The translations under genes were made by a program, and so were the position numbers. The notes beneath the pieces were generated by a model. That model saw nothing but the letters and a program-made list of their open reading frames with translations, was not told the DNA's origin and did no database searches. From contig NZ_SGXT01000013.1 of the NCBI RefSeq assembly GCF_004216855.1, forward strand, positions 310,001-374,000: a stretch of 64,000 nt of DNA, read 5' to 3'. The stretch comes from Microcella alkaliphila. GTDB lineage: Bacteria > Actinomycetota > Actinomycetes > Actinomycetales > Microbacteriaceae. Position 1 is the stretch's first letter. Every line of letters begins with the position of its first letter. Of this stretch, positions 1-64,000 are shown piece by piece.

Positions 1-666
1 GTCGTGTTCGAGGATGCTGACCTCGACAAGTCGGTCGACGGCGCGTTGCTCGCCAAGTTCCGCAACATCGGCCAGGCCTGCACGGCGGCAAACCGCTTCC
101 TGGTCCACCGCAGCATCGCCGACGAGTTCTCGCGCCGTATCGCCGAGCGCGTGCAGGCGATGAAGATGGGCCGCGGAACCGAAGACGGCGTGCAGATCGG
201 CCCGCTGGTCGACGACAACGCCGTCGAGGGTTCGCACGAGCTGGTGAGCGACGCCGCCAGCAAGGGAGCGACGATCCGCGTGGGCGGCTCGATCCCCGAG
301 GGTGCCGGCTCGTACTACCCGGCGACCGTCCTCACCGACGTGACCCCGGATGCTCGTCTCCTGAAAGAGGAAATCTTCGGCCCGGTCCTCGCGATCGTCC
401 CGTTCGACACGGAGGACGAGGCGGTGCGCCTCGCCAACGACACGGAGTACGGCCTCGTGAGTTACGTCTACACGCAGGACCTGAACCGCGGCATGCGCAT
501 GATCGAGAAGCTGCAGACCGGCATGATGGGCTTGAACGCCGGCGTTATCTCGAACGCGGCCGCCCCCTTCGGCGGCGTCAAGCAGTCGGGCATTGGCCGT
601 GAGGGCTCGTTCGAGGGCATCGAGGAGTACCTGACCACGAAGTACACCTTCGTGCCGCGCGCTTAG
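1..666 (+). CDS. NAD(P)-dependent succinate-semialdehyde-type aldehyde dehydrogenase, C-terminal part
   Basis: This is the 3' end of an aldehyde dehydrogenase; the N-terminal half lies before the window. It opens just after the usual ELGG catalytic-Glu region and reads VVFEDADLD, then GQACTAANR with the nucleophilic Cys at nt 79-81, then EEIFGPVLA, and ends FGGVKQSGIGREGSFEGIEEY. That GREG...GIEEYL ending is typical of GabD-type succinate-semialdehyde dehydrogenases, which oxidise succinate semialdehyde to succinate. Downstream are an APC permease and a gamma-glutamyl-GABA hydrolase-type gene, which fits GABA/putrescine catabolism (inference). A related aminobutyraldehyde dehydrogenase cannot be excluded without the N-terminus. 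Confidence 0.9.
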   Translation, partial: VVFEDADLDKSVDGALLAKFRNIGQACTAANRFLVHRSIADEFSRRIAERVQAMKMGRGTEDGVQIGPLVDDNAVEGSHELVSDAASKGATIRVGGSIPEGAGSYYPATVLTDVTPDARLLKEEIFGPVLAIVPFDTEDEAVRLANDTEYGLVSYVYTQDLNRGMRMIEKLQTGMMGLNAGVISNAAAPFGGVKQSGIGREGSFEGIEEYLTTKYTFVPRA

Positions 667-684
667 TCGCACGCACTCAAGTTT

Positions 685-720
685 CCGTCGCCGGGCGCTG
701 TGGTGGCCGCCCGGCGACGG
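685..720 (+). terminator. Stem-loop terminator after the aldehyde dehydrogenase
   Basis: A perfect 13-bp stem (685-697 with 708-720) encloses a 10-nt loop, starts 18 nt after the stop codon, and is followed by a short pyrimidine-rich tract (atctctctt). It probably ends the dehydrogenase transcript and separates it from the permease. Confidence 0.7.
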
Positions 721-807
721 ATCTCTCTTGCCGCGGCGGCCCGAACGTTCCCCACCCAACCCCGGCGTGGCCGCGCTCGGCCATTCCCACCCTCAACCCC
801 GCGCATT

Positions 808-847
808 TGGTGCAACACCTCGCGTTCGAACGCGCAGTATTGCACCA
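808..847. promoter_or_regulatory. 40-bp near-palindrome, candidate operator upstream of the permease
   Basis: The central 14 bp (821-834, CGCGTTCGAACGCG) are a perfect palindrome. TGGTGCAA (808-815) and TTGCACCA (840-847) are placed exactly symmetrically around it, each 5 nt away. It lies in the 322-bp gap 667-988, which otherwise holds only the terminator at 685-720 and a weak TTGACG at 900-905. There is no loop and no T-tract, so a protein-binding site is more likely than a terminator. The bound regulator is unknown. Confidence 0.55.
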
Positions 848-988
848 CAGTGACGGTGTAGCGGGGACTCGCGCGTGAACAGCTGCTCGTCGTTTCTGCT
901 TGACGCGGTCTCGTGCATCCAGCACTCTGTACCCAAGTCGTTTTGATCCGAACGACCTTTCCACTCAATGAGGAGTCCGGGAATACCC

Positions 989-2536
989 ATGTCCGATCAA
1001 TCCACCCCCACCTCGTCCCCGTCCCGGAGCGCTCATGCTGCCGACAGCGCTAGCAGCACTACGGGCGGCAGCGCACTGAAGCGCGGCCGCATCGGCGTCG
1101 TCGGCATCGTCTTCTTCGTCGTCGCGGCCTCCGCGCCGCTCATCGGCATGACCGGTGCCGTGCCGGTCGCCATGGTGCTCGGCAACGGAGCGGCCGTCCC
1201 CGGCGCCTACCTCGCCGTCGGCCTCACCTTGCTGCTTTTCACGGTCGGCTACGCCGCCATGAGTCGCACGATGACCAACACGGGCGCCTTCTTCGCCTAC
1301 GTCGGCAAGGGCCTCGGCGTCAACGCGGGCGTCGCCAGCGCGTTCACCGCGGTCGTCGCCTATGTCACCATCCAGCTCGCCATCTACGGCTTCTTCGGCG
1401 CCGTGATGGGCGGCACGATGGCCGAGCTCGGCGTCGAGCTGCCGTGGTACGTGTGGTCACTGCTCGGCTGGGTGCTTGTCACCGGGCTGTCGCTCCTCAG
1501 CGTCGACATCGGCGCCAAGGTGCTGGGCGTGCTGCTGACGCTCGAGATCCTCGTGCTCCTGATCGTCGGGATCGCCTCTCTCGGCAGCGGCGGCCCCGAG
1601 GGCATCGACTTTGCCGCTTCGTTCAGCCCCGTCGCGGTGCTCGCGGGCGGCTTCGCCGGCACTGCGGGCATCGCGCTGGCCTTCGCCTTTGCGAGCTTCA
1701 TCGGGTTCGAGGCCACAGCGATCTACGGCGAGGAGTCCAAGGATCCGAAGCGCACCGTCCCCCTCGCGACCTACGTCGCGATCGCCGTCATCAGCGTGCT
1801 ATTCGCGATCGTCTCCTTCGGCGTCGTAACCGGCCTCGGCGCAAGCGGTGTCGTCGACGAGGTGCTCGAGCGCTCGAACGGCCTCGAGGCTCCCGAGGGG
1901 GTTCTGTTCAGCCTCGCCGAGCAGTACGTTGGCGGCTGGCTCATCTTGCCCATGGCGATCCTCGTGATCACGAGCCTCTTCGCAGGCCTCCTGGCCTTCC
2001 AGAACGCCGCCGCACGCTACTTCTTCGCGATGGGCCGCGGGGGAGTGCTGCCGAAGCGCCTCGCGGCGACGAACTCCCAGGGCGCGCCCGTGGGCGGCGT
2101 CATCGTCGTCTCGGCGCTCGCTGCGCTCGTCATGATCGTCTTCGCCGCGACGGGCCTCGACCCCGTGCTCAACCTGTTCTTCTGGATGAGCTCGATCACG
2201 GTGATCGCGATCGTCACGGTCGAGATCCTCGTGAGCATCGCGGTCATCCGGCACTTCGTGAAGCGGGGCGACGGCGGCCTGTGGTCGACGAAGATCGCCC
2301 CCGCGCTCAGCGCCGTCGTGCTCGCGCTCGGCCTGTACCTGCTGATGTCGCGCTTCAACCTGCTCGCCGGCACGGCCCCGGCCGACGTTGACCCGTCTCT
2401 GCCCGAGAGTGCCTGGCTGCTCAACCCGCTCGGCTGGTTCCTCGTGCTGGTGCCGTTCATCTCGCTCGTGGTCGGTTTCGTCGTTTCGGCGGTCCGCCCG
2501 AAGAACGAGCAGCTCGTGAAGGACTTCGCGAGCTAA
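989..2536 (+). CDS. APC-family amino acid/polyamine permease
   Basis: This 515-residue integral membrane protein of the amino acid-polyamine-organocation family has a hydrophilic N-terminus of about 38 residues and roughly 12 hydrophobic segments. The early RIGVVGIVFFVVAASAPL segment is characteristic of APC helix 1, and the FIGFEATAIYGEESKDPKR stretch is the conserved helix 6/loop of this family. ATG 989 is preferred over an in-frame ATG at 968 because AGGAG (971-975) lies 13 nt before 989 and downstream of 968. Between a semialdehyde dehydrogenase and a gamma-glutamyl-GABA hydrolase-type gene, it probably imports putrescine, GABA or a related amine (inference). The 40-bp palindrome at 808-847 may control it. 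Confidence 0.88.
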   Translation: MSDQSTPTSSPSRSAHAADSASSTTGGSALKRGRIGVVGIVFFVVAASAPLIGMTGAVPVAMVLGNGAAVPGAYLAVGLTLLLFTVGYAAMSRTMTNTGAFFAYVGKGLGVNAGVASAFTAVVAYVTIQLAIYGFFGAVMGGTMAELGVELPWYVWSLLGWVLVTGLSLLSVDIGAKVLGVLLTLEILVLLIVGIASLGSGGPEGIDFAASFSPVAVLAGGFAGTAGIALAFAFASFIGFEATAIYGEESKDPKRTVPLATYVAIAVISVLFAIVSFGVVTGLGASGVVDEVLERSNGLEAPEGVLFSLAEQYVGGWLILPMAILVITSLFAGLLAFQNAAARYFFAMGRGGVLPKRLAATNSQGAPVGGVIVVSALAALVMIVFAATGLDPVLNLFFWMSSITVIAIVTVEILVSIAVIRHFVKRGDGGLWSTKIAPALSAVVLALGLYLLMSRFNLLAGTAPADVDPSLPESAWLLNPLGWFLVLVPFISLVVGFVVSAVRPKNEQLVKDFAS

Positions 2537-2571
2537 CCTGCCCCCACCCCCGATTCGACGAGGAGCCCGTC

Positions 2572-2835
2572 ATGGCCAACGACACGTTCGATCTCGACGT
2601 CACCGCCGAGCATCCGATCGACGATGAGGCGTTCGCGGCGATCGATCGTGACCGTCTGGTCGCCGAGATCGCCGCGCTGCCGAGCGATCTGCGTGCGGGC
2701 ATGACGGGCATCCTCGTCGACGGGCGCACTTACTCTGACGTGTCGCAGGAGCTGGGCATCCGCCAGCCCGAGCTCGTGCGCATCGTTCAGCGGGGCAAGG
2801 CGATCATCCTGCGCCGCACCGCGCAGGCCGGCTAG
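2572..2835 (+). CDS. Small helix-turn-helix protein resembling sigma factor region 4
   Basis: The 87-residue acidic protein has GAGGAG about 10 nt before its ATG. Its C-terminal half (about residues 35-80: LPSDLRAGMTGILVDGRTYS, then DVSQELGIRQPELVRIVQRG) reads like a sigma-70 region 4 helix-turn-helix, with the usual YxDVAxxLGI recognition-helix pattern, but there is no region 2. It starts 35 bp after the permease stop and ends 2 bp before the amidotransferase start, so it is probably in the same operon. It could be a local transcription regulator or a DNA-binding accessory. I do not recognise a named family; function is inferred from the motif only. Confidence 0.7.
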   Translation: MANDTFDLDVTAEHPIDDEAFAAIDRDRLVAEIAALPSDLRAGMTGILVDGRTYSDVSQELGIRQPELVRIVQRGKAIILRRTAQAG

Positions 2836-2837
2836 CG

Positions 2838-3554
2838 ATGACGGTGCTGATCGGCCTCAGCTCATACATGGAGCAGGCCGCCATGGGCCTGTGGGACCGT
2901 CCTGCGGCGGTTCTGCCGCGCGTCTATTCCGATTGCGTCGTCGGCACGGGGGCGGCGTTCGTTGCGCTGCCGCCGCAACCGCCGACCCTGGATGCTGTCT
3001 CTCGCGTCCTCGACGCGATCGACGGTCTCATCGTCACCGGCGGCAAAGACGTGGATGCTCGCCTCTACGGCCAGGAACCGCATCCGGAAAACGACGCCCC
3101 GCGGCCCGATCGCGACCAGTGGGAGATCGCCCTCGTGCGTGGCGCGATCGAGCGCGATCTGCCGTTCCTCGGCATCTGCCGCGGGCTGCAGATCCTGAAC
3201 GTGGCGCTCGGCGGCACGCTCATTCAGCACCTGCCCGACGTGATCGGCTCGAACCGCTACAGCTATGGAGGCGCGGTGTTCGCCGACAACCCGGCGATCA
3301 CCGAGCCGGGGTCGCGCCTCGCATCGATCGTGGGGGACCGCGTCACCGTGAAGAGCTACCACCACCAGGCCATCGATCGGGTTGCTGACGGCCTCACCGT
3401 GAGCGCGCGCGGCGACGACGCCGTTATTCAGGCTGTCGACGTCGACGGAATGACGTTCGGGGTGGCCGTGCAGTGGCACCCTGAGGAGTCGCCCGACGAC
3501 CTGCGGTTATTCGCGGCCCTCGTCGACGCTGCCGACGCCCGACTCGCGCACTGA
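2838..3554 (+). CDS. Gamma-glutamyl-gamma-aminobutyrate hydrolase-type class I amidotransferase (peptidase C26)
   Basis: This 238-residue single-domain glutamine amidotransferase-like hydrolase has the nucleophile elbow FLGICRGLQILN with Cys114 and the His214/Glu216 pair in QWHPEE, a complete Cys-His-Glu triad. TGGKDVDARLYG (67-78) is typical of the PuuD/C26 family, which splits gamma-glutamyl-GABA to glutamate and GABA in the glutamylated putrescine pathway. The start follows the HTH gene by 2 bp. Its position behind an APC permease and downstream of a semialdehyde dehydrogenase supports that role; the glutamine-synthetase-like PuuA partner is not in the window. Its 3' end overlaps the convergent phosphotransferase gene by 48 bp. 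Confidence 0.85.
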   Translation: MTVLIGLSSYMEQAAMGLWDRPAAVLPRVYSDCVVGTGAAFVALPPQPPTLDAVSRVLDAIDGLIVTGGKDVDARLYGQEPHPENDAPRPDRDQWEIALVRGAIERDLPFLGICRGLQILNVALGGTLIQHLPDVIGSNRYSYGGAVFADNPAITEPGSRLASIVGDRVTVKSYHHQAIDRVADGLTVSARGDDAVIQAVDVDGMTFGVAVQWHPEESPDDLRLFAALVDAADARLAH

Positions 3555-4550
3555 GCGCTCGGCGAGCCCTCCGTCGGCGAGGTCGATGGCCTCGGTGAGG
3601 CTGCCGCTGCGGCGTTCGGGGTCGACACTCTCCGCGAGAGGGTGCATGACGTCGCCGCCGACCCGGTCGAGCAGCGCGTGCAGCATCTCGACGGCGTCGT
3701 CGACGATCTCCGTCGACCGCTGGTCGGTGCCGTGCAGCAACCAGCGAGCCACCTCGAGTTCTGCCGCGAATGCGGCACGCTTGCCCACCTGACGGTCATT
3801 GACGCCGCGGGCGTGGGTGTAGGCGTCGAGCGCCGCCTCGGGCACGGCTGGATCGGCCGAGCCGAGGATCCAGAACAGGTCGCGCGCGGGGTCGCCGACC
3901 TGCAGGCGCGACCATCCGAGCATCCCAGTGACGGTCTCGCCGACGGCGAGCAGTGAGCCGGCCGAGAGCGAACCGTTGATGACGGTGGGCGTGAACTGCC
4001 ACAGCGACTGGTCTTCCGTCGCCGCCTCCCAGCGGGTGAGCAGGGATGCCGGTACGAGCCCGGTTGCGGCGGCGCGGTCGAGGGTGGCGACGGCTTCGCG
4101 CACGACGTCGACGGGGCGCCACTGCGGCAGTCCCACATCGCCGACGACGCTGGTGGGCAGCGCGTGCACGGCGGCGACGGCCCGCCCGATCGAGGCGGCC
4201 TGGCCGGGCGTGATCCGCTGCAACTGCAGAGCAGCGCCGTCGAGGTAGTCGGTAACGACCGCGCGGGTGCCGTCGACGATCGTTGTGCCGAGGATGCGGT
4301 GCACGGCAAACGGCAGCCGGTTTCGCACCCCGTCGCTCAGGGCGCGCAGGGCGACCAGCTCGGCCGACTGCTGCTGCTCGCCGGCCGGTGTGCGCGGGAG
4401 CCGCATGATGAGCGTGCGCCCGTCGCGCGCCGACAGCACGGCGACGTCGGCGTCGCCGCCGGCCGTGCCGAGGCGCTCGGCTTTCACGACGTCGAGGCCG
4501 GGCACGGCCGCCGTGGCGAGCGCGGCGAGAGTGAGCGGTGTCCTGGCCAT
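3507..4550 (-). CDS. Degenerate aminoglycoside-phosphotransferase-fold protein, probable pseudokinase
   Basis: This 347-residue protein keeps the layout of the APH/choline kinase fold: a beta-rich N lobe, then AVVTDYLDGAAL (97-108) at the hinge and VGDPARDLFWILG (218-230). The catalytic loop expected as HGDLHxxN reads INGSLSAGSLL (191-201), so the catalytic Asp is replaced by Ser. The metal-binding Asp of the IDW motif is Gly (LGW, 211-213). Phosphotransfer by the standard mechanism therefore looks unlikely. ATG 4550 is chosen because TACCCT (rc of 4558-4563) lies 7 nt before it, a leaderless promoter pattern; an upstream in-frame ATG at 4598 gives an unconvincing extension. It is divergent from nudC and overlaps the C26 gene end by 48 bp. 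A scaffold or ligand-binding role is possible. Confidence 0.75.
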   Translation of the reverse strand: MARTPLTLAALATAAVPGLDVVKAERLGTAGGDADVAVLSARDGRTLIMRLPRTPAGEQQQSAELVALRALSDGVRNRLPFAVHRILGTTIVDGTRAVVTDYLDGAALQLQRITPGQAASIGRAVAAVHALPTSVVGDVGLPQWRPVDVVREAVATLDRAAATGLVPASLLTRWEAATEDQSLWQFTPTVINGSLSAGSLLAVGETVTGMLGWSRLQVGDPARDLFWILGSADPAVPEAALDAYTHARGVNDRQVGKRAAFAAELEVARWLLHGTDQRSTEIVDDAVEMLHALLDRVGGDVMHPLAESVDPERRSGSLTEAIDLADGGLAERSVRESGVGSVDEGRE

Positions 4551-4662
4551 GCCCACCAGGGTAGGTGCGCAGGCGCCCGAGCGCGTCGTTCGCCACACGT
4601 TCTCTCGGGTCAGCGGGCGTAGGGTTATCGTCGCTCGTCGTCACGTCCACCCTGGAGGCCTA

Positions 4663-5607
4663 GTGCTTCGCTCGCTCACCGGTCGGCTGCCGCTGTCGCG
4701 CTACCGCATCGATCGCGACAACGCGACGCGCGAGCGACCGCACGTATTCGATGAACTGTGGGCGGATGCTCGCACGCGCGTCCTTGCGCTGTGGCGCGGA
4801 GAGGTGCTGCTGACCCCCACACAGGAGCCCGCCCTCGAGTTCCTCACGCCCGACCGGGTGCCTTCCGACGCTCTGCGCATCTATCTCGGCCGCACGGTCG
4901 ACGACGACCCGGACGGCGGGATCCCTGCCGGGTCGCCCATTGTGGCGGTGGTTGTCGACGACGCCACGGGGCAGACGTTGGCCTCCGACATGGTGCGCTG
5001 GGGCAACCCCCGCACGTTCGGGCACCAGCTCTGCGATCGCGATGCGGGGCTCGCCATTGAGGCTCTCGGCATCGCCAATTGGCACGCCTCGCACCAGTTC
5101 TCGCCGCGCACCGGAAACGCGACGGAACCAGGCCGAGCCGGCTGGGTGCGCGTGGACGTCGAGACGGGCCGCGAGATCTTCCCCCGCACCGACGCCGCCA
5201 TCATCGTGGGGGTCACCGATGAGCGTGACCGACTCGTCCTTGGCTCAAACGCGCAGTGGGAGTCGAATCGGTTCTCGCTGCTCGCCGGGTTCGTCGAACC
5301 GGGGGAGTCGCTCGAGGCCGCGGTCGTGCGGGAAGTCTTCGAAGAGTCGGGTTTGCGCGTCGTCGACCCGCAGTACGTCGGCTCGCAGCCGTGGCCGTTC
5401 CCCGCGTCTCTGATGCTGGGATTCCGCGCGAGCCTCGACCCCGCGCAGGCAGCCACGCTGCGCCCCGACGGCACCGAAATTCTCGACCTGCGCTGGTTCA
5501 GCCGCGACGAGCTCGCCGCGAGTCTGCCCGACATCGTGCTGCCGAGCCGCACCTCGATCGCCCGCGCGATCATTGAGGACTGGTTCGGCGGGCCGCTCGA
5601 CGCATGA
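4663..5607 (+). CDS. nudC: NAD(+) diphosphatase, NudC-type Nudix hydrolase
   Basis: NudC-type enzymes hydrolyse NAD(H) to NMN(H) and AMP and can remove NAD caps from RNA. The 314-residue protein has a complete Nudix box, GFVEPGESLEAAVVREVFEE then SGL (209-231), and the diagnostic SQPWPFPASLMLGF (241-254). GTG 4663 is taken as the start because GGAGG (4653-4657) sits 5 nt upstream. The zinc-ribbon region that normally carries CPxCG reads FSPRTG (146-151), and the second cysteine pair is also absent, so metal binding there appears lost. Its stop overlaps the helicase start as ATGA, implying translational coupling. Confidence 0.92.
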   Translation: MLRSLTGRLPLSRYRIDRDNATRERPHVFDELWADARTRVLALWRGEVLLTPTQEPALEFLTPDRVPSDALRIYLGRTVDDDPDGGIPAGSPIVAVVVDDATGQTLASDMVRWGNPRTFGHQLCDRDAGLAIEALGIANWHASHQFSPRTGNATEPGRAGWVRVDVETGREIFPRTDAAIIVGVTDERDRLVLGSNAQWESNRFSLLAGFVEPGESLEAAVVREVFEESGLRVVDPQYVGSQPWPFPASLMLGFRASLDPAQAATLRPDGTEILDLRWFSRDELAASLPDIVLPSRTSIARAIIEDWFGGPLDA

Positions 5608-7349
5608 CGACCGTCACGGCCGACCGCCTGCTCGCCCAGCTCGACGACCGGCAACGGGAGGTCGCCGAGGCCCTCATCGGGCCCGTCTGCGTGCTCGCGG
5701 GCGCCGGCACCGGCAAGACCCGCGCGATCACCCACCGCATCGCCTACGGCGTATCGACGGGGGCGTACGACCCGCGCCGCGTGATGGCGCTCACCTTCAC
5801 GACCCGCGCGGCCGGTGAATTGCTCGGTCGGTTGCGCGCGCTCGGCGCCGAGGGGGTCGCGGCCCGCACCTTCCACTCGGCGGCGCTGCGCCAGCTTTCC
5901 TACTTCTGGCCGACGGTCGTCGGCGGCTCCCCGCCCCGCGTGCTCGACGGCAAGGGCCCGCTGCTCGGCCAAGCCGCGCAGTCGCTGCGCATCAGCGTCG
6001 ACACAGCCGCCCTGCGCGATCTCGCCGCCGAGATCGAGTGGCGCAAGGTCAGCCGGCTGTCGATCGAGCAGTATGCGACCCGGGCGCCGAGCCGCAGCAT
6101 GCCGGGCGGCCTCACGGTCGAGCAGGTCGTCGACCTGCAGCGCCGCTACGAAGACGTGAAGGACGAGCGCCGCCAGATCGATTTCGAGGACGTGCTGCTC
6201 GCCACCGCCGGGATGCTCGAAAACGAACCGCGCGTCGCCGAGCAGGTGCGCGAGCAGTACCGCTTCTTCGTCGTCGACGAGTATCAGGACGTCTCGCCGC
6301 TGCAGCACGACCTGCTCATGCTGTGGCTCGGCGGCAGGCGCGAACTGTGTGTCGTCGGCGACGCCTCGCAGACGATCTACTCGTTCACGGGCGCCACGAG
6401 CGACTATCTCGTGCGATTCGGCACCGAATTTCCCGAGGCCGCCATCGTGCGGCTGGAAGACAACTACCGGTCGACGCCCGCGATCGTCGACACCGCGAAC
6501 CGGCTCATGCGCGGTCGGCCCGGCGCCCTGACGTTGCGGGCAGCGACGCCGGGGGCTGATGGCGACAACGGCGTGGAGGGGACGCGGGCGCGCGGTGCTG
6601 CCCCGAGCATCCGGGGTCACGCCGACGACGCAGCCGAAGCGGCGTATGTCGCCGAGCAGGTTGCCCAGCGCATCGCCGACGGCGCCGCACCGGAATCGAT
6701 CGCCGTGCTGTACCGCATCAACACCCAGTCGATCGCCCTCGAGGCGGCCTTGCGCCGGCAGGGCATCCCCGTGCAGTCTCGCGCGAACAGCCGCTACTTC
6801 GACCAGCCCGAGGTTCGCCAGGCGCTCATGCTGCTGCGCGGCGCCTCCGTCGCCGTCGGCGATGAGCCGCTGTTCAAGAGCGTCAGCGACGTGCTTCGGG
6901 GTCTCGGCTGGCGGCAGGACCCGCCGACCGGCGGCGGGGCCGAACGCGCGCGGTGGGATGCGCTCAACGCGCTGCTGGCGCTCGCCGAGGAGGCGCCCGC
7001 CGGGACGACCCTCGCCCAGTTCGTCGACGAGCTGCGCGCCCGCGCCGAGCAGCAGCACGCGCCCACGATCTCGGCGGTCACGCTGTCAACCCTGCACGCC
7101 GCGAAGGGCCTCGAGTGGGACCACGTTCACATCGTCGGCCTGTCGGAGGGCCTCGTGCCGATCAGCTACGCGGGCACCGACCTGGCGGCACTCGACGAGG
7201 AGCGGCGCCTGCTCTACGTGGGCGTGACTCGCGCGCGACGCACGCTCGACCTGTCGTGGGCGGCGACCGGCGCGAACTCGCGCGGAGAGCGCGCGCCGAG
7301 CCGCTTCCTGGCGGAGCTCAGCCCGCCGCGATCGGCGTCACGCCGCTGA
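5604..7349 (+). CDS. UvrD/Rep-family ATP-dependent DNA helicase (UvrD2-like, short)
   Basis: This 581-residue superfamily 1A 3'-5' DNA helicase has Walker A AGAGTGKT (32-39), motif Ia TFTTRAA, motif II VVDEYQD, motif III QTIYSFTGA, motif IV YRS, motif V LHAAKGLEWDHVHIVGL and motif VI LYVGVTRARR. Position after nudC matches the conserved actinobacterial nudC-uvrD2 neighbourhood. Mycobacterial UvrD2 is about 700 residues with a C-terminal HRDC domain; here the protein ends some 35 residues after motif VI, so HRDC is missing. Start ATG 5604 overlaps the nudC stop. The 3' end overlaps the convergent E1-like gene by 32 bp. Confidence 0.92.
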   Translation: MTTVTADRLLAQLDDRQREVAEALIGPVCVLAGAGTGKTRAITHRIAYGVSTGAYDPRRVMALTFTTRAAGELLGRLRALGAEGVAARTFHSAALRQLSYFWPTVVGGSPPRVLDGKGPLLGQAAQSLRISVDTAALRDLAAEIEWRKVSRLSIEQYATRAPSRSMPGGLTVEQVVDLQRRYEDVKDERRQIDFEDVLLATAGMLENEPRVAEQVREQYRFFVVDEYQDVSPLQHDLLMLWLGGRRELCVVGDASQTIYSFTGATSDYLVRFGTEFPEAAIVRLEDNYRSTPAIVDTANRLMRGRPGALTLRAATPGADGDNGVEGTRARGAAPSIRGHADDAAEAAYVAEQVAQRIADGAAPESIAVLYRINTQSIALEAALRRQGIPVQSRANSRYFDQPEVRQALMLLRGASVAVGDEPLFKSVSDVLRGLGWRQDPPTGGGAERARWDALNALLALAEEAPAGTTLAQFVDELRARAEQQHAPTISAVTLSTLHAAKGLEWDHVHIVGLSEGLVPISYAGTDLAALDEERRLLYVGVTRARRTLDLSWAATGANSRGERAPSRFLAELSPPRSASRR

Positions 7350-8127
7350 GCTCCAGCCCACGGCAGCCGCAGCGCGGCGATGGCTGCCAGGTGCGCTCGG
7401 TGCGTGCGCCCGTCTCCGTGTCGAGGCGCACCTGGTGCGTGGCACGCTCGGCGAGCATGCGCACGACCTCGAGTGCCGCCTCGGTCGCGGCCAACTCGGT
7501 GTCGGCCGAGGCCCTTGTGCGCCACAACTGCGGGCTGATTGCCGCCCAGGCGGGGTCGGCGTCGGTGCGCTGCTGCTCGACGCAGGCGATGCACGGGGTG
7601 AGGCCGGGGTCGACGAGCGGGCCGATCGTCACGGCCAGCTCGCCGAACACGACGGGCACGTGCAGGAGGTCGCGGTTCAGCCACCGCAGGTGTTCGAGCG
7701 GGTCGACCACGTGGTGGCTGACGAGCACCGCTGCGGCGATACCCGCGGTATCGAGTGCCTCGCCGGTCGCACCCGTGACGACGCGAAAGCCGGCGCTGGC
7801 GAGCAGCCCCGCAATGCGCGCGGTGGCCGGAACCGCACCGACGACGGCGACGCGCGGTCGAGCCACCGGCTCGGGCGGGGGAGCGAGCGCCGGCTGAATG
7901 GCCGCCACGAGCCGCTCGACCCGGTCGAGACGCACTCCGGCGAGTTCGGCGAGCACGTCGAGCCCGTCGCGAGTGACGCCGGTCGCGAGCGCCCCGAGCA
8001 GGCGAGCCTCGCCGTCACCGATGTCGTCGATCACCGCGACGACCGGGTCGACGCCCAACTGAACGGTGTGCGGGTCACGCCAGACGAGGGCTCTGCGCGG
8101 GTCGAGTCGGAGGATCATGGCGCACAT
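7318..8127 (-). CDS. E1-like/cyclodehydratase-type protein (TOMM leader-binding-like)
   Basis: This 269-residue protein looks like the ThiF/E1-like partner of YcaO cyclodehydratases (the TIGR03882 kind of family). An N-terminal region of about 85 residues could be a RiPP-recognition-like winged helix. A Rossmann-like strand PRVAVVGAVPATARIAGLL (91-109) follows, then GPLVDPGLTPCIACVEQ (169-185) with Cys179/Cys182, and a C-terminal PRCGC (251-255) with Cys253/Cys255, so four cysteines suited to one structural zinc. The start may be ATG 8127 or ATG 8118. No YcaO gene, precursor peptide or dehydrogenase is nearby, so it is an orphan. It overlaps the uvrD2-like gene end by 32 bp. Confidence 0.7.
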   Translation of the reverse strand: MCAMILRLDPRRALVWRDPHTVQLGVDPVVAVIDDIGDGEARLLGALATGVTRDGLDVLAELAGVRLDRVERLVAAIQPALAPPPEPVARPRVAVVGAVPATARIAGLLASAGFRVVTGATGEALDTAGIAAAVLVSHHVVDPLEHLRWLNRDLLHVPVVFGELAVTIGPLVDPGLTPCIACVEQQRTDADPAWAAISPQLWRTRASADTELAATEAALEVVRMLAERATHQVRLDTETGARTERTWQPSPRCGCRGLELSGVTPIAAG

Positions 8128-8173
8128 GATGCGCCTGGCGTGCTAGCCGCAGCGCGGGTTGTGCACAGCCCCG

Positions 8174-9571
8174 CTACGCGGTCGGCTCGTCGCTCGACGG
8201 CGGCTCCTCCGGAGCCTCGCCCGGCCCGCGCTCGACAGGCCGGTCACCCTCCCCAGCGAGCAGGTCGCTGAGCGCCTTGTCGAGGGCGTCGGGCTCGGCG
8301 TCGCCCTCCGTCATCGACCGGATGCGCGCATCCGGGTCATCGATGTCGGCTGCGGTCGGCATGAGGTCGGGGTGGGCCCAGAGGGCGTCGCGAGCGTCGG
8401 TTCCCACCGCGTCGGTGACCTGACGCCAGAAGGCGGCGGCCTCGCGCAGTCGTCGCGGTCGCAGTTCGAGCCCGACCAGAGTGGCGAAGGCGCGCTCGGC
8501 GGGGCCGCCGGATGCGCGACGGCGGCGCACCGTCTCGGCAACCGCGTCGGCCCGGGGGATGCGCGTGGTCGCGTCGGCCGTGACCACATCGACCCAGCCC
8601 TCGATGAGCGCCAGGGTCGTCTCCAGGCGGGCGAGCGCCTGTTCCTGCTCGTCGCTCTTCGGCGGAATGAGCGCACCACTCGTGAGCGCCTCGCGGAGGC
8701 TTTCGGGGTTCTGCGGGTCGAAGTCGGCGGCGAGCGACTCGATGCGCTCGGTGTCGATCGTGATGCCCCGCGCGTAGTCGGTGATGGCGCTGATCAGGTG
8801 GGCCCGCAGCCAACGCGCGTGCCGGAACAGCCGGGCGTGGGCGAGTTCACGCACCGAGAGGTAGAGCTGTACCTGGTCGACGGGAATGTCGAGGTCGGTG
8901 CCGAACGCGGTGACGTTCTGCGGCAGCAGTGCCGCCTGCACGTCGGTCTCGTCGCGGCCCGGCAAGAGCGGGATTCCGATGTCGCCACCGGAGACGACCT
9001 CCGCCGAGAGGCGGCCGACGATTTGCCCGAGCTGCAGCGCGAAGAGGGCGCCGCCCACCTGTCGCATCATCTGGGAGGCGCCAGCGAGCATCCCCTTCAA
9101 CTCTTCCGGGACCTGCTCGGCGAGCACTTCGGTGAGCGAGTCGGCGATGGAGGTCGCGACCGGCTCGGCGAGCTCGGTCCACACGGGCATCGTCTGGTGC
9201 GCCCACTCGGCGCGGGTGAGCAGCGCCGGCTCGCTCGTCAACTGGGTGATGCTGGTCGCTTCGTCGAGCCACAGTGCGGCGACGCTGAGTGCCTGGCGCA
9301 GGCGGTCGAGGTCGAGCTGGGCGGTGCGGGTCGAGCCTTCGGCAGCGATGCGCCCCGCCTCGTCCCGCGCGTTTTGCCAGTCGATGCCGTCGCCCGTGGA
9401 TTCCATGGCCTTCCGCAGCTGGCCCATGAGGCGCGCCATCATCACCGGGTCTGCGGGCAACCCCGCGGCGCCGGCGAGCTTCGACGGGTCGATGTCGCCC
9501 TCCCCGGAGAGGAACTTGCGCATCATGTCGCGGAACTCGTCGTCGTTCGCCCCGAGGGGGTTCTCAGCCAT
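8174..9571 (-). CDS. Zincin-like DUF2342/TIGR03624 family protein, putative metal-dependent hydrolase
   Basis: This 465-residue member of an actinobacterial family is often labelled zinc-dependent metalloprotease or putative hydrolase. The N-terminal MAENPLGANDDEFRDMMRKF and the GGALFALQLGQIVGRLSAE segment are characteristic. A helix VRELAHARLFRHARWLRAH in the C-terminal half supplies a Glu and two His in a zincin-like arrangement, though not a canonical HExxH. The acidic, Pro-rich tail of about 30 residues looks disordered. ATG 9571 is chosen because AGGA lies just upstream; an in-frame ATG at 9676 would overlap the divergent control region. It is divergent from the PDZ-Lon protease, an association seen in other actinobacteria. 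Its substrate is unknown. Confidence 0.8.
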   Translation of the reverse strand: MAENPLGANDDEFRDMMRKFLSGEGDIDPSKLAGAAGLPADPVMMARLMGQLRKAMESTGDGIDWQNARDEAGRIAAEGSTRTAQLDLDRLRQALSVAALWLDEATSITQLTSEPALLTRAEWAHQTMPVWTELAEPVATSIADSLTEVLAEQVPEELKGMLAGASQMMRQVGGALFALQLGQIVGRLSAEVVSGGDIGIPLLPGRDETDVQAALLPQNVTAFGTDLDIPVDQVQLYLSVRELAHARLFRHARWLRAHLISAITDYARGITIDTERIESLAADFDPQNPESLREALTSGALIPPKSDEQEQALARLETTLALIEGWVDVVTADATTRIPRADAVAETVRRRRASGGPAERAFATLVGLELRPRRLREAAAFWRQVTDAVGTDARDALWAHPDLMPTAADIDDPDARIRSMTEGDAEPDALDKALSDLLAGEGDRPVERGPGEAPEEPPSSDEPTA

Positions 9572-9684
9572 GGTTCCTACGCTAATGCGGTTGCCGGGCG
9601 CAGCACCCGGGCGTTCGCCGTAGGCTGACCGGGTTCCCAGTGGCGCCTCAGCCCCCGCCGCAGAAACGTTGATCAAGGAGACGC

Positions 9685-10797
9685 GTGAGCTTGTTCACCG
9701 ACGACGACGCGCGCGTCGAACAGACGGTACGCCGGGGCGGTCGCCGCGTCGGCCTCCTCATGATGGCCGTCACCGTCTTCGGGATGCTCGGGCTCGCGAT
9801 TTTGCCCTCGCCGTACGTCATCGAACGGCCCGGCCCCGTCATCGACACCCTGGGTTCTGTGACGGTCGACGGTGTTGACGTTCCCCTCATTGAGATTCCC
9901 GACGAGCCGACGTATCCCACCGATGGGTCGCTCAGTCTGTTGACGGTGAACGTGCTCGGAAACCCCGAGAACTCACCGAGCTGGTTCGAGGTCATGCGCG
10001 CCTGGGTGACACCATCGCAGTCCGTCGTGCCCGTCGACCAGGTGTTCCCGCCCGGGGTGTCCACCGAGGAGCGCCGCGAGCAGAGCCGCATCGACATGGA
10101 GAACTCGCAGCAGGAAGCCGTCGCTGCCGCCCTGCGTGCGATCGGTGAGCCGTACGAGAGTCGCCTCGTCGTGGTCGACCTGCTCGAGGGGAGCCCCGCG
10201 GCTGACGTCATCGAACCCGACGACGAGATCGTCGCGGTCAACGGTGTCGCCGTGCGGGATGTGACCGCGCTGCGTGCCGAGATCGCCCGCAACGGTGTGG
10301 CGGGAGCGGCCGACGTGACGATTCGCCGCGACGGTACCGAGCAGTCGGTGCCGATCACCCCGGTGCTGTCGGAGGGCACCGACCGGGTTCCGGTGATCGG
10401 GGTCCTGATCGCCGGCCAGTACGAATTCCCCATTGACGTGCGCATTCAGCTTGAGAACGTCGGCGGACCGAGCGCGGGAATGATCTTCGCCCTCGGCATC
10501 ATCGACAAGCTCACACCGGGGTCGCTCTCGGGCGGAGCTGAGGTCGCGGGCACCGGCACGATTGCCGCCGACGGCTCGGTCGGTCGCGTCGGAGGAGTGG
10601 TGCAGAAGATGCACGGAGCGGTCGGCGTGGGAGCCGATGTCTTTCTTGCCCCGCTCGCGAACTGCGGCGAAATCTCGGGCAACATTCCGGGCGACTTGGA
10701 CGTCTACCCGGTCGCCTCCCTCAACGAGGCTATCGCGGTGTTGCAGGCCATCGAGTCGGGGGCGCCGACCGACGATTTCGCTCGCTGCGGACAGTAG
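9685..10797 (+). CDS. Membrane-anchored PDZ-Lon (S16) serine protease
   Basis: This 370-residue protein has one N-terminal membrane segment (about 21-41), a YVIERPGPVIDTLG segment typical of YlbL-like proteins, a PDZ domain (about 155-230, DLLEGSPAADVIEPDDEIVA) and a C-terminal Lon proteolytic domain. The catalytic dyad is visible: Ser263 in GGPSAGMIFAL and Lys308 in GRVGGVVQKM. It has no ATPase domain, so it probably cuts substrates at the outer membrane face. GTG 9685 has AAGGAG (9675-9680) upstream. It is divergent from the zincin-like gene and precedes the UPF0182 gene by 75 bp. Confidence 0.9.
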   Translation: MSLFTDDDARVEQTVRRGGRRVGLLMMAVTVFGMLGLAILPSPYVIERPGPVIDTLGSVTVDGVDVPLIEIPDEPTYPTDGSLSLLTVNVLGNPENSPSWFEVMRAWVTPSQSVVPVDQVFPPGVSTEERREQSRIDMENSQQEAVAAALRAIGEPYESRLVVVDLLEGSPAADVIEPDDEIVAVNGVAVRDVTALRAEIARNGVAGAADVTIRRDGTEQSVPITPVLSEGTDRVPVIGVLIAGQYEFPIDVRIQLENVGGPSAGMIFALGIIDKLTPGSLSGGAEVAGTGTIAADGSVGRVGGVVQKMHGAVGVGADVFLAPLANCGEISGNIPGDLDVYPVASLNEAIAVLQAIESGAPTDDFARCGQ

Positions 10798-10872
10798 GGG
10801 CTTGCCGGGGAGTGCCAAGCTTTCTCCCACTAGTCTGAAAGGGAGTGCCCACCTACCCCGGGAGTCCCCGAC

Positions 10873-13782
10873 GTGACGTCCACAGCAACGCCGCCCCAGA
10901 ACCGCTCGAGGTCGACCCTCGCGATCTCCGCCGGAATCCTCGCGGCGCTCGTCATCCTGTTCTTCGTATTCGCCAACTTCTACACCGACATCCTCTGGTA
11001 CGACCAGCTCGGATTCCTCAACGTTCTCACCACGCGGTGGATCGCGACGGGTGTCATGTTCCTCGTTGGCTTCGTCGCGATGTTCCTGCCCGTATGGCTG
11101 AGCCTCCAGCTCGCCTACCGCACGCGGCCGATGTACGCGAAGCTCTCCTCCCAGCTCGACCGCTACCAGGAGGTCGTCGAGCCGCTGCGTCGCGTGGCGA
11201 TGCTGGGTATCCCCGGCGTGCTCGGGCTTTTTGGCGGCGTCGCGGCGGCCAGCAGCTGGCCCGTCGTCTTGCAGTGGCTAAACCGCACCCCGTTCGGCAT
11301 CGCTGACCCCGAGTTCGGCTTTGACGTCGGCTTCTTCGTCTGGGAGCTGCCGTTCTGGCGCGGCATCATCGCCTTCGCCTCGGCTGTCGTCTTGCTGTCG
11401 CTGCTCGCGGCCGCCGCGACGGGCTACTTGTACGGATCGATCCGCGTCAACGGCCGCGAGATCCGCATCAGTCGCACCGCACGCATCCAGCTGGCGATCA
11501 CCGGTGGTTTGTACGTGGCCCTGCAGGGCGTGTCGATCTGGTTTGACCAGTACGCCGCAGCCGTAGAACCGAGCGTCGGCTTCCTCGCCGCCGGTGCGGG
11601 CTTCACTGAGGTGAACGCGACCATCCCGGGCCGCGCGATTCTCGCCGGCATCGCCGTCGTCGTTGCGATCCTGTTCTTCATCACGGCGGTCATCGGTCGC
11701 TGGCGCCTGCCCGTCATCGGTACGGCCCTCCTCGTGATCAGCGGCCTCATCATCGGCAGCGGCTACCCGGCCCTCGTGCAGCAGTTCCAGGTCGTGCCGA
11801 GCGAGCGCGAGCTCGAGGCTCAGTTCATCCAGCGGAACATCGACTTCACCCGCGATGCCTACGGTCTCGCCGACATCGTCGAGGTCCCGTACAACGCGGT
11901 GACCGAGGCGGAGGCGGGCGCCCTGCGCGAAGACGCCGAGACCACGGCGAACATCCGCATCATCGACCCCGCGCTGGTCTCGCCGGCGTTCGCGCAGCTC
12001 GAGCAGTTCCGCCAGTACTACCAGTTCCCGCGCTTCCTCGACGTGGGTCGCTACGAGATCGACGGCCAGACGCAAGACACGGTTCTCGCCGTGCGCGAGC
12101 TGAACCCTGACGGCCAGTCGGCGCAGAACTGGGTCAACCAGCGAATCGTCTTCACCCACGGCTACGGCCTCGTGGCCGCCTTCGGCAACCAGCGCTCCGA
12201 CGACGGTCAGCCGGTCTTCCTCGAGCAGGGCATTCCGGTGGGTGGTGTGCTCACCGAGCAGCTCGGTGAGTACGAGCCGCGCATCTACTTCGGCGAGTTC
12301 TCTCCGACGTACTCGATCGTCGGCGCGCCGGAGGGAGCCGAGCCTCAAGAGCTCGACTTCCCCGCCGAGGGCGAGGTGGGCAGCGACGAGAACATCGACG
12401 CGTCGGGCAACGCTCGCTACACCTTCACCGGTGACGGCGGCCCTGCGCTCGACAACGTCTTCAAGCGCCTCATCTACGCCATCACGTTCCAGTCGACCGA
12501 GATCCTTCTGTCGAACCAGGTGAACGACCAGTCGCAGATCCTCTACGACCGCGACCCGTTGACCCGCGTGCAGCGTGCCGCGCCGTACCTGACGCTCGAC
12601 AACGACCCATACCCGGCGATCATCGACGGACGCATCAAGTGGATCGTCGACGGCTACACGACGACGGCGAACTACCCGTACTCGACCTCTGTTGCGCTGT
12701 CGGCGGCGATCGCCGACACGTACACACCGGCGCCGCAGTTCCCGATCGACAACATCAACTACATCCGTAACTCGGTGAAGGCGACGGTCGACGCATACGA
12801 CGGCTCCGTGACGCTGTACGCGTGGGACACGGAAGACCCTGTTCTGCAGACGTGGCAGAGCATCTTCCCGAACACGCTCGAGTCGGCCGACGAGATGTCG
12901 GACGCGCTGCTCAGCCAGGTGCGGTACCCGAGCGACCTGTTCAAGGTGCAGCGCAACATCCTCGGCCGCTACCACGTGACCGAGCCGGGCTCGTTCTTCG
13001 CCACCGACGACGAGTGGCGCACCCCGAACGACCCGGTGTCGAACCCGAACGCGCCGACGCTGCAGCCCCCGTACTACCTGACGATGCAGGTTCCGGGCAG
13101 CGACGACCCGTCGTTCACGCTGTACTCGACGTTCATCCCGGCGGCAACCGGCGAGAACCAGCGCAACGTGCTCTTCGGCTACCTCGCCGCGAACGCCGAC
13201 GCGGGCGACGACTACGGCAAGCTGACGCTGCTGCGTCTGCCGCGCCAGACGACGATCCCCGGCCCCGGACAGGTGCAGGCCCAGTTCGACTCCGACGCCA
13301 ACGTCGGCCAGCAGCTGAACCTGCTGCGTCAGGGTCAGACCGAGGTCATCAGCGGAAACCTGCTGACGCTCCCCGTGGGTGGCGGACTGCTCTACGTGCA
13401 GCCCGTCTACGTGCAGTCGACGGGTGACACGAGCTTCCCGCTCCTGCGTCGTGTGCTCGTGTCCTTCGGTGAAGAGATCGCGTTCGAAGACACGCTCGAT
13501 CAGGCGCTCGATGTGCTGTTCGGCGGAGACTCGGGTGCCATCGCCGGTGACGGCGATGTCGAGCCGACCGACCCGTTGCCGACTGAGCCGACGGAGCCGA
13601 CCGACCCGTCGACGCCGGCGCCGCCGATCGACCCGAACGCGTTGCAGCAGGCGCTCACCGACGCGCGTGACGCACTGCTTGAGCGCGAGGCGGCGTACCG
13701 CGCCAACGACCTCGTCGCGGCGGCACAGGCGGATGCACGTCTCCAGGAGGCTCTGGAGCGGGCGATCGCACTGAGCGACTAG
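10873..13782 (+). CDS. UPF0182 (COG1615) family large membrane protein
   Basis: This 969-residue protein is typical of the UPF0182 family, found almost throughout actinobacteria with unknown function. The first roughly 310 residues hold about seven membrane helices, including the conserved YTDILWYDQLGFLNVLTTRW. The rest is predicted extracytoplasmic and carries family motifs such as NYIRNSVKATVDAYDGSVTL. The tail (about 895-930) is a Pro/Thr/Glu-rich linker followed by an Ala-rich helix. The GTG start has no strong Shine-Dalgarno; TAGTCT at 10831-10836 may be its -10. A hairpin terminator follows. Confidence 0.92.
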   Translation: MTSTATPPQNRSRSTLAISAGILAALVILFFVFANFYTDILWYDQLGFLNVLTTRWIATGVMFLVGFVAMFLPVWLSLQLAYRTRPMYAKLSSQLDRYQEVVEPLRRVAMLGIPGVLGLFGGVAAASSWPVVLQWLNRTPFGIADPEFGFDVGFFVWELPFWRGIIAFASAVVLLSLLAAAATGYLYGSIRVNGREIRISRTARIQLAITGGLYVALQGVSIWFDQYAAAVEPSVGFLAAGAGFTEVNATIPGRAILAGIAVVVAILFFITAVIGRWRLPVIGTALLVISGLIIGSGYPALVQQFQVVPSERELEAQFIQRNIDFTRDAYGLADIVEVPYNAVTEAEAGALREDAETTANIRIIDPALVSPAFAQLEQFRQYYQFPRFLDVGRYEIDGQTQDTVLAVRELNPDGQSAQNWVNQRIVFTHGYGLVAAFGNQRSDDGQPVFLEQGIPVGGVLTEQLGEYEPRIYFGEFSPTYSIVGAPEGAEPQELDFPAEGEVGSDENIDASGNARYTFTGDGGPALDNVFKRLIYAITFQSTEILLSNQVNDQSQILYDRDPLTRVQRAAPYLTLDNDPYPAIIDGRIKWIVDGYTTTANYPYSTSVALSAAIADTYTPAPQFPIDNINYIRNSVKATVDAYDGSVTLYAWDTEDPVLQTWQSIFPNTLESADEMSDALLSQVRYPSDLFKVQRNILGRYHVTEPGSFFATDDEWRTPNDPVSNPNAPTLQPPYYLTMQVPGSDDPSFTLYSTFIPAATGENQRNVLFGYLAANADAGDDYGKLTLLRLPRQTTIPGPGQVQAQFDSDANVGQQLNLLRQGQTEVISGNLLTLPVGGGLLYVQPVYVQSTGDTSFPLLRRVLVSFGEEIAFEDTLDQALDVLFGGDSGAIAGDGDVEPTDPLPTEPTEPTDPSTPAPPIDPNALQQALTDARDALLEREAAYRANDLVAAAQADARLQEALERAIALSD

Positions 13783-13796
13783 CACCACATCGCGGG

Positions 13797-13844
13797 CCCC
13801 CGGCGGGAGCGGGCAGAACGTGTGTTCTGTCCTCCAGCCGGGGG
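13797..13844 (+). terminator. Hairpin terminator after the UPF0182 gene
   Basis: The outer arms cccccggc (13797-13804) and gccggggg (13837-13844) and the inner arms cagaac (13814-13819) and gttctg (13824-13829) form an interrupted but long hairpin 15 nt after the stop codon. There is no strong U-tract, so termination may be partial. Confidence 0.6.
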
Positions 13845-13920
13845 TTCCCCGAGTTGGGACTGCTCACCCCAGATTCGGACCTCTAGGGTCTTTCATAGGG
13901 GCTGGGAAAGGGAATGTCTC

Positions 13921-14313
13921 ATGGTCACCATCGACCGTCAGGCAGAATCGATCACTATGGGGGAACACGACGACTTCGTCGCACGTTTCGCGACCGTGCA
14001 CGGCGCGCTTGAGCAGTTCGCGTGCGTTGCCGTCGCGTCGCTCATGGTGTCCGAGGCGCGCATCGAGTTGCAGACCGACGCCGGTCGTCTGACGCTCGCC
14101 GCTTTCGGCGACCCGGTCGATCGTCCCGCCTACCGCTTCGAGGTTCCGATTCGCGCGCTCACCGGCGAAACCATCGCGTACTTCATCGTGCTCGACCCGA
14201 ACGCGCGCGAGACGAACGGATTCGACCTCGAAGTGATCTACAAGCTCGCCGACAGTGCTCAGCGCAAGCTGATGCTCGCCTGGAGCGACGCCGGTCCCCG
14301 ATCCGTTCTGTAG
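13921..14313 (+). CDS. Hypothetical protein, possible truncated GAF-like sensory fold
   Basis: This 130-residue soluble protein opens MVTIDRQAESITMGEHDDF. The middle (about 40-115) alternates strands and helices, with VAVASLMVSEARIELQTDAG and EVPIRALTGETIAYFIVLDP, somewhat like half of a GAF/PAS-type domain, but no diagnostic motif is present. ATG 13921 is preferred because a GGGAAAGGGA purine tract lies about 10 nt upstream; ATG 13957 is an alternative. It stands alone between a terminator and the initiator tRNA gene. I do not recognise a family. Confidence 0.6.
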   Translation: MVTIDRQAESITMGEHDDFVARFATVHGALEQFACVAVASLMVSEARIELQTDAGRLTLAAFGDPVDRPAYRFEVPIRALTGETIAYFIVLDPNARETNGFDLEVIYKLADSAQRKLMLAWSDAGPRSVL

Positions 14314-14332
14314 GCCCCGGGGCCGGCGTCGA

Positions 14333-14363
14333 TTCGACCGCGCCGTTCACCCCGTGGTAGCCT
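14333..14363 (+). promoter_or_regulatory. Probable promoter of initiator tRNA
   Basis: TTCGAC (14333-14338) and TAGCCT (14358-14363) are separated by 19 nt, and the -10 ends 10 nt before the mature tRNA. This is a fair sigma-70 arrangement with a somewhat long spacer. Confidence 0.45.
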
Positions 14364-14373
14364 GGGAGCACGC

Positions 14374-14447
14374 CGCGGGGTGGAGCAGTTCGGTAGCTCG
14401 CCGGGCTCATAACCCGGAGGTCGTAGGTTCAAATCCTGCCCCCGCAA
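14374..14447 (+). tRNA. Initiator tRNA-fMet (CAT)
   Basis: The 74-nt gene folds as a cloverleaf with anticodon CAT at 14408-14410 in loop ctcataa. Two initiator hallmarks are present. The acceptor stem has an unpaired C1-A72 (C14374, A14446), and the anticodon stem ccggg/cccgg contains the three consecutive G:C pairs needed for P-site entry. The T arm carries GGTTCAAATCC. The discriminator is A14447 and CCA is not encoded. Confidence 0.97.
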
Positions 14448-14456
14448 CTCGCTGCG

Positions 14457-14490
14457 AAAGCCCCTCAACCGTCCGGTTGGGGGGCTTTTT
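14457..14490 (+). terminator. Rho-independent terminator after tRNA-fMet
   Basis: The arms aagcccctcaacc and ggttggggggctt pair across a four-base loop and end in five T residues (14486-14490). It is a textbook intrinsic terminator and may also serve the convergent glycosyltransferase gene, since the stem works on both strands with an A-run on the other side. Confidence 0.9.
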
Positions 14491-14495
14491 CGTGG

Positions 14496-15532
14496 CTACA
14501 GGTTCTCCAGCACGCGCTGGGCGACCGCGCAGGTGTCGAGCCAGCTGGGCAGGTCCCGGCCCGCGGCGGCGGATGCCGCGGCCAGCGACATTCGCGCGGC
14601 ATTGTCCGTGAGGAGCGCGCGGAGGCGTCGGCGACGGCAGCGTCATCGCCGACGGGGACGAGCATCCCTGCGTCTGCCGGCACCGTCTCAGGAACTGCGC
14701 CGGTCGCGCACGACACGATCGGCAGGCCCCACGCGAGGGCTTCGTCGAAGACGAGCCCGTATCCCTCGTAGCGGGTCGCGAGCGCGAAGATGCTCGCTCG
14801 GGCATACAGCGCGTCCCGCTCGGCATCCGGCAGTCGGCCAGCGAGCGTCACGCGGCTCCCGAGGCCGAGTTCGGCGTGCAGGCGGGCAAGCTCAGCGACG
14901 TATGGCGGGTCGTACGGGGTGCCGACGATGACCGCCTGCCAGTCGAGGTCGGTGAGGCGCGCGAGCGCGCGAAAAAGCACATCGTGCCCCTTCCGCGGGT
15001 GCTGGATGCCCACGGACAGGATCAGGGGCGGCGCACTCGGCGGTGCGGGCAGGCTCGGCCGGTCGGTGCCGGGGCGCGCGATCGTGATCACCGTCGGGTC
15101 GACGCCGTACTCGGCCGTGAGGATGCGCCCCGTGTGGGAGCTCGGCACGATCACGGCGCGGGCGAGCGCGAGGTTGTCACGCTCGGTGCGGAACAGGTGC
15201 CCGCGGCGCGCATCGTCGAGCCCCTCCTCGTGCGCGAGCGGGTGGTGGATCATCGCGACGATCGGGGCGCGCAGCTCGGCCACGAGCTGTGTGGGCAGGG
15301 AGCCGAAGACGAGACCGTCGACGATGAGCGGCACGTCGGCGCCGATCGCCGCCATCGCCGCAGTCGCGTCGGCTGCGTCGACCGAGGTGGGGTCGGGAAA
15401 CGAGTCGCCCACGCGCAGGTAGGCGACGTCGGTGCCGAGCTCCCGCAAGCCCTCGAGTAGCCGCTTCTCGTACAGGTACCCGCCCGTGACGGTGGTGAGT
15501 TCGCCCGGGATCGCGAAAGCGGCGCGCCTCAC
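14496..15532 (-). pseudogene. GT4-family glycosyltransferase interrupted by a -1 frameshift near its 3' end
   Basis: The main frame from GTG 15532 encodes a GT-B retaining glycosyltransferase: ELTTVTGGYLYEKRLLEGL at the N-terminus, LSVGIQHPRKGHDVLFRAL for the donor domain, and RYEGYGLVFDEALAWGLPIV, the EX7E region. After DDAAVADA the frame becomes meaningless. From about 14627 a different frame continues naturally as LRALLTDNAARMSLAAASAA and ends RVLENL at a TAG at 14496-14498. A missing base around 14622-14627 explains this. Either it is a sequencing error or the gene makes a protein with an altered last 45 residues. Its GTG overlaps the permease stop (GTGA), so it belongs to that operon. 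Confidence 0.8.
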
Positions 15533-17127
15533 GAGGCTTGCTCCGGGGCGTAGCGGGCGAGCATCCGGGTCTCGATCGCGCCGACGGCAGCGTAGCCGAG
15601 GGCGGCGACGGCCGTCACCAACACCACGGCGCCGGCGAGGGCGTCGTAATTCGACAGGGAGGCGCTTCTGGCCATGAGGGCTCCGATCCCGGTTCCGGTG
15701 GCGAGCCACTCGACGACGGTGACCGCGAGCACGGCGGCGGGCACGCTCATGCGGGCGGCGGCGAAGAACGCCGGCAGCATCGCCGGGATGCGCGCGCGCA
15801 CGACAACGCGCCACGGTGCGGTCGCGTAGACGGCCATGACATCGAGCACCTGACCCGGCGCCTGGCGCAGGCCGTGCAGGCAAGCGACGAGGGTCGGGAA
15901 AAACACCATGACCGCGATCAACGTGATCGCGCCAAGAGACCCGCGACCGAGCAGCAGCACGATCAGCGGCGCCGAGGTCACGATCGGCACCGAACGCAGC
16001 GCCACGGCGACCGGCATGATCGCGCCGCTCGCTCCGGGCGCGAGCACGATCAGCACGGCGAGCAGCACGCCGGCGGCGAGACCCGCGATATACCCCGGCA
16101 CGACGTACACGGCGGTGTCGCAGAGCGCCGCGAACAGCGCGTCACGCGTGAGCCCACCGTCGCGCGTGCCCGCAAAGATTCCGACGACGTCGAGCGGAGT
16201 GCGCGCAACGAACGGCGTGATGCCGAGCAGGATGATGCCGCCCCACCACAGCACGATCGTGGCGACGACCGCCGAGGCGGTGCTCGCGAGAGTGCGGCGC
16301 ACGCGGCCCGGTCCCGCGGCGATGCGGGGCGCCGCGAGGATCGTCGGCGGCTGCCCACCCGTCGCCGCCCGCCCGATCATGCCGACGATGGCGTAGGCGA
16401 GCATCGACACGGCGGCGGCGATCGTCGCGAGCGCCCACGTGAGGTCGACGTCGAGATCGCGGGACGCGCGGATGGTCAAGACGCCGAGCCCCCGCTCCGC
16501 CCCCGTGAACTCGCCCACCATGGCCCCGAGAAACGCTGCGGGCGCGGCGATCTGCAGGCCCGCAGCGAGGTAGGGCACCGACGCTCGTGCTCGCACGACG
16601 ACGAGGGCCGTGACCGCCCCGCGCCCGGCGACCCTCACGAGATCGAGCCACGTGTCGGGCACGGCCCGCAGACCCACCAGCAGTGGGATGAGCGTCGTGT
16701 AGTACACGGCGAGCGCGGCGAGCGCGATCTGCGGCCCGTCGCCCGGCCCGAGCAGCACGCGCAACAGGGGAGCGGTCGCCACGAGCGGCAGACACACCAC
16801 GATCAGGGCAAGCCCCGTCACCGTGCGCTGGCTGCGTGGCCAGGCGGCGGCGAGTCCCGCGAGCGCCACGGCCGCGAGGTTGCCGATGACGAAGCCGGCC
16901 AGCGCGGTCGAGCCCGTCGCCGCGAGAGCCCGACCGAGCAGCGGCCCGTTATCGACGATGGCGACGACGACGGCGGTCGGCGCGGCCAGCACGAACGCGC
17001 CCTCGAGGCTGCGCGCGAGAACCTCCCAGGCGACGAGCGCGACCACAACACCGGCAACCCCGACGGCGGCGTCGCGGCGGGCGGGCGCAGCCAGCGGGCG
17101 GATGCTCGCGGTCACCGCCACGATCAT
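15529..17127 (-). CDS. ABC transporter permease with two fused inner-membrane domains (SsuC/ThiX-type)
   Basis: The 532-residue protein contains two complete BPD-type permease halves in one chain. The first spans about 15-260 with the coupling-loop-like region AVPDTWLDLVRVAGRGAVTA. The second spans about 285-530 with GLRQAPGQVLDVMAVYATAP before WRVVVRARIPAMLPA. SsuC, TauC and ThiX-type permeases are normally single 250-280 residue subunits that dimerise, so the fusion is unusual for this importer class. Its ATG 17127 overlaps the ATPase stop as ATGA. It presumably works with the ATPase and Tat-exported binding protein encoded just upstream in the transcript. Confidence 0.85.
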   Translation of the reverse strand: MIVAVTASIRPLAAPARRDAAVGVAGVVVALVAWEVLARSLEGAFVLAAPTAVVVAIVDNGPLLGRALAATGSTALAGFVIGNLAAVALAGLAAAWPRSQRTVTGLALIVVCLPLVATAPLLRVLLGPGDGPQIALAALAVYYTTLIPLLVGLRAVPDTWLDLVRVAGRGAVTALVVVRARASVPYLAAGLQIAAPAAFLGAMVGEFTGAERGLGVLTIRASRDLDVDLTWALATIAAAVSMLAYAIVGMIGRAATGGQPPTILAAPRIAAGPGRVRRTLASTASAVVATIVLWWGGIILLGITPFVARTPLDVVGIFAGTRDGGLTRDALFAALCDTAVYVVPGYIAGLAAGVLLAVLIVLAPGASGAIMPVAVALRSVPIVTSAPLIVLLLGRGSLGAITLIAVMVFFPTLVACLHGLRQAPGQVLDVMAVYATAPWRVVVRARIPAMLPAFFAAARMSVPAAVLAVTVVEWLATGTGIGALMARSASLSNYDALAGAVVLVTAVAALGYAAVGAIETRMLARYAPEQAS

Positions 17128-17915
17128 CCGCCCGTCTGCGCGGCGTCGCCTCCGGCGTGCCCGCGTTCGAGCGCCTCGACGACGGCGCGCTCGAGCCTGT
17201 CGGCTGCCGGGTCGGAGTCGCGGCGCGGCCGCGGCAGCTTGATGGGGATATCGGCCAGCACGCGCGCGGGCCGCGGCGACAGTACGATCACGCGGTCGGC
17301 GAGTCGCACCGCCTCGGCCACGGAGTGGGTGACGAGCAGGGTGGTGGTGCCCCCGCCCTCCCACAGGGCGGGCAGCTCGCGGGCGAGCTGCTGGCGCGTC
17401 AGCTCGTCGACGGCGCCGAACGGCTCGTCGAGCAGCAGCAGGCGGGGGTCGGTGGCGAGGGCGCGGGCGATGGCGGCCCGTTGCCGCATGCCGCCCGACA
17501 GGGCCGCGGGCTTCGTTGCGGCGAAGCCGGTGAGCCCGACGAGGTCGATCAGTTCGGCGACGCGCTCGTCATCGCGATCGAGGCGGGCAAGTTCGCGGGC
17601 GAGCGCAATGTTTGCGGCGACGCTTCGCCACGGCAGCAGCGACGGGTCTTGAAACGCGACGGCGAGCTCGCCGCGGCGTTGCACAATCGTCGGCGGCTCA
17701 CCGTCAACGAGCACCTCGCCGGCGGTCGCCGACTCGAGCCCCGCGATCATGCGCAGCAGCGTCGACTTGCCGCAGCCCGATGGCCCGACGAGGACCGTGG
17801 TGCGCCCGGGGTCGAGGGTGAGCGTGATCGGGGCGACGGCCTCCGTGCCATCCGGGTAGACCTTCGTGGCGGCGTCGACCGTAACGGTGACGCCGGCGCG
17901 GCGGTCAGGCGCCAT
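17124..17915 (-). CDS. ABC transporter ATP-binding protein (SsuB/TauB/ThiZ-like)
   Basis: The 263-residue ATPase has Walker A VGPSGCGKSTLLRMIAGL, Q-loop VAFQDPSLLPW, signature LSGGMRQRAAIARAL, Walker B RLLLLDEPFGAVDE and H-loop LLVTHSVAEA. FQDPSLLPWR and DEPFGAVDELTR are typical of the nitrate/sulfonate/taurine/pyrimidine importer group. The start overlaps the binding-protein stop by 11 bp and the stop overlaps the permease start. It energises the fused permease encoded next. Substrate cannot be read from the ATPase. Confidence 0.93.
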   Translation of the reverse strand: MAPDRRAGVTVTVDAATKVYPDGTEAVAPITLTLDPGRTTVLVGPSGCGKSTLLRMIAGLESATAGEVLVDGEPPTIVQRRGELAVAFQDPSLLPWRSVAANIALARELARLDRDDERVAELIDLVGLTGFAATKPAALSGGMRQRAAIARALATDPRLLLLDEPFGAVDELTRQQLARELPALWEGGGTTTLLVTHSVAEAVRLADRVIVLSPRPARVLADIPIKLPRPRRDSDPAADRLERAVVEALERGHAGGDAAQTGG

Positions 17916-18924
17916 GCACCTGTTCCAGAATCGAGCTGTCCCACAGGTCAGGCGTCACGCTCTGGCCGAGCAGGGCGAGCGTCTCGATGTTCTGCGCGAC
18001 TGTCTCCTCGTTCCAGAACCCGAAGCCCAGTTCGTCGGTGAGCTCGGAGAACATGAGCGGCACCTGGCGGGCCGCCTGCAGCTGCTGAGTTTCGAGATCG
18101 AGCCCGGCGTCGGGGTACATCTCGACGCTCAGGGCAGCGGCCGCGTCGGTGTCGAGCCGGTATTCTTCCCAGCCGCGCACTTCGCCGGCCATGAGGGCGA
18201 CCACGTCGTCGCGGCGGTTCGCGAGGCTGTCGTCGGTGGCGATGTAGGTCTGCGAGTGCAGGGTGTAGCCGTAGTCAGCCATCAGCATGGTGATCGATTC
18301 GACGCCCTGGATCTCCATCGCGACCGGCAGGTCGGTCTCCCAGCACAGCAGGCAGTCGACCTCGCCGGAGGTGAGCGGCTGCGCCGCGTACTGAGTGGGA
18401 ACGATCTCGATGGCGGTGATGTCGACGCCGTTGAGCGTGCAGAGCGTTTCGAGCGTCGGCGTGTTCGCGAGCGCCATGCCGATGCGCTTGCCTTCCAGAT
18501 CGCCGGGCTCGTTGACGGGGTTATCGGGCAGTGACGCGATCACAAAGGGGTTGTTCTGCATCGCGACACCAATGATCTTGAAGGGTGCGCCCTCGGCGAC
18601 AGCGGCGGCGGTGAAGTCGGCAGCCGAGACCCCCACAAGGGCCTGACCCGAGACGACCGGCGGTTCGACGGGGGCGTTGGGCCCGCCCTGAAGGAGACTG
18701 ACGTTCAGCCCCGCGTCGCTCCAGTAGCCGCGGTCGAGAGCGATGTAGCTGCCGGCGAACTGTGCCGAGTGCAGCCATGAGAGTTGCAGTGCGACGTCGG
18801 TGCCGTTCCTCGGCGGATTGCGGAACGCCGACACTCCAGCGAAGGTGGCGGCGCCGATCCCTGCGGCACCCAGCACCCCCGCTCCGATCAGAGTTCGGCG
18901 ACTGAGGGTTCGGCGTTCTGCCAT
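17905..18924 (-). CDS. Tat-exported NMT1/THI5-like ABC substrate-binding protein
   Basis: This 339-residue periplasmic-binding-protein-like component has the N-terminus MAERRTLSRRTLIGAGVLGA, a twin-arginine signal (SRRTLIG), followed by a hydrophobic stretch to about residue 33. The mature part reads LQLSWLHSAQFAGSYIALDR then GYWSDAGLNVSLL, close to the THI5/NMT1 signature (AQFAGxYxAxDxGxYxxxGLxV) of pyrimidine, riboflavin and related binders. It lacks a lipobox Cys. ATG 18924 has GAAGGA upstream; the in-frame ATG at 19074 would run into the next gene. Ligand candidates include hydroxymethylpyrimidine or another small heterocycle, but the neighbours are lipid- and sugar-related, so this is open. 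Confidence 0.85.
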   Translation of the reverse strand: MAERRTLSRRTLIGAGVLGAAGIGAATFAGVSAFRNPPRNGTDVALQLSWLHSAQFAGSYIALDRGYWSDAGLNVSLLQGGPNAPVEPPVVSGQALVGVSAADFTAAAVAEGAPFKIIGVAMQNNPFVIASLPDNPVNEPGDLEGKRIGMALANTPTLETLCTLNGVDITAIEIVPTQYAAQPLTSGEVDCLLCWETDLPVAMEIQGVESITMLMADYGYTLHSQTYIATDDSLANRRDDVVALMAGEVRGWEEYRLDTDAAAALSVEMYPDAGLDLETQQLQAARQVPLMFSELTDELGFGFWNEETVAQNIETLALLGQSVTPDLWDSSILEQVHGA

Positions 18925-18991
18925 GGCTGTGTCCTTCACGCGGAGCCGGGTGCCGACGCATCCATCGCGCCGTGCCTCCCTTTCGACACTG

Positions 18992-19951
18992 TCACGTTCT
19001 GTGCATCCGCGCCGCTCGACGCCCCCATAACGGCACGATTCCGGGCATCGTCGCGGCAAGTGCCACGAGTCCAAACAGGATGCTCGCAGCCAACGCCCCG
19101 GAGGCGCTCACCCCGGCAAGAGGGAGCAACGCGACCGCGGCCCCCTCGCGCACACCCCACCCGCCGACCGTGATCGGGATCAGCATGGCGAGCAGCACGA
19201 CGGGCACGACGGCAACGATGCCGCCGAGGCTCAGCGGCGCGCCGACGGCGGCTGCAGCGCTCGCGAACGCCACCAGGATGCAGAGAGTCGTTCCGAGGCT
19301 CAGCCCCGCGACGCTCGCGAGAGCCCCGCGATCCACCACGGCCGAGCGGATCGCCGCCGTGAGGTCCTGCGCCCGCGCACCGAGCCGTCCGGGGAGCAGG
19401 GTCGCGCCCGCGATGAGGGCGGGCAGACCGAGCGCTCCGGCAATCAGCACCACGAGTAACGGCACGGCCGCGCTCGGCCAGTCCACACCCCCGGGCAGGA
19501 CGATCGTGGAGGCAACGGCGATGCCCATCACGATGAGCAGCGCGTACTGCCCGGCGAGGCGCTCGAGTACGACGGCGAGGCCGGCCGCGCCCAGACCTGC
19601 GGGTCGCCGCGAGCGCACCGCGCGCCCCGCGTCGCCGACTACCCCGCCCGGAACAACGGCGTTCACGAGCTGCGATAGGTAGTACTCACCGACGGCCTCC
19701 TGCACGGGGATGGCGATTCCCAGCCCGCGGGCGACCCGCCGCCAGCGCAGCGCCGCAAGCAGGGTGTGGGCGGTGAGGGCCGCCGCGCACAGCGCGATGA
19801 AGTCCCAGCGCGCCGAGCGCAAAAGGCGCCCGGTCTCCGGCCCGTCGACGAGACGCCACAGGGCGACCACCAGCGCGACGGCGACGAGTGCTTGCAGCGC
19901 GACCACGAGCATCCGGCGTCGCCTGCTCGCGGGCGCAGTGGCGTCGCTCAC
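18992..19951 (-). CDS. YbhN/LPG-synthase-TM-like (UPF0104) integral membrane protein
   Basis: The 319-residue protein with about eight hydrophobic helices resembles the lysylphosphatidylglycerol synthase transmembrane/flippase-like family (YbhN, AglD). Visible family features include LRWRRVARGLGIAIPVQEAV, then EYYLSQLVNAVVPGGVVGDAGRA, and GGWGVREGAAVALL near the C-terminus. Such proteins are thought to flip lipids or lipid-linked sugars. Its GTG 19951 overlaps the TGA of the CDP-alcohol phosphatidyltransferase gene (GTGA), so the two are coupled. The ABC binding-protein gene follows after 67 bp. Confidence 0.8.
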   Translation of the reverse strand: MSDATAPASRRRRMLVVALQALVAVALVVALWRLVDGPETGRLLRSARWDFIALCAAALTAHTLLAALRWRRVARGLGIAIPVQEAVGEYYLSQLVNAVVPGGVVGDAGRAVRSRRPAGLGAAGLAVVLERLAGQYALLIVMGIAVASTIVLPGGVDWPSAAVPLLVVLIAGALGLPALIAGATLLPGRLGARAQDLTAAIRSAVVDRGALASVAGLSLGTTLCILVAFASAAAAVGAPLSLGGIVAVVPVVLLAMLIPITVGGWGVREGAAVALLPLAGVSASGALAASILFGLVALAATMPGIVPLWGRRAARMHRT

Positions 19952-20721
19952 GCCGTCCGAGCGCGGCGCAGAGCGACGATGTCGACCGCAAACGACCAGA
20001 CGAGGGCGGCCGCGACCCCGATAACGATGCTCAGGGCCGCCCAGACCGGCAGCCAGGGCAGCTGCAGCGCGATCAGGGCGATGAGTTGCACCACGCAGAT
20101 CACTTTGCGGCTGTAGCGGTCGGCGAGCGGGCCGTTCAGCCACGGCGCGATCAGCGCGGCCCCGCCGAAGAGGTAGCGCGGAAGCCCGAGCACGAGCGCC
20201 ACCGGCCCCGCCGGCCCGAGAGCGGCGAGCGCGGCCAGCGCCAGGGCGAAGACCGAATCGACCTCCATGTCGTACGCGGCCCCGAATCGCGACTCGAGCC
20301 GCTGTCGGCGGGCCAGCTTGCCATCCACCCCGTCGAGGCTCAGCGCGAAGATCGCGAGCCCGATGACGGCGGCTGCTGACGGTGCCCCGGCAACGAGCAG
20401 GCCCACAAGGATCGACACGAGCCCCCACCGGATGCTCGTGACCGCGCTCGCGGCGCCCAATCGCGCGTGCGGGTGGTGCCGCGTCAGGAAGGCGGCGGCG
20501 AAGCCGAAACCCGCGACGGCGCTCACCGCCGTCGCCACGGTCGGAGCCGTCGCGAACCCCGACAGTGCCGCCGTCGTGGTCGCGGCGCCGAGCGAGATGA
20601 GCGTCGCCCCACCGAGGAACATGCCGAGTGCGCGCACGCCCACGCCGACCTGAGCCGCGCCGCGCGCTGCGTCGGCAGGGGCGAGATTTGCGGTGGTCAC
20701 GGCGGCACGCCAGCACCGCAT
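19948..20721 (-). CDS. CDP-alcohol phosphatidyltransferase family membrane enzyme
   Basis: The 257-residue polytopic protein contains the complete CDP-AP signature: DGVDGKLARRQRLESRFG then AAYDMEVD, matching D-x2-DG-x2-AR-x8-G-x3-D-x3-D with all four Asp. Such enzymes move a phosphate-linked group from a CDP-alcohol to an acceptor alcohol in phospholipid synthesis. Which alcohol is used cannot be told. ATG 20721 or GTG 20700 may be the start. The gene leads a minus-strand run with the YbhN-like gene and the ABC importer, an odd combination for housekeeping phospholipid synthesis. The 175-bp gap upstream holds inverted AACATTC/GAATGTT (20743-20749, 20776-20782). Confidence 0.82.
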   Translation of the reverse strand: MRCWRAAVTTANLAPADAARGAAQVGVGVRALGMFLGGATLISLGAATTTAALSGFATAPTVATAVSAVAGFGFAAAFLTRHHPHARLGAASAVTSIRWGLVSILVGLLVAGAPSAAAVIGLAIFALSLDGVDGKLARRQRLESRFGAAYDMEVDSVFALALAALAALGPAGPVALVLGLPRYLFGGAALIAPWLNGPLADRYSRKVICVVQLIALIALQLPWLPVWAALSIVIGVAAALVWSFAVDIVALRRARTA

Positions 20722-20896
20722 CCTGCGCGTATTCGTTCACCGAACATTCCGGCGCTTCTGTGCTGGGAGTACTCCGAATGTTGCGCCACAGTGTGCATAA
20801 GGCTTTCGCCGCTCAGCCCCCCTACGTTGGTGCGGCGCAGCCGGTCGGGGCGCTGACGGAATCGGGTTTCGTTAGTGCCCCGACCACCCTGACTTC

Positions 20897-21781
20897 TCAG
20901 CGGGCTGGCGGTTGCGCCCCGCGCCACTGCACGGCCGCGGCGCCCGAGCGCACGCCGGCCGTCACGGCGTCGGCGAGCGCGGCGCCGTCGGCCAGTTCTG
21001 CGCACACGGCGCCCACGAACGCGTCGCCCGCCCCCGTCGTGTCGACCACCTCGACGCGTGGCGCGGCGACGTGGCCGCTCGCCTCTGCCTCACACCAGAC
21101 GGCGCCGTCTCCACCGAGGGTGATGATGACGCTGCGGCAGCGTGTGACGAGCGAGCGCGCGGCGGCCAGTGCCCCCTCCACGTCAGCGAAGGATGCTGCA
21201 CCGACGGCCCGCGCTTCGCTTTCGTTGACGACGAGTGGGTCGCAGAGGCCGAGTAGTTCGTCCGGGATGTCGCGCGCGGGCGACAGGTTCAGCACCACCC
21301 GGCCGCCGGCTCCGACAACCGCGAGGGCGGCGGCCTGGACGACGGTGAGCGGCACCTCGAGTTGGCTGAGCAGCACCGTTCCGGGGCCGGCGAGATCGGT
21401 AATCGTGGCGACGACAGCATCCGCGTCGAGTCGGCCGTTCGCGCCGGGGGCGACCACGATCGTGTTCTCGCCGTCGCGCGACACGGTGATGAGGGCGACC
21501 CCGGTAGGGGCGTCGGTGAGCCGGGCGACGCTCGACACATCGACGCCGCCGCTGCCGAGCGCGTCGAGCATGGCGCGGCCCCCCGCATCGTCTCCGACGG
21601 CGCCGAGGAAGACGGGCATCGCACCGGCGCGGGCCGCGGCGAGAGCCTGGTTGGCTCCCTTGCCTCCGGTCGCGACTACGACGTCGCCGCCGAGCAGGGT
21701 CTCACCCGGCTGGGGATGGCGGTCAACGACGACCGTGTAGTCGGTGTTCGCCGAACCGAGAACGATGAGGGAGGCGCTCAT
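20897..21781 (-). CDS. rbsK: Ribokinase, PfkB family sugar kinase
   Basis: The 294-residue kinase has the N-terminal signature GGKGANQALAAARAG (39-53) and the C-terminal DTTGAGDAFVGA (247-258) with the catalytic Asp253, placing it close to ribokinase, which makes ribose 5-phosphate. LGSANTDYTVVVDRHPQPGE is the usual ribokinase opening. No ribose transporter or LacI regulator is adjacent, so the substrate within the PfkB family is inferred from the motif pattern. It is divergent from the nitrilase-type gene, with 62 bp between starts. Confidence 0.87.
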   Translation of the reverse strand: MSASLIVLGSANTDYTVVVDRHPQPGETLLGGDVVVATGGKGANQALAAARAGAMPVFLGAVGDDAGGRAMLDALGSGGVDVSSVARLTDAPTGVALITVSRDGENTIVVAPGANGRLDADAVVATITDLAGPGTVLLSQLEVPLTVVQAAALAVVGAGGRVVLNLSPARDIPDELLGLCDPLVVNESEARAVGAASFADVEGALAAARSLVTRCRSVIITLGGDGAVWCEAEASGHVAAPRVEVVDTTGAGDAFVGAVCAELADGAALADAVTAGVRSGAAAVQWRGAQPPAR

Positions 21782-21831
21782 GGCTCCATGCTGGCAGAGC
21801 GGCGACCGTGGTGAGCGGCCCCGGCCGCCTC

Positions 21832-21837
21832 TAGGCT
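21832..21837 (+). promoter_or_regulatory. -10 element for leaderless nitrilase-type gene
   Basis: TAGGCT ends 6 nt before ATG 21844, and no Shine-Dalgarno is visible, so transcription probably starts at or within a base or two of the A of the start codon. Confidence 0.6.
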
Positions 21838-21843
21838 GGCAGC

Positions 21844-22650
21844 ATGAGCGAAACGCTGCGGGTCGCTGTCGCCCAGTTCGCGCCGGGGCCGTCGCGCGAC
21901 GAGAACCTGGCCGGCGTCGCGCAGCTCGTGCGCGAGGCCGCTCGGGAGGGCGCCGAGCTCGTCGTGCTGCCCGAGTACTCGGCGTTCTTCGGCGGCAAGA
22001 TGGGCGCGCACTGGGTCGCCGCCGCCGAGGCTCTCGACGGGCCGTTCGTGTCGGGGCTTGCCGACATCGCGCGGTCGAACGCCGTTGTCGTCGTCGCCGG
22101 GATGCTCGAAACGGCCTCGCGTGACGACCGGTTCCGCAACACGATCGTCGCGCTCGGCGCCGACGGTGCCCTGCTCGGCGCAACCCGCAAACTGCACCTG
22201 TACGACGCCTTCGGCCAGACCGAGTCGGACTGGGCGGAACCCGGCGACCTCGTCGACGCCGAAACGTTCGACGTGCGGGGAGTGCCGGTCGGCGTGCAGA
22301 CCTGCTACGACCTGCGGTTCCCCGAGGTGACCAGGCGTCTCGTCGACGCGGGCGCCGAGCTCGTACTCGTGCCCGCCGAGTGGGTTGCCGGCCCCGACAA
22401 ACGCCACGCCTGGCGGACCCTCGCCGCCGCCCGCGCCATCGAGAACACCGTGTACCTCGCCGCGGCTGACCACCCGCCGCCCGTCGGGGTGGGGGCGAGC
22501 CTGATCGTCGACCCGCTCGGCCGCGAGCTCGCCTTCGTCGACGACGAGGTGGGTATCGCCGCGGCGACGGTCGACCGTGCCGAGGTCGTCCGGGTGAGGG
22601 CCGTCAACCCGGCGCTCGCCCTGCGCCGCTTCCGGGTCGAGCCCGCTTAG
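21844..22650 (+). CDS. Carbon-nitrogen hydrolase (nitrilase superfamily, omega-amidase/Nit-like)
   Basis: This 268-residue single-domain nitrilase-superfamily amidase has the full catalytic set: Glu44 in VVLPEYSAF, Lys116 in TRKLHLYDAFGQTESDW, and Cys154 in GVQTCYDLRFPE. The KLHLYDAF and CYDLRFPE context is typical of Nit1/Nit2-like enzymes, which hydrolyse alpha-ketoglutaramate or deaminated glutathione. It converges with a glutamine/kynurenine-type transaminase, overlapping by 4 bp, which fits the transaminase plus omega-amidase (glutaminase II) pairing. The start is supported by a leaderless -10. Confidence 0.87.
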   Translation: MSETLRVAVAQFAPGPSRDENLAGVAQLVREAAREGAELVVLPEYSAFFGGKMGAHWVAAAEALDGPFVSGLADIARSNAVVVVAGMLETASRDDRFRNTIVALGADGALLGATRKLHLYDAFGQTESDWAEPGDLVDAETFDVRGVPVGVQTCYDLRFPEVTRRLVDAGAELVLVPAEWVAGPDKRHAWRTLAAARAIENTVYLAAADHPPPVGVGASLIVDPLGRELAFVDDEVGIAAATVDRAEVVRVRAVNPALALRRFRVEPA

Positions 22651-23843
22651 CGGCCCGAGGTCAGGCGGCGCACGGCCTCGTCGATCTGGCCGTCGGTTCT
22701 GCAGAACGCGAAGCGCAACGACGACCGGATGCGCGCATCCCGTGATCGCGGATCGAACGCCGCCAGCGGAATCGCCGCCACCCCCCGCTCGACCGTTAGC
22801 TCGCGGGCGTAGCGTTTCGCGTCGCTCACGCCGAGTGGGGCGGCGTCGGCGACCACGAAGTAGGAGCCCCTACTCGGCGACACGGCGAATCCGGCGGCGG
22901 CGAGGCCGGCGCTCAGGCGGTCACGCCGGGCGGCGAGGGTGCGTCGCTGCTCGGCGAAGTAGTCGTCGCCGAGGCCGAGGCCCACTGCGACCGCCGGCTG
23001 AAACGGAGCACCGTTGACGTACGTCAGGTACTGCTTGACCGCCATGGCCGCGTCGATGAGCTCGGCCGGCCCGGTCATCCAACCGACCTTCCAGCCGGTT
23101 ACGCGGAACGTCTTCGCGGCGCTCGAAATGGTGAGGCAGCGCTCGGCGGCACCCGGGATGCTCGCAATCGGTGTGAACGGAGCATCGTCGAACACGAGGT
23201 GCTCGTACACCTCGTCGCTCACGATGACCGCGTCGTGCCGGGCGGCCGCGGCGACGATCCGCGCTAGGTGTTCGGGGGCGATGACCGAACCGGTCGGGTT
23301 GTGCGGGTTGTTGAGCAGCACCATGCGCGTGTTCGGGCCGATGGCGGCGTCAATCGCCGCGGCCGTGGGCTGGAAGTCGTCCCCCTCGAGCGGGATCGTG
23401 ACGTGCCGTGCGCCGGTGAGACCGACCATGGCGGCGTAGGCGTCGTAGAAGGGGGAGAGGGTGACGACCTCATCACCCGCACTCACGAGGGCGAGCATCG
23501 CGGCCGCGATCGCCTCTGTGGCTCCGGCGGTGATGAGTACTTCGGTGTCGGGGTCGCGGCGCTCGCCGAAGAACCGTTCGCGGTGTTCGGCGACGGCGCC
23601 GCGCAGCTCGGGGGTGCCTCGGCCGGGCGGGTACTGGTTGAGACCCGCGCGGATCGCAGCGATGGCGGCCTCGGTAACGGGGGCCGGAGCATCCTCGTCG
23701 GGGTAGCCCTGCCCCAGGTTGATCGCGTCGTGCTGGGCTGCGAGGGCGCTCATCTCGGCGAAGATCGTCGCGCGCACGGTGCCGTCGGCATCACGAAGGC
23801 CTGCGGCGTCGATGGCGCGCAGCCACGGCGGTGTGGTCGTCAC
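22647..23843 (-). CDS. Class I PLP aminotransferase (glutamine/kynurenine transaminase-type)
   Basis: The 398-residue fold-type I aminotransferase has ITAGATEAIAAAMLALVSAG for phosphate binding, NNPHNPTG (178-185), SDEVYEHLVF (209-218) and the Schiff-base Lys244 in SSAAKTFRVTGWKVGW. INLGQGYPDEDAP at the N-terminus and VTGWKVGW are typical of the KYAT/methionine-aminotransferase (YbdL) group, which accepts glutamine, methionine and aromatic amino acids. The N-succinyldiaminopimelate aminotransferase annotation common in actinobacteria is an alternative. GTG 23843 has TAGGGT 6 nt upstream, so the mRNA is probably leaderless. Confidence 0.88.
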   Translation of the reverse strand: MTTTPPWLRAIDAAGLRDADGTVRATIFAEMSALAAQHDAINLGQGYPDEDAPAPVTEAAIAAIRAGLNQYPPGRGTPELRGAVAEHRERFFGERRDPDTEVLITAGATEAIAAAMLALVSAGDEVVTLSPFYDAYAAMVGLTGARHVTIPLEGDDFQPTAAAIDAAIGPNTRMVLLNNPHNPTGSVIAPEHLARIVAAAARHDAVIVSDEVYEHLVFDDAPFTPIASIPGAAERCLTISSAAKTFRVTGWKVGWMTGPAELIDAAMAVKQYLTYVNGAPFQPAVAVGLGLGDDYFAEQRRTLAARRDRLSAGLAAAGFAVSPSRGSYFVVADAAPLGVSDAKRYARELTVERGVAAIPLAAFDPRSRDARIRSSLRFAFCRTDGQIDEAVRRLTSGR

Positions 23844-23849
23844 GCTGTC

Positions 23850-23855
23850 ACCCTA
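23850..23855 (-). promoter_or_regulatory. -10 element for leaderless aminotransferase gene
   Basis: On the minus strand TAGGGT lies exactly 6 nt before GTG 23843 without any Shine-Dalgarno in between. Confidence 0.55.
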
Positions 23856-23878
23856 GCCGGGGCGAGCTGGCGGCGAGC

Positions 23879-24544
23879 TCAGTCGACCTCACTGTCGGCG
23901 TCGGCCTCGGCTCGCGGCTGGGTGAGGCTCGTCGCCCACTGGTAGAACACCTGCTTGCCGGGCTCAGTGTTGTCCACGTGCTCGTCGACGCCACGCGCGA
24001 GCAGGTCGCTGAGTCCGCGCACGATCGCGTCGAGGTCGTCGTGGGGGGCGGTGAGGGCGAGGCCCGCGGTGAATGACGAGATGACGGCCGACAGTCGAAA
24101 CGCGTCGATGTCTCGCCGCACCATGCCGGCCTCCTGGAGAGCCTCGATGAGCTCGCCGCGCACGCCGATCTGGGGCACGTAGCGGAACGACGAGTTGTTG
24201 CGCATGATCGCGTTGAGCGCGCTGCGGTCGATGATGAAGAGCGTGCGCGCGAGAGGCCGCTCGTAGAGCGCGGTGAGGATGTAGAGGTACACCCGCGACA
24301 GCAGCCCTCCGCGGGGGTCGCGCTCGATGTTGTCGACGATGCTCGAATAGATGCGCTGGAACTCGCGGTTCAGCATGCTGACCAAGACGTCACCGCTCGA
24401 GTCGTACACCGTCTCAATCTCGCTCACCGGGTAGCCCGACTTTTCGCTGATCGACTTCATGGTGACCGCGTCATAGCCGTCATTCACGATGATGTCTACT
24501 GCAGCATCAAGGACTCGGGTCACGTCGGTCACGGAGTTCGTCAT
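23879..24544 (-). CDS. TetR-family transcriptional regulator
   Basis: The 221-residue protein has a TetR-like N-terminal DNA-binding domain: VLDAAVDIIVNDGYDAVTMK then SISEKSGYPVSEIETVYDSS (about 10-49), where the usual turn and recognition helix are visible although the typical YxxF reads ETVYDS. The rest is an all-helical ligand domain ending in an acidic tail. A perfect 12-bp palindrome lies 61 bp upstream of its start (24605-24616) and could be its own operator. It stands alone; targets are not evident, but the lipoprotein gene divergent from it is a candidate. Confidence 0.82.
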   Translation of the reverse strand: MTNSVTDVTRVLDAAVDIIVNDGYDAVTMKSISEKSGYPVSEIETVYDSSGDVLVSMLNREFQRIYSSIVDNIERDPRGGLLSRVYLYILTALYERPLARTLFIIDRSALNAIMRNNSSFRYVPQIGVRGELIEALQEAGMVRRDIDAFRLSAVISSFTAGLALTAPHDDLDAIVRGLSDLLARGVDEHVDNTEPGKQVFYQWATSLTQPRAEADADSEVD

Positions 24545-24604
24545 GGATGGCGGGCTCTCTCGGGGGCTGGTGGTCCTTCGATACTAAGCGGGCAGATAGA
24601 CCAG

Positions 24605-24616
24605 TGGGTCGACCCA
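24605..24616. promoter_or_regulatory. Palindrome TGGGTCGACCCA, candidate TetR operator
   Basis: A perfect 12-bp inverted repeat sits between the divergent TetR and lipoprotein genes. TetR regulators commonly bind such sites beside their own gene. The assignment is by position only. Confidence 0.4.
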
Positions 24617-24772
24617 TTTGGGGGGACAGTCGAAGTTGTCTGGGTACGTTCACAGTGCGGAGAGGTCGGGGTGAGGGATGCCCGCTCCTCACCACCTGCT
24701 GCGGCGCCGCCATTCCTCGCAGGTGTGGACACCTCGCCAAGGCGTGGAGGGGTGCCGTCTACGGTGTCGCGC

Positions 24773-25342
24773 ATGCCCCGACGTTCTCTCACCCTCCGTG
24801 TTGCCGCGACACTCGCCGCACTCACCCTCGGAGCGAGCCTCACCGCCTGCGCCGACACGACGCGCATCCCGCCCGCCCCGACCGACACGGGCGCCGCCGA
24901 GCCCCTGTTCGCGTCGGACGAAGAGGCGCTCGCCGCCGCGGTCGAGGCGTACGAGGAGTACGCAGCCGTTGTCGACGCGCTCCTGATGGGACGCGAACCG
25001 AGCGTGCCTCTCGAAGCAGTAGCGTCGGGAGCACTTGTGGAACAAACGTTGGAGGACGTGGCTGAGTTTGCAGAGCTTGGCTGGGTAATCACAGAAGGCC
25101 GACAAACCCTGAATCCTCGACTGCAGTCTCGACAGCCCGTAGGCGACGGTGGCGAGCTGGTCGTCCTCTACTTTTGCGAAGATGTTTCTCAGGTCGATGT
25201 CATTGATTCTGCGGGCGAGTCCGTTGTCAACGAAGACCGCGATCCGTTCACGCCGTTTGAGGCGACGATCCGGCTGGAATCAGGAGATGAGCCATTGGTC
25301 CTCGAACGGCGCGTTTGGGAAGGTAGCGGTATATGCATCTAG
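24773..25342 (+). CDS. Small secreted lipoprotein of unknown function
   Basis: The 189-residue protein starts MPRRSLTLRVAATLAALTLG and has a lipobox LTAC with Cys26. The mature part is acidic at first (ASDEEALAAAVEAYEEYAAV), a pattern common in actinobacterial lipoproteins next to cell-surface proteins. ATG 24773 is preferred because TACGGT lies 7 nt upstream (leaderless type). From about 25000 the DNA has noticeably more A and T than the flanks. The stop overlaps the next gene by 10 bp, so both are likely co-translated. Confidence 0.75.
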   Translation: MPRRSLTLRVAATLAALTLGASLTACADTTRIPPAPTDTGAAEPLFASDEEALAAAVEAYEEYAAVVDALLMGREPSVPLEAVASGALVEQTLEDVAEFAELGWVITEGRQTLNPRLQSRQPVGDGGELVVLYFCEDVSQVDVIDSAGESVVNEDRDPFTPFEATIRLESGDEPLVLERRVWEGSGICI

Positions 25343-26244
25343 CTGCGCTCATCGTGGCAGGAGCACTGATTTTCCCTTCCGCAGCAATTCCAGGCGCGAA
25401 CGAGTGCCCTCGGTCTTCACAGTTGACGGGGGGTTGCTCCAGCTCCACGGGCGAGATTCGTGGTCAAGGCGTGGAATTGACTGGGCAGTCCAACTCCGGC
25501 AGCCAAACGGGACAAGGGTCGAGCAGCGGCGGCGGATCGGGAGCTGACTCTGCAGACTCGACTTCTTCCGGCACGTCGTCTGAAGGGTTCGGCTCCGCCC
25601 CAGCGAATCCGGTCTACCGACCGCTGAACCCCGCGCGCTTCGGCACGACCGACATTCGATGCGTCATCACGGTTGGCGGCCGCTGCGAAGTCCCATTCAT
25701 CGGTAATGCACAGACGGAAGACGAAGACGCTGTCCTCGACGCCGGCGATTCACTGACCGTCGTCACGATCAGCGACATCGCCAGCTTCGCTCCTCGCGCC
25801 GCAGTCCAGTTCATGCAACCCGACCGCTGGATGGTCGTCGGTTTACCCACCAACTTCTACGCGCAGATCGACCGCCACGTCGTGTCCGGCACCCTGCTCG
25901 GGCAGCCCGCCGACGTGCGCTTCACCCCGCGCGCCTACAACTGGAGCTACGGCGACGGCACGACCGCGCTTCGCGGAACGCCCGGCAACACGTGGCAGGC
26001 ACTCGGGCTCGCCGAGTTCGACCCCACCGCCACAAGCCACGTGTACACCGCCGAAGGCACATACGTGATCGACCTCACCGTGCTTTACACCGCCGAATAC
26101 CGCTGGGCCGGCGGCGCGTGGACGCCTATCGCCGGCCACGTCGAACTGCCCGCCAACAGGCTCGTCGCCCAGGCCACGTCTGACGCCGTCACCGTCCTCG
26201 TCGACCGCGACTGCGGGCGGGCACCCGTCGGCCCCGGCTGCTGA
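25333..26244 (+). CDS. Secreted PKD-like domain protein, hypothetical
   Basis: The 303-residue protein has a short hydrophobic start (MHLAALIVAGALIFPSAAIP), then a low-complexity Ser/Gly/Thr linker (about 35-88) and a mature domain with YNWSYGDGTT and SHVYTAEGTYVIDLTVLYTA. These resemble the W-x-F/Y-GDG and H-x-Y...G-x-Y-x-V-x-L core of PKD/Ig-like folds. Paired Cys near 25 and 38, 108 and 115, and a C-terminal DCGRAPVGPGC may form disulfides. The 5' third is lower in GC than the 3' part, suggesting a mosaic. It overlaps the lipoprotein gene by 10 bp. Similar pairs occur in related bacteria, but their role is unknown to me. Confidence 0.7.
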   Translation: MHLAALIVAGALIFPSAAIPGANECPRSSQLTGGCSSSTGEIRGQGVELTGQSNSGSQTGQGSSSGGGSGADSADSTSSGTSSEGFGSAPANPVYRPLNPARFGTTDIRCVITVGGRCEVPFIGNAQTEDEDAVLDAGDSLTVVTISDIASFAPRAAVQFMQPDRWMVVGLPTNFYAQIDRHVVSGTLLGQPADVRFTPRAYNWSYGDGTTALRGTPGNTWQALGLAEFDPTATSHVYTAEGTYVIDLTVLYTAEYRWAGGAWTPIAGHVELPANRLVAQATSDAVTVLVDRDCGRAPVGPGC

Positions 26245-26369
26245 CACCACCCGCACGACCGGCCCTCGCCGCCGACGACTTAGCGAACCGTCGGAGACCG
26301 CTCAGACGCGGCAAATAACATGCCAAGGTTGACGGACCACGCTGGACGCGGCGAAAGGACACACCACCC

Positions 26370-27668
26370 ATGAGCAACACGCCCGAACAGCCCGCCGCGC
26401 CTGCTGACCCCGCCGCCGCGCCCGTGCATCCCGCCCACTCGGCGAACCCCCCGCAACGTCGCTCGCTGCTCCCCGTCGTCGCCGCGCTCGCCGTCGGTGC
26501 CCTCATCGGCGGTGCCGCCGGAGGCGGCGTTGTCGCCGCCCTCTACGGCGGCCAGTCCGGCATCATCACCAGCGGCGGCAACCCCACCACCGTCACCGTC
26601 AACAACCCCGACAACGCCACCGAAGTGACCGGCGTCGTCGCGCGCGCCATGCCCTCCATCGTGACCCTCAGCGTCAGCGCCACCAACGGCGCCGCCGGCA
26701 GCGGCTCCGGCGTGATCCTGAGCGACGACGGCTACGTGCTCACCAACTCGCACGTTGCCACCCTCGATGGCGCGACCACCGAACCCACCATCCGGGTCAC
26801 GACCCACGACGGACGCATCTGGAACGCCACCCTCGTCGGCGCCGACCCGATCGCCGACCTCGCCGTCGTTCGACTCGAAGGCGCGACCGGCTTGCAGCCC
26901 ATCGAATTTGGCGACTCCGACGCCCTCAACGTCGGCGACCGTGCCATCGCCATCGGCGCGCCGCTTGGGCTGAGCGGCACCGTCACCAACGGCATCGTGT
27001 CGGCCCTCAACCGCTCAATCACCGTGCGCTCCTCCGCCGTGCCCGATGCGCCCAGCGAGATGGCGCCCGACGACGGCGACACCGAGGGCGACCTCGACGA
27101 AGCCCCGCCCTTCGACTTCTGGAACTTCGCGCCCCCCGGCGACGCCGAACCGCAGCGCCGCCCCAGTGCCCCCATCTCCCTGAGCGTCATCCAGACCGAT
27201 GCCGCCATCAACCCCGGCAACTCCGGCGGTGCCCTCCTCGACAGCGACGGGCGCCTCATCGGCATCAACGTCGCCATCGCCACCGCGGGAGGAACGTCCA
27301 CAGCCGGCAGCATCGGCGTCGGCTTCTCAATCCCCGCCAACTTCGCCCAGCGCATCGCCACCGAACTCATCGAAACCGGCCGCGCAAGCCACGGGCTGCT
27401 CGGCGCCACCGTCACCGACGCATCCAACACGGCAACAAGCCCGGTGGTCGGAGCGCTCATCGACCAGGTGAGCCCCGGCGGCCCAGCCGAACTCGCGGGC
27501 CTCCGCGCCGGCGACATCGTCACCGAATTCAACGGGGTGCCCATCACCAACCGCATTGACTTGACGGCCCAGGTCAGGGTACTCGCGGGAGGCGACGACG
27601 CGACACTCGTCTATGTCCGCGGCGGCCAGGCGCGTGAGGTGCGCGTCACCCTCGACGAACTGCAGTAG
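26370..27668 (+). CDS. HtrA/DegP-like membrane-anchored serine protease with PDZ domain
   Basis: The 432-residue S1C protease has a proline-rich cytoplasmic tail (1-30), one membrane helix (about 32-57), a trypsin-like domain with His128 (LTNSHVA), Asp163 (IADLAVVRL) and Ser285 (NPGNSGGALL), and one C-terminal PDZ domain (about 345-430, LIDQVSPGGPAELAGLRAGD). A loop of some 50 residues (about 220-268), rich in Asp, Glu and Pro, is inserted before the catalytic Ser and may be regulatory. GAAAGGA lies ahead of the ATG. It probably degrades or senses misfolded proteins outside the membrane. Confidence 0.92.
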   Translation: MSNTPEQPAAPADPAAAPVHPAHSANPPQRRSLLPVVAALAVGALIGGAAGGGVVAALYGGQSGIITSGGNPTTVTVNNPDNATEVTGVVARAMPSIVTLSVSATNGAAGSGSGVILSDDGYVLTNSHVATLDGATTEPTIRVTTHDGRIWNATLVGADPIADLAVVRLEGATGLQPIEFGDSDALNVGDRAIAIGAPLGLSGTVTNGIVSALNRSITVRSSAVPDAPSEMAPDDGDTEGDLDEAPPFDFWNFAPPGDAEPQRRPSAPISLSVIQTDAAINPGNSGGALLDSDGRLIGINVAIATAGGTSTAGSIGVGFSIPANFAQRIATELIETGRASHGLLGATVTDASNTATSPVVGALIDQVSPGGPAELAGLRAGDIVTEFNGVPITNRIDLTAQVRVLAGGDDATLVYVRGGQAREVRVTLDELQ

Positions 27669-27693
27669 CCGCCGCACCCGCTAGATTCGGGGA

Positions 27694-28746
27694 ATGGGCG
27701 GGCCCGACACACAGCGCAGCGGCGTGAGCTACGTCATGCCGGTGTACAACGAGATCGCCTACATCGACGACGCCATCGACAGCGTGCTCGCCCAGCAGTA
27801 CGACGGGCCCACCGAGCTGGTGCTCGCTCTCGGGCCGTCCACCGACGGGACCAGTGAGCGTGTCCGCCAGCGCGCCGACGCCGACCCGCGCATCCGCATC
27901 GTCGACAACCCCGACATGGCGATCCCGATCGGGCTCAACCGGGCGATTCGCGCATCCCGTTACCCGATCGTCGTGCGCGTCGACGCGCACACGGAGCTGA
28001 GCGAGGGATACACCGCCACCGGCGTCGCCACGCTCGAGCGCACCGGTGCCGTCAGCGTCGGCGGCGTCATGGTCGCGAACGGCCGCACCACGTTCCAGCG
28101 CGCCGTCGCCCGCGCCTACAACAGTCCGCTCGGTCTCGGCGGCGCGAGCTACCACACGGGCGGCGAGGAGGGTCCGGCCGAGAGCGCCTACCTCGGCATC
28201 ATGCGTCGCGACGAGCTGCTCGACATCGGGCTGTACGACGAAGAGATCAACCGCGGCGAAGACTGGGAACTCAACAAACGCCTGCGCGACGCCGGCCACA
28301 TCGTCTGGCTCGACCCCGCGCTTCGCGTCACCTACTGGCCACGCGACACGTGGCGGAAGCTGGCCCGCCAGTTCCGCGCGACCGGCATCTGGCGCGGAGA
28401 ACTCGTGCGCCGCGCCGGCGGCCGCAGCCCGCTGCGCTACTACGCGCCGCCCGCCCTCGTCGCCGCCAGCGCGTTCAGCGTGCTCGGGCTCATCGCTCTC
28501 GCCCTCGGTCTGCTCGCCCCCGACACCGGGCCCGTCGCCCTCGCGGTGATCACCGCGCCGACGGCGCTCTACCTGCTGCTACTGCTCAGCCTCATCGTCG
28601 CGCCGCTCGGCGGTTCCACCGCGCGCGATCGGCTCGCGTTTGTCGGCGTCATAGCCACGATGCACTTTGCGTGGGGTGCCGGCTTCATCGGCGGGGCACT
28701 GTTTGGGGCGCGCGGCTCTGTCGACCGGTCGCGCACCGAATCCTGA
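27694..28746 (+). CDS. GT2-family glycosyltransferase with C-terminal membrane segments
   Basis: The 350-residue inverting GT-A enzyme reads VSYVMPVYNEIAYIDDAIDS at the start. The metal/nucleotide acidic motif is VRVDAHTE, and RGEDWELNKRLRDAGHIVWL supplies the ED motif. Three hydrophobic helices fill about 250-335. It resembles ExoA-like and succinoglycan-type transferases. TAGATT ends 6 nt before its ATG, so it is probably leaderless. It is convergent with the double TagF-like gene and may add sugars to the same wall polymer (inference). Confidence 0.85.
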   Translation: MGGPDTQRSGVSYVMPVYNEIAYIDDAIDSVLAQQYDGPTELVLALGPSTDGTSERVRQRADADPRIRIVDNPDMAIPIGLNRAIRASRYPIVVRVDAHTELSEGYTATGVATLERTGAVSVGGVMVANGRTTFQRAVARAYNSPLGLGGASYHTGGEEGPAESAYLGIMRRDELLDIGLYDEEINRGEDWELNKRLRDAGHIVWLDPALRVTYWPRDTWRKLARQFRATGIWRGELVRRAGGRSPLRYYAPPALVAASAFSVLGLIALALGLLAPDTGPVALAVITAPTALYLLLLLSLIVAPLGGSTARDRLAFVGVIATMHFAWGAGFIGGALFGARGSVDRSRTES

Positions 28747-28767
28747 CCGGGGCGGTCCTCGACCGGC

Positions 28768-31560
28768 TCAGTCGAGCATCCCCTCGGCGAAGATGCGGTC
28801 GACGACGCGCGCGGACGCGTGACCGTCGTCGAGGGGCGCGAAACGCGCGCGCCAGTCGGCGCGGCGCCGCCCCCACACGGTCGCATCCGGATGCTCGCCC
28901 CGCGCCAGCGTCGCCAGCACCAACAGCAACGCATCGCGGTCCGACGCGGTCGGGCCCGGGAAGTCGGCCGTCACGTCGAAGTAGAACCCGCGCAACTGTT
29001 CGCGGTACTTCTCAAGGTCGGGGGTAAAAAGCACGAGCGGCGCCTCCGTCGTGATCGCGTCGAACATGATCGACGAGTAGTCGGTGACAATGACGTCGGC
29101 GGCGACGAGGAGCTCGCTCATGTCGGGGTAGGTGGTGACGTCGATGAGGCCGGGCGCGCGCCGGTCGGCACCCCCGCGCAGGGTGCGGCTGTGCCCGCGC
29201 ACCAGCACCACATGGTCGATGCCGATCGTGCCATCCAGTGCCGGGGCGATGCTCGGCAGGTCGAGGTAGTCGACGATGTCGTCGGCGTCATCGCGCCACG
29301 TCGGGGCGTACAGCACGGCGCGCTGACCCGGTCTGAGGCCGATCCGGCGCCGAATCGCCTCGCGGTCGTCTGAGACGAGCACGTCGTCGCGCGGATAGCC
29401 CTCCACCCATAAAGGCCCGGTGAAGGCGTAGGCGCGGCGAAAGATCTCGGCGGCGTAGTCGTTTTGGGCGAGCAGGACGTCCCACCGTCGTGACTCGCGT
29501 CGCACGGCCAGCCGGGTGCGCAGCCCAACGCCGTCCCTGTCGAGTGCCAAGCGCTTCAGCATCGTGCCGTGCCAGGTCTGCAGCACGCGTTGGTGGGGGC
29601 GGGGCTTCCAGCGTTTGCGCATCCAGTCGTTGACGACGATGAGCCGCGCGGCCGCGCGCACCCGCCACCACTCGTCTGAGCCCTCCACGACGGCAATCGC
29701 GCCGTCAGGTACGGCCACCGAGCGGTCGACCACGCTCCAGTAGCGGGGGACGTCGGGGCGGCGGGCCGCGAGCTCGCGGTCGATCGCGAGCGGATTGCAG
29801 GCGGCTGACTGCGAGTAGAAGCTCTCGAACATGACCGCGTTCTCGGGGGTCGGCCGGGCGCGGCGGTAGGCGCGCTCGCGCTGACGTTGCGCTCCGGGGG
29901 CGCGCTCGTCGTCGGTGAGTGGCGCGGCGACACGGACGACGAGGCCACCCGACTCGCTGGCAACGTCGCACCGCATCAGGCCCGTCGTGAGCGGCGACGG
30001 CGGGACGGTGGTCACCGCGACCCGCCCCGACTCGTGCACCGCGTTCGCGGCCCGCCACTGCAGCCGATAGGTGCCGCTGACCGGGGCTAGCCCGGTTCGG
30101 CCCCACCGCTCACGAACGAGCGGAATCGACACACTCAGACGCCCATCACGGGTCATCATGTTCGCCTCGAGACGCATGCGCGGCCCAACCGCTGCGAGCG
30201 ACTCGAGTTCGACCTCGCTCGACCCCTCGAGGCGTAGAGCGTCGCCGTCGAGCGTGATGCGGTCGATGGTCACGGCGGGCCGTGAGTCGGGCAGCGGCGG
30301 GGCCGGTACCGGTCGGCCCGCGACCAGCGCGTCAATCGCCTCCAGCACGCGCACTGTCGCCCCACCTGCCGGGTGATCAACGTGCTCGTCGCGCAGCCAG
30401 CGCGTGTGCTCGGCGACGGTGTGCGCGAAAGGAGTGCGTGCATCCCGAAGCTGATCGAGCTGGTCGAGCGTCGCCCGCCAGCTAGTGACATGGCGGCCGC
30501 CGGTGAATTCCGCGTAGGGCATGTACAGGCCACGGGTCGCAAGGTAGGTCGCCACGTCGGGGGCGAAGAACACGCTCGGCACGCCCGCGATTGCGCCGTC
30601 AAACGCAATCGACGAGTAGTCGGTGACGATCGCGTCGAGCGCCGGGATGACCGGGGTGACGTCCGCGATGACATCGCGTCCGATCAGTCGAACCCTCGCA
30701 CTCAGCGCAGGGCCGCCGGCGTACGAGCCTGCTCCCAGCGGATGCGATCGCACGAGCAGTGTCGTGTCCGTCCTCTCGCACCACGCCGCGATCGCCGCCC
30801 ACTCCTCCTCGCTCGGGATCGCCGGGTCGAGCGCGCCGTCGCGCCACGTCGGCGCGTAGAGCACGACCGAGCCGGCCGGCAATGCGCCGATGGCGGCCTC
30901 GATTCGGCCGCGCGCATCCCGTCGTCGAGATTCGGCGTCGCCCGTCGTGAGCACGTCGTCGCGCGGCTCGCCGAGAGCGACCACCCGCTCAGCCGGAATA
31001 CCAAACCCACTGCGGATGCGCGTCGCCACCAGCTCAGACGCCACCGGAAACAGCGAAATGCCCCGCCCGGCGCGCCGGTACAGCGCCGCCATGAGCCGCC
31101 GCGCCCCGGGCAGCGACCCGACGAGGGGGAGGCTTAGTGCTGCTGAGGTATCGAGGTGCAGTCGTTTCAGCGGGATGCCGTGCCAGAGCTGCACCACGGT
31201 GGCGCCGCGCGTGCCGAAACGGTTGACGTCGCCGGCGCCGTGAGTGATGACGACGACGCGGGCGCGCAGGGTTGCCCAGAGACCGCGCGGTCCGCGCTTC
31301 AATTCGCTGCGCATGCCGCGGGCGCGCGCCTCGTCGCGCTCCGTCGCGGACGAGGCGAGCCACAGGTGGTCAGCGCCGTCGGCACGGGTGACGGCCGCGT
31401 CGTAGAGAGCGAGAGCGCCCTCGCCGAGACCGATGCCGCTGCCGTACACCCACCGTCTCGATGAGCGGGGCACGACGGCGGCCGCGAGCCAGCCCGCCGC
31501 GTAGAGCGGAGCGCGGGCGAGCACCCGGGCGTTGCCGGCGCTGAACGTGAAGCTGGCCAT
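28768..31560 (-). CDS. Tandem-domain CDP-glycerol glycerophosphotransferase-like (TagF-type) polymerase
   Basis: This 930-residue protein has two GT-B TagF-like domains. The first (about 80-420) shows VVQLWHGIPLKRLHLDTS, VLYAPTWRDG, VRSHPLG and IVTDYSSIAFDGAIAGVPSV. The second (about 600-925) shows VLQTWHGTMLKRLALDRDG, VLYAPTWRDD, VRGHSRT and IVTDYSSIMFDAITTEAPLV. The repeated WHGxxLKRL, YAPTWRD and TDYSSIxFD motifs are the family hallmarks of enzymes that transfer polyol phosphates from CDP-polyols. A beta-rich segment (about 440-560) joins them. A double enzyme could be a primase plus polymerase. ATG 31560 is chosen as the family N-terminus MASFTFSAGN begins there. Confidence 0.85.
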   Translation of the reverse strand: MASFTFSAGNARVLARAPLYAAGWLAAAVVPRSSRRWVYGSGIGLGEGALALYDAAVTRADGADHLWLASSATERDEARARGMRSELKRGPRGLWATLRARVVVITHGAGDVNRFGTRGATVVQLWHGIPLKRLHLDTSAALSLPLVGSLPGARRLMAALYRRAGRGISLFPVASELVATRIRSGFGIPAERVVALGEPRDDVLTTGDAESRRRDARGRIEAAIGALPAGSVVLYAPTWRDGALDPAIPSEEEWAAIAAWCERTDTTLLVRSHPLGAGSYAGGPALSARVRLIGRDVIADVTPVIPALDAIVTDYSSIAFDGAIAGVPSVFFAPDVATYLATRGLYMPYAEFTGGRHVTSWRATLDQLDQLRDARTPFAHTVAEHTRWLRDEHVDHPAGGATVRVLEAIDALVAGRPVPAPPLPDSRPAVTIDRITLDGDALRLEGSSEVELESLAAVGPRMRLEANMMTRDGRLSVSIPLVRERWGRTGLAPVSGTYRLQWRAANAVHESGRVAVTTVPPSPLTTGLMRCDVASESGGLVVRVAAPLTDDERAPGAQRQRERAYRRARPTPENAVMFESFYSQSAACNPLAIDRELAARRPDVPRYWSVVDRSVAVPDGAIAVVEGSDEWWRVRAAARLIVVNDWMRKRWKPRPHQRVLQTWHGTMLKRLALDRDGVGLRTRLAVRRESRRWDVLLAQNDYAAEIFRRAYAFTGPLWVEGYPRDDVLVSDDREAIRRRIGLRPGQRAVLYAPTWRDDADDIVDYLDLPSIAPALDGTIGIDHVVLVRGHSRTLRGGADRRAPGLIDVTTYPDMSELLVAADVIVTDYSSIMFDAITTEAPLVLFTPDLEKYREQLRGFYFDVTADFPGPTASDRDALLLVLATLARGEHPDATVWGRRRADWRARFAPLDDGHASARVVDRIFAEGMLD

Positions 31561-31689
31561 CGGGCCGATTCTTCCACGCGGGTGGACGGCGCGACCGCTC
31601 ATTCACCCGAGCGGGAGCCGTCGCTACGACTCGGTAACGGTGTCGGCGAATGGTCAGGAGAGCCTCACCGGGCTTGCGAGAATCGACGG

Positions 31690-32997
31690 GTGAACGTGGG
31701 GGAACAGCTGAAAACCGCGCGCCGGGTGATCTCCCGGTTGCTTCGGCAGCGCCGCAATCGCCTGCTGATGGACAAGCGCATGGCGGAGGTCGACCTGACC
31801 CTGCCGAACGACGTCGAGGTCGCCGTCTACTTCGCCGACGGTGTCGTCAACCTCTACCAGGTGCGCCAGTGGTTCGCGCCCCTCGCCGAGCTCGCGAAGA
31901 CTCGTCGGGTCGCGATCATCACGCGCAGCCCCGGCGCCACCCTCGCTCTGCTCGATGAAAGCCCGGTGCCCGTCGCGTACTGCCGCACGGTGCTCGACCT
32001 CGAGCAGTTCGTGGCGCAGAATCCGACGCGCATCGTGATGTACGTCAACCAGAACGCCAAGAACTTCCAGATGTTCCGCTACGGACGCATGTGGCACGTG
32101 TTCATCAACCACGGCGAGTCCGACAAGATGTACATGACCACCAACCAGTACAAGGCGTACGACTACGCGTTCATCGCCGGCCAGGCCGCGCACGACCGCC
32201 TGAGCAAGGTGCTCTGGGGGTACGGCCTCGAGACGCGGGCCCTGCGCATCGGCCGCCCCCAGGCTGATCACTTCGCGGGAGAGCTTCCCTACACGCCCGA
32301 CGATCGAACTGTCGTGCTGTACGCGCCCACTTGGGAGGGCGATCGCCCCGCAGCCTCGTACGGCTCGATCGCCAGCCACGGTGAGGCGATCGTGTCGGCG
32401 CTGCTCGCCACGGGTCGCCACCGCGTGATTTACCGGCCGCACCCGCGAAGCGGCGTGCTCGACCGTGACTACGGCCAGGCCCACCGCCGCATCGTGCAGG
32501 CGATCGAGCAGGCGAACGCGAGCGACCCGGCCGCGCAGCACATCTTCGACGACGGACCAAGCCTCGGCTGGCAGCTCGCCGCCGCTGACGTCGCGATCTG
32601 CGACATCTCGGCGATGATCTACGACCGCCTGGCGACGGGAAAGCCCCTGCTCGTGACGAGGCCGCTATCGGCGGATGCTCTCGTCGACACGGGCGGGTAC
32701 CTTTCGGCATGCGAGTGGCTGACCGCCGACGCGGCATCGGAGGTCGTTCCGGCGCTCGACCGTGTGCTCACCGACGCCGACGCACACGCCGCACTGCAGC
32801 ACTGGGCGTCGCACTACTTCGGCGACACGACGCCAGGGGCTGCGACCGCACGCTTCCACGCGGCGATCGATCAGCTAATCGACGAGTGGCACGCGGCCGA
32901 ACGGGAGCACCGCCGCGACCCGGTCGTACTCGGCACCGAGCACGACGCCGACGACCCGCTCGACGACGAAGCGCTCAGCGACCGAGCCGTCGTTTAG
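31690..32997 (+). CDS. CDP-glycerol glycerophosphotransferase-like (single TagF-type domain)
   Basis: The 435-residue protein has one TagF/TarB-like domain with VFINHGESDKMYMTTNQYKA (in place of WHGxxLKRL), TVVLYAPTWEGDRPAASYGS, VIYRPHPRSG and AICDISAMIYDRLATGKPLL (in place of TDYSS). The altered motifs set it apart from the neighbouring double enzyme, so it probably uses a different acceptor or donor. GTG 31690 is chosen because GAGAAT ends 6 nt upstream (leaderless pattern). It is divergent from the double TagF-like gene, and its acidic C-terminus overlaps the convergent EcsC-like gene by 23 bp. Confidence 0.82.
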   Translation: MNVGEQLKTARRVISRLLRQRRNRLLMDKRMAEVDLTLPNDVEVAVYFADGVVNLYQVRQWFAPLAELAKTRRVAIITRSPGATLALLDESPVPVAYCRTVLDLEQFVAQNPTRIVMYVNQNAKNFQMFRYGRMWHVFINHGESDKMYMTTNQYKAYDYAFIAGQAAHDRLSKVLWGYGLETRALRIGRPQADHFAGELPYTPDDRTVVLYAPTWEGDRPAASYGSIASHGEAIVSALLATGRHRVIYRPHPRSGVLDRDYGQAHRRIVQAIEQANASDPAAQHIFDDGPSLGWQLAAADVAICDISAMIYDRLATGKPLLVTRPLSADALVDTGGYLSACEWLTADAASEVVPALDRVLTDADAHAALQHWASHYFGDTTPGAATARFHAAIDQLIDEWHAAEREHRRDPVVLGTEHDADDPLDDEALSDRAVV

Positions 32998-33787
32998 CTC
33001 CGTCAATCGCGGGCCGAAGCGACAGGCGACGCTTCTCGCCCTCGGCGCGGGGCGGCTTGGGTGCCTTCGGAGGCTTGGGCGCCTTGACGACCGGTTCCAG
33101 CCCCGCGGGAAAGAGTGCCGGTGCGGGGCCAAAGGCCTCGCGGGCCGCATCGACGGCGCGACCGCCGAGCGTGCGGTTGGCGCTGCCCCCGATGATCGCG
33201 CCGATGCCGAAAGGAATGAGGCGCCCCGCCATACTGCCGCCCTGAGCGACGGCGAAGCGCCGAACGAACTGCTCCCGGAGCTTCGCGTTGAGGGCCGTCG
33301 TGAGTGCTTTCGGCATCGCGGAGGCCACCGTTTCGCCCCAGTACTGGCGTCGGTCGGGGCCGGTGCCCGACGCCTGCAGCAGGAACTGCTGCACGAGGTC
33401 CTTGCCGGGCCCGCCGAGCAACAGGGCCATGACGATGGTGTGGGCGCGCTCTTCGTCGTCGACGACGATGCCGTGCACCTCGGCGACTGACTGCGCGTAC
33501 AGCGCCGTCATCTCGAAGAACGTGACCGTTTCGACGCCGATCACCGTCAGGCCGACGGCGGTTCCGACACCGGGAATCATCGTCGCCGCACCACTGCCGG
33601 CTCCGGTCGCGGTGACCCCGGCGAGGTAGCGGCGCTCGAGGATGCGCACCACCTGCTCGGGCGTCGCCTGCGGGTAGCGCTGGCGGATCGACCGGATGTG
33701 CGCGATGACCGCCGGCCGCTGGGCCGACATGGCGGCACGAAGCCCCCTGATCAACAGGGGGTCGGATTGCCGCTCAATCTCGGTCAC
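32975..33787 (-). CDS. EcsC-like hypothetical protein
   Basis: The 270-residue protein has an amphipathic N-terminal half and a glycine-rich hydrophobic centre, GSGAATMIPGVGTAVGLTVI then GVETVTFFEMTALYAQSVAE, and another GRLIPFGIGAIIGGSANRTL, features seen in EcsC-family proteins. The C-terminus is basic and Pro/Lys-rich (VVKAPKPPKAPKPPRAEGEK). ATG 33787 overlaps the TagH-like stop (ATGA), placing it as last gene of the exporter operon. Function in wall polymer export or membrane stress is a guess. Confidence 0.65.
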   Translation of the reverse strand: MTEIERQSDPLLIRGLRAAMSAQRPAVIAHIRSIRQRYPQATPEQVVRILERRYLAGVTATGAGSGAATMIPGVGTAVGLTVIGVETVTFFEMTALYAQSVAEVHGIVVDDEERAHTIVMALLLGGPGKDLVQQFLLQASGTGPDRRQYWGETVASAMPKALTTALNAKLREQFVRRFAVAQGGSMAGRLIPFGIGAIIGGSANRTLGGRAVDAAREAFGPAPALFPAGLEPVVKAPKPPKAPKPPRAEGEKRRLSLRPAIDGAKRRLGR

Positions 33788-34533
33788 TGTTTCGTTCCGT
33801 AATCGGTGTTGTATCGCTCGAGCACGTCCGCGATCGGACCATCGAGCGCGAGAGCGCCCTTGTCGAGGTAGAGCCCGCGGGTGCAGAACCGCTTGAGGTC
33901 GCGCTCGTTGTGCGACACGAAGAACAACGTTCGGCCCCCGGAGAGCAACTCATCGATGCGGGCGTAGCACTTGTCGCGGAAGGCCTTGTCACCGACCGCG
34001 AGCACTTCATCCACCAGCAGAATCGGCTCGTCGAGTCGCGAGATGACCGAGAACGCGAGCCGCACCTTCATGCCGCTCGATAGGTGCTTGTAAGGCGTGT
34101 CGATGACGTCGCCGAGTTCCGCGAAGTCGATGATCTCGTCGAACCGTTCGTCGATCGCGCTGCGTGTCATGCCGTGCAGCCCCGCCGTCAGCAGCACGTT
34201 TTCGCGCACGGTCAGGTCGTTGACGAACCCGCCGGTAATCTCGATCAGCGGAGCGACACCCCTGTGCACGGTCACCGCACCCTCGTCGGGCAGCATGACG
34301 CCAGCAACAAGCTTCAGCAGCGTCGACTTACCCTGACCGTTGCGGCCAACGACGCCGATCGCCTCGCCCGCGTGCACGGTGGCCGTGACACCGCGCAGGG
34401 CCCAGAACTCGCCGGGACGGGAGCGTCGGTTGCGACCCGCGAAGAGATCCTTGAACGAGCGCCGGCCGCCCCGATTGCGACGAAAACGGATGCCCGCATC
34501 CCGTACTTCAATGACCGGTTCGGCCACGCTCAC
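33784..34533 (-). CDS. TagH/Wzt-type polysaccharide or teichoic acid export ATPase
   Basis: The 249-residue ABC ATPase has Walker A VVGRNGQGKSTLLKLVAGV, signature LSSGMKVRLAFSV, Walker B ILLVDEVLAVGD and H-loop FFVSHNERD. GQGKST, SSGMxxRLAF and DEVLAVGD are typical of TagH/RfbE exporters of wall teichoic acid or O-antigen type polymers. It lacks the C-terminal carbohydrate-binding extension found in Wzt. It overlaps the permease stop and the EcsC-like start by 4 bp each, so the three genes are one operon. Confidence 0.93.
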   Translation of the reverse strand: MSVAEPVIEVRDAGIRFRRNRGGRRSFKDLFAGRNRRSRPGEFWALRGVTATVHAGEAIGVVGRNGQGKSTLLKLVAGVMLPDEGAVTVHRGVAPLIEITGGFVNDLTVRENVLLTAGLHGMTRSAIDERFDEIIDFAELGDVIDTPYKHLSSGMKVRLAFSVISRLDEPILLVDEVLAVGDKAFRDKCYARIDELLSGGRTLFFVSHNERDLKRFCTRGLYLDKGALALDGPIADVLERYNTDYGTKQ

Positions 34534-35327
34534 ACCTCCTTCAAGACGGCACGGATGGTGCGTCGGAAGACCAGCATGCCGATGCCGAGGAAGACGAGCG
34601 ACATGACGGCAGCGATGCCGACGGCCCAGAGGTCGAGTAATTCAGGGAAGAAGGCGGCGCGGTAGAGCGAGAAGATCCCGGCGAGCGGGTTGAACGCTGC
34701 CCACACCTCGAGCCCGTCGGGCAGGTCGTCGATCGCGTAGATGATCGGCGAGGCGTAGAACAGGAACCGCAGGATGAGCTTCACCGCCCGCTCGAGGTCG
34801 CGGAAGAACACGACCAGTGGCGCGATGATGAGACCGAGCCCCACAATGACGATCGCCTGCAGTGCCACCGCGAGCGGGAACCACAGCACTCCCCACGTCA
34901 GCTCGGCGCCGAACGCGATCGCGAACACGGCGATCACCGGCAGGCTGAAGAGAAACTCGATGCCCTTCGACAGCACGATGCGGTTCACCCAAATGCTGCG
35001 CGGGATGCGCGTGGACCGAACCAGCTTCGCGTCGCGGATAAACGCGCGGGTCGAATCACCGACGGCACCGGTGAACCACATCCACGGCAGCAGGCCGGCG
35101 AGTAGGAAGACGATGTACGGGCTCGCGCCCACTGTGCGGTCGAACACCTGCGTGAAGACGAACCAGTAGATGCCCGCCATCACGAGCGGGTCGAGCACGC
35201 TCCAGAGGTACCCGAGAAACGACGTCGAATAGCGCACTTTCAGGTCACGCGACGTCAGCAACCACAGCGACTGCCGGTAGGCGGCCGCGGGGGAGCGGCG
35301 CTCAGGCGTCGATGCGGCAGTGGTCAC
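34530..35327 (-). CDS. TagG/Wzm-type polymer ABC exporter permease
   Basis: The 265-residue ABC-2 permease has six hydrophobic helices. It has the usual N-terminal SLWLLTSRDLKVRYSTSFLG then YLWSVLDPLVMAGIYWFVF, and FYASPIIYAIDDLP with FNPLAGIFSLYRAAFF near the end, all typical of TagG/Wzm exporters. It pairs with the overlapping TagH-like ATPase. It leads the minus-strand exporter operon and starts 78 bp after the nucleotidyltransferase stop, so the latter may be co-transcribed. Probable job: moving the wall glycopolymer made by the TagF-like enzymes. Confidence 0.92.
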   Translation of the reverse strand: MTTAASTPERRSPAAAYRQSLWLLTSRDLKVRYSTSFLGYLWSVLDPLVMAGIYWFVFTQVFDRTVGASPYIVFLLAGLLPWMWFTGAVGDSTRAFIRDAKLVRSTRIPRSIWVNRIVLSKGIEFLFSLPVIAVFAIAFGAELTWGVLWFPLAVALQAIVIVGLGLIIAPLVVFFRDLERAVKLILRFLFYASPIIYAIDDLPDGLEVWAAFNPLAGIFSLYRAAFFPELLDLWAVGIAAVMSLVFLGIGMLVFRRTIRAVLKEV

Positions 35328-35405
35328 GGCAGAAACGCTAGCGGGTTCGGGCGAGAACGGATGCAGACGGAGCCGAACCGGCCCCGTGCATCCGAACGCA
35401 GCGAA

Positions 35406-36098
35406 TTAAACGAAGAGGTTCGCGCGCTCGAGGTCCTCGGCGAAGTCGACCTCGACGGCGTACAGGTCGCTGATGTCGGCGGGCTCGATACGCAGGCCGT
35501 CGTGCTGGATTGCGAGTTCGATGCCGCGCTCGAAGTAGTCCTGATCGTCGACGCGCTTCAGCTGGGCGATCAGAGCCTGCTTGTCGGCACTCGAAATGTA
35601 GTTGATGCCAACGGCCTCGCCGAGACCACCGACGACCTCCTTCGAGATCTCGTTGATGAAGCCCTCGGCGTCGACCGTGTACTTGACTTCTTCGTCGCTG
35701 ACCTTTGCCGTGTTGACGGTGACGAAGCTGCGGTCGGCGTGGACGAGCGGGGCAGAGCGGACAAGCGCCTGCGGGTCGAACACGACATCGCCGTTCAGCC
35801 ACAGAACTCCGGCCTTGCCGGTCGCCTTCAGCGCCCGCAACAGGCTCTTCGAGGTGTTGGTCTGGTCGTACGCCTCGTTGTACACGTACTCGACCTCGGG
35901 GAAAGCCTCGACGATGTGCTCGAGTTTGTACCCAACGACGGTAGTGATGACGGCGTCGTCGCCGAAGGCAGCACGGATGTTATCGTGCTGCTGCTGCATA
36001 ATGGTGCGGCCATCGCTGAGCTCGGTGAGCGGCTTCGGCAGGTTACGGCCAAGGCGGCTACCTATGCCAGCGGCAAGAATGACGACGTTGACGGTCAT
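35406..36098 (-). CDS. Sugar-1-phosphate or phosphocholine-type nucleotidyltransferase
   Basis: The 230-residue NTP transferase has the pyrophosphorylase signature VVILAAGIGSRLGRNLPKPL at the N-terminus and WLNGDVVFDP with the metal-binding Asp. It is short, without a C-terminal beta-helix, and resembles LicC-like and related sugar nucleotidyltransferases (YFERGIELAIQHDGL is a common end motif). It may activate the building block of the wall polymer as a CDP- or other NDP-derivative. It lies at the head of the TagGH operon; the 208-bp divergent region 36099-36306 would contain its promoter. Confidence 0.8.
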   Translation of the reverse strand: MTVNVVILAAGIGSRLGRNLPKPLTELSDGRTIMQQQHDNIRAAFGDDAVITTVVGYKLEHIVEAFPEVEYVYNEAYDQTNTSKSLLRALKATGKAGVLWLNGDVVFDPQALVRSAPLVHADRSFVTVNTAKVSDEEVKYTVDAEGFINEISKEVVGGLGEAVGINYISSADKQALIAQLKRVDDQDYFERGIELAIQHDGLRIEPADISDLYAVEVDFAEDLERANLFV

Positions 36099-36306
36099 GA
36101 CGGACTCCTTTGGAGAAGATGGGCGATGACACTCCGTCGTGTACCGGCTGAGTTTACCCGAACAGTCCGCAAATGTTCAGGAACTGTCCATCTCGAATCC
36201 GCAACGACGTCACCCGCAGCCGCCGTGAGCCACGCTTTGCGAGTTATTCTCCCGTGAACGGGTGCGGTAACTACACCGACCCGTCGGCGTTGGTACGGTG
36301 GGTCGC

Positions 36307-37212
36307 GTGAGCGCCGCCAAGACGGGCCAGAAATCGGGTTCGGCCACCCCGAAACGGCCGAAGACGAGCCAAAAAGCGGCGAACACGAAAGGGCCGAAAG
36401 CGAAAGCCTCGCCCCCCACTGCCGCCGTCGAGCCGCCCGCACCGAAGCCGGCCCCGATCGTGCTGCAGGTGGATGCGCTGACCAAGCGCTTCGGTCGCAC
36501 GACCGCGGTCGACGCTGTGTCGTTCGATGTGCGCCGCGGGTCCATCTTCGGCTTCGTCGGGCCGAATGGTGCGGGCAAGACGACCACACTCGGCATGGTG
36601 ACGGGACTGTTGCGCCCCGATTCTGGCCGCGTGCACGTGGGTGAGGCGGACGTCTGGGCGAAGCCGGTCGAAGCCAAGCGACTCATCGGCGTGCTTCCCG
36701 ACCGGATGCGGCTGTTCGACCTGCTCACCGGTGCGCAACTCCTCTACTACTGCGGAGTCCTCCACGGGCTCGACCGCGAGACAGCACGCACGCGCACGGC
36801 CGACCTGGCGCGGTCGCTCGGCCTCGACGACGCGCTCGAGCGCCCCGTGCGCGACTACTCGATCGGCATGATCAAGAAGATTTCGCTCGCCGCGGCGTTG
36901 ATTCACTCGCCGCGCCTGCTCGTGCTCGATGAGCCATTCGAGGCGGTTGACCCCGTGTCAACCCAGCTGGCCTCCGATGTCCTGCGGCGCTACGCCGATG
37001 CGGGCGGCACGGTCGTCCTGTCCAGCCACAACATGAACTTCGTCGAGCGAATGTGCGACGAGGTAGCGGTCATCGTGGGCGGGCGCGTCCTGGCGCGCGG
37101 CCCCATGGACGAGGTGCGCGACGGCCTCAGCCTCGAAGAGCGCTTCGTCGAACTGGCCGGCGGACGCCAGGCAGTGGAGGGGCTCGAGTGGTTGACGACC
37201 TTCTCCGACTGA
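36307..37212 (+). CDS. ABC-2 exporter ATP-binding protein with basic N-terminal extension
   Basis: The 301-residue ATPase has Walker A VGPNGAGKTTTLGM (84-97), signature YSIGMIKKISLAAAL and Walker B LLVLDEPFEAVDP, as in YSxGM-type ABC-2 exporters. The first 50 residues are an unusual Lys/Ala/Pro-rich tail (SGSATPKRPKTSQKAANTKG) that looks disordered and may touch membrane lipids or nucleic acid. GTG 36307 is preferred to GTG 36298 because TACGGT (36294-36299) ends 7 nt before it. It overlaps the permease gene by 25 bp. Confidence 0.87.
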   Translation: MSAAKTGQKSGSATPKRPKTSQKAANTKGPKAKASPPTAAVEPPAPKPAPIVLQVDALTKRFGRTTAVDAVSFDVRRGSIFGFVGPNGAGKTTTLGMVTGLLRPDSGRVHVGEADVWAKPVEAKRLIGVLPDRMRLFDLLTGAQLLYYCGVLHGLDRETARTRTADLARSLGLDDALERPVRDYSIGMIKKISLAAALIHSPRLLVLDEPFEAVDPVSTQLASDVLRRYADAGGTVVLSSHNMNFVERMCDEVAVIVGGRVLARGPMDEVRDGLSLEERFVELAGGRQAVEGLEWLTTFSD

Positions 37213-38750
37213 AGTTCGCGCTCCTCGTCTCGGCTCTGCGCCCGGGGTCTCGGCGCGCGGTGCGCAGCCTCGTGGTGGCGGGTCTCGTCGTCATCGTCGC
37301 CGGCGGGATGCTCATGGCCGGCTCGGCCGTCGACGTCACCGACCCTGGGCAGCGCTCAGCACTCGTCATCGCCGCGGGCGCGCTGTCGTTCGGCATCCTT
37401 GTCGCCCCGCTCGCGGCGGGTCTCGGGTCGGCCATGGAGCCGCGCCGTTTCGCGGCCTTTCCGATTCCTCCCGGGCGACTCGCCCTGGGCCTCTATGCGG
37501 CCGGCTTCGTGGGCGTTCCCGGCCTGCTCGCGATCACGCTGGCGGTCTCCGTCGAGAGCGCGTGGTCCGAGCATCCTGGCCGCGGGGTTGCGGTCGCGGC
37601 CGGCGTGATCACGGCGCTCACGATCATCCTGTCGTCGCAGTTGCTGGTCGCGATCGCTGCCCAGCTGGCGGTGTCCGAGTCAGCGGCGCGGGCCGTCACG
37701 GGCACGGCGCGCGCTGTCGTTGCGGTCGCCATCGCCAGCGCGGTTCTCGCCGCGGTTGTCGCCGTCCGCGGAGACGATGAGGCGGCGCTTGTTCGCTTCG
37801 CGTCCGTCGTGGGTCGCAGCCCCGGAGGCTTGACGTGGGCGGCCATCGGCGAGCCGGGGGGTGAAGTCGCGTTCCGGTTGAGTGTCGCGGTCGTCGCGTT
37901 GCTGGCGCTCGGCGCGCTCTGGTTCGGCGTCGTCAACCGGCTCATGGTTGCCGCACAGCGGCAGCGCCCCGCCGCCGATCGCCGAACCGATGCGGGGCTC
38001 GGCTGGTTCGACATGACGCCGGCGACGCCCGGCGGCGTGATCGCAGCGCGCTCACTGCTCTACTGGACGCGCGACCCGCGCTACCGGGTGGTGCTGCTTG
38101 GCCTCCCACTCGCTCCGCCGCTCATCATGGTCGCGCTCCTGATTGCCGGTATTCCGCTGCCGCTGTTGTGGCTGATACCGCTGCCATTTCTCGCGCTGTT
38201 CCTGGGGTGGTTCAGTCACAACGACGCCGCCTACGACCACACCGCGATTTGGATGCACGTCTCCGCGCCCCTGCGGGGTGCCGCCGACCGCTGGGGTCGC
38301 CTTGTGCCGCCGCTCGTGCTTGGCGTACCCCTCGTGCTGATCACCGCGCCGCTCTTCGCGCTCTGGTCGGGCATCGACAACGGCTTCGAGGCGCTGGCGG
38401 GCATCAGCCTCGGCCTGTTGTTTACCGCCCTCGGAGTGTCGAGCGTCGTCTCGGCGCTCGCCCCCTACCCGGCGGCGCGCCCCGGTGCCGGCCCGTTCGA
38501 TCAGCCACCGCTCACCGGTTCGCGCTCGTTCTGGGCGCAGGCGGGGTCGCTGGTCGCCGCCCTCGGATTCATGTCACCAGCCCTCACGCTCGCCTGGTGG
38601 GGCCTCATCGCGGATGCTCGCTGGCTGCCCATCGCGGGCCTCGCGGGCGCAGGAACCGGCCTCGTCATGCTCGGCCTCGGCGTGCTCGTCGGGGGACAGG
38701 TCTTCAAGCGCCGCGCACCCGACCTGCTGTCTCTCGCCCAGCGCACCTAG
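37188..38750 (+). CDS. Large ABC exporter permease
   Basis: This 520-residue membrane protein has roughly 12-14 hydrophobic segments without recognisable enzymatic motifs. The start GTG 37188 lies 5 nt after GGAGGGG (37176-37182) inside the end of the ATPase gene, so the two are translated together. Size and helix number suggest a fused pair of six-helix ABC-2 halves. Substrate is unknown. It is followed 22 bp later by the DUF3039 gene, which has its own leaderless-type -10. Confidence 0.82.
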   Translation: MVDDLLRLKFALLVSALRPGSRRAVRSLVVAGLVVIVAGGMLMAGSAVDVTDPGQRSALVIAAGALSFGILVAPLAAGLGSAMEPRRFAAFPIPPGRLALGLYAAGFVGVPGLLAITLAVSVESAWSEHPGRGVAVAAGVITALTIILSSQLLVAIAAQLAVSESAARAVTGTARAVVAVAIASAVLAAVVAVRGDDEAALVRFASVVGRSPGGLTWAAIGEPGGEVAFRLSVAVVALLALGALWFGVVNRLMVAAQRQRPAADRRTDAGLGWFDMTPATPGGVIAARSLLYWTRDPRYRVVLLGLPLAPPLIMVALLIAGIPLPLLWLIPLPFLALFLGWFSHNDAAYDHTAIWMHVSAPLRGAADRWGRLVPPLVLGVPLVLITAPLFALWSGIDNGFEALAGISLGLLFTALGVSSVVSALAPYPAARPGAGPFDQPPLTGSRSFWAQAGSLVAALGFMSPALTLAWWGLIADARWLPIAGLAGAGTGLVMLGLGVLVGGQVFKRRAPDLLSLAQRT

Positions 38751-38772
38751 GCCCGCGCGTAGAATCGTGCCC

Positions 38773-39039
38773 ATGGCTACGACCGACGATGCAGGGCAGG
38801 GTGGCGGCGTCGACGTGCTCGACCGCGAGCTTGAGAAGCTCCTCGAGGGTGAACAGCTCGAAGACGGCGACCACGAGCGCTTCTCGCACTACGTGCCGAA
38901 GGACAAGATCATCGAGTCGGCCGTGACGGGCAAGCCCGTTCGCGCCCTGTGCGGCAAGAAGTGGATTCCGGGGCGTGACCCCGAGAAGTTCCCGGTCTGC
39001 CCCGACTGCAAGAAGATCTACGAACGCATGAAGGCCTAG
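38773..39039 (+). CDS. DUF3039 family small zinc-ribbon-like protein
   Basis: This 88-residue protein of a compact actinobacterial family has an acidic N-terminal half and a C-terminal RALCGKKWIPGRDPEKFPVC then PDCKKIY with Cys60, Cys76 and Cys79; His40 in FSHYVP could complete a zinc site. ATG 38773 is supported by TAGAAT (38760-38765) 7 nt upstream. Function of the family is not established. Confidence 0.85.
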   Translation: MATTDDAGQGGGVDVLDRELEKLLEGEQLEDGDHERFSHYVPKDKIIESAVTGKPVRALCGKKWIPGRDPEKFPVCPDCKKIYERMKA

Positions 39040-39226
39040 CCGCCAGCGGTTACCGCTGCCGCTTGCCGGCTTCGTCCACTGCGGCTTGCCCGGCGCACCT
39101 GCATTCCTCGCGGGCGCTGAATGTGCGGTTGTGGCTGTCTCCTCCCCAGGCATCGCGCCACGACTGCATACTCGAGAAACGCCCCGCCGCTGCTCTGGCC
39201 CATTCCCGAAGCGGCACAGTCGCGTC

Positions 39227-40267
39227 ATGCCCGCCCGACCACAACCATTGCCCACGCAGCTCGAGAGTGGTCCGTTCGCCGTGTCGAGGGATGGGGCCCA
39301 TGGCGTCTCACGAGGCCGCCTCCGTGCATCCGATATTGCACGCCCACATCGCGGCGTTGCCGTCGCGCAAGCCGCATTCCAGACCCTTCAAGAACGGGCG
39401 GCTGCCGCACTGCTTTTCGTTGGGCCCAATGCCTGGGTGTCTCACTCGACCGCGGTGCTAATCGCAGGGCTGCCGCTTCCCCGACGTCTCGAGACTGGGC
39501 CTATTCATGTCGCGGCGGTGCCTCCTCGAGCAGCGCCGCGTGCGCGGGGAATCATCGGTCATCGTCTCAATCTTCGTGATCATGAGCGCGATGTCCTTCA
39601 CGCCACCGGGCTAAACCGGGAGTGGACCGAACTTCGTGCAGTCGCCGCTCCGCGGGCACTGTTGACTGTCGCGTCGGAGCTCAGACTCCCCGATCTCATC
39701 GCGGTTGTTGACGCACTGCGGTTTCGAACGTCTGACACTGACCGAACCCTCGCCGATTCGGGCGAGCGAGGGTGGGGCAACTCACAAAGCTGGGATGACA
39801 ACCGGCTGGCCCAGGAGATGGGGCGTCTTTTCGCTGAGCACACCGGATCCCGTGGCCTCGTCGCGCTCAAGTCCGCATGGAAGGCGAGTCGACTCGGCGT
39901 CCGTTCGCGGCCCGAGTCACTCCTGCGCACGGCGTTGTGCGCGGCGCGTCTTCCCGAGCCTGTCGTCGGCCACACCATCTTTGGTGCCGGTTGGACGGCA
40001 ACGCCTGACCTCGCCTGGCCACAGTGGAACGTCTTGGTCGAGTACGAGGGCGAGCATCACCGCACGAGTAAGCGCCAATTCGAGCACGATCTCGAACGTT
40101 TTGAGCGCTACATCGATGAGGGGTGGAGGCCGATACGCGTTCTCCGCCCAGACCTCTTTCACAACCCGGTACCCATGCTGTACCGGGTAGCTGACCGGCT
40201 TCGCTCGGCTGGCTGGCGCCCACGACGTCACTGGGCACTGCGGCCCGTGCCGGCTTTTCTGCCCTAA
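39227..40267 (+). CDS. Orphan DUF559/VSR-like nuclease-domain protein with AbiEi-like N-terminus
   Basis: The 346-residue protein has an N-terminal region (about 1-110) that resembles the winged-helix start of AbiEi-type antitoxin/regulator families (ARPHRGVAVAQAAFQTLQER). The C-terminal domain, TPDLAWPQWNVLVEYEGEHH then FERYIDEGWRPIRVLRPDLF, has the D...E-x-(E/D)G-x-H core of PD-(D/E)XK DUF559 nucleases. Such proteins are common singletons in Microbacteriaceae. No toxin or methylase partner is adjacent. ATG 39227 is chosen because the family similarity starts there; its Shine-Dalgarno is weak. TGTGGTTG-like repeats lie on both sides. Confidence 0.7.
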   Translation: MPARPQPLPTQLESGPFAVSRDGAHGVSRGRLRASDIARPHRGVAVAQAAFQTLQERAAAALLFVGPNAWVSHSTAVLIAGLPLPRRLETGPIHVAAVPPRAAPRARGIIGHRLNLRDHERDVLHATGLNREWTELRAVAAPRALLTVASELRLPDLIAVVDALRFRTSDTDRTLADSGERGWGNSQSWDDNRLAQEMGRLFAEHTGSRGLVALKSAWKASRLGVRSRPESLLRTALCAARLPEPVVGHTIFGAGWTATPDLAWPQWNVLVEYEGEHHRTSKRQFEHDLERFERYIDEGWRPIRVLRPDLFHNPVPMLYRVADRLRSAGWRPRRHWALRPVPAFLP

Positions 40268-40309
40268 CCGGACGACGACCATAGTCGCCGCTATCAGGGG
40301 GCCTGAGTG

Positions 40310-40354
40310 TGCACTTGTGGTTGCGCCGCTGCGCCGTGTCCAACCACAACTGCA
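40310..40354. repeat. Imperfect inverted repeat with TTGTGGTTG arms
   Basis: The arms 40310-40323 and 40341-40354 pair at 13 of 14 positions around a 17-nt loop, and a related half-element lies at 39124-39137 before the nuclease gene. It has no T-run. It may be a REP-like repeat or a bidirectional terminator between the convergent nuclease and VKOR genes. Confidence 0.55.
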
Positions 40355-40464
40355 ACCTCGGCCGAGAGTGTGCGAGGGCTGCCGTCGTTGCCTGTCCACG
40401 GCACGCCGAACCGGAGCCGCGGCGCCTTCCCGTGTAGGCGCGTTGGCGCCAAACCCGTCGCGCC

Positions 40465-41070
40465 CTACCGCAGACCGAGGCTGGCGAGCAGCGTCGGGAA
40501 GACGGCGATGATGGTCAGCGCGATCGCCGCGTACGTCACCACGATGAAGACCCACGTGAACGGCAGGATGCGCGCGGCACCTTTCTGCGCCCGCCCGCGA
40601 CGCCGCGTCAGCTTTCCGGTCGCGAGGCTCCACCACAGCGTCGACCAGAACAGCGGAATCGCTGCAGCCCACACCGCCATGCAGTAGGGGCACAGCACGC
40701 CGATGACGAACACCGACTGCTGGAAGAGCCACAGTACGAAGACGAACGCGACGCTCACGCCGCCGAGGAAGAGGCCCCAGAACCAGCGGTCGAATCGGGC
40801 ACCGGCGAGCAACGCGACTCCCACCGCTATCGGCGCGACGAAGCCGGTGACACCGAGCAGCGGGTTGGGAAACCCGAGGAGTGATGCCTGCGGCGTGACC
40901 ATGACGCTGCCGCACGACAGCAACGGGTTGACGTCGCACGCGATCTCGTAGGTGGGGTCGGTGAGGCTTCGCACTCGCTCGATGATGAGTGCCATGGCGC
41001 CCCACCATCCAACCGCGCCGGTGATCACCAGGGTGAGGGCCATCGCCCAGGGCCGTCGCGCATCACTCAC
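40465..41070 (-). CDS. Vitamin K epoxide reductase (VKOR) family membrane protein
   Basis: The 201-residue protein has about five membrane helices and all four VKOR cysteines: the loop pair Cys45 and Cys53 (IACDVNPLLSCGSVM) and the redox CPYC motif Cys127/Cys130. In actinobacteria VKOR reoxidises DsbA-like proteins with menaquinone to make disulfides outside the membrane. No thioredoxin-like domain is fused here, so a separate partner is needed. GTG 41070 is selected because GATACT ends 6 nt before it, again a leaderless layout. Confidence 0.9.
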   Translation of the reverse strand: MSDARRPWAMALTLVITGAVGWWGAMALIIERVRSLTDPTYEIACDVNPLLSCGSVMVTPQASLLGFPNPLLGVTGFVAPIAVGVALLAGARFDRWFWGLFLGGVSVAFVFVLWLFQQSVFVIGVLCPYCMAVWAAAIPLFWSTLWWSLATGKLTRRRGRAQKGAARILPFTWVFIVVTYAAIALTIIAVFPTLLASLGLR

Positions 41071-41136
41071 CACCCCAGTATCGCCCGCCGTGCTTCGGCG
41101 CGCCTGGGCCGAACGTCCTGTCTTGCGGCTGTCGCG

Positions 41137-41145
41137 TGCGATAAT
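41137..41145 (+). promoter_or_regulatory. Extended -10 promoter for the RNase E/G gene
   Basis: TG-C-GATAAT is an extended -10 in the 342-bp gap between the divergent VKOR and RNase E/G genes. If used, it gives a 5' leader of about 260 nt. Otherwise the gap holds no ORF I can support; it has GC-rich inverted segments such as caccacaac-like and ggccggccgagc but no riboswitch I recognise. Confidence 0.5.
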
Positions 41146-41412
41146 GAGGTGCAATCGATGCGGGTCCCGCTCGCGTCGACACACGAAAAGCTTTCCGGGT
41201 ACAGACCGGGCCGGCCGAGCGGCGCACGACGCGTCACGGCCGTCGGATAGCCAGCTCCGCACCTGACAGCGTGGTGACAGCGCGCGAAGGTTCCGTTCCG
41301 CCCCGGTTGTGCGGCACGGCACCACCAAATGAAGAGTTCGCCGGATGCTCGCGGGCGTTCGGCACAACAGGTTCCGTCTGGCAGGCCCAGACGATCGAGG
41401 AGTGCACCAGCG

Positions 41413-43935
41413 ATGGTGAGTGATGACAGCACCAACACGACAGACACCGACGGTACCCGGCGACGGGGGCGTATTTTCGGGGGGCGCGGGCGCAAGCGCG
41501 CCGATGAGGGCGCGGTGACCGAGGTGCGCGACGCGGCCCCGGATGCGCCCGGCCCCGACAGCCGGGGGGACGACGCGGTGCCGACCGCGAACGCAACCCT
41601 GGTCGAGGGGTCAGCGGAGGAGCCGACTGCTGCGGCGGGCGGTGTCGAGCAGAACACGTCGACGCCGGAAGGGAGCGCGCTCGAGGCAGAGGACCCCGAA
41701 CCGGCGGCTGAGCAGCCGGCGGCTCCGCGGGCGATCTCGACCACCGATTTGCTGTTCGTGCCCCCGCCCGTCGAACTCGTGCGCGCGACGACCGCGCCCG
41801 CTCGCGGCGGGGCTGCCCCGGCAGGGTCTGACGATGATGACGACGACACTGGCGCTTCGGGTCGCCGCCGTCGCCGCCGCTCCCGCGGTGGATCGCCGGC
41901 CGACGGCGAGACCGGCTCACGCGAGCAGGCCGACCGCGACGAGCGGGATGACGACCAGTCGTCCACGCGCACCCGTTCACGCGGCCGCGGCCGCAGCGGC
42001 TCGGCCCGACGCGAGCCCGAGCAAATCACCGAGCCGCAGCGCATCAAAGGCTCGACGCGACTCGAGGCGAAGAAGCAGCGGCGCCGTGACGGTCGCGACG
42101 CCGGCCGTCGCCGCCCCGTCGTCACGGAGGCCGAGTTCCTCGCCCGCCGCGAAAGCGTCGACCGTGTCATGGTGGTGCGCTCGAAAGAGAACCGCATCCA
42201 GATCGGGGTGCTCGAGGACGGCGTTCTCGTCGAGCACTACGTCGCGCGCTCCAGCGAGTCAAGCCTGATCGGAAACGTCTACCTCGGCAAGGTGCAGAAC
42301 GTGTTGCCGAGCATGGAGGCGGCGTTCGTTGACATCGGCCGCGGCCGCAACGCCGTGCTCTATTCGGGGGAAGTCGATTGGGATGCGGCGCAGGCCGATG
42401 GCGAGAAGAACCAGCCGCGACGCATTGAGTTGGCGTTGAAGCCCGGCGACAAGGTGCTCGTGCAGGTCACGAAGGACCCGATCGGCCACAAGGGTGCCCG
42501 CTTGACGAGTCAGGTGAGCCTCCCGGGTCGCTACCTGGTGTACGTTCCGAACGGCTCGATGAGCGGCATCAGCCGCAAGCTGCCCGACACCGAGCGCGCA
42601 CGCCTGAAGAAGATCTTGAAGGAGGTGCTGCCCGAGAACGTCGGCGTCATCGTGCGCACCGCCGCCGAGGGCGCCACCGAAGAGCAGTTGACGCTCGACG
42701 TTCAGCGCCTCACGAGCCAGTGGGAGCACATCCAGAAGCAGCTCGAGAACTCTGGTGCTCCGGTGCTTCTGCATTCCGAGCCCGACCTGCTGGTGAAGAT
42801 TGTTCGTGACGTCTTCAACGAAGACTTCCGCTCCATGGTCATCCATGGCGAGGATGCGCACCGCACGATCACGAGCTACCTCGAGTCGGTCGCCCCCGAT
42901 CTGCTCGAACGCGTGCAGAAGCACGACGGAGAGCACGACCCATTCGACGAGCACCGCATCTCCGAGCAGATCGAGAAGGCGCTGGAGCGCAAGGTCTGGT
43001 TGCCCTCGGGTGGCTCGCTCGTCATCGATCGCACCGAGGCGATGACGGTCGTCGACGTCAACACCGGCAAGTTCGTCGGCTCCGGCGGAAACCTCGAAGA
43101 GACCGTCACGAAGAACAACCTTGAGGCAGCGGAAGAGATCGTGCGCCAGCTGCGCCTGCGCGACATCGGCGGCATTATCGTCGTAGACTTCATCGACATG
43201 GTGCTCGAGTCGAACCGCGACCTCGTGCTGCGGCGACTCGTCGAGTGCCTGAGCCGCGACCGCACGAAGCACCAGGTGGCCGAAGTCACGAGCTTGGGTC
43301 TCGTGCAGATGACGCGCAAGCGCATTGGTCTGGGCCTGCTCGAAACGTTCAGCGAGACCTGTGACGTGTGCGCGGGCCGCGGGCTCATCGTGCACCACGA
43401 CCCGGTCGTCAAGCACCGCGGCCAGAACGGTGGCAACGACGGTGGCCGTGGCAGCCGCCGCGGCAGTAACGGCAACGGCGCCGGAAACTCCAACGGCGGC
43501 GGCAGCCACGGCCAGCAGAGGAGCACGTCGGTTCCCGCCGCCCACGCGATCACGGAAGACGTCTCGAAGGCGCTCGCCACGATTGCCGCCAAGACGGTGC
43601 ACCACGACAGCGACCCCGCCGTCGATGCGCCCGCGGCGCCGACCGTTGCCCCCACGGAGTCCGCGCCGCAGTCGCCCACGGTCGCCGAGAAGTCGACCGC
43701 TACTGCGGCAGCCGACACCCCGGCCGAGATTCTCGACATTCCGTTGCCGGTTACGAATGGTGGCCGCAAGCGACGCGCCGTCGACCCAAGCACCGCCGAG
43801 CAGTTGCTCGGCTCGGTACTCGAGTCGCTGCCCGAGCCGCCGGCTCCAGGTACGCGCAAGCGGGCGTCGCGTCGTGCGACGAGTGGAACCATCACCGCCG
43901 CACCGGCGACGACGGAGGAGACCGCGAACTCGTGA
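41413..43935 (+). CDS. rne: Ribonuclease E/G
   Basis: The 840-residue endoribonuclease is central to mRNA decay and rRNA maturation. The N-terminal 200 residues are acidic and Arg-rich and look disordered. An S1-type RNA-binding domain follows (SSLIGNVYLGKVQNVLPSME then AAFVDIGRGRNAVLYSGEVD). The catalytic part has the metal Asp residues in MTVVDVNTGKFVG and IIVVDFIDM. A CDVCAGRGL zinc-link comes next, then a low-complexity Gly/Asn tail. ATG 41413 has GAGGAG about 10 nt upstream. Its stop overlaps the COG0701 permease start (GTGA). Confidence 0.95.
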   Translation: MVSDDSTNTTDTDGTRRRGRIFGGRGRKRADEGAVTEVRDAAPDAPGPDSRGDDAVPTANATLVEGSAEEPTAAAGGVEQNTSTPEGSALEAEDPEPAAEQPAAPRAISTTDLLFVPPPVELVRATTAPARGGAAPAGSDDDDDDTGASGRRRRRRSRGGSPADGETGSREQADRDERDDDQSSTRTRSRGRGRSGSARREPEQITEPQRIKGSTRLEAKKQRRRDGRDAGRRRPVVTEAEFLARRESVDRVMVVRSKENRIQIGVLEDGVLVEHYVARSSESSLIGNVYLGKVQNVLPSMEAAFVDIGRGRNAVLYSGEVDWDAAQADGEKNQPRRIELALKPGDKVLVQVTKDPIGHKGARLTSQVSLPGRYLVYVPNGSMSGISRKLPDTERARLKKILKEVLPENVGVIVRTAAEGATEEQLTLDVQRLTSQWEHIQKQLENSGAPVLLHSEPDLLVKIVRDVFNEDFRSMVIHGEDAHRTITSYLESVAPDLLERVQKHDGEHDPFDEHRISEQIEKALERKVWLPSGGSLVIDRTEAMTVVDVNTGKFVGSGGNLEETVTKNNLEAAEEIVRQLRLRDIGGIIVVDFIDMVLESNRDLVLRRLVECLSRDRTKHQVAEVTSLGLVQMTRKRIGLGLLETFSETCDVCAGRGLIVHHDPVVKHRGQNGGNDGGRGSRRGSNGNGAGNSNGGGSHGQQRSTSVPAAHAITEDVSKALATIAAKTVHHDSDPAVDAPAAPTVAPTESAPQSPTVAEKSTATAAADTPAEILDIPLPVTNGGRKRRAVDPSTAEQLLGSVLESLPEPPAPGTRKRASRRATSGTITAAPATTEETANS

Positions 43936-44975
43936 CCCGCGTTGCCCCCGACCGCCGGTCGCTGCTTGCCGATTCATCTCGGCGGATGCGTCCACGCCAC
44001 GTCGTGTGGATGCTCGCGGGCATCGCGGGGCTCGTTGGCGTCGTCGCGCTGCGGCACCTGACCGCGGCCGACGGGCCGTGGGATCTGCCAAACGCTGGTC
44101 AAGACCTGCTCACGCTCGCCACGAGCGTGCTCGTCGAGTCGCTGCCGTTCATCGTGCTCGGCATCACCCTGTCGATCATCGTGCAGGTGTGGGTGCCGCA
44201 AGCCTGGCTGATGCAGTGGCTGCCCCGCAACGCGGTCGGCCGACGCGCGATCATCTCGATGTTCGGCATGTTCCTGCCGGTCTGCGAGTGCGGAAACGTT
44301 CCGCTCGCGCGAGGGCTCGTGCGCCGGGGCTTCTCGGTGCCCGAGTCGATGACCTTCCTCATCGCCGCGCCGATCCTGAACCCCGTCGTCATCATCACAA
44401 CGCATCAGGCGTTCGGCTTCGACGACGGAATCCTCGTCGCGCGCCTGCTCGGCGGGTTCCTGATCGCGAACCTGATCGGTTGGCTGTACGCGAAGCACCC
44501 CGAGCCCGAGACGCTGTTGACCGCGCGGTTCGCGGAGCAGTGCCGAATCGATGACGAGAGCCACGAACATCCGACGAAGTGGCAGCAGACGCTCGATTTG
44601 TTCGTGCGCGAGACGAGCATCCTGATGCCGGCGCTCGTCATCGGCGCGCTGGTCGCCGGAGGCATCCAGGTGATCGTGCCGCGCGAGATCCTCGTCGCGC
44701 TCGGCAGCGACCCGCTGTGGTCCATCGTGGCCATGATGGTGCTCGCGTTCATCATCTCGGTCTGCTCGAGCGTCGACGCTTTCTTCATCCTGCCGTTCGC
44801 CGCGACGTTCCTGCCCGGGTCGATCGTCACCTTCCTCGTATTCGGCCCGATCATCGACATCAAGATGCTCGCTCTCATGCGCACCACCTATTCAACGCAG
44901 ACGCTGATACAGATCACGACCGTGGTGGGCCTGGTGGCTGCCGCTCTCGGCTTGATGGTGAATTATGTGGCGTAG
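43932..44975 (+). CDS. COG0701/DUF318 family permease
   Basis: The 347-residue membrane protein with about eight helices has the family motif FLPVCECGNVPLARGLVRRG, where the two Cys sit in a membrane helix, and a second FIISVCSSVDAFFILPFAAT repeat-like segment. This family (YraQ/YcgR/ArsP-like) is associated with export of metal or metalloid species, though the substrate here is unknown. The GTG start overlaps the RNase E/G stop. The following TIGR03943 gene overlaps its 3' end by 11 bp; the two form the usual two-part system. Confidence 0.87.
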   Translation: MTRVAPDRRSLLADSSRRMRPRHVVWMLAGIAGLVGVVALRHLTAADGPWDLPNAGQDLLTLATSVLVESLPFIVLGITLSIIVQVWVPQAWLMQWLPRNAVGRRAIISMFGMFLPVCECGNVPLARGLVRRGFSVPESMTFLIAAPILNPVVIITTHQAFGFDDGILVARLLGGFLIANLIGWLYAKHPEPETLLTARFAEQCRIDDESHEHPTKWQQTLDLFVRETSILMPALVIGALVAGGIQVIVPREILVALGSDPLWSIVAMMVLAFIISVCSSVDAFFILPFAATFLPGSIVTFLVFGPIIDIKMLALMRTTYSTQTLIQITTVVGLVAAALGLMVNYVA

Positions 44976-45717
44976 CGTGCAGCGCTGGCGCGGAGTCGTC
45001 ATCATCGGGGCGATGGCCGCCGTGATTTTGTGGCTGGCGGTCTCTGGTCAGCTCGCCCTCTACATTCACCCGCGGTACAACATCTTCGCGGTGCTGATGG
45101 CCGTGATCGCGGTGGTTTTGGTTGTCGGTTCGCTTGTCGGACGCCGCCACCACGACGACGAGGATGCACCCCCGCCGCCGCGCCTGCAGCGCGCGATCGC
45201 GCTCACCGCGGCCGCCCTTGCGGGCGCCTTCACGGTCGGGATGATCGTTGTGCCCCCAGCGACGCTGTCGACGGCGACGGCTGAGCAACGCGAGATCAAT
45301 TCGACGGCGGCGAGCGACGCTGCCGCTTTCGAGGCGGCAACCACTGCTGACGCCGACGCCGTCGCACAGTTCACGGTGCGTGAGTGGGCGACGATCCTGC
45401 GACAGACCAGCGACCTGTCGTTCTTCGCGAACAAGCCGGTGACCGAGCTGGTCGGGTTCATCACGCCCGACTCCGACGACCCCGAGAACGTGTTCTATGT
45501 CTCGCGTTTCGTGGTGACGTGCTGCGCGGTCGATGCGCAGCCGCTCGGCGTGCCGGTCTACTTGCCAGGGTGGAGCCAGTCGTTCTCCGCCGACGACTGG
45601 GTCATGGTCGACGGAAGCTTCTCGAGCAACCCGAGCAGCGCGAGCCTGCAACCCGTCGTCGTTGTTCCCGACGCCGTTACCCCGATTGAGCAGCCGCGTG
45701 AGCCGTACCTCTTCTGA
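44965..45717 (+). CDS. TIGR03943/YcgQ-like permease partner (DUF1980)
   Basis: The 250-residue protein has two N-terminal membrane helices, a charged cytoplasmic loop with HHDDEDAPPPP, another helix pair, and an exported domain ending in VVTCCAVDAQPLGVPVYLPG. The CC pair and following V-D-A-x-P-x-G are diagnostic of this family, which always accompanies COG0701 permeases. The histidine/acid loop might bind metal. It overlaps the next gene by 20 bp. Confidence 0.87.
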   Translation: MWRSVQRWRGVVIIGAMAAVILWLAVSGQLALYIHPRYNIFAVLMAVIAVVLVVGSLVGRRHHDDEDAPPPPRLQRAIALTAAALAGAFTVGMIVVPPATLSTATAEQREINSTAASDAAAFEAATTADADAVAQFTVREWATILRQTSDLSFFANKPVTELVGFITPDSDDPENVFYVSRFVVTCCAVDAQPLGVPVYLPGWSQSFSADDWVMVDGSFSSNPSSASLQPVVVVPDAVTPIEQPREPYLF

Positions 45718-47080
45718 CGGGCGCGCATTCACCCGGGCTTTCTGGTGGACGACCGCCGTCACGGCCGGCGTGGCGGCGGTCTTCCTCCTGCTCGGGGCGA
45801 TGCAGGGGCCGAAGCTGTCGACCGCGCAGGTCGACTCGGTGCGCGTGACCGAGCAGGCCGGGCAGCAGCTGCGCTTGTTCGCCAACCAGCCGCTCAGTGA
45901 GATCACCGCCGAGCAGGTCAGCGTCGATCCGGCGGTGCCGGTGCAGGTGAGCGTCCAGGGTGAGTTGATCGCCGTGCAGTTTGAGCGCGCCCTCGACTAC
46001 AGCACCGACTACACGGTCACGGTGAGCGGGGTGGCATCACCGTCGCGCAGCGCGACGAGTGACTTTGTTCACACCTTCACGACGGCGCCGGGGTCGTTTG
46101 TCTACGTCGATCGCGGAGAGACGGTTGACGAGGTACTCGTGGCTGACGTGGCGGGCACCGGTCGCGGCGAGGTGTTACACACGGCCCCGGGCATCCAATT
46201 CGCGGCGCCGCTGGAGAACGCGCTCATCCTCGCCCGTGACGACGGCAGCGGTGGCAGCATCCTCGAGGTGGTCGACCGGGCGTCCGACGCCGTGGAGCAG
46301 GTGCGCCTGCCCGCTGATGGCCTCCGGATCGACGCGCTTCAGGTGCCCCGCGTCGGCACAACCGTCGCCCTGATCGTGTCGGCGACGGACGGAGCCGATG
46401 GGGCCGCGAACCGCTGGCTCGCCCTCGTTGACCTTGCCGGTGTCGGCGTCGCCGACTGGGTAACAGGACTCGATGGCGAGCCGATCGCCGCCCTGGATGC
46501 GTTCTTCACGCAGGCGGGGGACGCCCTGCTCATTCACGACATCGACCAGGCGCTCTTCCGGCTGCCCCTCGCCGATCCGAGCCTCATCCTCCCCGTGGCA
46601 CAGTTCACGGAGGTGCACGGGGTGTCGAGCGACGGCGGGCGGCTGAGCGCAACCGATCCCTTTGGCGGCGTTGCGTTCGACCTCGACTCGAGCGAGGAGG
46701 AGCGGATCAACCCGTCACTGTTCGACGATGCGCTCGTGTTTGGCGCCGATTTCCACCTCTTGGCGTCGGGGGAGTGGGTGCAGCGGGTCGCCGTCACCGA
46801 TTCTTCCGGCCTCGCTGTCGCCAACCTCATCGTCGTGGATGACGGAGCCGGAGAGTCTCGATTGCTGGCGCGCACCGTCTCCGACGCCGGGTCGTTCGTG
46901 GACTTCCGGGTGTCACCGAACGACCAGTTCGTCGCCATCGAGGTGGTGCCCGTTGTCGCGGAGGCGCAGCCGGATGGTCGCGCGGTGAACGGGCGCGCAA
47001 CATCGATCACCGTCGTGATCGTCAACATCGCCACGGGGGATCTCGTGCGGAGCGTGGCGGGGTTCGCGCCGACCTGGTGA
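45698..47080 (+). CDS. Membrane-anchored extracytoplasmic protein with Ig-like and propeller-like regions
   Basis: The 460-residue protein has one N-terminal membrane helix (about 15-37), an SbsA-like Ig domain (about 50-125: VRVTEQAGQQLRLFANQPLS ... YSTDYTVTVSGVASPSRSAT) and about 320 residues of repeating beta-strand blades (VLVADVAGTGRGEVLH, then LLIHDIDQALFRLPLADPSL), resembling a WD40-like propeller without clear signatures. GTG 45698 starts within the previous gene. It closes the rne-permease operon by position. I do not recognise a family name. Confidence 0.7.
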   Translation: MSRTSSDGRAFTRAFWWTTAVTAGVAAVFLLLGAMQGPKLSTAQVDSVRVTEQAGQQLRLFANQPLSEITAEQVSVDPAVPVQVSVQGELIAVQFERALDYSTDYTVTVSGVASPSRSATSDFVHTFTTAPGSFVYVDRGETVDEVLVADVAGTGRGEVLHTAPGIQFAAPLENALILARDDGSGGSILEVVDRASDAVEQVRLPADGLRIDALQVPRVGTTVALIVSATDGADGAANRWLALVDLAGVGVADWVTGLDGEPIAALDAFFTQAGDALLIHDIDQALFRLPLADPSLILPVAQFTEVHGVSSDGGRLSATDPFGGVAFDLDSSEEERINPSLFDDALVFGADFHLLASGEWVQRVAVTDSSGLAVANLIVVDDGAGESRLLARTVSDAGSFVDFRVSPNDQFVAIEVVPVVAEAQPDGRAVNGRATSITVVIVNIATGDLVRSVAGFAPTW

Positions 47081-47090
47081 CCGGCGCGCG

Positions 47091-47366
47091 CTACGACGCC
47101 GGGCGCTTATCGCGTTGGCGCACCCGCAACCCGGAGGCGCTGAGGCGCAGGACAAGCTCACGACCGGAGACAGGGAGGGCGCCGAGCGCCACCAACTCGT
47201 CGTAGCGTTCCTCGGGTACGTCGTAGTGGTCGTGATCGAAGCCGCGCCGCGGAATGCCGGCCTGTGCGGCGAACGTATGCAGTTCATCCAGCGAGCTGTC
47301 GCTCACGAGATGAGCCCACAACCGGCCGTGCGCGGGCCACGCGGGGCGGTCGATGAGAATCGCCAT
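47091..47366 (-). CDS. DUF4031 family protein
   Basis: This 91-residue basic protein matches DUF4031: MAILIDRPAWPAHGRLWAHL then VSDSSLDELHTFAAQAGIPR, with the GFDHDHYDVPEERYDEL central motif whose Asp and His residues might be functional. It converges with the propeller-like gene, 10 bp away. Such small proteins are widespread in actinobacteria and their role is unknown. Confidence 0.82.
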   Translation of the reverse strand: MAILIDRPAWPAHGRLWAHLVSDSSLDELHTFAAQAGIPRRGFDHDHYDVPEERYDELVALGALPVSGRELVLRLSASGLRVRQRDKRPAS

Positions 47367-47416
47367 GATCTTCAGAGTGTAGGCTGTTGGGGTTGCGCAC
47401 CGCCCGTCGCGCTCGT

Positions 47417-47446
47417 TTGACCAGGTTGGGGGCGCTCGGCTATTCT
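47417..47446 (+). promoter_or_regulatory. Sigma-70 promoter of rplU-rpmA
   Basis: TTGACC (47417-47422) and TATTCT (47441-47446) are separated by 18 nt and form the best conventional promoter in the window. The start is expected near 47453, leaving about an 80-nt leader before the rplU GTG, enough for a ribosomal-protein leader structure. Confidence 0.75.
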
Positions 47447-47533
47447 TGACCGTTGGTGTGCGCTGGGCAGAAGCTCGCGCGAGGCACCTCAGTCTTGAGC
47501 AACAGATTCCTTCGAACGAAGTAAAGGTGAAAC

Positions 47534-47842
47534 GTGGTCTACGCAGTTGTGCGCGCCGGTGGGCGGCAGGAGAAGGTCGAGGTCGGCACGATCGTCGTGC
47601 TCGATCGCGTCACCCCGGGTGAGGACGGCACGATCCAGCTGACCCCCGTTCTGCACGTCGACGGTGACACGGTCACGACTGACGCGAAGAAGCTTTCGAA
47701 GATCACGGTGACCGCCGAGGTGCTGAACGACCTGCGCGGCCCGAAGATCATCATCCAGAAGTACAAGAACAAGACCGGGTACAAGAAGCGTCAGGGCCAC
47801 CGCTCGGAGCTGACCCGCGTCAAGATCACCGGCATCAAGTAA
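47534..47842 (+). CDS. rplU: 50S ribosomal protein L21
   Basis: The 102-residue protein has the complete L21 pattern: [20 protein letters not shown] at the start, [20 protein letters not shown] then [11 protein letters not shown] near the end, which binds 23S rRNA with L20. GTG 47534 has AAAGGTG upstream. L27 follows after 18 bp, the universal rplU-rpmA pair. Confidence 0.98.
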
Positions 47843-47860
47843 GAAGGGTCGCGAGAAGAC

Positions 47861-50519
<2,659 letters not shown>

Positions 50520-50523
50520 CCGG

Positions 50524-51834
50524 GTGACGTCCACGATGGTAACCCCCGCCCTTGCCTCCGAGAACCAGCCGACCGACGCTATTCCTGACGGCCTGATCGA
50601 CGCTCCGCTCACGGCGGCGAAGACCGCGTCGCGCGTGCTCGGCCAGGCGACAACGGCGACAAAGGATGCTGCGCTCGCGGCCATCGCGGACGCCCTGATC
50701 GCACACACCGCCCGCATCATCGACGCGAATGCAGAGGACCTCGCGCGGGGTCGTGAGGCGGGGCACAGCAGTGGCCTTCTCGATCGGCTTCGCCTCGACG
50801 ATGCCCGCGTGAGCGCCCTCGCTGCGGCGGTACACGACGTCATCGCCCTTCCAGACCCGGTCGGAACGGTCGTGCGCGGCTCGACCTTGCCGAACGGCGT
50901 CCTGCTCAGCGAGGTACGGGTCCCGTTCGGCGTCGTGGGCGCGATCTACGAGGCGCGCCCGAACGTGACCGTCGACATCGCGGCGCTCGCGCTCAAGAGT
51001 GGCAACGCGGCGGTTTTGCGGGGCGGCAGTGCCGCTCGGTCGAGCAATGAGGTGCTCGTCGCCATCATCCAGGAGGCACTGGCGAGCGCAGGTCTGCCCG
51101 CCGACGCGGTGCAGACGATCGATGAGCACGGCCGTGCCGGAGCGACGGCCCTCATGCGGGCGCGCGGCTTCATCGACGTGCTGATTCCTCGGGGCAGCGC
51201 CGAACTCATCCAGACTGTGGTGCGCGAGTCGACCGTCCCCGTCATTGAGACGGGCGCGGGCGTCGTGCACATCGTTCTCGACGAGAGCGCCGACGAGCAG
51301 ATGGCGATCGACATCGTGGTGAACGCGAAGGTGCAGCGGCCGAGCGTCTGCAACGCGGTCGAGACGGTGCTCGTGCACGCCGATGCGGCGAGGCGTCTCG
51401 TGCCCTCCGTCGTGGAGGCGCTGCGAGCATCCGGTGTTCTTGTCCGCGGCGACGAGCGCGCCCGCGTGATCGTCGGCGACCTGGACGTCGCGACCGACGA
51501 TGACTTCGCGACCGAGCACATGGCGCTCGAACTCTCGATCGGCATCGTCGATGACCTGGATGCTGCTCTCGCCCACATCAGGACGTTCTCGACCCAGCAC
51601 ACCGAGTCGATCATCACCCGCGACATGGCGAACGCCGAGCGTTTCCTGGCGGAGGTTGACTCGGCCGTCGTCATGGTGAACGCATCGACCCGATTCAGCG
51701 ACGGTGGCGAGTTCGGCTTCGGCGCCGAGGTGGGCATCTCCACCCAGAAGATGCACGCGCGCGGCCCGATGGGGCTTCCCGAACTGACGAGCACGAAGTG
51801 GATCGTGCGCGGTGCCGGGCAGGTGCGCAGCTAG
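50524..51834 (+). CDS. proA: Glutamate-5-semialdehyde dehydrogenase
   Basis: The 436-residue NADPH-dependent reductase carries out the second proline step. VIYEARPNVTVDIAALALKS, GNAAVLRGGSAARSSN and the catalytic Cys in VQRPSVCNAVETVLVH are the family hallmarks. The gene follows proB by 4 bp. There is no clear Shine-Dalgarno at its GTG, consistent with the leaderless -10 described at 50512. The N-terminus is about 15 residues longer than in many homologues. Confidence 0.96.
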   Translation: MTSTMVTPALASENQPTDAIPDGLIDAPLTAAKTASRVLGQATTATKDAALAAIADALIAHTARIIDANAEDLARGREAGHSSGLLDRLRLDDARVSALAAAVHDVIALPDPVGTVVRGSTLPNGVLLSEVRVPFGVVGAIYEARPNVTVDIAALALKSGNAAVLRGGSAARSSNEVLVAIIQEALASAGLPADAVQTIDEHGRAGATALMRARGFIDVLIPRGSAELIQTVVRESTVPVIETGAGVVHIVLDESADEQMAIDIVVNAKVQRPSVCNAVETVLVHADAARRLVPSVVEALRASGVLVRGDERARVIVGDLDVATDDDFATEHMALELSIGIVDDLDAALAHIRTFSTQHTESIITRDMANAERFLAEVDSAVVMVNASTRFSDGGEFGFGAEVGISTQKMHARGPMGLPELTSTKWIVRGAGQVRS

Positions 51835-51881
51835 CACCCGCTAGACTTCTGCCGTTCACCGTTCCGGAGAAAGAGAGCCTC

Positions 51882-52085
51882 ATGACGTCGCTGAGCAGCG
51901 TGATCCTCGCCCTCGATGAGTACGCGCCCCTGTTCGCCCCGCCGTTGGTCATCGCCGGAATCGCGTTCCTGTTCTTCTTCATGCTCGGCGCCGTGACGCA
52001 CGCGTACCGCGACGTCGCCAACCGCCACCGCAACAAGACCTCGAACCCGATGCGGGGCGAGGGCGGCCACGACGCGGGTCACTAG
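51882..52085 (+). CDS. Small single-pass membrane protein
   Basis: The 67-residue protein has one membrane helix (about 18-40, [20 protein letters not shown]) and a basic C-terminal tail ([20 protein letters not shown]). GGAGAAAGAGA lies upstream of ATG 51882 and TAGACT at 51842-51847 may be the -10. It sits between proA and nadD, as similar small proteins do in other Microbacteriaceae. Function unknown. Confidence 0.75.
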
Positions 52086-52152
52086 CGCCGGCGCCCGTCG
52101 GAGACCCGTTATCGCCCCCGCAGGAGCATCGGCGGCCCCGCGCCGCATCGGC

Positions 52153-52722
52153 GTGATGGGCGGAACCTTCGACCCCATCCACCACGGCCACCTCGTCGCC
52201 GCGAGCGAGGTCGCCGACCGGTTCGACCTCGACGAAGTTGTCTTCGTGCCGACCGGTGAGCCGTACCTGAAGCCTGACGCGACGGGTAGCGAGCATCGCT
52301 ACCTGATGACCGTCATCGCGACGGCGTCGAACCCGAGGTTTCGTGTGAGCCGCGTCGACATCGATCGCGGCGGCCCGACGTACACAATCGACACCTTGAC
52401 GGATCTCGCCGGTCAGTTCCCGGATGCGGAGCTCATCTTCATTTCGGGAGCAGACGCGATCGCGCAGATCGTCGACTGGAAAGACCACGACGCGCTGTGG
52501 TCACTCGCCCACTTCGTCGCCGTGACACGCCCCGGCCACCAGCTCAGCATTCGCGACCTTCCGGAGGGCCGCGTAAGCTGGATGGAGATTCCGGCGCTCG
52601 CGATCTCGTCGACCGACTGCCGTGATCGAGTCGCCCGCGGCGCACCGGTCTGGTACCTCGTGCCGGACGGCGTCGTGCAATACATCGCCAAGCACCAGCT
52701 GTATCGGAGAAACCCCGCATGA
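52153..52722 (+). CDS. nadD: Nicotinate-nucleotide adenylyltransferase
   Basis: NadD forms deamido-NAD from nicotinate mononucleotide and ATP. The nucleotidyl-transferase motifs [20 protein letters not shown] (HxGH) and [14 protein letters not shown] (SSTxxR) are intact. The first usable start in this frame is GTG 52153, yet the first beta strand normally reads RIGVMGG, and the codons before GTG encode RRIG without any in-frame ATG, GTG or TTG; AGGAG lies at 52121-52125, too far from GTG. The true start is uncertain. It overlaps the next gene as ATGA. Confidence 0.93.
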
Positions 52723-53918
52723 GCGCGCCGAACGACCCGCCGCTGACGCGCCGGGAAGCCCGGCGGCTTCAGCGTCTCGCCGAGGAGGCGGCTGCCGCGC
52801 CGACGGGTGGGCAGCAGGCCGACCCCGGCCTTGACAGTGCGCCCGGCTCGGGGTCTGCCGTGTCGGGAGCGAGCGCGGCCGAGCAGGGCGGCGACCCCCT
52901 GGCTTATCGCACTCAGGTGCGCCCGGCCATCCCGCGCTACGAGCCGGCAACCGTGGGGTCGGCGGCTGCTCCCGGCAGCGGCTCGGTGGTGTCGGCGCCG
53001 GCACGGCCCGACAGTGTGCCAGACGCTCCTCCGGCGCCGTGGGCCTCCGCGCCGGGCTCATTCCGTCGCCGTGATTTTGCGCCGTCGGCCCCGAGCGCCG
53101 ATACGCCGCAGAGTCTCGCGACCGAGCGGCCCGACCAGCCACTCGACTACCACACGCAGGGCCGCAGCCCCTTCGTGCCGGTCCCCGATCTTGTCGAGCC
53201 GGCCGAGCCGCCGATCTTGCACGACTCCGTTCCGGCTTCGGCGCCCGATCGCCCCTTGTCGCGCCGTGAGTTGCGCGCCATTGCGGCGGAGGAGGTCGAG
53301 GCTGAGCCCCACGAGCCAGCCGTCGCCGAGGCCGATTCGGTCGACGTCGACGCCCGCTCGGAAGAGTCCGCTGCGACCGTCGCACCGGCTCCCGACTCTC
53401 CGCCGGCCCCGGCGATTCTTCCCGGCGAGGCGGCAGCCCCCCACGCGCCTCAGGTCTCGAGTCACTGGTCCGTTGGTGTTCACGACGACGAGGACCCTTT
53501 CACGAACACCTTCAGCCGCCAGGTTGGCTCGGCGGCGACGAGCGCGAATGCCCTGGTCTTGCCGGAGATGCCGCGTGGTGACCTGGCCGGCCCGGTCGCG
53601 GGCACCGGTGAGATCATCATCACCGGCATGATCGACGTGCCGTCGAGCGTTGCCTCCACCGGCGCCGTTCCCTCGGTCCATGACAGCCCCGACATCGACG
53701 ACCCCTTTGACGTGGACACGGAGTACGCGTCGACCGACTCTGCACCGGTCAGCGCGATCAGCGCCGTGAGCAGCCACACCGGCACGCGCGACGTGATGGG
53801 CGGCCGCAAGGCCCGCCGCACCAACGTGCTGACGACGGTGCTCGTCAGCTCGACCGTCGTCCTGGCGGTCGTCGCCGTCGCCCTCTTCGTCGTCGCCGTC
53901 GTCAACGGTCTCTTCTAG
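52719..53918 (+). CDS. Disordered Pro/Ala-rich protein with C-terminal membrane anchor
   Basis: The 399-residue protein is nearly all low-complexity (Pro, Ala, Ser, acidic) with a single C-terminal membrane helix (about 372-396: [20 protein letters not shown]) and a very short end. Two short motifs recur, [17 protein letters not shown] (7-23) and [17 protein letters not shown] (about 177-193), the kind of arginine-rich helix often found at actinobacterial membrane or divisome proteins. It lies between nadD and rsfS, overlapping nadD by 4 bp. I do not recognise a family; a tail-anchored scaffold is a guess. Confidence 0.7.
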
Positions 53919-53952
53919 TGACGCCGCGCCGCCCCGACCCCCGAAAGGCACC

Positions 53953-54345
53953 GTGACCGCATCCGACCGCGCCATCGAGCTCACCGCCGTCGCGGCCCGC
54001 GCCGCCGACGCCAAGCAGGGGGAAGACTTGGTCGCGCTCGACGTGTCGGGACCGCTGCCCCTCGCGGACGTCTTCCTGCTCGTGACCGGCCGCAGTGAGC
54101 GCAACGTTCTCGCGATCGCCGACGAGGTCGAAGACCGCATGATCGCGGCGGGCGCGAAGCCCCTGCGTCGCGAGGGCCGCAGTGAGGGCCGGTGGGTGCT
54201 GCTCGACTTCGGCGACGTCGTCGTGCACGTCTTCCACGAGGAAGATCGGCAGTTCTACTCGCTCGAGCGACTCTGGAAGGACTGCCCGGTCGTCCCTCTG
54301 GGCCTCAGCGACCCCGCAGCAGCCACGGCCGAAGCGCCCGAGTAA
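53953..54345 (+). CDS. rsfS: Ribosome silencing factor RsfS
   Basis: The 130-residue protein binds L14 and blocks subunit joining under starvation. Motifs DVSGPLPLADVFLLVTGRSE then RNVLAIADEVED and GEGR-like RREGRSEGRWVLLDFGDVVV then HVFHEEDRQFYSLERLW are typical. GTG 53953 follows AAAGG. The nadD-x-rsfS order is a familiar actinobacterial arrangement. Its 3' end overlaps the convergent monooxygenase-like gene by 41 bp. Confidence 0.95.
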   Translation: MTASDRAIELTAVAARAADAKQGEDLVALDVSGPLPLADVFLLVTGRSERNVLAIADEVEDRMIAAGAKPLRREGRSEGRWVLLDFGDVVVHVFHEEDRQFYSLERLWKDCPVVPLGLSDPAAATAEAPE

Positions 54346-54862
54346 TCAGGGGAAGCCCGACGTACGTCATCAGGGGCGAGACAATCGCGACCAGCGCGAG
54401 CACGCGCATCCACAGTGGCCAGTCGCCGCTCACCGGTGAGAGAGCCGCGTTGGTGGCGAGACTCAGGGGGTAGAAGACGAGCACGATCGCGATCATCTGC
54501 TTCCATCGCGGGGGAGTGGGAGCCGGTGCGGGCACGGTCTCGACCCGACGAGGGGTGTCAAACCAGCCTTCGATACCGGTCAGTCGCTCCTGTCGGGCGT
54601 CTTCGGCGAGACCCCGCGCGGTGCTGATCCACCAGCGGCGCTCATCCGACGACTCCCAGCGCGCAAGCGACTCGGCGTCGGCAAAGCGGAAGAGCATGTG
54701 CCACTCGTCAGAGTTCTCGTCGGGCCGCACCCAGCCCGAGCCAAGATAGCCGGGAGATTCCCGCAACAGGTCTTCACCGGCGCGCGCCCAGGCAGCGAAC
54801 TCCCTGGCCCGTTCGGGAGGCACGGTGCGGGTGATCGAGACGGTCACGGGGGTCGAGGTCAT
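54305..54862 (-). CDS. Antibiotic biosynthesis monooxygenase (ABM) domain membrane protein
   Basis: The 185-residue protein has an N-terminal ABM-like dimeric alpha-beta barrel (about 1-95: VTVSITRTVPPERAREFAAW ... SPGYLGSGWVRPD ... WHMLFRFADAESLARWESSD) followed by two membrane helices (about 122-142 and 150-172). Proteins of this type are common and often mis-called monooxygenases; the role is unknown. ATG 54862 is chosen because similarity begins at MTSTPVTVSI. Confidence 0.8.
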   Translation of the reverse strand: MTSTPVTVSITRTVPPERAREFAAWARAGEDLLRESPGYLGSGWVRPDENSDEWHMLFRFADAESLARWESSDERRWWISTARGLAEDARQERLTGIEGWFDTPRRVETVPAPAPTPPRWKQMIAIVLVFYPLSLATNAALSPVSGDWPLWMRVLALVAIVSPLMTYVGLPLITRALRPWLLRGR

Positions 54863-54909
54863 GCCTCCATCCAACTGCCATCTGGCACTCTGCGCGACCG
54901 CGCATCGAA

Positions 54910-54939
54910 TTGGTGCGGGGGCGCGCCGTGTACTACTCT
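54910..54939 (+). promoter_or_regulatory. Promoter of tRNA-Ala
   Basis: TTGGTG (54910-54915) and TACTCT (54934-54939) are 18 nt apart, 36 nt before the tRNA gene. It is a good sigma-70 match for this GC-rich DNA. Confidence 0.6.
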
Positions 54940-54975
54940 GGTCGAGTTGCCGCGCCGGACGGTGCGCAGCATCGA

Positions 54976-55048
54976 GGGCCTGTGGCGCAGCTGGTAGCGC
55001 ACCTGCATGGCATGCAGGGGGTCAGGGGTTCGAGTCCCCTCAGGTCCA
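54976..55048 (+). tRNA. tRNA-Ala (GGC)
   Basis: The 73-nt cloverleaf has an acceptor stem gggcctg/caggtcc with one G-U pair, D arm with aGCTGGTAgc, anticodon stem cctgc/gcagg with loop atggcat (anticodon GGC at 55009-55011) and T arm ggGTTCGAGTCcc. The discriminator is A; CCA is not encoded. It lies alone between the ABM gene and the decarboxylase. Confidence 0.96.
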
Positions 55049-55055
55049 CCACGAC

Positions 55056-55075
55056 GACCCGGCTTCGGCCGGGTC
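55056..55075 (+). terminator. Hairpin with TTCG loop after tRNA-Ala
   Basis: An 8-bp stem gacccggc/gccgggtc closes a ttcg loop 7 nt after the tRNA end, and outer bases continue partly paired. There is no T-tract, so it may be a processing or weak termination signal. Confidence 0.55.
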
Positions 55076-55169
55076 TCGTCGTATCCGGCGCCTGCTGTTC
55101 CGACCGGCGGGGCGGCGCGCTGGTGGCCGCGGCTCTGAGTCCGCGGCCCGGCCCGAAAGGACCACCGTC

Positions 55170-56570
55170 GTGACTGACGCCCTCTCCCGCCCAAACGCAG
55201 ACCCCACGCGGATGCACTCGGTCACCCCCGAGACGACCGCGATCATCGACATGGTGCTCGATTACGCCCGCCGACGCCTGCTCGACACGGCTACCCCCCT
55301 CGACAAGCCGATGCCTCCGGCAGAGTTGCGGCGTCTCGCCTCGGGGTCGATCTCTGAGGACGGACTGGGCGGGCGCCGCGCGCTCGCACTGTTCGAGAAC
55401 GTGCTGGCCCCGGCGTGCCTCACGATCGACCACCCGGGTTACCTGTCGTTTATCCCGTCGGCGCCGACGAAGGCCGCCAGCGCGTTCGACCTGATCGTGT
55501 CGGCGACGGCTGTCTACGGCGGCTCGTGGATGGAGGGCTCGGGAGCGGTCTTCGCCGAGAACGAGGTGCTGGCGTTCCTCGCCCGCGAGTTTGGCCTGCC
55601 CGAGTCCGCCGGCGGTGTCGTCGTGCAGGGGGGCACGATCGGCAACCTCTCGGCGCTCGTCGCCGCGCGCGATCACGCCGCGCGGCGCCTCGCCGACCGG
55701 GGCGCCGCGCGTCCTGACCGGTGGGTCGTCATTGCGAGTAGAGAGGCGCACTCGTCGATCGCGTCGGCGGCCCGCGTCATGGATGTCGACGTCGTCACGG
55801 TCGCGGTCGACGAGACGGGCGCCCTGCACGGCGACCAGGTGCGCCCCGCACTCGAGCAGTACGGCGACGCCGTGATCGCCGTCGTCGCGACGGGAGGATC
55901 GACGAACTTCGGAATCGTCGACGACATCGCCTCGATCACTGCGCTCAATGACGAGTTCGACGTCTGGCTGCACGTCGATGGCGCCTACGGCCTCGCGGCC
56001 GCCCTGGCCCCGTCGGCTCGGCACCGCTTTGCCGGTATCGACCGGGCCGACTCGCTCATCGTCGACCCCCACAAATGGCTGTTCACGCCCTTCGACGCGT
56101 GTGTCCTGCTCTACCGCGACCCCGCGATTGCGCGCGCGGCCCACACCCAGCACGCCGAGTACCTCGACACCTTGAACGACCGCGCCGAGTGGAACCCCAG
56201 CGACTATTCGATTCAGCTGACGCGCCGCCCGCGGGGCTTGCCGCTGTGGTTCTCGCTCGCGGCGTTCGGTGCCGCGGCCTACCGCGACGCGATCGAAGAC
56301 TCGCTGTCTCTCGCACAGCGCATCGCCGACGAGATTCGTCGCCGGCCTGAGCTGCGTCTGGTGCGCGACCCGCAGCTCTCGGTGGTCGTCTTCGAGCGGG
56401 AGGGGTGGGACGTGAGCGACTACGCCGCCTGGTCCGACCGTCTGCTCGACGAGCAGCGCGCGTTCGTCGTGCCGAGCTCGCACGCGGGCCGTCCGAACAC
56501 GCGGTTCGCGATCGTGAGTCCGCGCACATCGTTCGAGCTGCTGGTGGGGATCCTCGACACGATGCGCTGA
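55170..56570 (+). CDS. PLP-dependent group II decarboxylase (aromatic amino acid/glutamate-type)
   Basis: The 466-residue fold-type I enzyme has HPGYLSFIPSAPTKAASAFD, VVQGGTIGNLSALVAARDHA, the H/D pair in LHVDGAYGLAAALAPSARHR and the Schiff-base Lys302 in IVDPHKWLFTPFDACVLLYR. It belongs with aromatic-L-amino-acid and related decarboxylases; the substrate is not evident from sequence. GTG 55170 has GAAAGGA upstream. The gene for pyridoxamine phosphate oxidase, which makes its cofactor, starts 53 bp downstream with its own -10. Confidence 0.9.
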   Translation: MTDALSRPNADPTRMHSVTPETTAIIDMVLDYARRRLLDTATPLDKPMPPAELRRLASGSISEDGLGGRRALALFENVLAPACLTIDHPGYLSFIPSAPTKAASAFDLIVSATAVYGGSWMEGSGAVFAENEVLAFLAREFGLPESAGGVVVQGGTIGNLSALVAARDHAARRLADRGAARPDRWVVIASREAHSSIASAARVMDVDVVTVAVDETGALHGDQVRPALEQYGDAVIAVVATGGSTNFGIVDDIASITALNDEFDVWLHVDGAYGLAAALAPSARHRFAGIDRADSLIVDPHKWLFTPFDACVLLYRDPAIARAAHTQHAEYLDTLNDRAEWNPSDYSIQLTRRPRGLPLWFSLAAFGAAAYRDAIEDSLSLAQRIADEIRRRPELRLVRDPQLSVVVFEREGWDVSDYAAWSDRLLDEQRAFVVPSSHAGRPNTRFAIVSPRTSFELLVGILDTMR

Positions 56571-56623
56571 TCTCTCGGCACACGTTCGGTGATTCGTCGG
56601 CTCGGCAGTCGTACGCTCACACC

Positions 56624-57295
56624 ATGAGCCACGATGCCGTACCCGACCCGCTGCTCGACAGGGCGCTGCGCACGCACACCGACTACGGCCAGGAGCAACT
56701 GGAAGAGCACGAGCTCGCCGCGGACCCGTTCACCCAGTTCACCGCGTGGCTCGCCGAGGCGGCCGAGCGTAAGGTCTACGAACCCAACGCGATGGTGATC
56801 GCCACCATCGACCCCGACGGCCGACCGTCCTCGCGCACGGTGCTCTTGCGCGGCATCGACGACCGCGGGTTCGCGTTCTACACCGACTACACGTCGCGAA
56901 AAGGTCGCGCTCTCATCGCGAACCCCGGCATCTCGGCCGTGTTCCCGTGGTACCCCCTGCACCGGCAGGTGCTGATCTACGGCGAGGCGCACAAGGTCGA
57001 CGAGGCCGACTCGAACGACTACTTCTCGAACCGCCCCCGCGGGGCGCAGATCGCCGCCTGGTCGAGCGACCAGTCGCACCCGATCGACGGGCGCGACGCG
57101 CTCGAACAGAAGGTGCGCGACACCGAACAGCGGTTCGCCGACGCCGAGGCGGTTCCGCGGCCCGAGCGGTGGGGCGGCTTCCGCATTGTGCCCGACCGGG
57201 TCGAGTTCTGGCAGGGCCGCACCTCCCGCCTGCACGACCGGCTCGTGTACGAGCGGCAGGGGACCGGCTGGCAGGTGACCCGGCTGCAGCCGTGA
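56624..57295 (+). CDS. pdxH: Pyridoxamine 5'-phosphate oxidase
   Basis: The 223-residue FMN enzyme of vitamin B6 salvage oxidises PNP/PMP to PLP. EPNAMVIATIDPDGRPSSRT then VLLRGID binds FMN, and FWQGRTSRLHDRLVYER is the classic C-terminal signature. ATG 56624 is supported by TACGCT (56612-56617) ending 6 nt before it, so the transcript is probably leaderless. It supplies cofactor for the adjacent decarboxylase (inference). Confidence 0.96.
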   Translation: MSHDAVPDPLLDRALRTHTDYGQEQLEEHELAADPFTQFTAWLAEAAERKVYEPNAMVIATIDPDGRPSSRTVLLRGIDDRGFAFYTDYTSRKGRALIANPGISAVFPWYPLHRQVLIYGEAHKVDEADSNDYFSNRPRGAQIAAWSSDQSHPIDGRDALEQKVRDTEQRFADAEAVPRPERWGGFRIVPDRVEFWQGRTSRLHDRLVYERQGTGWQVTRLQP

Positions 57296-57373
57296 CGGGT
57301 GCGCGGGAATACCGCGAGCATCCCGTCGGTTCCTTTTGATACGTTTGCATAAATCAGCGAGAGGATGCGCGCC

Positions 57374-58456
57374 ATGGCCCGCGAGATCGACCCGGCAGCC
57401 GTCGAATTCGGCATCAACACCTTCGGTGACGTCACCGAGCAGCCCGACGGAACCATGACCTCCTACCCGCAGGTGCTGCGGGACGTCGTCGAAGAAGGCG
57501 TCGTCGCCGACCAGGTCGGGATCGACGTGATGGGCATCGGTGAACACCACCGCGACGACTTCGCGGTGTCGGCACCCGACGTGTTGCTCGCCGCCATCGC
57601 GGCGAAAACCGAGCGCCTGCGCGTCAGTTCCGCCGTGACGGTGCTGTCGAGCGAGGACCCGATCCGCGTCTTCCAGCGCTTCGCCACGATCGACGCGATT
57701 TCAAACGGCCGCGCTGAGATCATCGCCGGCCGCGGCTCGTTCACCGAGTCCTTCCCGCTGTTCGGATTCGAGCTCAGCGACTACCAGGTGCTCTTCGACG
57801 AGAAGCTCAATCTGCTGGCCGAGCTGCTGAAAGAGAAGCCGGTGACGTGGAGCGGCTCGATTCGCCCTCCGCTCGACGGCGTTCAGGTGTACCCGACCAC
57901 GGAGAACGGCATTCGCACGTGGATCGGCGTCGGGGGAAGCCCCGAGTCGGTGGTGCGCACGGCCACCTACGGCTTCCCCCTGATGCTGGCGATCATCGGC
58001 GGAGAGCCGGCCCGCTTCGCTCCGTACGTCGACCTGTTCGACCGCGCCCTCGACCAGCTCGGCAAGGAGCGCCAGCCGGTCGGCGTCCACTCGCCCGGCT
58101 ACATCGCCGACACCGACGAGCAGGCGGCGGAAGAACTCTGGCCGCACTACGAGGTCATGTACTCGCGCATCGGACGCGAGCGCGGTTGGGGCCCGACGAC
58201 CCGCGCGCACTTCGAGCAGGAGATTCGACACGGATCGCTGTATGTCGGCTCGCCCGAGACGGTGGCGCGCAAGATCGCGGACACGATCCGCGTGCTGGGC
58301 GCTGAGCGATTCGACCTGAAGTACGCGACGGGTCCGGTTTCGCACGGCAAGCTGGTCCACGCGCTCGAGCTGTACGGCCAGAAGGTGATCCCGATGGTGC
58401 GCGAGCTGCTGGCGGACCAGCCCGTGGACGCTGGCGCAGCAGCTTTCACGCGCTGA
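57374..58456 (+). CDS. Luciferase-like (F420/FMN) monooxygenase family protein
   Basis: The 360-residue TIM-barrel protein opens VEFGINTFGDVTEQPDGTMT and has GIGEHHRDDFAVSAPDVLLA then AIAAKTERLRVSSAVTVLSS, typical of bacterial luciferase-like monooxygenases using FMN or F420. GRAEIIAGRGSFTESFPLFG follows the family. ATG 57374 has GAGAGG 9 nt upstream; ATG 57365 is possible. A TTTGATACGTTTGCATAAATC stretch is upstream and could be a regulator site with the -10. Substrate unknown. Confidence 0.87.
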   Translation: MAREIDPAAVEFGINTFGDVTEQPDGTMTSYPQVLRDVVEEGVVADQVGIDVMGIGEHHRDDFAVSAPDVLLAAIAAKTERLRVSSAVTVLSSEDPIRVFQRFATIDAISNGRAEIIAGRGSFTESFPLFGFELSDYQVLFDEKLNLLAELLKEKPVTWSGSIRPPLDGVQVYPTTENGIRTWIGVGGSPESVVRTATYGFPLMLAIIGGEPARFAPYVDLFDRALDQLGKERQPVGVHSPGYIADTDEQAAEELWPHYEVMYSRIGRERGWGPTTRAHFEQEIRHGSLYVGSPETVARKIADTIRVLGAERFDLKYATGPVSHGKLVHALELYGQKVIPMVRELLADQPVDAGAAAFTR

Positions 58457-58463
58457 GCCCCGC

Positions 58464-59300
58464 TCAGCCGCCGAGGGTGCCGGCTCCAACCAGCGTGACG
58501 ACGGCGGAGACGGCGGAGAGCATCACGATGCGAAACAGCCAGCGTGACTGGGGTGCCCGCACGAGCAGTATCGCCGCCGCGACGACGCACGCCAACGCCG
58601 TGCCGGCCCCGATTGCGCTGATCAACCCGATCGGGCCGGCGGCGGCCGCTCCGTAAATGCCGAGGGCACTGGCGATCGCGAGCGCCAAGATCGCCAGCGC
58701 GATGGATGCGCGGGGCGCGAGACGGTGCGGGATCGCCCGCATGCGGTGGCGCCGGTCGTCGTCGCGGTCGGGTGTGACGTTCGCGAAGTGCGCGGCGATG
58801 CCGAGCAGCGCTCCGGCCGCGGTTGCCCAGGGGGCGGCGACGGCCGGCGGCTCGCTCGCGAGCGTCACCACCGACGGCAGCGCCCCAAACCCGATGGCGT
58901 AGCAGGCGGTCGCCGCGACCGTTCGTTTGAGGCCGAGGTTGTATGTCCAGCCGGCGCCGAGCAGCAGCGCGTGCGCGACAGCGGCTGCCGGCCCGAGCAG
59001 AAGAGACAGGCCTACCGCGACGACGCCTGCTGCGATGGCCCAGCCGAGCAGCGTGCGGGCGGCGATCGCATCGCGCGCCACGGGCTTGTCGAGGCGGCCG
59101 ACCTCGCGATCGCGGGCGGCGTCGATGGCGTCGTTCGACCAGCCGATCGACAGTTGATTGGCGAGAATGGTCGCAGCGACCAGCAGGATGGAGCGAGGTG
59201 GCAGCCCGACCGAAAGAGCCAGGCCCGTCGCTACGACCGTCACGACGGCAGTGGGGCCGGGGTGACACGCTGCAAGCAGTGTGCGAGCAGTCGGCCTCAT
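58464..59300 (-). CDS. UbiA-family prenyltransferase, MenA-like
   Basis: The 278-residue protein with about eight helices has the first Asp-rich motif NDAIDAARDREVGRLDKP and the second VTPDRDDDRRHRMRAIP, both needed for binding the prenyl diphosphate through magnesium. It is likely to attach a prenyl chain to an acceptor such as a quinone precursor or an acyclic lipid; MenA itself cannot be proven. ATG 59300 is supported by TAACCT 7 nt upstream, overlapping the rhodanese stop. Confidence 0.85.
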   Translation of the reverse strand: MRPTARTLLAACHPGPTAVVTVVATGLALSVGLPPRSILLVAATILANQLSIGWSNDAIDAARDREVGRLDKPVARDAIAARTLLGWAIAAGVVAVGLSLLLGPAAAVAHALLLGAGWTYNLGLKRTVAATACYAIGFGALPSVVTLASEPPAVAAPWATAAGALLGIAAHFANVTPDRDDDRRHRMRAIPHRLAPRASIALAILALAIASALGIYGAAAAGPIGLISAIGAGTALACVVAAAILLVRAPQSRWLFRIVMLSAVSAVVTLVGAGTLGG

Positions 59301-59310
59301 GGCCCCCAGG

Positions 59311-59676
59311 TTAGGGCGTGACGACCGCGATTCCGGTCGACGCGGAGGCGGAGGCGACACTGCCCCCGTTGACGAGTTCGGTGAAGCCTAGCGACTCCAT
59401 GCGCGTGATGGCCTGTTCTGAGCGGTTGCCGCTGCGGCAGTACACGACGTAGTCGCCTGTGGGGTCGAGCTGTGCGACGCGGTCCTCGAAATCGGCCGCC
59501 TGAACGTCAATGTTGATCGCGCCATCGAGGTGCCCGGTGGCGAACTCGGCGGGCGTGCGCACGTCGATCAGGACCGTGTCGGTGGTTACCTCAATCGTTC
59601 CTGTCGCGGGCGCGCACGCGGCGAGGCCCAGGGCGAGGCCGATTGTGGCGGCGAGGACGGCGAGTAGGTGGCGCAT
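59311..59676 (-). CDS. Rhodanese-domain lipoprotein
   Basis: The 121-residue protein is a secreted lipoprotein (ALGLAAC, lipid Cys21) carrying a rhodanese domain with VLIDVRTPAEFATGHLDGAI and the catalytic Cys80 in VVYCRSGNRSEQA. It could transfer sulfane sulfur outside the membrane. A CsoR/CstR-type palindrome lies 37-52 nt upstream of the start, so control by persulfide or copper is likely. Confidence 0.9.
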   Translation of the reverse strand: MRHLLAVLAATIGLALGLAACAPATGTIEVTTDTVLIDVRTPAEFATGHLDGAINIDVQAADFEDRVAQLDPTGDYVVYCRSGNRSEQAITRMESLGFTELVNGGSVASASASTGIAVVTP

Positions 59677-59712
59677 TGGGGCTCCAATCTGATGGCGAGA
59701 AGAGCCTATCAG

Positions 59713-59728
59713 ATACCCTAGGGGGTAT
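59713..59728. promoter_or_regulatory. CsoR/CstR-type operator, ATACCC-TAGG-GGGTAT
   Basis: The 16-bp inverted repeat ATACCCTAGGGGGTAT just upstream of the rhodanese gene matches the A/T-flanked C-tract/G-tract operators bound by CsoR-family repressors, notably persulfide-sensing CstR proteins that control rhodaneses. The repressor gene is not in the window. Confidence 0.65.
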
Positions 59729-59733
59729 ACCAA

Positions 59734-59991
59734 CTAGATGGTCGGGAGCTGGAAATCGACGATGCGCTCGGGCAGGTTGTTCTCGCTGACGAACTTGGGT
59801 GCAGGAATCGTCGCCGAGGCGGGCTGCAGAATGGCGACGGCTCCGAGAGCCGACCCGATTACGACGGCGGCAGCGGAAACGGCCACGATCGTGCCCGTGA
59901 TGACCGTGAGCTTCTGGTGCCGCTCAAGCGTGATCACGATGGCGCCGATGACGACCAAAGCGGCGGCGGTGCCGATCAGGGTGGAAACCAT
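59734..59991 (-). CDS. Small two-helix membrane protein
   Basis: The 85-residue protein has two hydrophobic helices (about 4-21 and 31-54), a hydrophilic turn LERHQKL, and an exported C-terminal tail PAPKFVSENNLPERIVDFQL. AGGAA lies ahead of ATG 59991. It could be transcribed with the rhodanese gene, though the operator lies between them. I do not recognise a family. Confidence 0.6.
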   Translation of the reverse strand: MVSTLIGTAAALVVIGAIVITLERHQKLTVITGTIVAVSAAAVVIGSALGAVAILQPASATIPAPKFVSENNLPERIVDFQLPTI

Positions 59992-60186
59992 GATGTTCCT
60001 CGTCGGGTACGGGAACGACGCTGCGGCGGAGACCGCAGGCGGGTTCGAGCGGGTATCTCGGGTTGGTGTCGCTGGGTCGCGACCGTCCGTTGGGTAGCGG
60101 ACTCACGCTCAGAATACCGTTCGTGATCGTGCATTCGCCAGCATTTCGCGACCCCACTTCGGACGACAACGCACCAAGATGGACTC

Positions 60187-61419
60187 GTGACCGATCGATC
60201 GCCCGAGATACTGCACCGCGATGTCCTCGACGCCGTCGCCTCCTCACTCGGGTCGGAGGTCATGGCCGCCCATGCCTTGCAGATCGAGCCCACGGGCACG
60301 GGATTCACGCACGGCTATCGCGTGAGCCTTCGCGACTCGTCGGGGGCACTCGCCGACCACACCGTGTTCGTCGAGACGTCTCCGCCCGACGCCACGCGCC
60401 CTGGGGTGCTGACACTCACCCAGCCTGACTCGGGGGAGCGCGTTGACGTCTGGGTGTACCCCGCCGACCCGGCGCTGCCGGCACTGCGAACGGCGGTGTA
60501 CGCCGAGGCTGCAGGGATCGTGCTCGCACGTCTCGGCCTGCCGGTCGACGATCTGCGGGTCAGCCTCGCGGCCTATCGGCCGGGGAAGCGCGCCGTCGTG
60601 CGAGTGGATACCGCCCAGACCTCGTACTTCCTGAAGGTCGTGCGACCGCCCACCGCTGAACCATTGCAGGCCAAGCACACCCACTGGCGCAATGAGGGCG
60701 TGCCCGTGCCGGCTGTACTGGGGTGGAGCGAGGAGGGGCTCGTTGCCATGGAGGCGCTCGCCGGCTCTGAGCTCATCGGCGTGCTCGACAGGGTGTCGAA
60801 CCCCGACGTGCTGCTCGACGAGATTCAGCATCTCGTCGCCCAGATTGCGAGCGTCACCTCGACGGCACCGGCGCGGGCGTCGCTCGTGAGGCGGCTCGAC
60901 TGGTACGAGGAACGCCTCATCGAGCAGTTGCCCGATCACGATGGACTCATCGAGACGACGTCGCGCACGATCTCTCGACGCTATAAGGCAGGCGGAACGC
61001 CACCCCCGGAGCGCACCGTCCACGGCGACCTGCACCTCGCACAACTTCTTGTCGACCCGGCGGCGCCGACGACCATCACGGGCGTGCTCGACATCGACAC
61101 CTCGGGGTGGGGCGACCCCGCCGACGACGCTGCTGCCCTCTATGCGCACCTCATCGCGACGGTGGTGCACGACGGAGGATCGCGCGCGACGATCCGAGCG
61201 CGGCGCTGTTCGGTGCTCGCGGACGGCTGGCGCCGCCGCTGGTTCCGGTCGTCGGAGCCGGGGCTCGCTGATCGAGCGCACGCGATCGCGGCCGTTCAAT
61301 TGCTCGGGCATGCGCTCGCCCGTTCCGCTGCGGGGTCACCCGATGCGGCCATCTTGATCGAGCGAGCGCACCGCATGGTGTCGGCAGACGATCGTCCGCT
61401 CACATCTGCGACCTGGTGA
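60187..61419 (+). CDS. Aminoglycoside phosphotransferase (APH) family protein, intact kinase motifs
   Basis: The 410-residue protein keeps VHGDLHLAQLL (catalytic Asp) and GVLDIDTSGWGDPADDAAAL (metal Asp), unlike the degenerate homologue at 3507-4550. SYFLKVVRP provides the N-lobe Lys. The N-terminal 120 residues look like a cap domain. The family includes trehalose/maltose kinases as well as drug kinases; the substrate is not clear. GTG 60187 is the chosen start. The 195-bp gap before it holds no other feature I can support. Confidence 0.82.
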   Translation: MTDRSPEILHRDVLDAVASSLGSEVMAAHALQIEPTGTGFTHGYRVSLRDSSGALADHTVFVETSPPDATRPGVLTLTQPDSGERVDVWVYPADPALPALRTAVYAEAAGIVLARLGLPVDDLRVSLAAYRPGKRAVVRVDTAQTSYFLKVVRPPTAEPLQAKHTHWRNEGVPVPAVLGWSEEGLVAMEALAGSELIGVLDRVSNPDVLLDEIQHLVAQIASVTSTAPARASLVRRLDWYEERLIEQLPDHDGLIETTSRTISRRYKAGGTPPPERTVHGDLHLAQLLVDPAAPTTITGVLDIDTSGWGDPADDAAALYAHLIATVVHDGGSRATIRARRCSVLADGWRRRWFRSSEPGLADRAHAIAAVQLLGHALARSAAGSPDAAILIERAHRMVSADDRPLTSATW

Positions 61420-61425
61420 TCTCCG

Positions 61426-61449
61426 GCAGATGAGAAAGCTCTCATCTGC
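61426..61449 (+). terminator. Perfect 10-bp hairpin with TCATCTGC repeats
   Basis: gcagatgaga (61426-61435) and tctcatctgc (61440-61449) pair perfectly around aagc, 6 nt after the kinase stop. CACATCTGCG also occurs at about 61401 and CTCATGTC at 61463. It could terminate the kinase gene, or be a binding site of the nearby OmpR-type regulator controlling the secreted protein gene downstream. Confidence 0.5.
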
Positions 61450-61489
61450 GCTTCCTTGATCTCTCATGTCTGGTCGCGACTATCAGTGC

Positions 61490-61882
61490 ATGGACAAGAA
61501 GAGTTGGATAGCGGCGGGGGCGGCCTCTGCCCTCGGCCTCGGCGCACTCGCGTCGGGCGCACTCACGGTCGCGAACGCCATGCCCCTCTACGACGCCTCG
61601 ACGGCGACGGACGTCCCCCCGATCACCACGGTCGCCTCTGACGCCAAGGCTTTCACCGGAACAGGCGACGTGCGCTTTTGGGTTCAGCAGTCCACGATGA
61701 CTCCGACACCGACCGCCGTCACGCCAAGCCCGCTCACCCCGTCGCCGGCGTCCTCCACCGCTCCCGCTCCTGCACCCACCGTGCAGCAGGCGCCCGCTCC
61801 GGCTCCGCAGCCGGTCGCGCCCGCGCCCACGGGCAGTGTCGACAGCCTGGACAGTCCGGACAGTCCTGACAGCCCGGACTGA
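61490..61882 (+). CDS. Small secreted Pro/Ala-rich protein with DSP repeats
   Basis: The 130-residue protein has a signal peptide (MDKKSWIAAGAASALGLGAL; likely cut after ANA at 30). Residues about 65-118 are a Pro/Ala/Thr-rich linker, and the end is SLDSPDSPDSPD made of 9-nt repeats (gacagtcc-like). There is no cysteine and no domain. ATG 61490 follows the family-like charged start; ATG 61466 is possible. It converges with the response regulator gene, 6 bp apart, and could be linked to that system. Function unknown. Confidence 0.6.
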   Translation: MDKKSWIAAGAASALGLGALASGALTVANAMPLYDASTATDVPPITTVASDAKAFTGTGDVRFWVQQSTMTPTPTAVTPSPLTPSPASSTAPAPAPTVQQAPAPAPQPVAPAPTGSVDSLDSPDSPDSPD

Positions 61883-61888
61883 TCGGTG

Positions 61889-62551
61889 CTAAACCAGGCG
61901 ATAGCCCATTCCACGGACGGTTTCGATGCGATCGGCTCCGATCTTGCCGCGTAGGTACCGCACGTACACGTCGACCACGTTCGACCCGGGGTCGAAGTCG
62001 AAGCCCCACACCCGACTGAGCAACTGCTCGCGCGAGAGCACCTGTTCGGGGTGCCGAAGGAATTGCTCGGCGAGGCCGAATTCTCGCGCGGAGAGATCCA
62101 TGCTCACCTCGCCGACCGTGATGCGGCGGGTGCGCAGATCGAGGCTGAGGTCGCCGTGCTGCAGGACCTGCTCCACTGTGACCTGCTGGCCCGATTCGCG
62201 CAGGCGCAGGCGAACCCGAGCGACCAACTCGTCGAACTTGAAGGGTTTCGGCAGGTAGTCGTTGGCTCCGCCGTCGAGTCCCGCAACGGTGTCTTCGACA
62301 CTCGACCGCGCCGTCAGCATGATGATGGGCACGCTCGATCCGCTGGCCCGCACCCGCGTCAACACCTCGAACCCGTCGATTCCTGGTAGCCCCACGTCGA
62401 GCAACACCAGATCAAACGACCCCGTCATCAGGTAGTCGACCGCGTCCAGACCCGATGTGACGACGGTCGGCGTGTAGCCGGCGGCCGCGAGTCCCTTTTC
62501 GACGAAGGTCGATATACGCTCTTCATCTTCCACGATCAGGATGCTCGTCAT
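61889..62551 (-). CDS. OmpR-family response regulator
   Basis: The 220-residue regulator has a receiver domain with acidic pair Glu8/Asp9, phosphoacceptor Asp52 (LLDVGLPG), Thr80 and Lys102 (PKPFKF), then a winged-helix DNA-binding domain (about 130-220, LSAREFGLAEQFLRHPEQVL ... VDVYVRYLRGKIG ... TVRGMGYRL). It overlaps the sensor kinase stop as ATGA and so is translated with it. Its target genes are not certain; the adjacent secreted protein and repeat are candidates. Confidence 0.95.
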   Translation of the reverse strand: MTSILIVEDEERISTFVEKGLAAAGYTPTVVTSGLDAVDYLMTGSFDLVLLDVGLPGIDGFEVLTRVRASGSSVPIIMLTARSSVEDTVAGLDGGANDYLPKPFKFDELVARVRLRLRESGQQVTVEQVLQHGDLSLDLRTRRITVGEVSMDLSAREFGLAEQFLRHPEQVLSREQLLSRVWGFDFDPGSNVVDVYVRYLRGKIGADRIETVRGMGYRLV

Positions 62552-64000
62552 GGGTGTCCCTTCTCGGTCGTCACATCGGGATGCTCGCCGTCCTCGTCGA
62601 GGGAGCCCGCGGCGGGCGGCGGGGCAGCGGGGGACGACGGAAGAGGAACGACGATGCCGAAGCGTGAGCCACTCGTGGAGGTGTCGAGGTTGACGTAGCC
62701 GCCGTGACCGCGGGCTATCGCCGCCACGATCGGCAGCCCCAGCCCCGAACCCGCGATTCCCCGGCCGGTGTCGGCCCTGCCGAACCGCTCGAAGATGCGC
62801 TTCTGGGCGTCTTCCGGAATGCCCGGCCCCTCATCGGCGACCCACATCTCAACGGCGTTGTCGTACAGGCTCGAGCCGATGCGAATGGCGGTGCCTTCCG
62901 GCGAGTATTTCGCGGCGTTGTCCGCCAGCTGGAGCCACGCCTGGGTGATCCGAGACGGTGCGAGCGGCGCAACGGCTTTGGCGACGCCGTCGAGTCGCCA
63001 CTCGTGGCCGGCAATCGCGCGGGCCTTGGCGAATACCTGTTGGGTCAGGTCGGAGACGTCTGTCGGTTCGGTGAGCATGGTTGCCATCGAGGCCTGGGCG
63101 AGTACGTCGATGTCGCTGACGAGCTCGCTCATACGGTCGAGCTCGTCGATCGCGAGCGCGCGCGCCGCGTCGACCTCGTCCGGGGAGCGCGAGTCGAGGA
63201 GTTCCAGATGGCCGCGCACGATCGTGATCGGTGTCTTCAGTTCGTGGCGCACATCGTCTAGTAGCTGTCGCTGGGCGGTGGCGGACTCGTCGAGTCGTTC
63301 GAACATCCCGTTGATCGTCTCGGTGAGGCGAGAGACGTCGTCGCGGCCTGTCACGGGGATGCGCTCGCTGAGGTCTGTGCCCGTGATGCGTGACGCCGCT
63401 GCCGTCACGTCACGGATGGGCCGGAGCAGGCGTCCGGCGACGAACCACCCCGCGACGCCGATAGCGATCAGCGTGATGCCGGCAATGATTGCGTACGTCG
63501 TGAAGGCGCTGTCGATGTCATCGAGCTCACCCTGGATTTGATAGCCGGTGACGTACACCCCGATGGCCTCGTCGTCGGCGATGGTGACGGGTGCGGCGAT
63601 GTAGCGAATGGCGCCGTCCTCGGTGAACGCCGTGCCAATGCTGACGACGCCACCCCGCGCCTCCGACCAGACCCGCTCCATGAAGGCGTCATCGTCGAAC
63701 ATCTGGAAGTCGACGTCGACAGGAGGGATGTACACGGGGTCCCCGTCGATGATCGCCACACTGCTTTCGCTGCGACCCGGAATGATCCCCTGCATGATGC
63801 GGACCATCGCGTCCTCGACGCTTGTCGGGGCCGACACCGGATCGGGCGACACCGGTGCGTCGGAATCGTCGCTCTCGGCCGCTTCGCGCGGAAGCCCCGT
63901 TGCGATGGCCCGCGCTGACTCGACCGAGGTGAAGAGTTCTTCGTCGATCACGTCGAGCACGCGTTCACGCTGCAATAGGTAGGCACTCGCGCCCGCCACG
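62548..64000 (-). CDS. Sensor histidine kinase, N-terminus outside window
   Basis: About 483 residues are present. An extracytoplasmic sensor domain (to about residue 165) is followed by a membrane helix (TYAIIAGITLIAIGVAGWFV), HAMP linker, H-box RHELKTPITIVRGH (phospho-His), N-box QLADNAAKYSP, G1 DEGPGIP and G2 GSGLGLPIV. The first membrane segment seems to end at the window edge (AGASAYLLQRER), so the gene continues beyond. Its cytoplasmic tail is Pro/Ala-rich. It overlaps the response regulator start and precedes it in the operon. Confidence 0.93.
   Translation of the reverse strand, partial: VAGASAYLLQRERVLDVIDEELFTSVESARAIATGLPREAAESDDSDAPVSPDPVSAPTSVEDAMVRIMQGIIPGRSESSVAIIDGDPVYIPPVDVDFQMFDDDAFMERVWSEARGGVVSIGTAFTEDGAIRYIAAPVTIADDEAIGVYVTGYQIQGELDDIDSAFTTYAIIAGITLIAIGVAGWFVAGRLLRPIRDVTAAASRITGTDLSERIPVTGRDDVSRLTETINGMFERLDESATAQRQLLDDVRHELKTPITIVRGHLELLDSRSPDEVDAARALAIDELDRMSELVSDIDVLAQASMATMLTEPTDVSDLTQQVFAKARAIAGHEWRLDGVAKAVAPLAPSRITQAWLQLADNAAKYSPEGTAIRIGSSLYDNAVEMWVADEGPGIPEDAQKRIFERFGRADTGRGIAGSGLGLPIVAAIARGHGGYVNLDTSTSGSRFGIVVPLPSSPAAPPPAAGSLDEDGEHPDVTTEKGHP

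Follow-up and report, generated by a model that had tools for sequence, protein, structure and literature searches.

We found that an operon of Microcella alkaliphila that links an NMT1/THI5-type ABC importer to a glycosyltransferase and a CDP-alcohol phosphotransferase is part of a gene set conserved across two phyla. Our results also support a swap among genomes that bear this gene cluster, in which the importer and a module of synthesis genes stand in for one another. Because relatives often carry apparent pterin-like synthesis genes in the importer's place, the operon resembles a "take up instead of make" version of an undescribed pathway of the cell envelope. Our preferred reading, on which we are evenly divided, is that the operon is a horizontally spread salvage version of the synthesis module, and that an imported GTP-derived heterocycle would be glycosylated for an envelope product.

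The operon occupies positions 14496-20721 of the window (the whole 64,000-nucleotide stretch of DNA that was analysed). The original prediction described six linked genes on the minus strand there, and the overlaps between genes and Pfam matches for each of them bear this out. A CDP-alcohol phosphotransferase gene (CDPAP; 19948..20721, 257 aa counted from the ATG; PF01066, CDP-OH_P_transf, 44.3 bits) overlaps by 4 bases the gene for a YbhN-type/LPG_synthase_TM membrane protein (18992..19951; PF03706, 109.5 bits), which is flippase-like by family name. The NMT1/THI5-type substrate-binding protein (17905..18924; PF09084, NMT1, 133.6 bits) starts with MAERRTLSRRTLIGAG, a twin-arginine-like N-terminus, and such a start is read as predicted Tat export. 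Its gene overlaps that of the ABC transporter ATPase (17124..17915; PF00005, ABC_tran, 125.1 bits) by 11 bases. Overlaps of 4 bases then join the ATPase gene to the permease gene (15529..17127) and the permease gene to that of the GT4 glycosyltransferase (14496..15532; PF13692/PF00534, group 1 glycosyltransferase domains). The permease is fused, as had been predicted, with two BPD_transp_1 stretches within one 532-aa protein; many family relatives (e.g., in G004, G090 and G087) have two adjacent single-domain genes. The window thus holds the parts by which an NMT1/THI5-type ABC importer is recognized: an NMT1 domain and fold in the binding protein, an ABC_tran ATPase, and a BPD_transp_1 permease.

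We found that the importer and the glycosyltransferase are tightly linked. The glycosyltransferase gene directly follows the permease gene in 35 of 39 importer loci, and the ATPase/permease and permease/glycosyltransferase overlaps are as in the window in 10 of the 11 loci compared. The end of the gene needs a correction to the original prediction, as its reading frame is broken near 14.62 kb. The frame that stays open as far as 14465 crosses a terminator-like inverted repeat, and approximately 40 residues resembling the ends of related glycosyltransferases are in another frame, with a stop at 14496.

The operon is not private to this genome. A scan of 36 loci detected the same six-gene run in Microcella putealis and in nine Rhodobacterales loci, and recurrence of the gene order in another phylum indicates more than chance. 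The binding proteins of these operons are 70-83% identical to that of the window; identity is at most 43% in 119 other genomes of the host family. Among Rhodobacteraceae genomes, CDPAP was present in 28 of 32 with the importer and in 25 of 362 without it (p 4e-24; this value, like those for importer and PTPS-like counts below, is from a Fisher test that ignores kinship), and we reject chance co-location of the two. The original prediction proposed a search for the genes together in other genomes, and said that co-occurrence in this genome only would count against it; we found conserved co-occurrence far beyond this genome, so that objection fails.

The binding-protein identities and the position of the two Microcella operons in a tree speak for transfer between phyla. 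In the tree of core genes, the window and M. putealis are placed among Rhodobacterales rows; an AU test does not reject a single clade for all 16 actinobacterial rows (p 0.056). The putatively acquired stretch is bounded on one side by a tRNA-Met gene (14374..14448, plus strand; ARAGORN) and on the other by a PfkB/ribokinase-like gene (20897..21781, minus strand; PF00294, 199.9 bits), both outside the system. The tRNA-Met gene also marks the edge in loci L171 and L172, and L182 has it at the equivalent position. The PfkB/ribokinase-like gene is a genus-wide neighbour, found in 13 of the 20 genus stretches read. We found no relatives in viral contigs.

Sister clusters retain the CDP-alcohol transferase, the YbhN protein and the glycosyltransferase, and have no importer. 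In its place are genes for a GTP cyclohydrolase II, a RibD_C reductase, a methyltransferase, a BchC-like dehydrogenase, and a PTPS-like protein. None of 41 importer stretches contained the PTPS-like gene. In the host family, all 13 other YbhN-bearing genomes have a member of the PTPS family and the genome of the window has none.

The PTPS-like protein is close kin of SCO6650 of Streptomyces coelicolor (PDB 3d7j; E 8e-58); the window differs from the SCO6650-type cluster in having the importer where that gene would be. SCO6650 reportedly does not catalyse the PTPS reaction, and SCO6655, a GTP cyclohydrolase II, is presumably encoded nearby. The hallmarks of PTPS and QueD are a catalytic Cys and an HGH motif. 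The sister proteins match the Pfam domain PF01242, but 29 of 30 have Ala at both places (one is too truncated), and the two that were scanned scored 27-41 bits against the QueD NCBIfam cut-off of 89. By motif and NCBIfam score, then, they would be neither PTPS nor QueD. The product of the synthesis module seems to be a GTP-derived, pterin-like compound.

We found that importer and synthesis module alternate among CDPAP-bearing genomes. Of 53 Rhodobacteraceae genomes with CDPAP, 25 had the importer only, 15 the PTPS-like gene only, 3 both, and 10 neither (p 3.3e-4). The importer was visibly broken in two of the three with both, and in 7 of the 10 with neither a sugar-type importer lay beside CDPAP. 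A set of 36 genomes, with locus L116 left out, gave a similar picture: the binding protein was in 12, the PTPS-like gene in 20, both in 1, and neither in 5 (p 7e-5). Two genomes count against the salvage reading. Both modules are present in the metagenome bin G153 and are whole by gene calls in G454, where no methyltransferase was called in the synthesis module. The binding protein of G492 is whole and only the ATPase is split, and L161 has an unbroken permease frame of 522 aa, which merely scored below the bit threshold. Mapped onto a tree built from the CDPAP, YbhN and glycosyltransferase proteins, import and make labels change 8 times; these labels are exclusive by construction, and the pair test was rerun with whole-genome states. 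Of 7 independent pairs, 4-6 showed the PTPS-like gene changing in the direction opposite to the importer, and 0-1 showed both changing together (median p 0.03, range 0.03-0.375).

The alternation might also be only a by-product: in a mobile cluster of envelope genes, the two modules could serve different ends and share no more than a favoured neighbourhood. The layout is variable (importer and core genes are on opposite strands in L151, L164 and L165, and L154, L163 and L169 have the importer without any core gene), and presence of the operon within the genus is patchy. Over all 394 genomes the importer and the PTPS-like gene do not avoid each other: 3 genomes had both and ~2.8 were expected (p 0.75), with only 5 to 10 first-look candidates scored per genome, such that some may have been missed. 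We found no genome-wide avoidance and confine the alternation to CDPAP-bearing genomes; the cluster CDPAP is absent from 16 of 34 genomes with the PTPS-like gene. However, the alternation persists when each genome is scored for the modules at any position, beyond the locus, and synthesis modules at separate loci (L158, L160, L191 and L206) carry their own copy of the same glycosyltransferase family. We consider the by-product explanation unlikely.

The fold of the binding protein bears on what the importer might carry. The AlphaFold model (pLDDT 90.7) is nearest, among solved folds, to 4nmy, 3ix1 and THI5, and matches binders of thiamin, FAMP, PLP (THI5) and PQQ (predicted model). The NMT1/THI5 fold is shared with the FAMP-binding protein ThiY (3ix1) and a thiamin-bound binding protein (4nmy) at Foldseek E values of 1e-20 and 6e-22, with 18% identity over the structural alignment. 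ThiY-type and 4nmy systems also share the plan of binding protein, ATPase and permease. In contrast to ThiY-type systems, the window has glycosyltransferase, CDPAP and YbhN neighbours and a fused permease.

The modelled fold would fit thiamine precursors equally well, and the main rival to our reading is that the importer salvages thiamine or its pyrimidine (HMP, FAMP) in a lipid and sugar neighbourhood that is incidental. In the nearest relative, G543, the site that the operon would occupy is taken up by thiamine genes, thiC among them, accompanied by two TPP riboswitches. However, no TPP riboswitch was detected in 10 importer loci (nor in 31 other NMT1 loci, so that there is no positive control among importers), and 41 importer stretches contained no homologue of G543 ThiC, ThiD, ThiF/MoeZ, ThiG or ThiS. 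The importer loci examined have neither mark of a ThiXYZ-type neighbourhood, a TPP riboswitch or adjoining thiamine genes; the importer instead tracks CDPAP and the glycosyltransferase. We judge thiamine salvage to be improbable.

The RibXY riboflavin transporter is described in PMC4418817 as having an NMT1-class binding protein and an SsuC-class permease (COG0715, COG0600). On that description the window importer has both classes in common with RibXY, but is set apart by its lipid and sugar neighbours. The 10 importer loci had no FMN riboswitch at the gathering score, and so lack this mark of RibXY. For taurine and aliphatic sulfonate systems (TauABC, SsuABC), the window proteins fell below NCBIfam equivalog and subfamily cut-offs (SsuA family, 24.3 against 163.5 bits; TauB, 189.7 against 357; SsuC, 54.2 against 347). 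The original prediction said that clear assignment of the binding protein to a known thiamine, riboflavin or taurine system with unrelated neighbours would count against it. The family models make no such assignment; by fold, however, the protein comes closest to those that bind thiamine or its pyrimidine, so a thiamine assignment may still hold. It is very doubtful that the importer supplies a nutrient such as a purine or nucleoside, for nitrogen or for biosynthesis, independently of the synthesis module. Distant relatives that share the fused permease and have 32-37% binding-protein identity (L076, L077 and L079) do adjoin genes for an amidohydrolase and for purine nucleoside phosphorylase and/or adenosine deaminase. 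However, 41 importer stretches of the window's subfamily contained no homologue of any of the three, and the glycosyltransferase link is conserved.

The CDPAP and the YbhN-type protein point to the cell envelope as destination, with a lipid product a prediction only. All 65 cluster CDPAPs, including that of the window, have the signature DGxxARx8GxxxDxxxD, the catalytic signature of PF01066 CDP-alcohol phosphatidyltransferases (cholinephosphotransferase and phosphatidylserine synthase in the PDB; profile matches at E 4e-8 to 3e-5). The window CDPAP is not of the PgsA type by TIGR00560 (21.6 against 109.1 bits). The YbhN-type protein has the YbhN/MprF-type flippase domain (109.5 bits against a PF03706 gathering score of 33.4), but unlike MprF has no synthetase domain, and it is under the NCBIfam cut-offs of MprF and TIGR00374.

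In the salvage reading, the substrate of the binding protein, ATPase and fused permease would be a small heterocycle containing nitrogen, and most likely a GTP-derived aminopyrimidine or pteridine. The glycosyltransferase, whose gene overlaps that of the permease, would glycosylate it, and CDPAP and the YbhN-type protein would assist in assembling and moving the glycoside or glycolipid so formed for the envelope. Relatives would make the same compound with the enzymes of the synthesis module. We infer the identity of the ligand, the action of the glycosyltransferase on it, and the membrane or envelope product. The original prediction of an imported precursor that feeds lipid and sugar enzymes fits this scheme; its lipid product remains putative. 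More tentatively, and with more doubt than belief, we suggest dedicated uptake of a GTP-derived, pterin-like compound that would serve as headgroup in a bacterial glycoside or glycolipid of the envelope, as yet undescribed, and would have three supply routes. Cluster-bearing bacteria might make the compound, might import the heterocycle by the NMT1 importer and then glycosylate it, or, where the glycosyltransferase is missing, might import the ready sugar-bearing form by a sugar-type importer.

We recognized no paper on this gene cluster in the open-licence literature searched. A 2026 review (PMC13259868) describes the route of pterins across bacterial membranes as "currently unknown", and the operon is a concrete candidate importer for a pterin-like compound. 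It would connect genes for CDP-alcohol chemistry, glycosyl transfer and a flippase-like protein with a GTP-derived heterocycle, and it offers a way into the function of the SCO6650-type cluster. The exchanged metabolite is predicted, and is accessible to feeding and mass spectrometry. If the headgroup reading is true, this would be a shared metabolite with producers and takers in aquatic communities.

We found that the six genes of the cluster lie in tandem on the minus strand, and Pfam backed the names that the original prediction had given them. They encode a CDP-alcohol phosphotransferase (CDPAP; 19948-20721), a YbhN-type membrane protein (YbhN; 18992-19951), an NMT1-type substrate-binding protein (SBP; 17905-18924), an ABC ATPase (17124-17915), a fused permease (15529-17127) and a GT4 glycosyltransferase (GT; 14496-15532). 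No NCBIfam model reached its cut-off for CDPAP, YbhN or the SBP, and the models shown for the ATPase, permease and GT all fell below cut-off. The reading frame of GT is broken near 14.62 kb (window 14465-14640). The remainder lies in another frame, resembles the C-termini of relatives, and stops at 14496, directly before a terminator-like inverted repeat. The break could be either a sequencing error or a recent mutation.

The operon is conserved beyond the genus. Among 120 genomes of the family, its own included, the window SBP matched nothing from another genome at more than 43% identity (Microcella putealis was absent from the set matched). Scanning a species-genome collection with a YbhN alignment gave 36 loci: one from M. 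putealis (L111), two from uncultured Micrococcales bins, and 33 from records titled Rhodobacterales or genera of that group. The order CDPAP, YbhN, SBP, ATPase, fused permease, GT was kept in 10 of the 36, with SBPs 70-83% identical to that of the window; in the nine Rhodobacterales among them, CDPAP is followed by a gene for a protein of the sulfatase fold (PF00884 in a scan of L086). Counting permeases above 340 bits and leaving out L032, which is of another subfamily, the gene directly after the permease was GT at 35 of 39 importer loci. It also follows the permeases of L161 and L168, which are under that threshold. The 41 importer stretches contained GT (37), CDPAP (32), YbhN (31) and the sulfatase-fold gene (31); three (L154, L163, L169) had none of these.

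In Rhodobacterales the cluster often adjoins MdoG/MdoH glucan genes, cytochrome b561 and an endonuclease/exonuclease/phosphatase-family gene (L081, L083, L086, L092, L093 and others). This holds for loci with the importer and for loci with the synthesis genes described below, and the MdoG/MdoH and cytochrome b561 border of many loci hints at an envelope glycan. Neither the window's cluster nor L111 gave a match to MdoG/MdoH, cytochrome b561 or the sulfatase-fold gene. In L076, L077 and L079, related importers whose permease is also fused adjoin purine nucleoside phosphorylase plus adenosine deaminase and/or amidohydrolase genes, which suggests a nucleoside-linked subfamily.

We found a different set of genes in 15 of the 36 YbhN-scan loci. 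These have a PTPS-like gene, as a rule accompanied by GTP cyclohydrolase II, a RibD_C reductase, a methyltransferase and a BchC-like dehydrogenase (the synthesis module), and lack an importer of the window's subfamily. Two of them (L103, L108) have an additional divergent NMT1 importer (SBP 36% and 27% identical), and L104 has a permease piece. The PTPS family was present in all 13 other YbhN-bearing genomes among the 120 of the window's family; a search of the window's genome (2.69 Mb, 100% complete by estimate) found none. PTPS and QueD are expected to have a Cys and an HGH motif. In 29 of 30 PTPS-like sequences Ala occupies the Cys position and that of the second His in HGH; one was truncated. 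Among solved structures the best relative is SCO6650 of S. coelicolor (3d7j), to which the genes lacking the catalytic Cys and HGH are close (L066, 10045-10440; L087, 4087-4479; others). Judged by these motifs, the protein differs from ordinary PTPS or QueD and probably catalyzes a different reaction. In two genomes (L209, L210) of 16 with a PTPS-like gene and without the cluster CDPAP, the synthesis genes stand on their own; the module therefore also occurs apart from this core.

In cluster-bearing genomes, importer and synthesis module tended to replace one another. In 36 genomes (the window's and those of 35 of the 36 YbhN-scan loci), 12 had the importer SBP (at least 630 bits), 20 had the PTPS-like gene, one had both (G153, a metagenome bin) and five had neither (Fisher p 7e-5, a value made too small, like the Fisher values below, by kinship among genomes). 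Because this set was drawn through YbhN, we searched 394 Rhodobacteraceae genomes afresh, and found the importer SBP in 32, the PTPS-like gene in 34 and the cluster CDPAP in 53. There was no avoidance over all 394 (3 with both, about 2.8 expected, p 0.75). The importer was associated with CDPAP (p 4e-24), as was the PTPS-like gene (18 of 34 genomes, p 6e-9). Among the 53 CDPAP genomes, 25 had the importer only, 15 the PTPS-like gene only, 3 both and 10 neither (p 3.3e-4). Two of the three with both show a broken importer: in G216 a stop falls within the SBP and the permease is spread over separate frames, and in G492 the ATPase is split between two frames. The third, G454, has an importer with no visible break. 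On a tree of CDPAP, YbhN and GT (63 rows), 8 switches of label between importer and synthesis were required. In 7 independent pairs differing in the importer (whole-genome states), the PTPS-like gene differed in the opposite direction in 4 to 6 pairs and in the same direction in 0 or 1 (sign test, median p 0.03, range 0.03-0.375). Two Roseicyclus adjacent on the core tree also differ: R. mahoneyensis (L086) has the importer, and R. marinus (L099) carries the synthesis module elsewhere in its genome (L160).

Neither module was found in the stretch at 18 of 78 CDPAP loci, a non-random set in which several loci were chosen for lacking both and some contigs are short. One sugar-type (UgpC/MalK-like) ABC importer family (SBP_bac_1/8) occurred in 9 of these 18 (L195, L196, L197, L200, L201, L202, L205, L110, L095) versus none of 60 importer or synthesis loci. 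Its binding proteins are 62-71% identical to the L195 copy, and the L195 ATPase passes the UgpC model. In loci without GT, this importer is found close to CDPAP, YbhN and the sulfatase-fold gene; GT was present in 1 of the 18 versus 56 of the 60. The genomes of L095 and L205 hold a module elsewhere. Of the 10 CDPAP genomes with neither module, 7 had the sugar-type importer (L110, L195, L196, L197, L200, L201, L202); two others have contigs too short to show it (L198, L199), and L203 lacks it. This importer is a possible third supply route. Uptake of an already glycosylated compound would fit, and a sugar or glycerol-phosphate would fit equally well.

To compare the cluster site within Microcella, we searched 26 genomes for the left-flank gene UPF0182. 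It was present in 25, and the sequence downstream was read in 20 others, 13 of which reached the PfkB gene on the other flank. One of the 13 (G551) has the whole cluster. The nearest relative, G543 (UPF0182 98% identical to that of the window), has a truncated 118-aa CDPAP remnant adjoining PfkB, and ThiC, partial ThiD, ThiS-, ThiG- and MoeZ/ThiF-like genes at the site of the expected operon (L171, 2000-10700), with two TPP riboswitches facing each other. No cluster gene was matched in the remaining 11. The operon therefore probably entered before the lineages of the window, G551 and G543 separated, with most of it later disappearing from G543.

The predicted structure of the SBP (mean pLDDT 90.7; residues 1-35 unreliable) was nearest to a thiamin-bound SBP, a FAMP-binding protein and THI5, with PQQ-binding PqqT lower in the list. 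A pteridine or aminopyrimidine would fit this model, as would, equally, a thiamine precursor. Against thiamine, none of the 41 importer stretches had a homologue of the Thi proteins seen in G543. The lack of TPP or FMN riboswitches in 10 importer loci points the same way, weakly, because 31 other NMT1 loci (most only 4 kb) likewise gave none.

If the operon imports a GTP-derived aminopyrimidine or pteridine that relatives make, the putatively exported SBP would capture the heterocycle and the permease and ATPase would carry it inward. Going by family names, GT would glycosylate it, CDPAP would provide a phospho-alcohol link, and YbhN would help move the product through the membrane or within it. 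All the parts are members of known families, and import in place of synthesis is a known theme. Searches of an open-licence library turned up no paper recognised as describing an NMT1 importer tied to CDP-alcohol, flippase-like and glycosyltransferase genes and standing where a PTPS-like pathway would otherwise be. The product chemistry suggested here follows from family names, and the comparative pattern of replacement between importer and synthesis module is strong.
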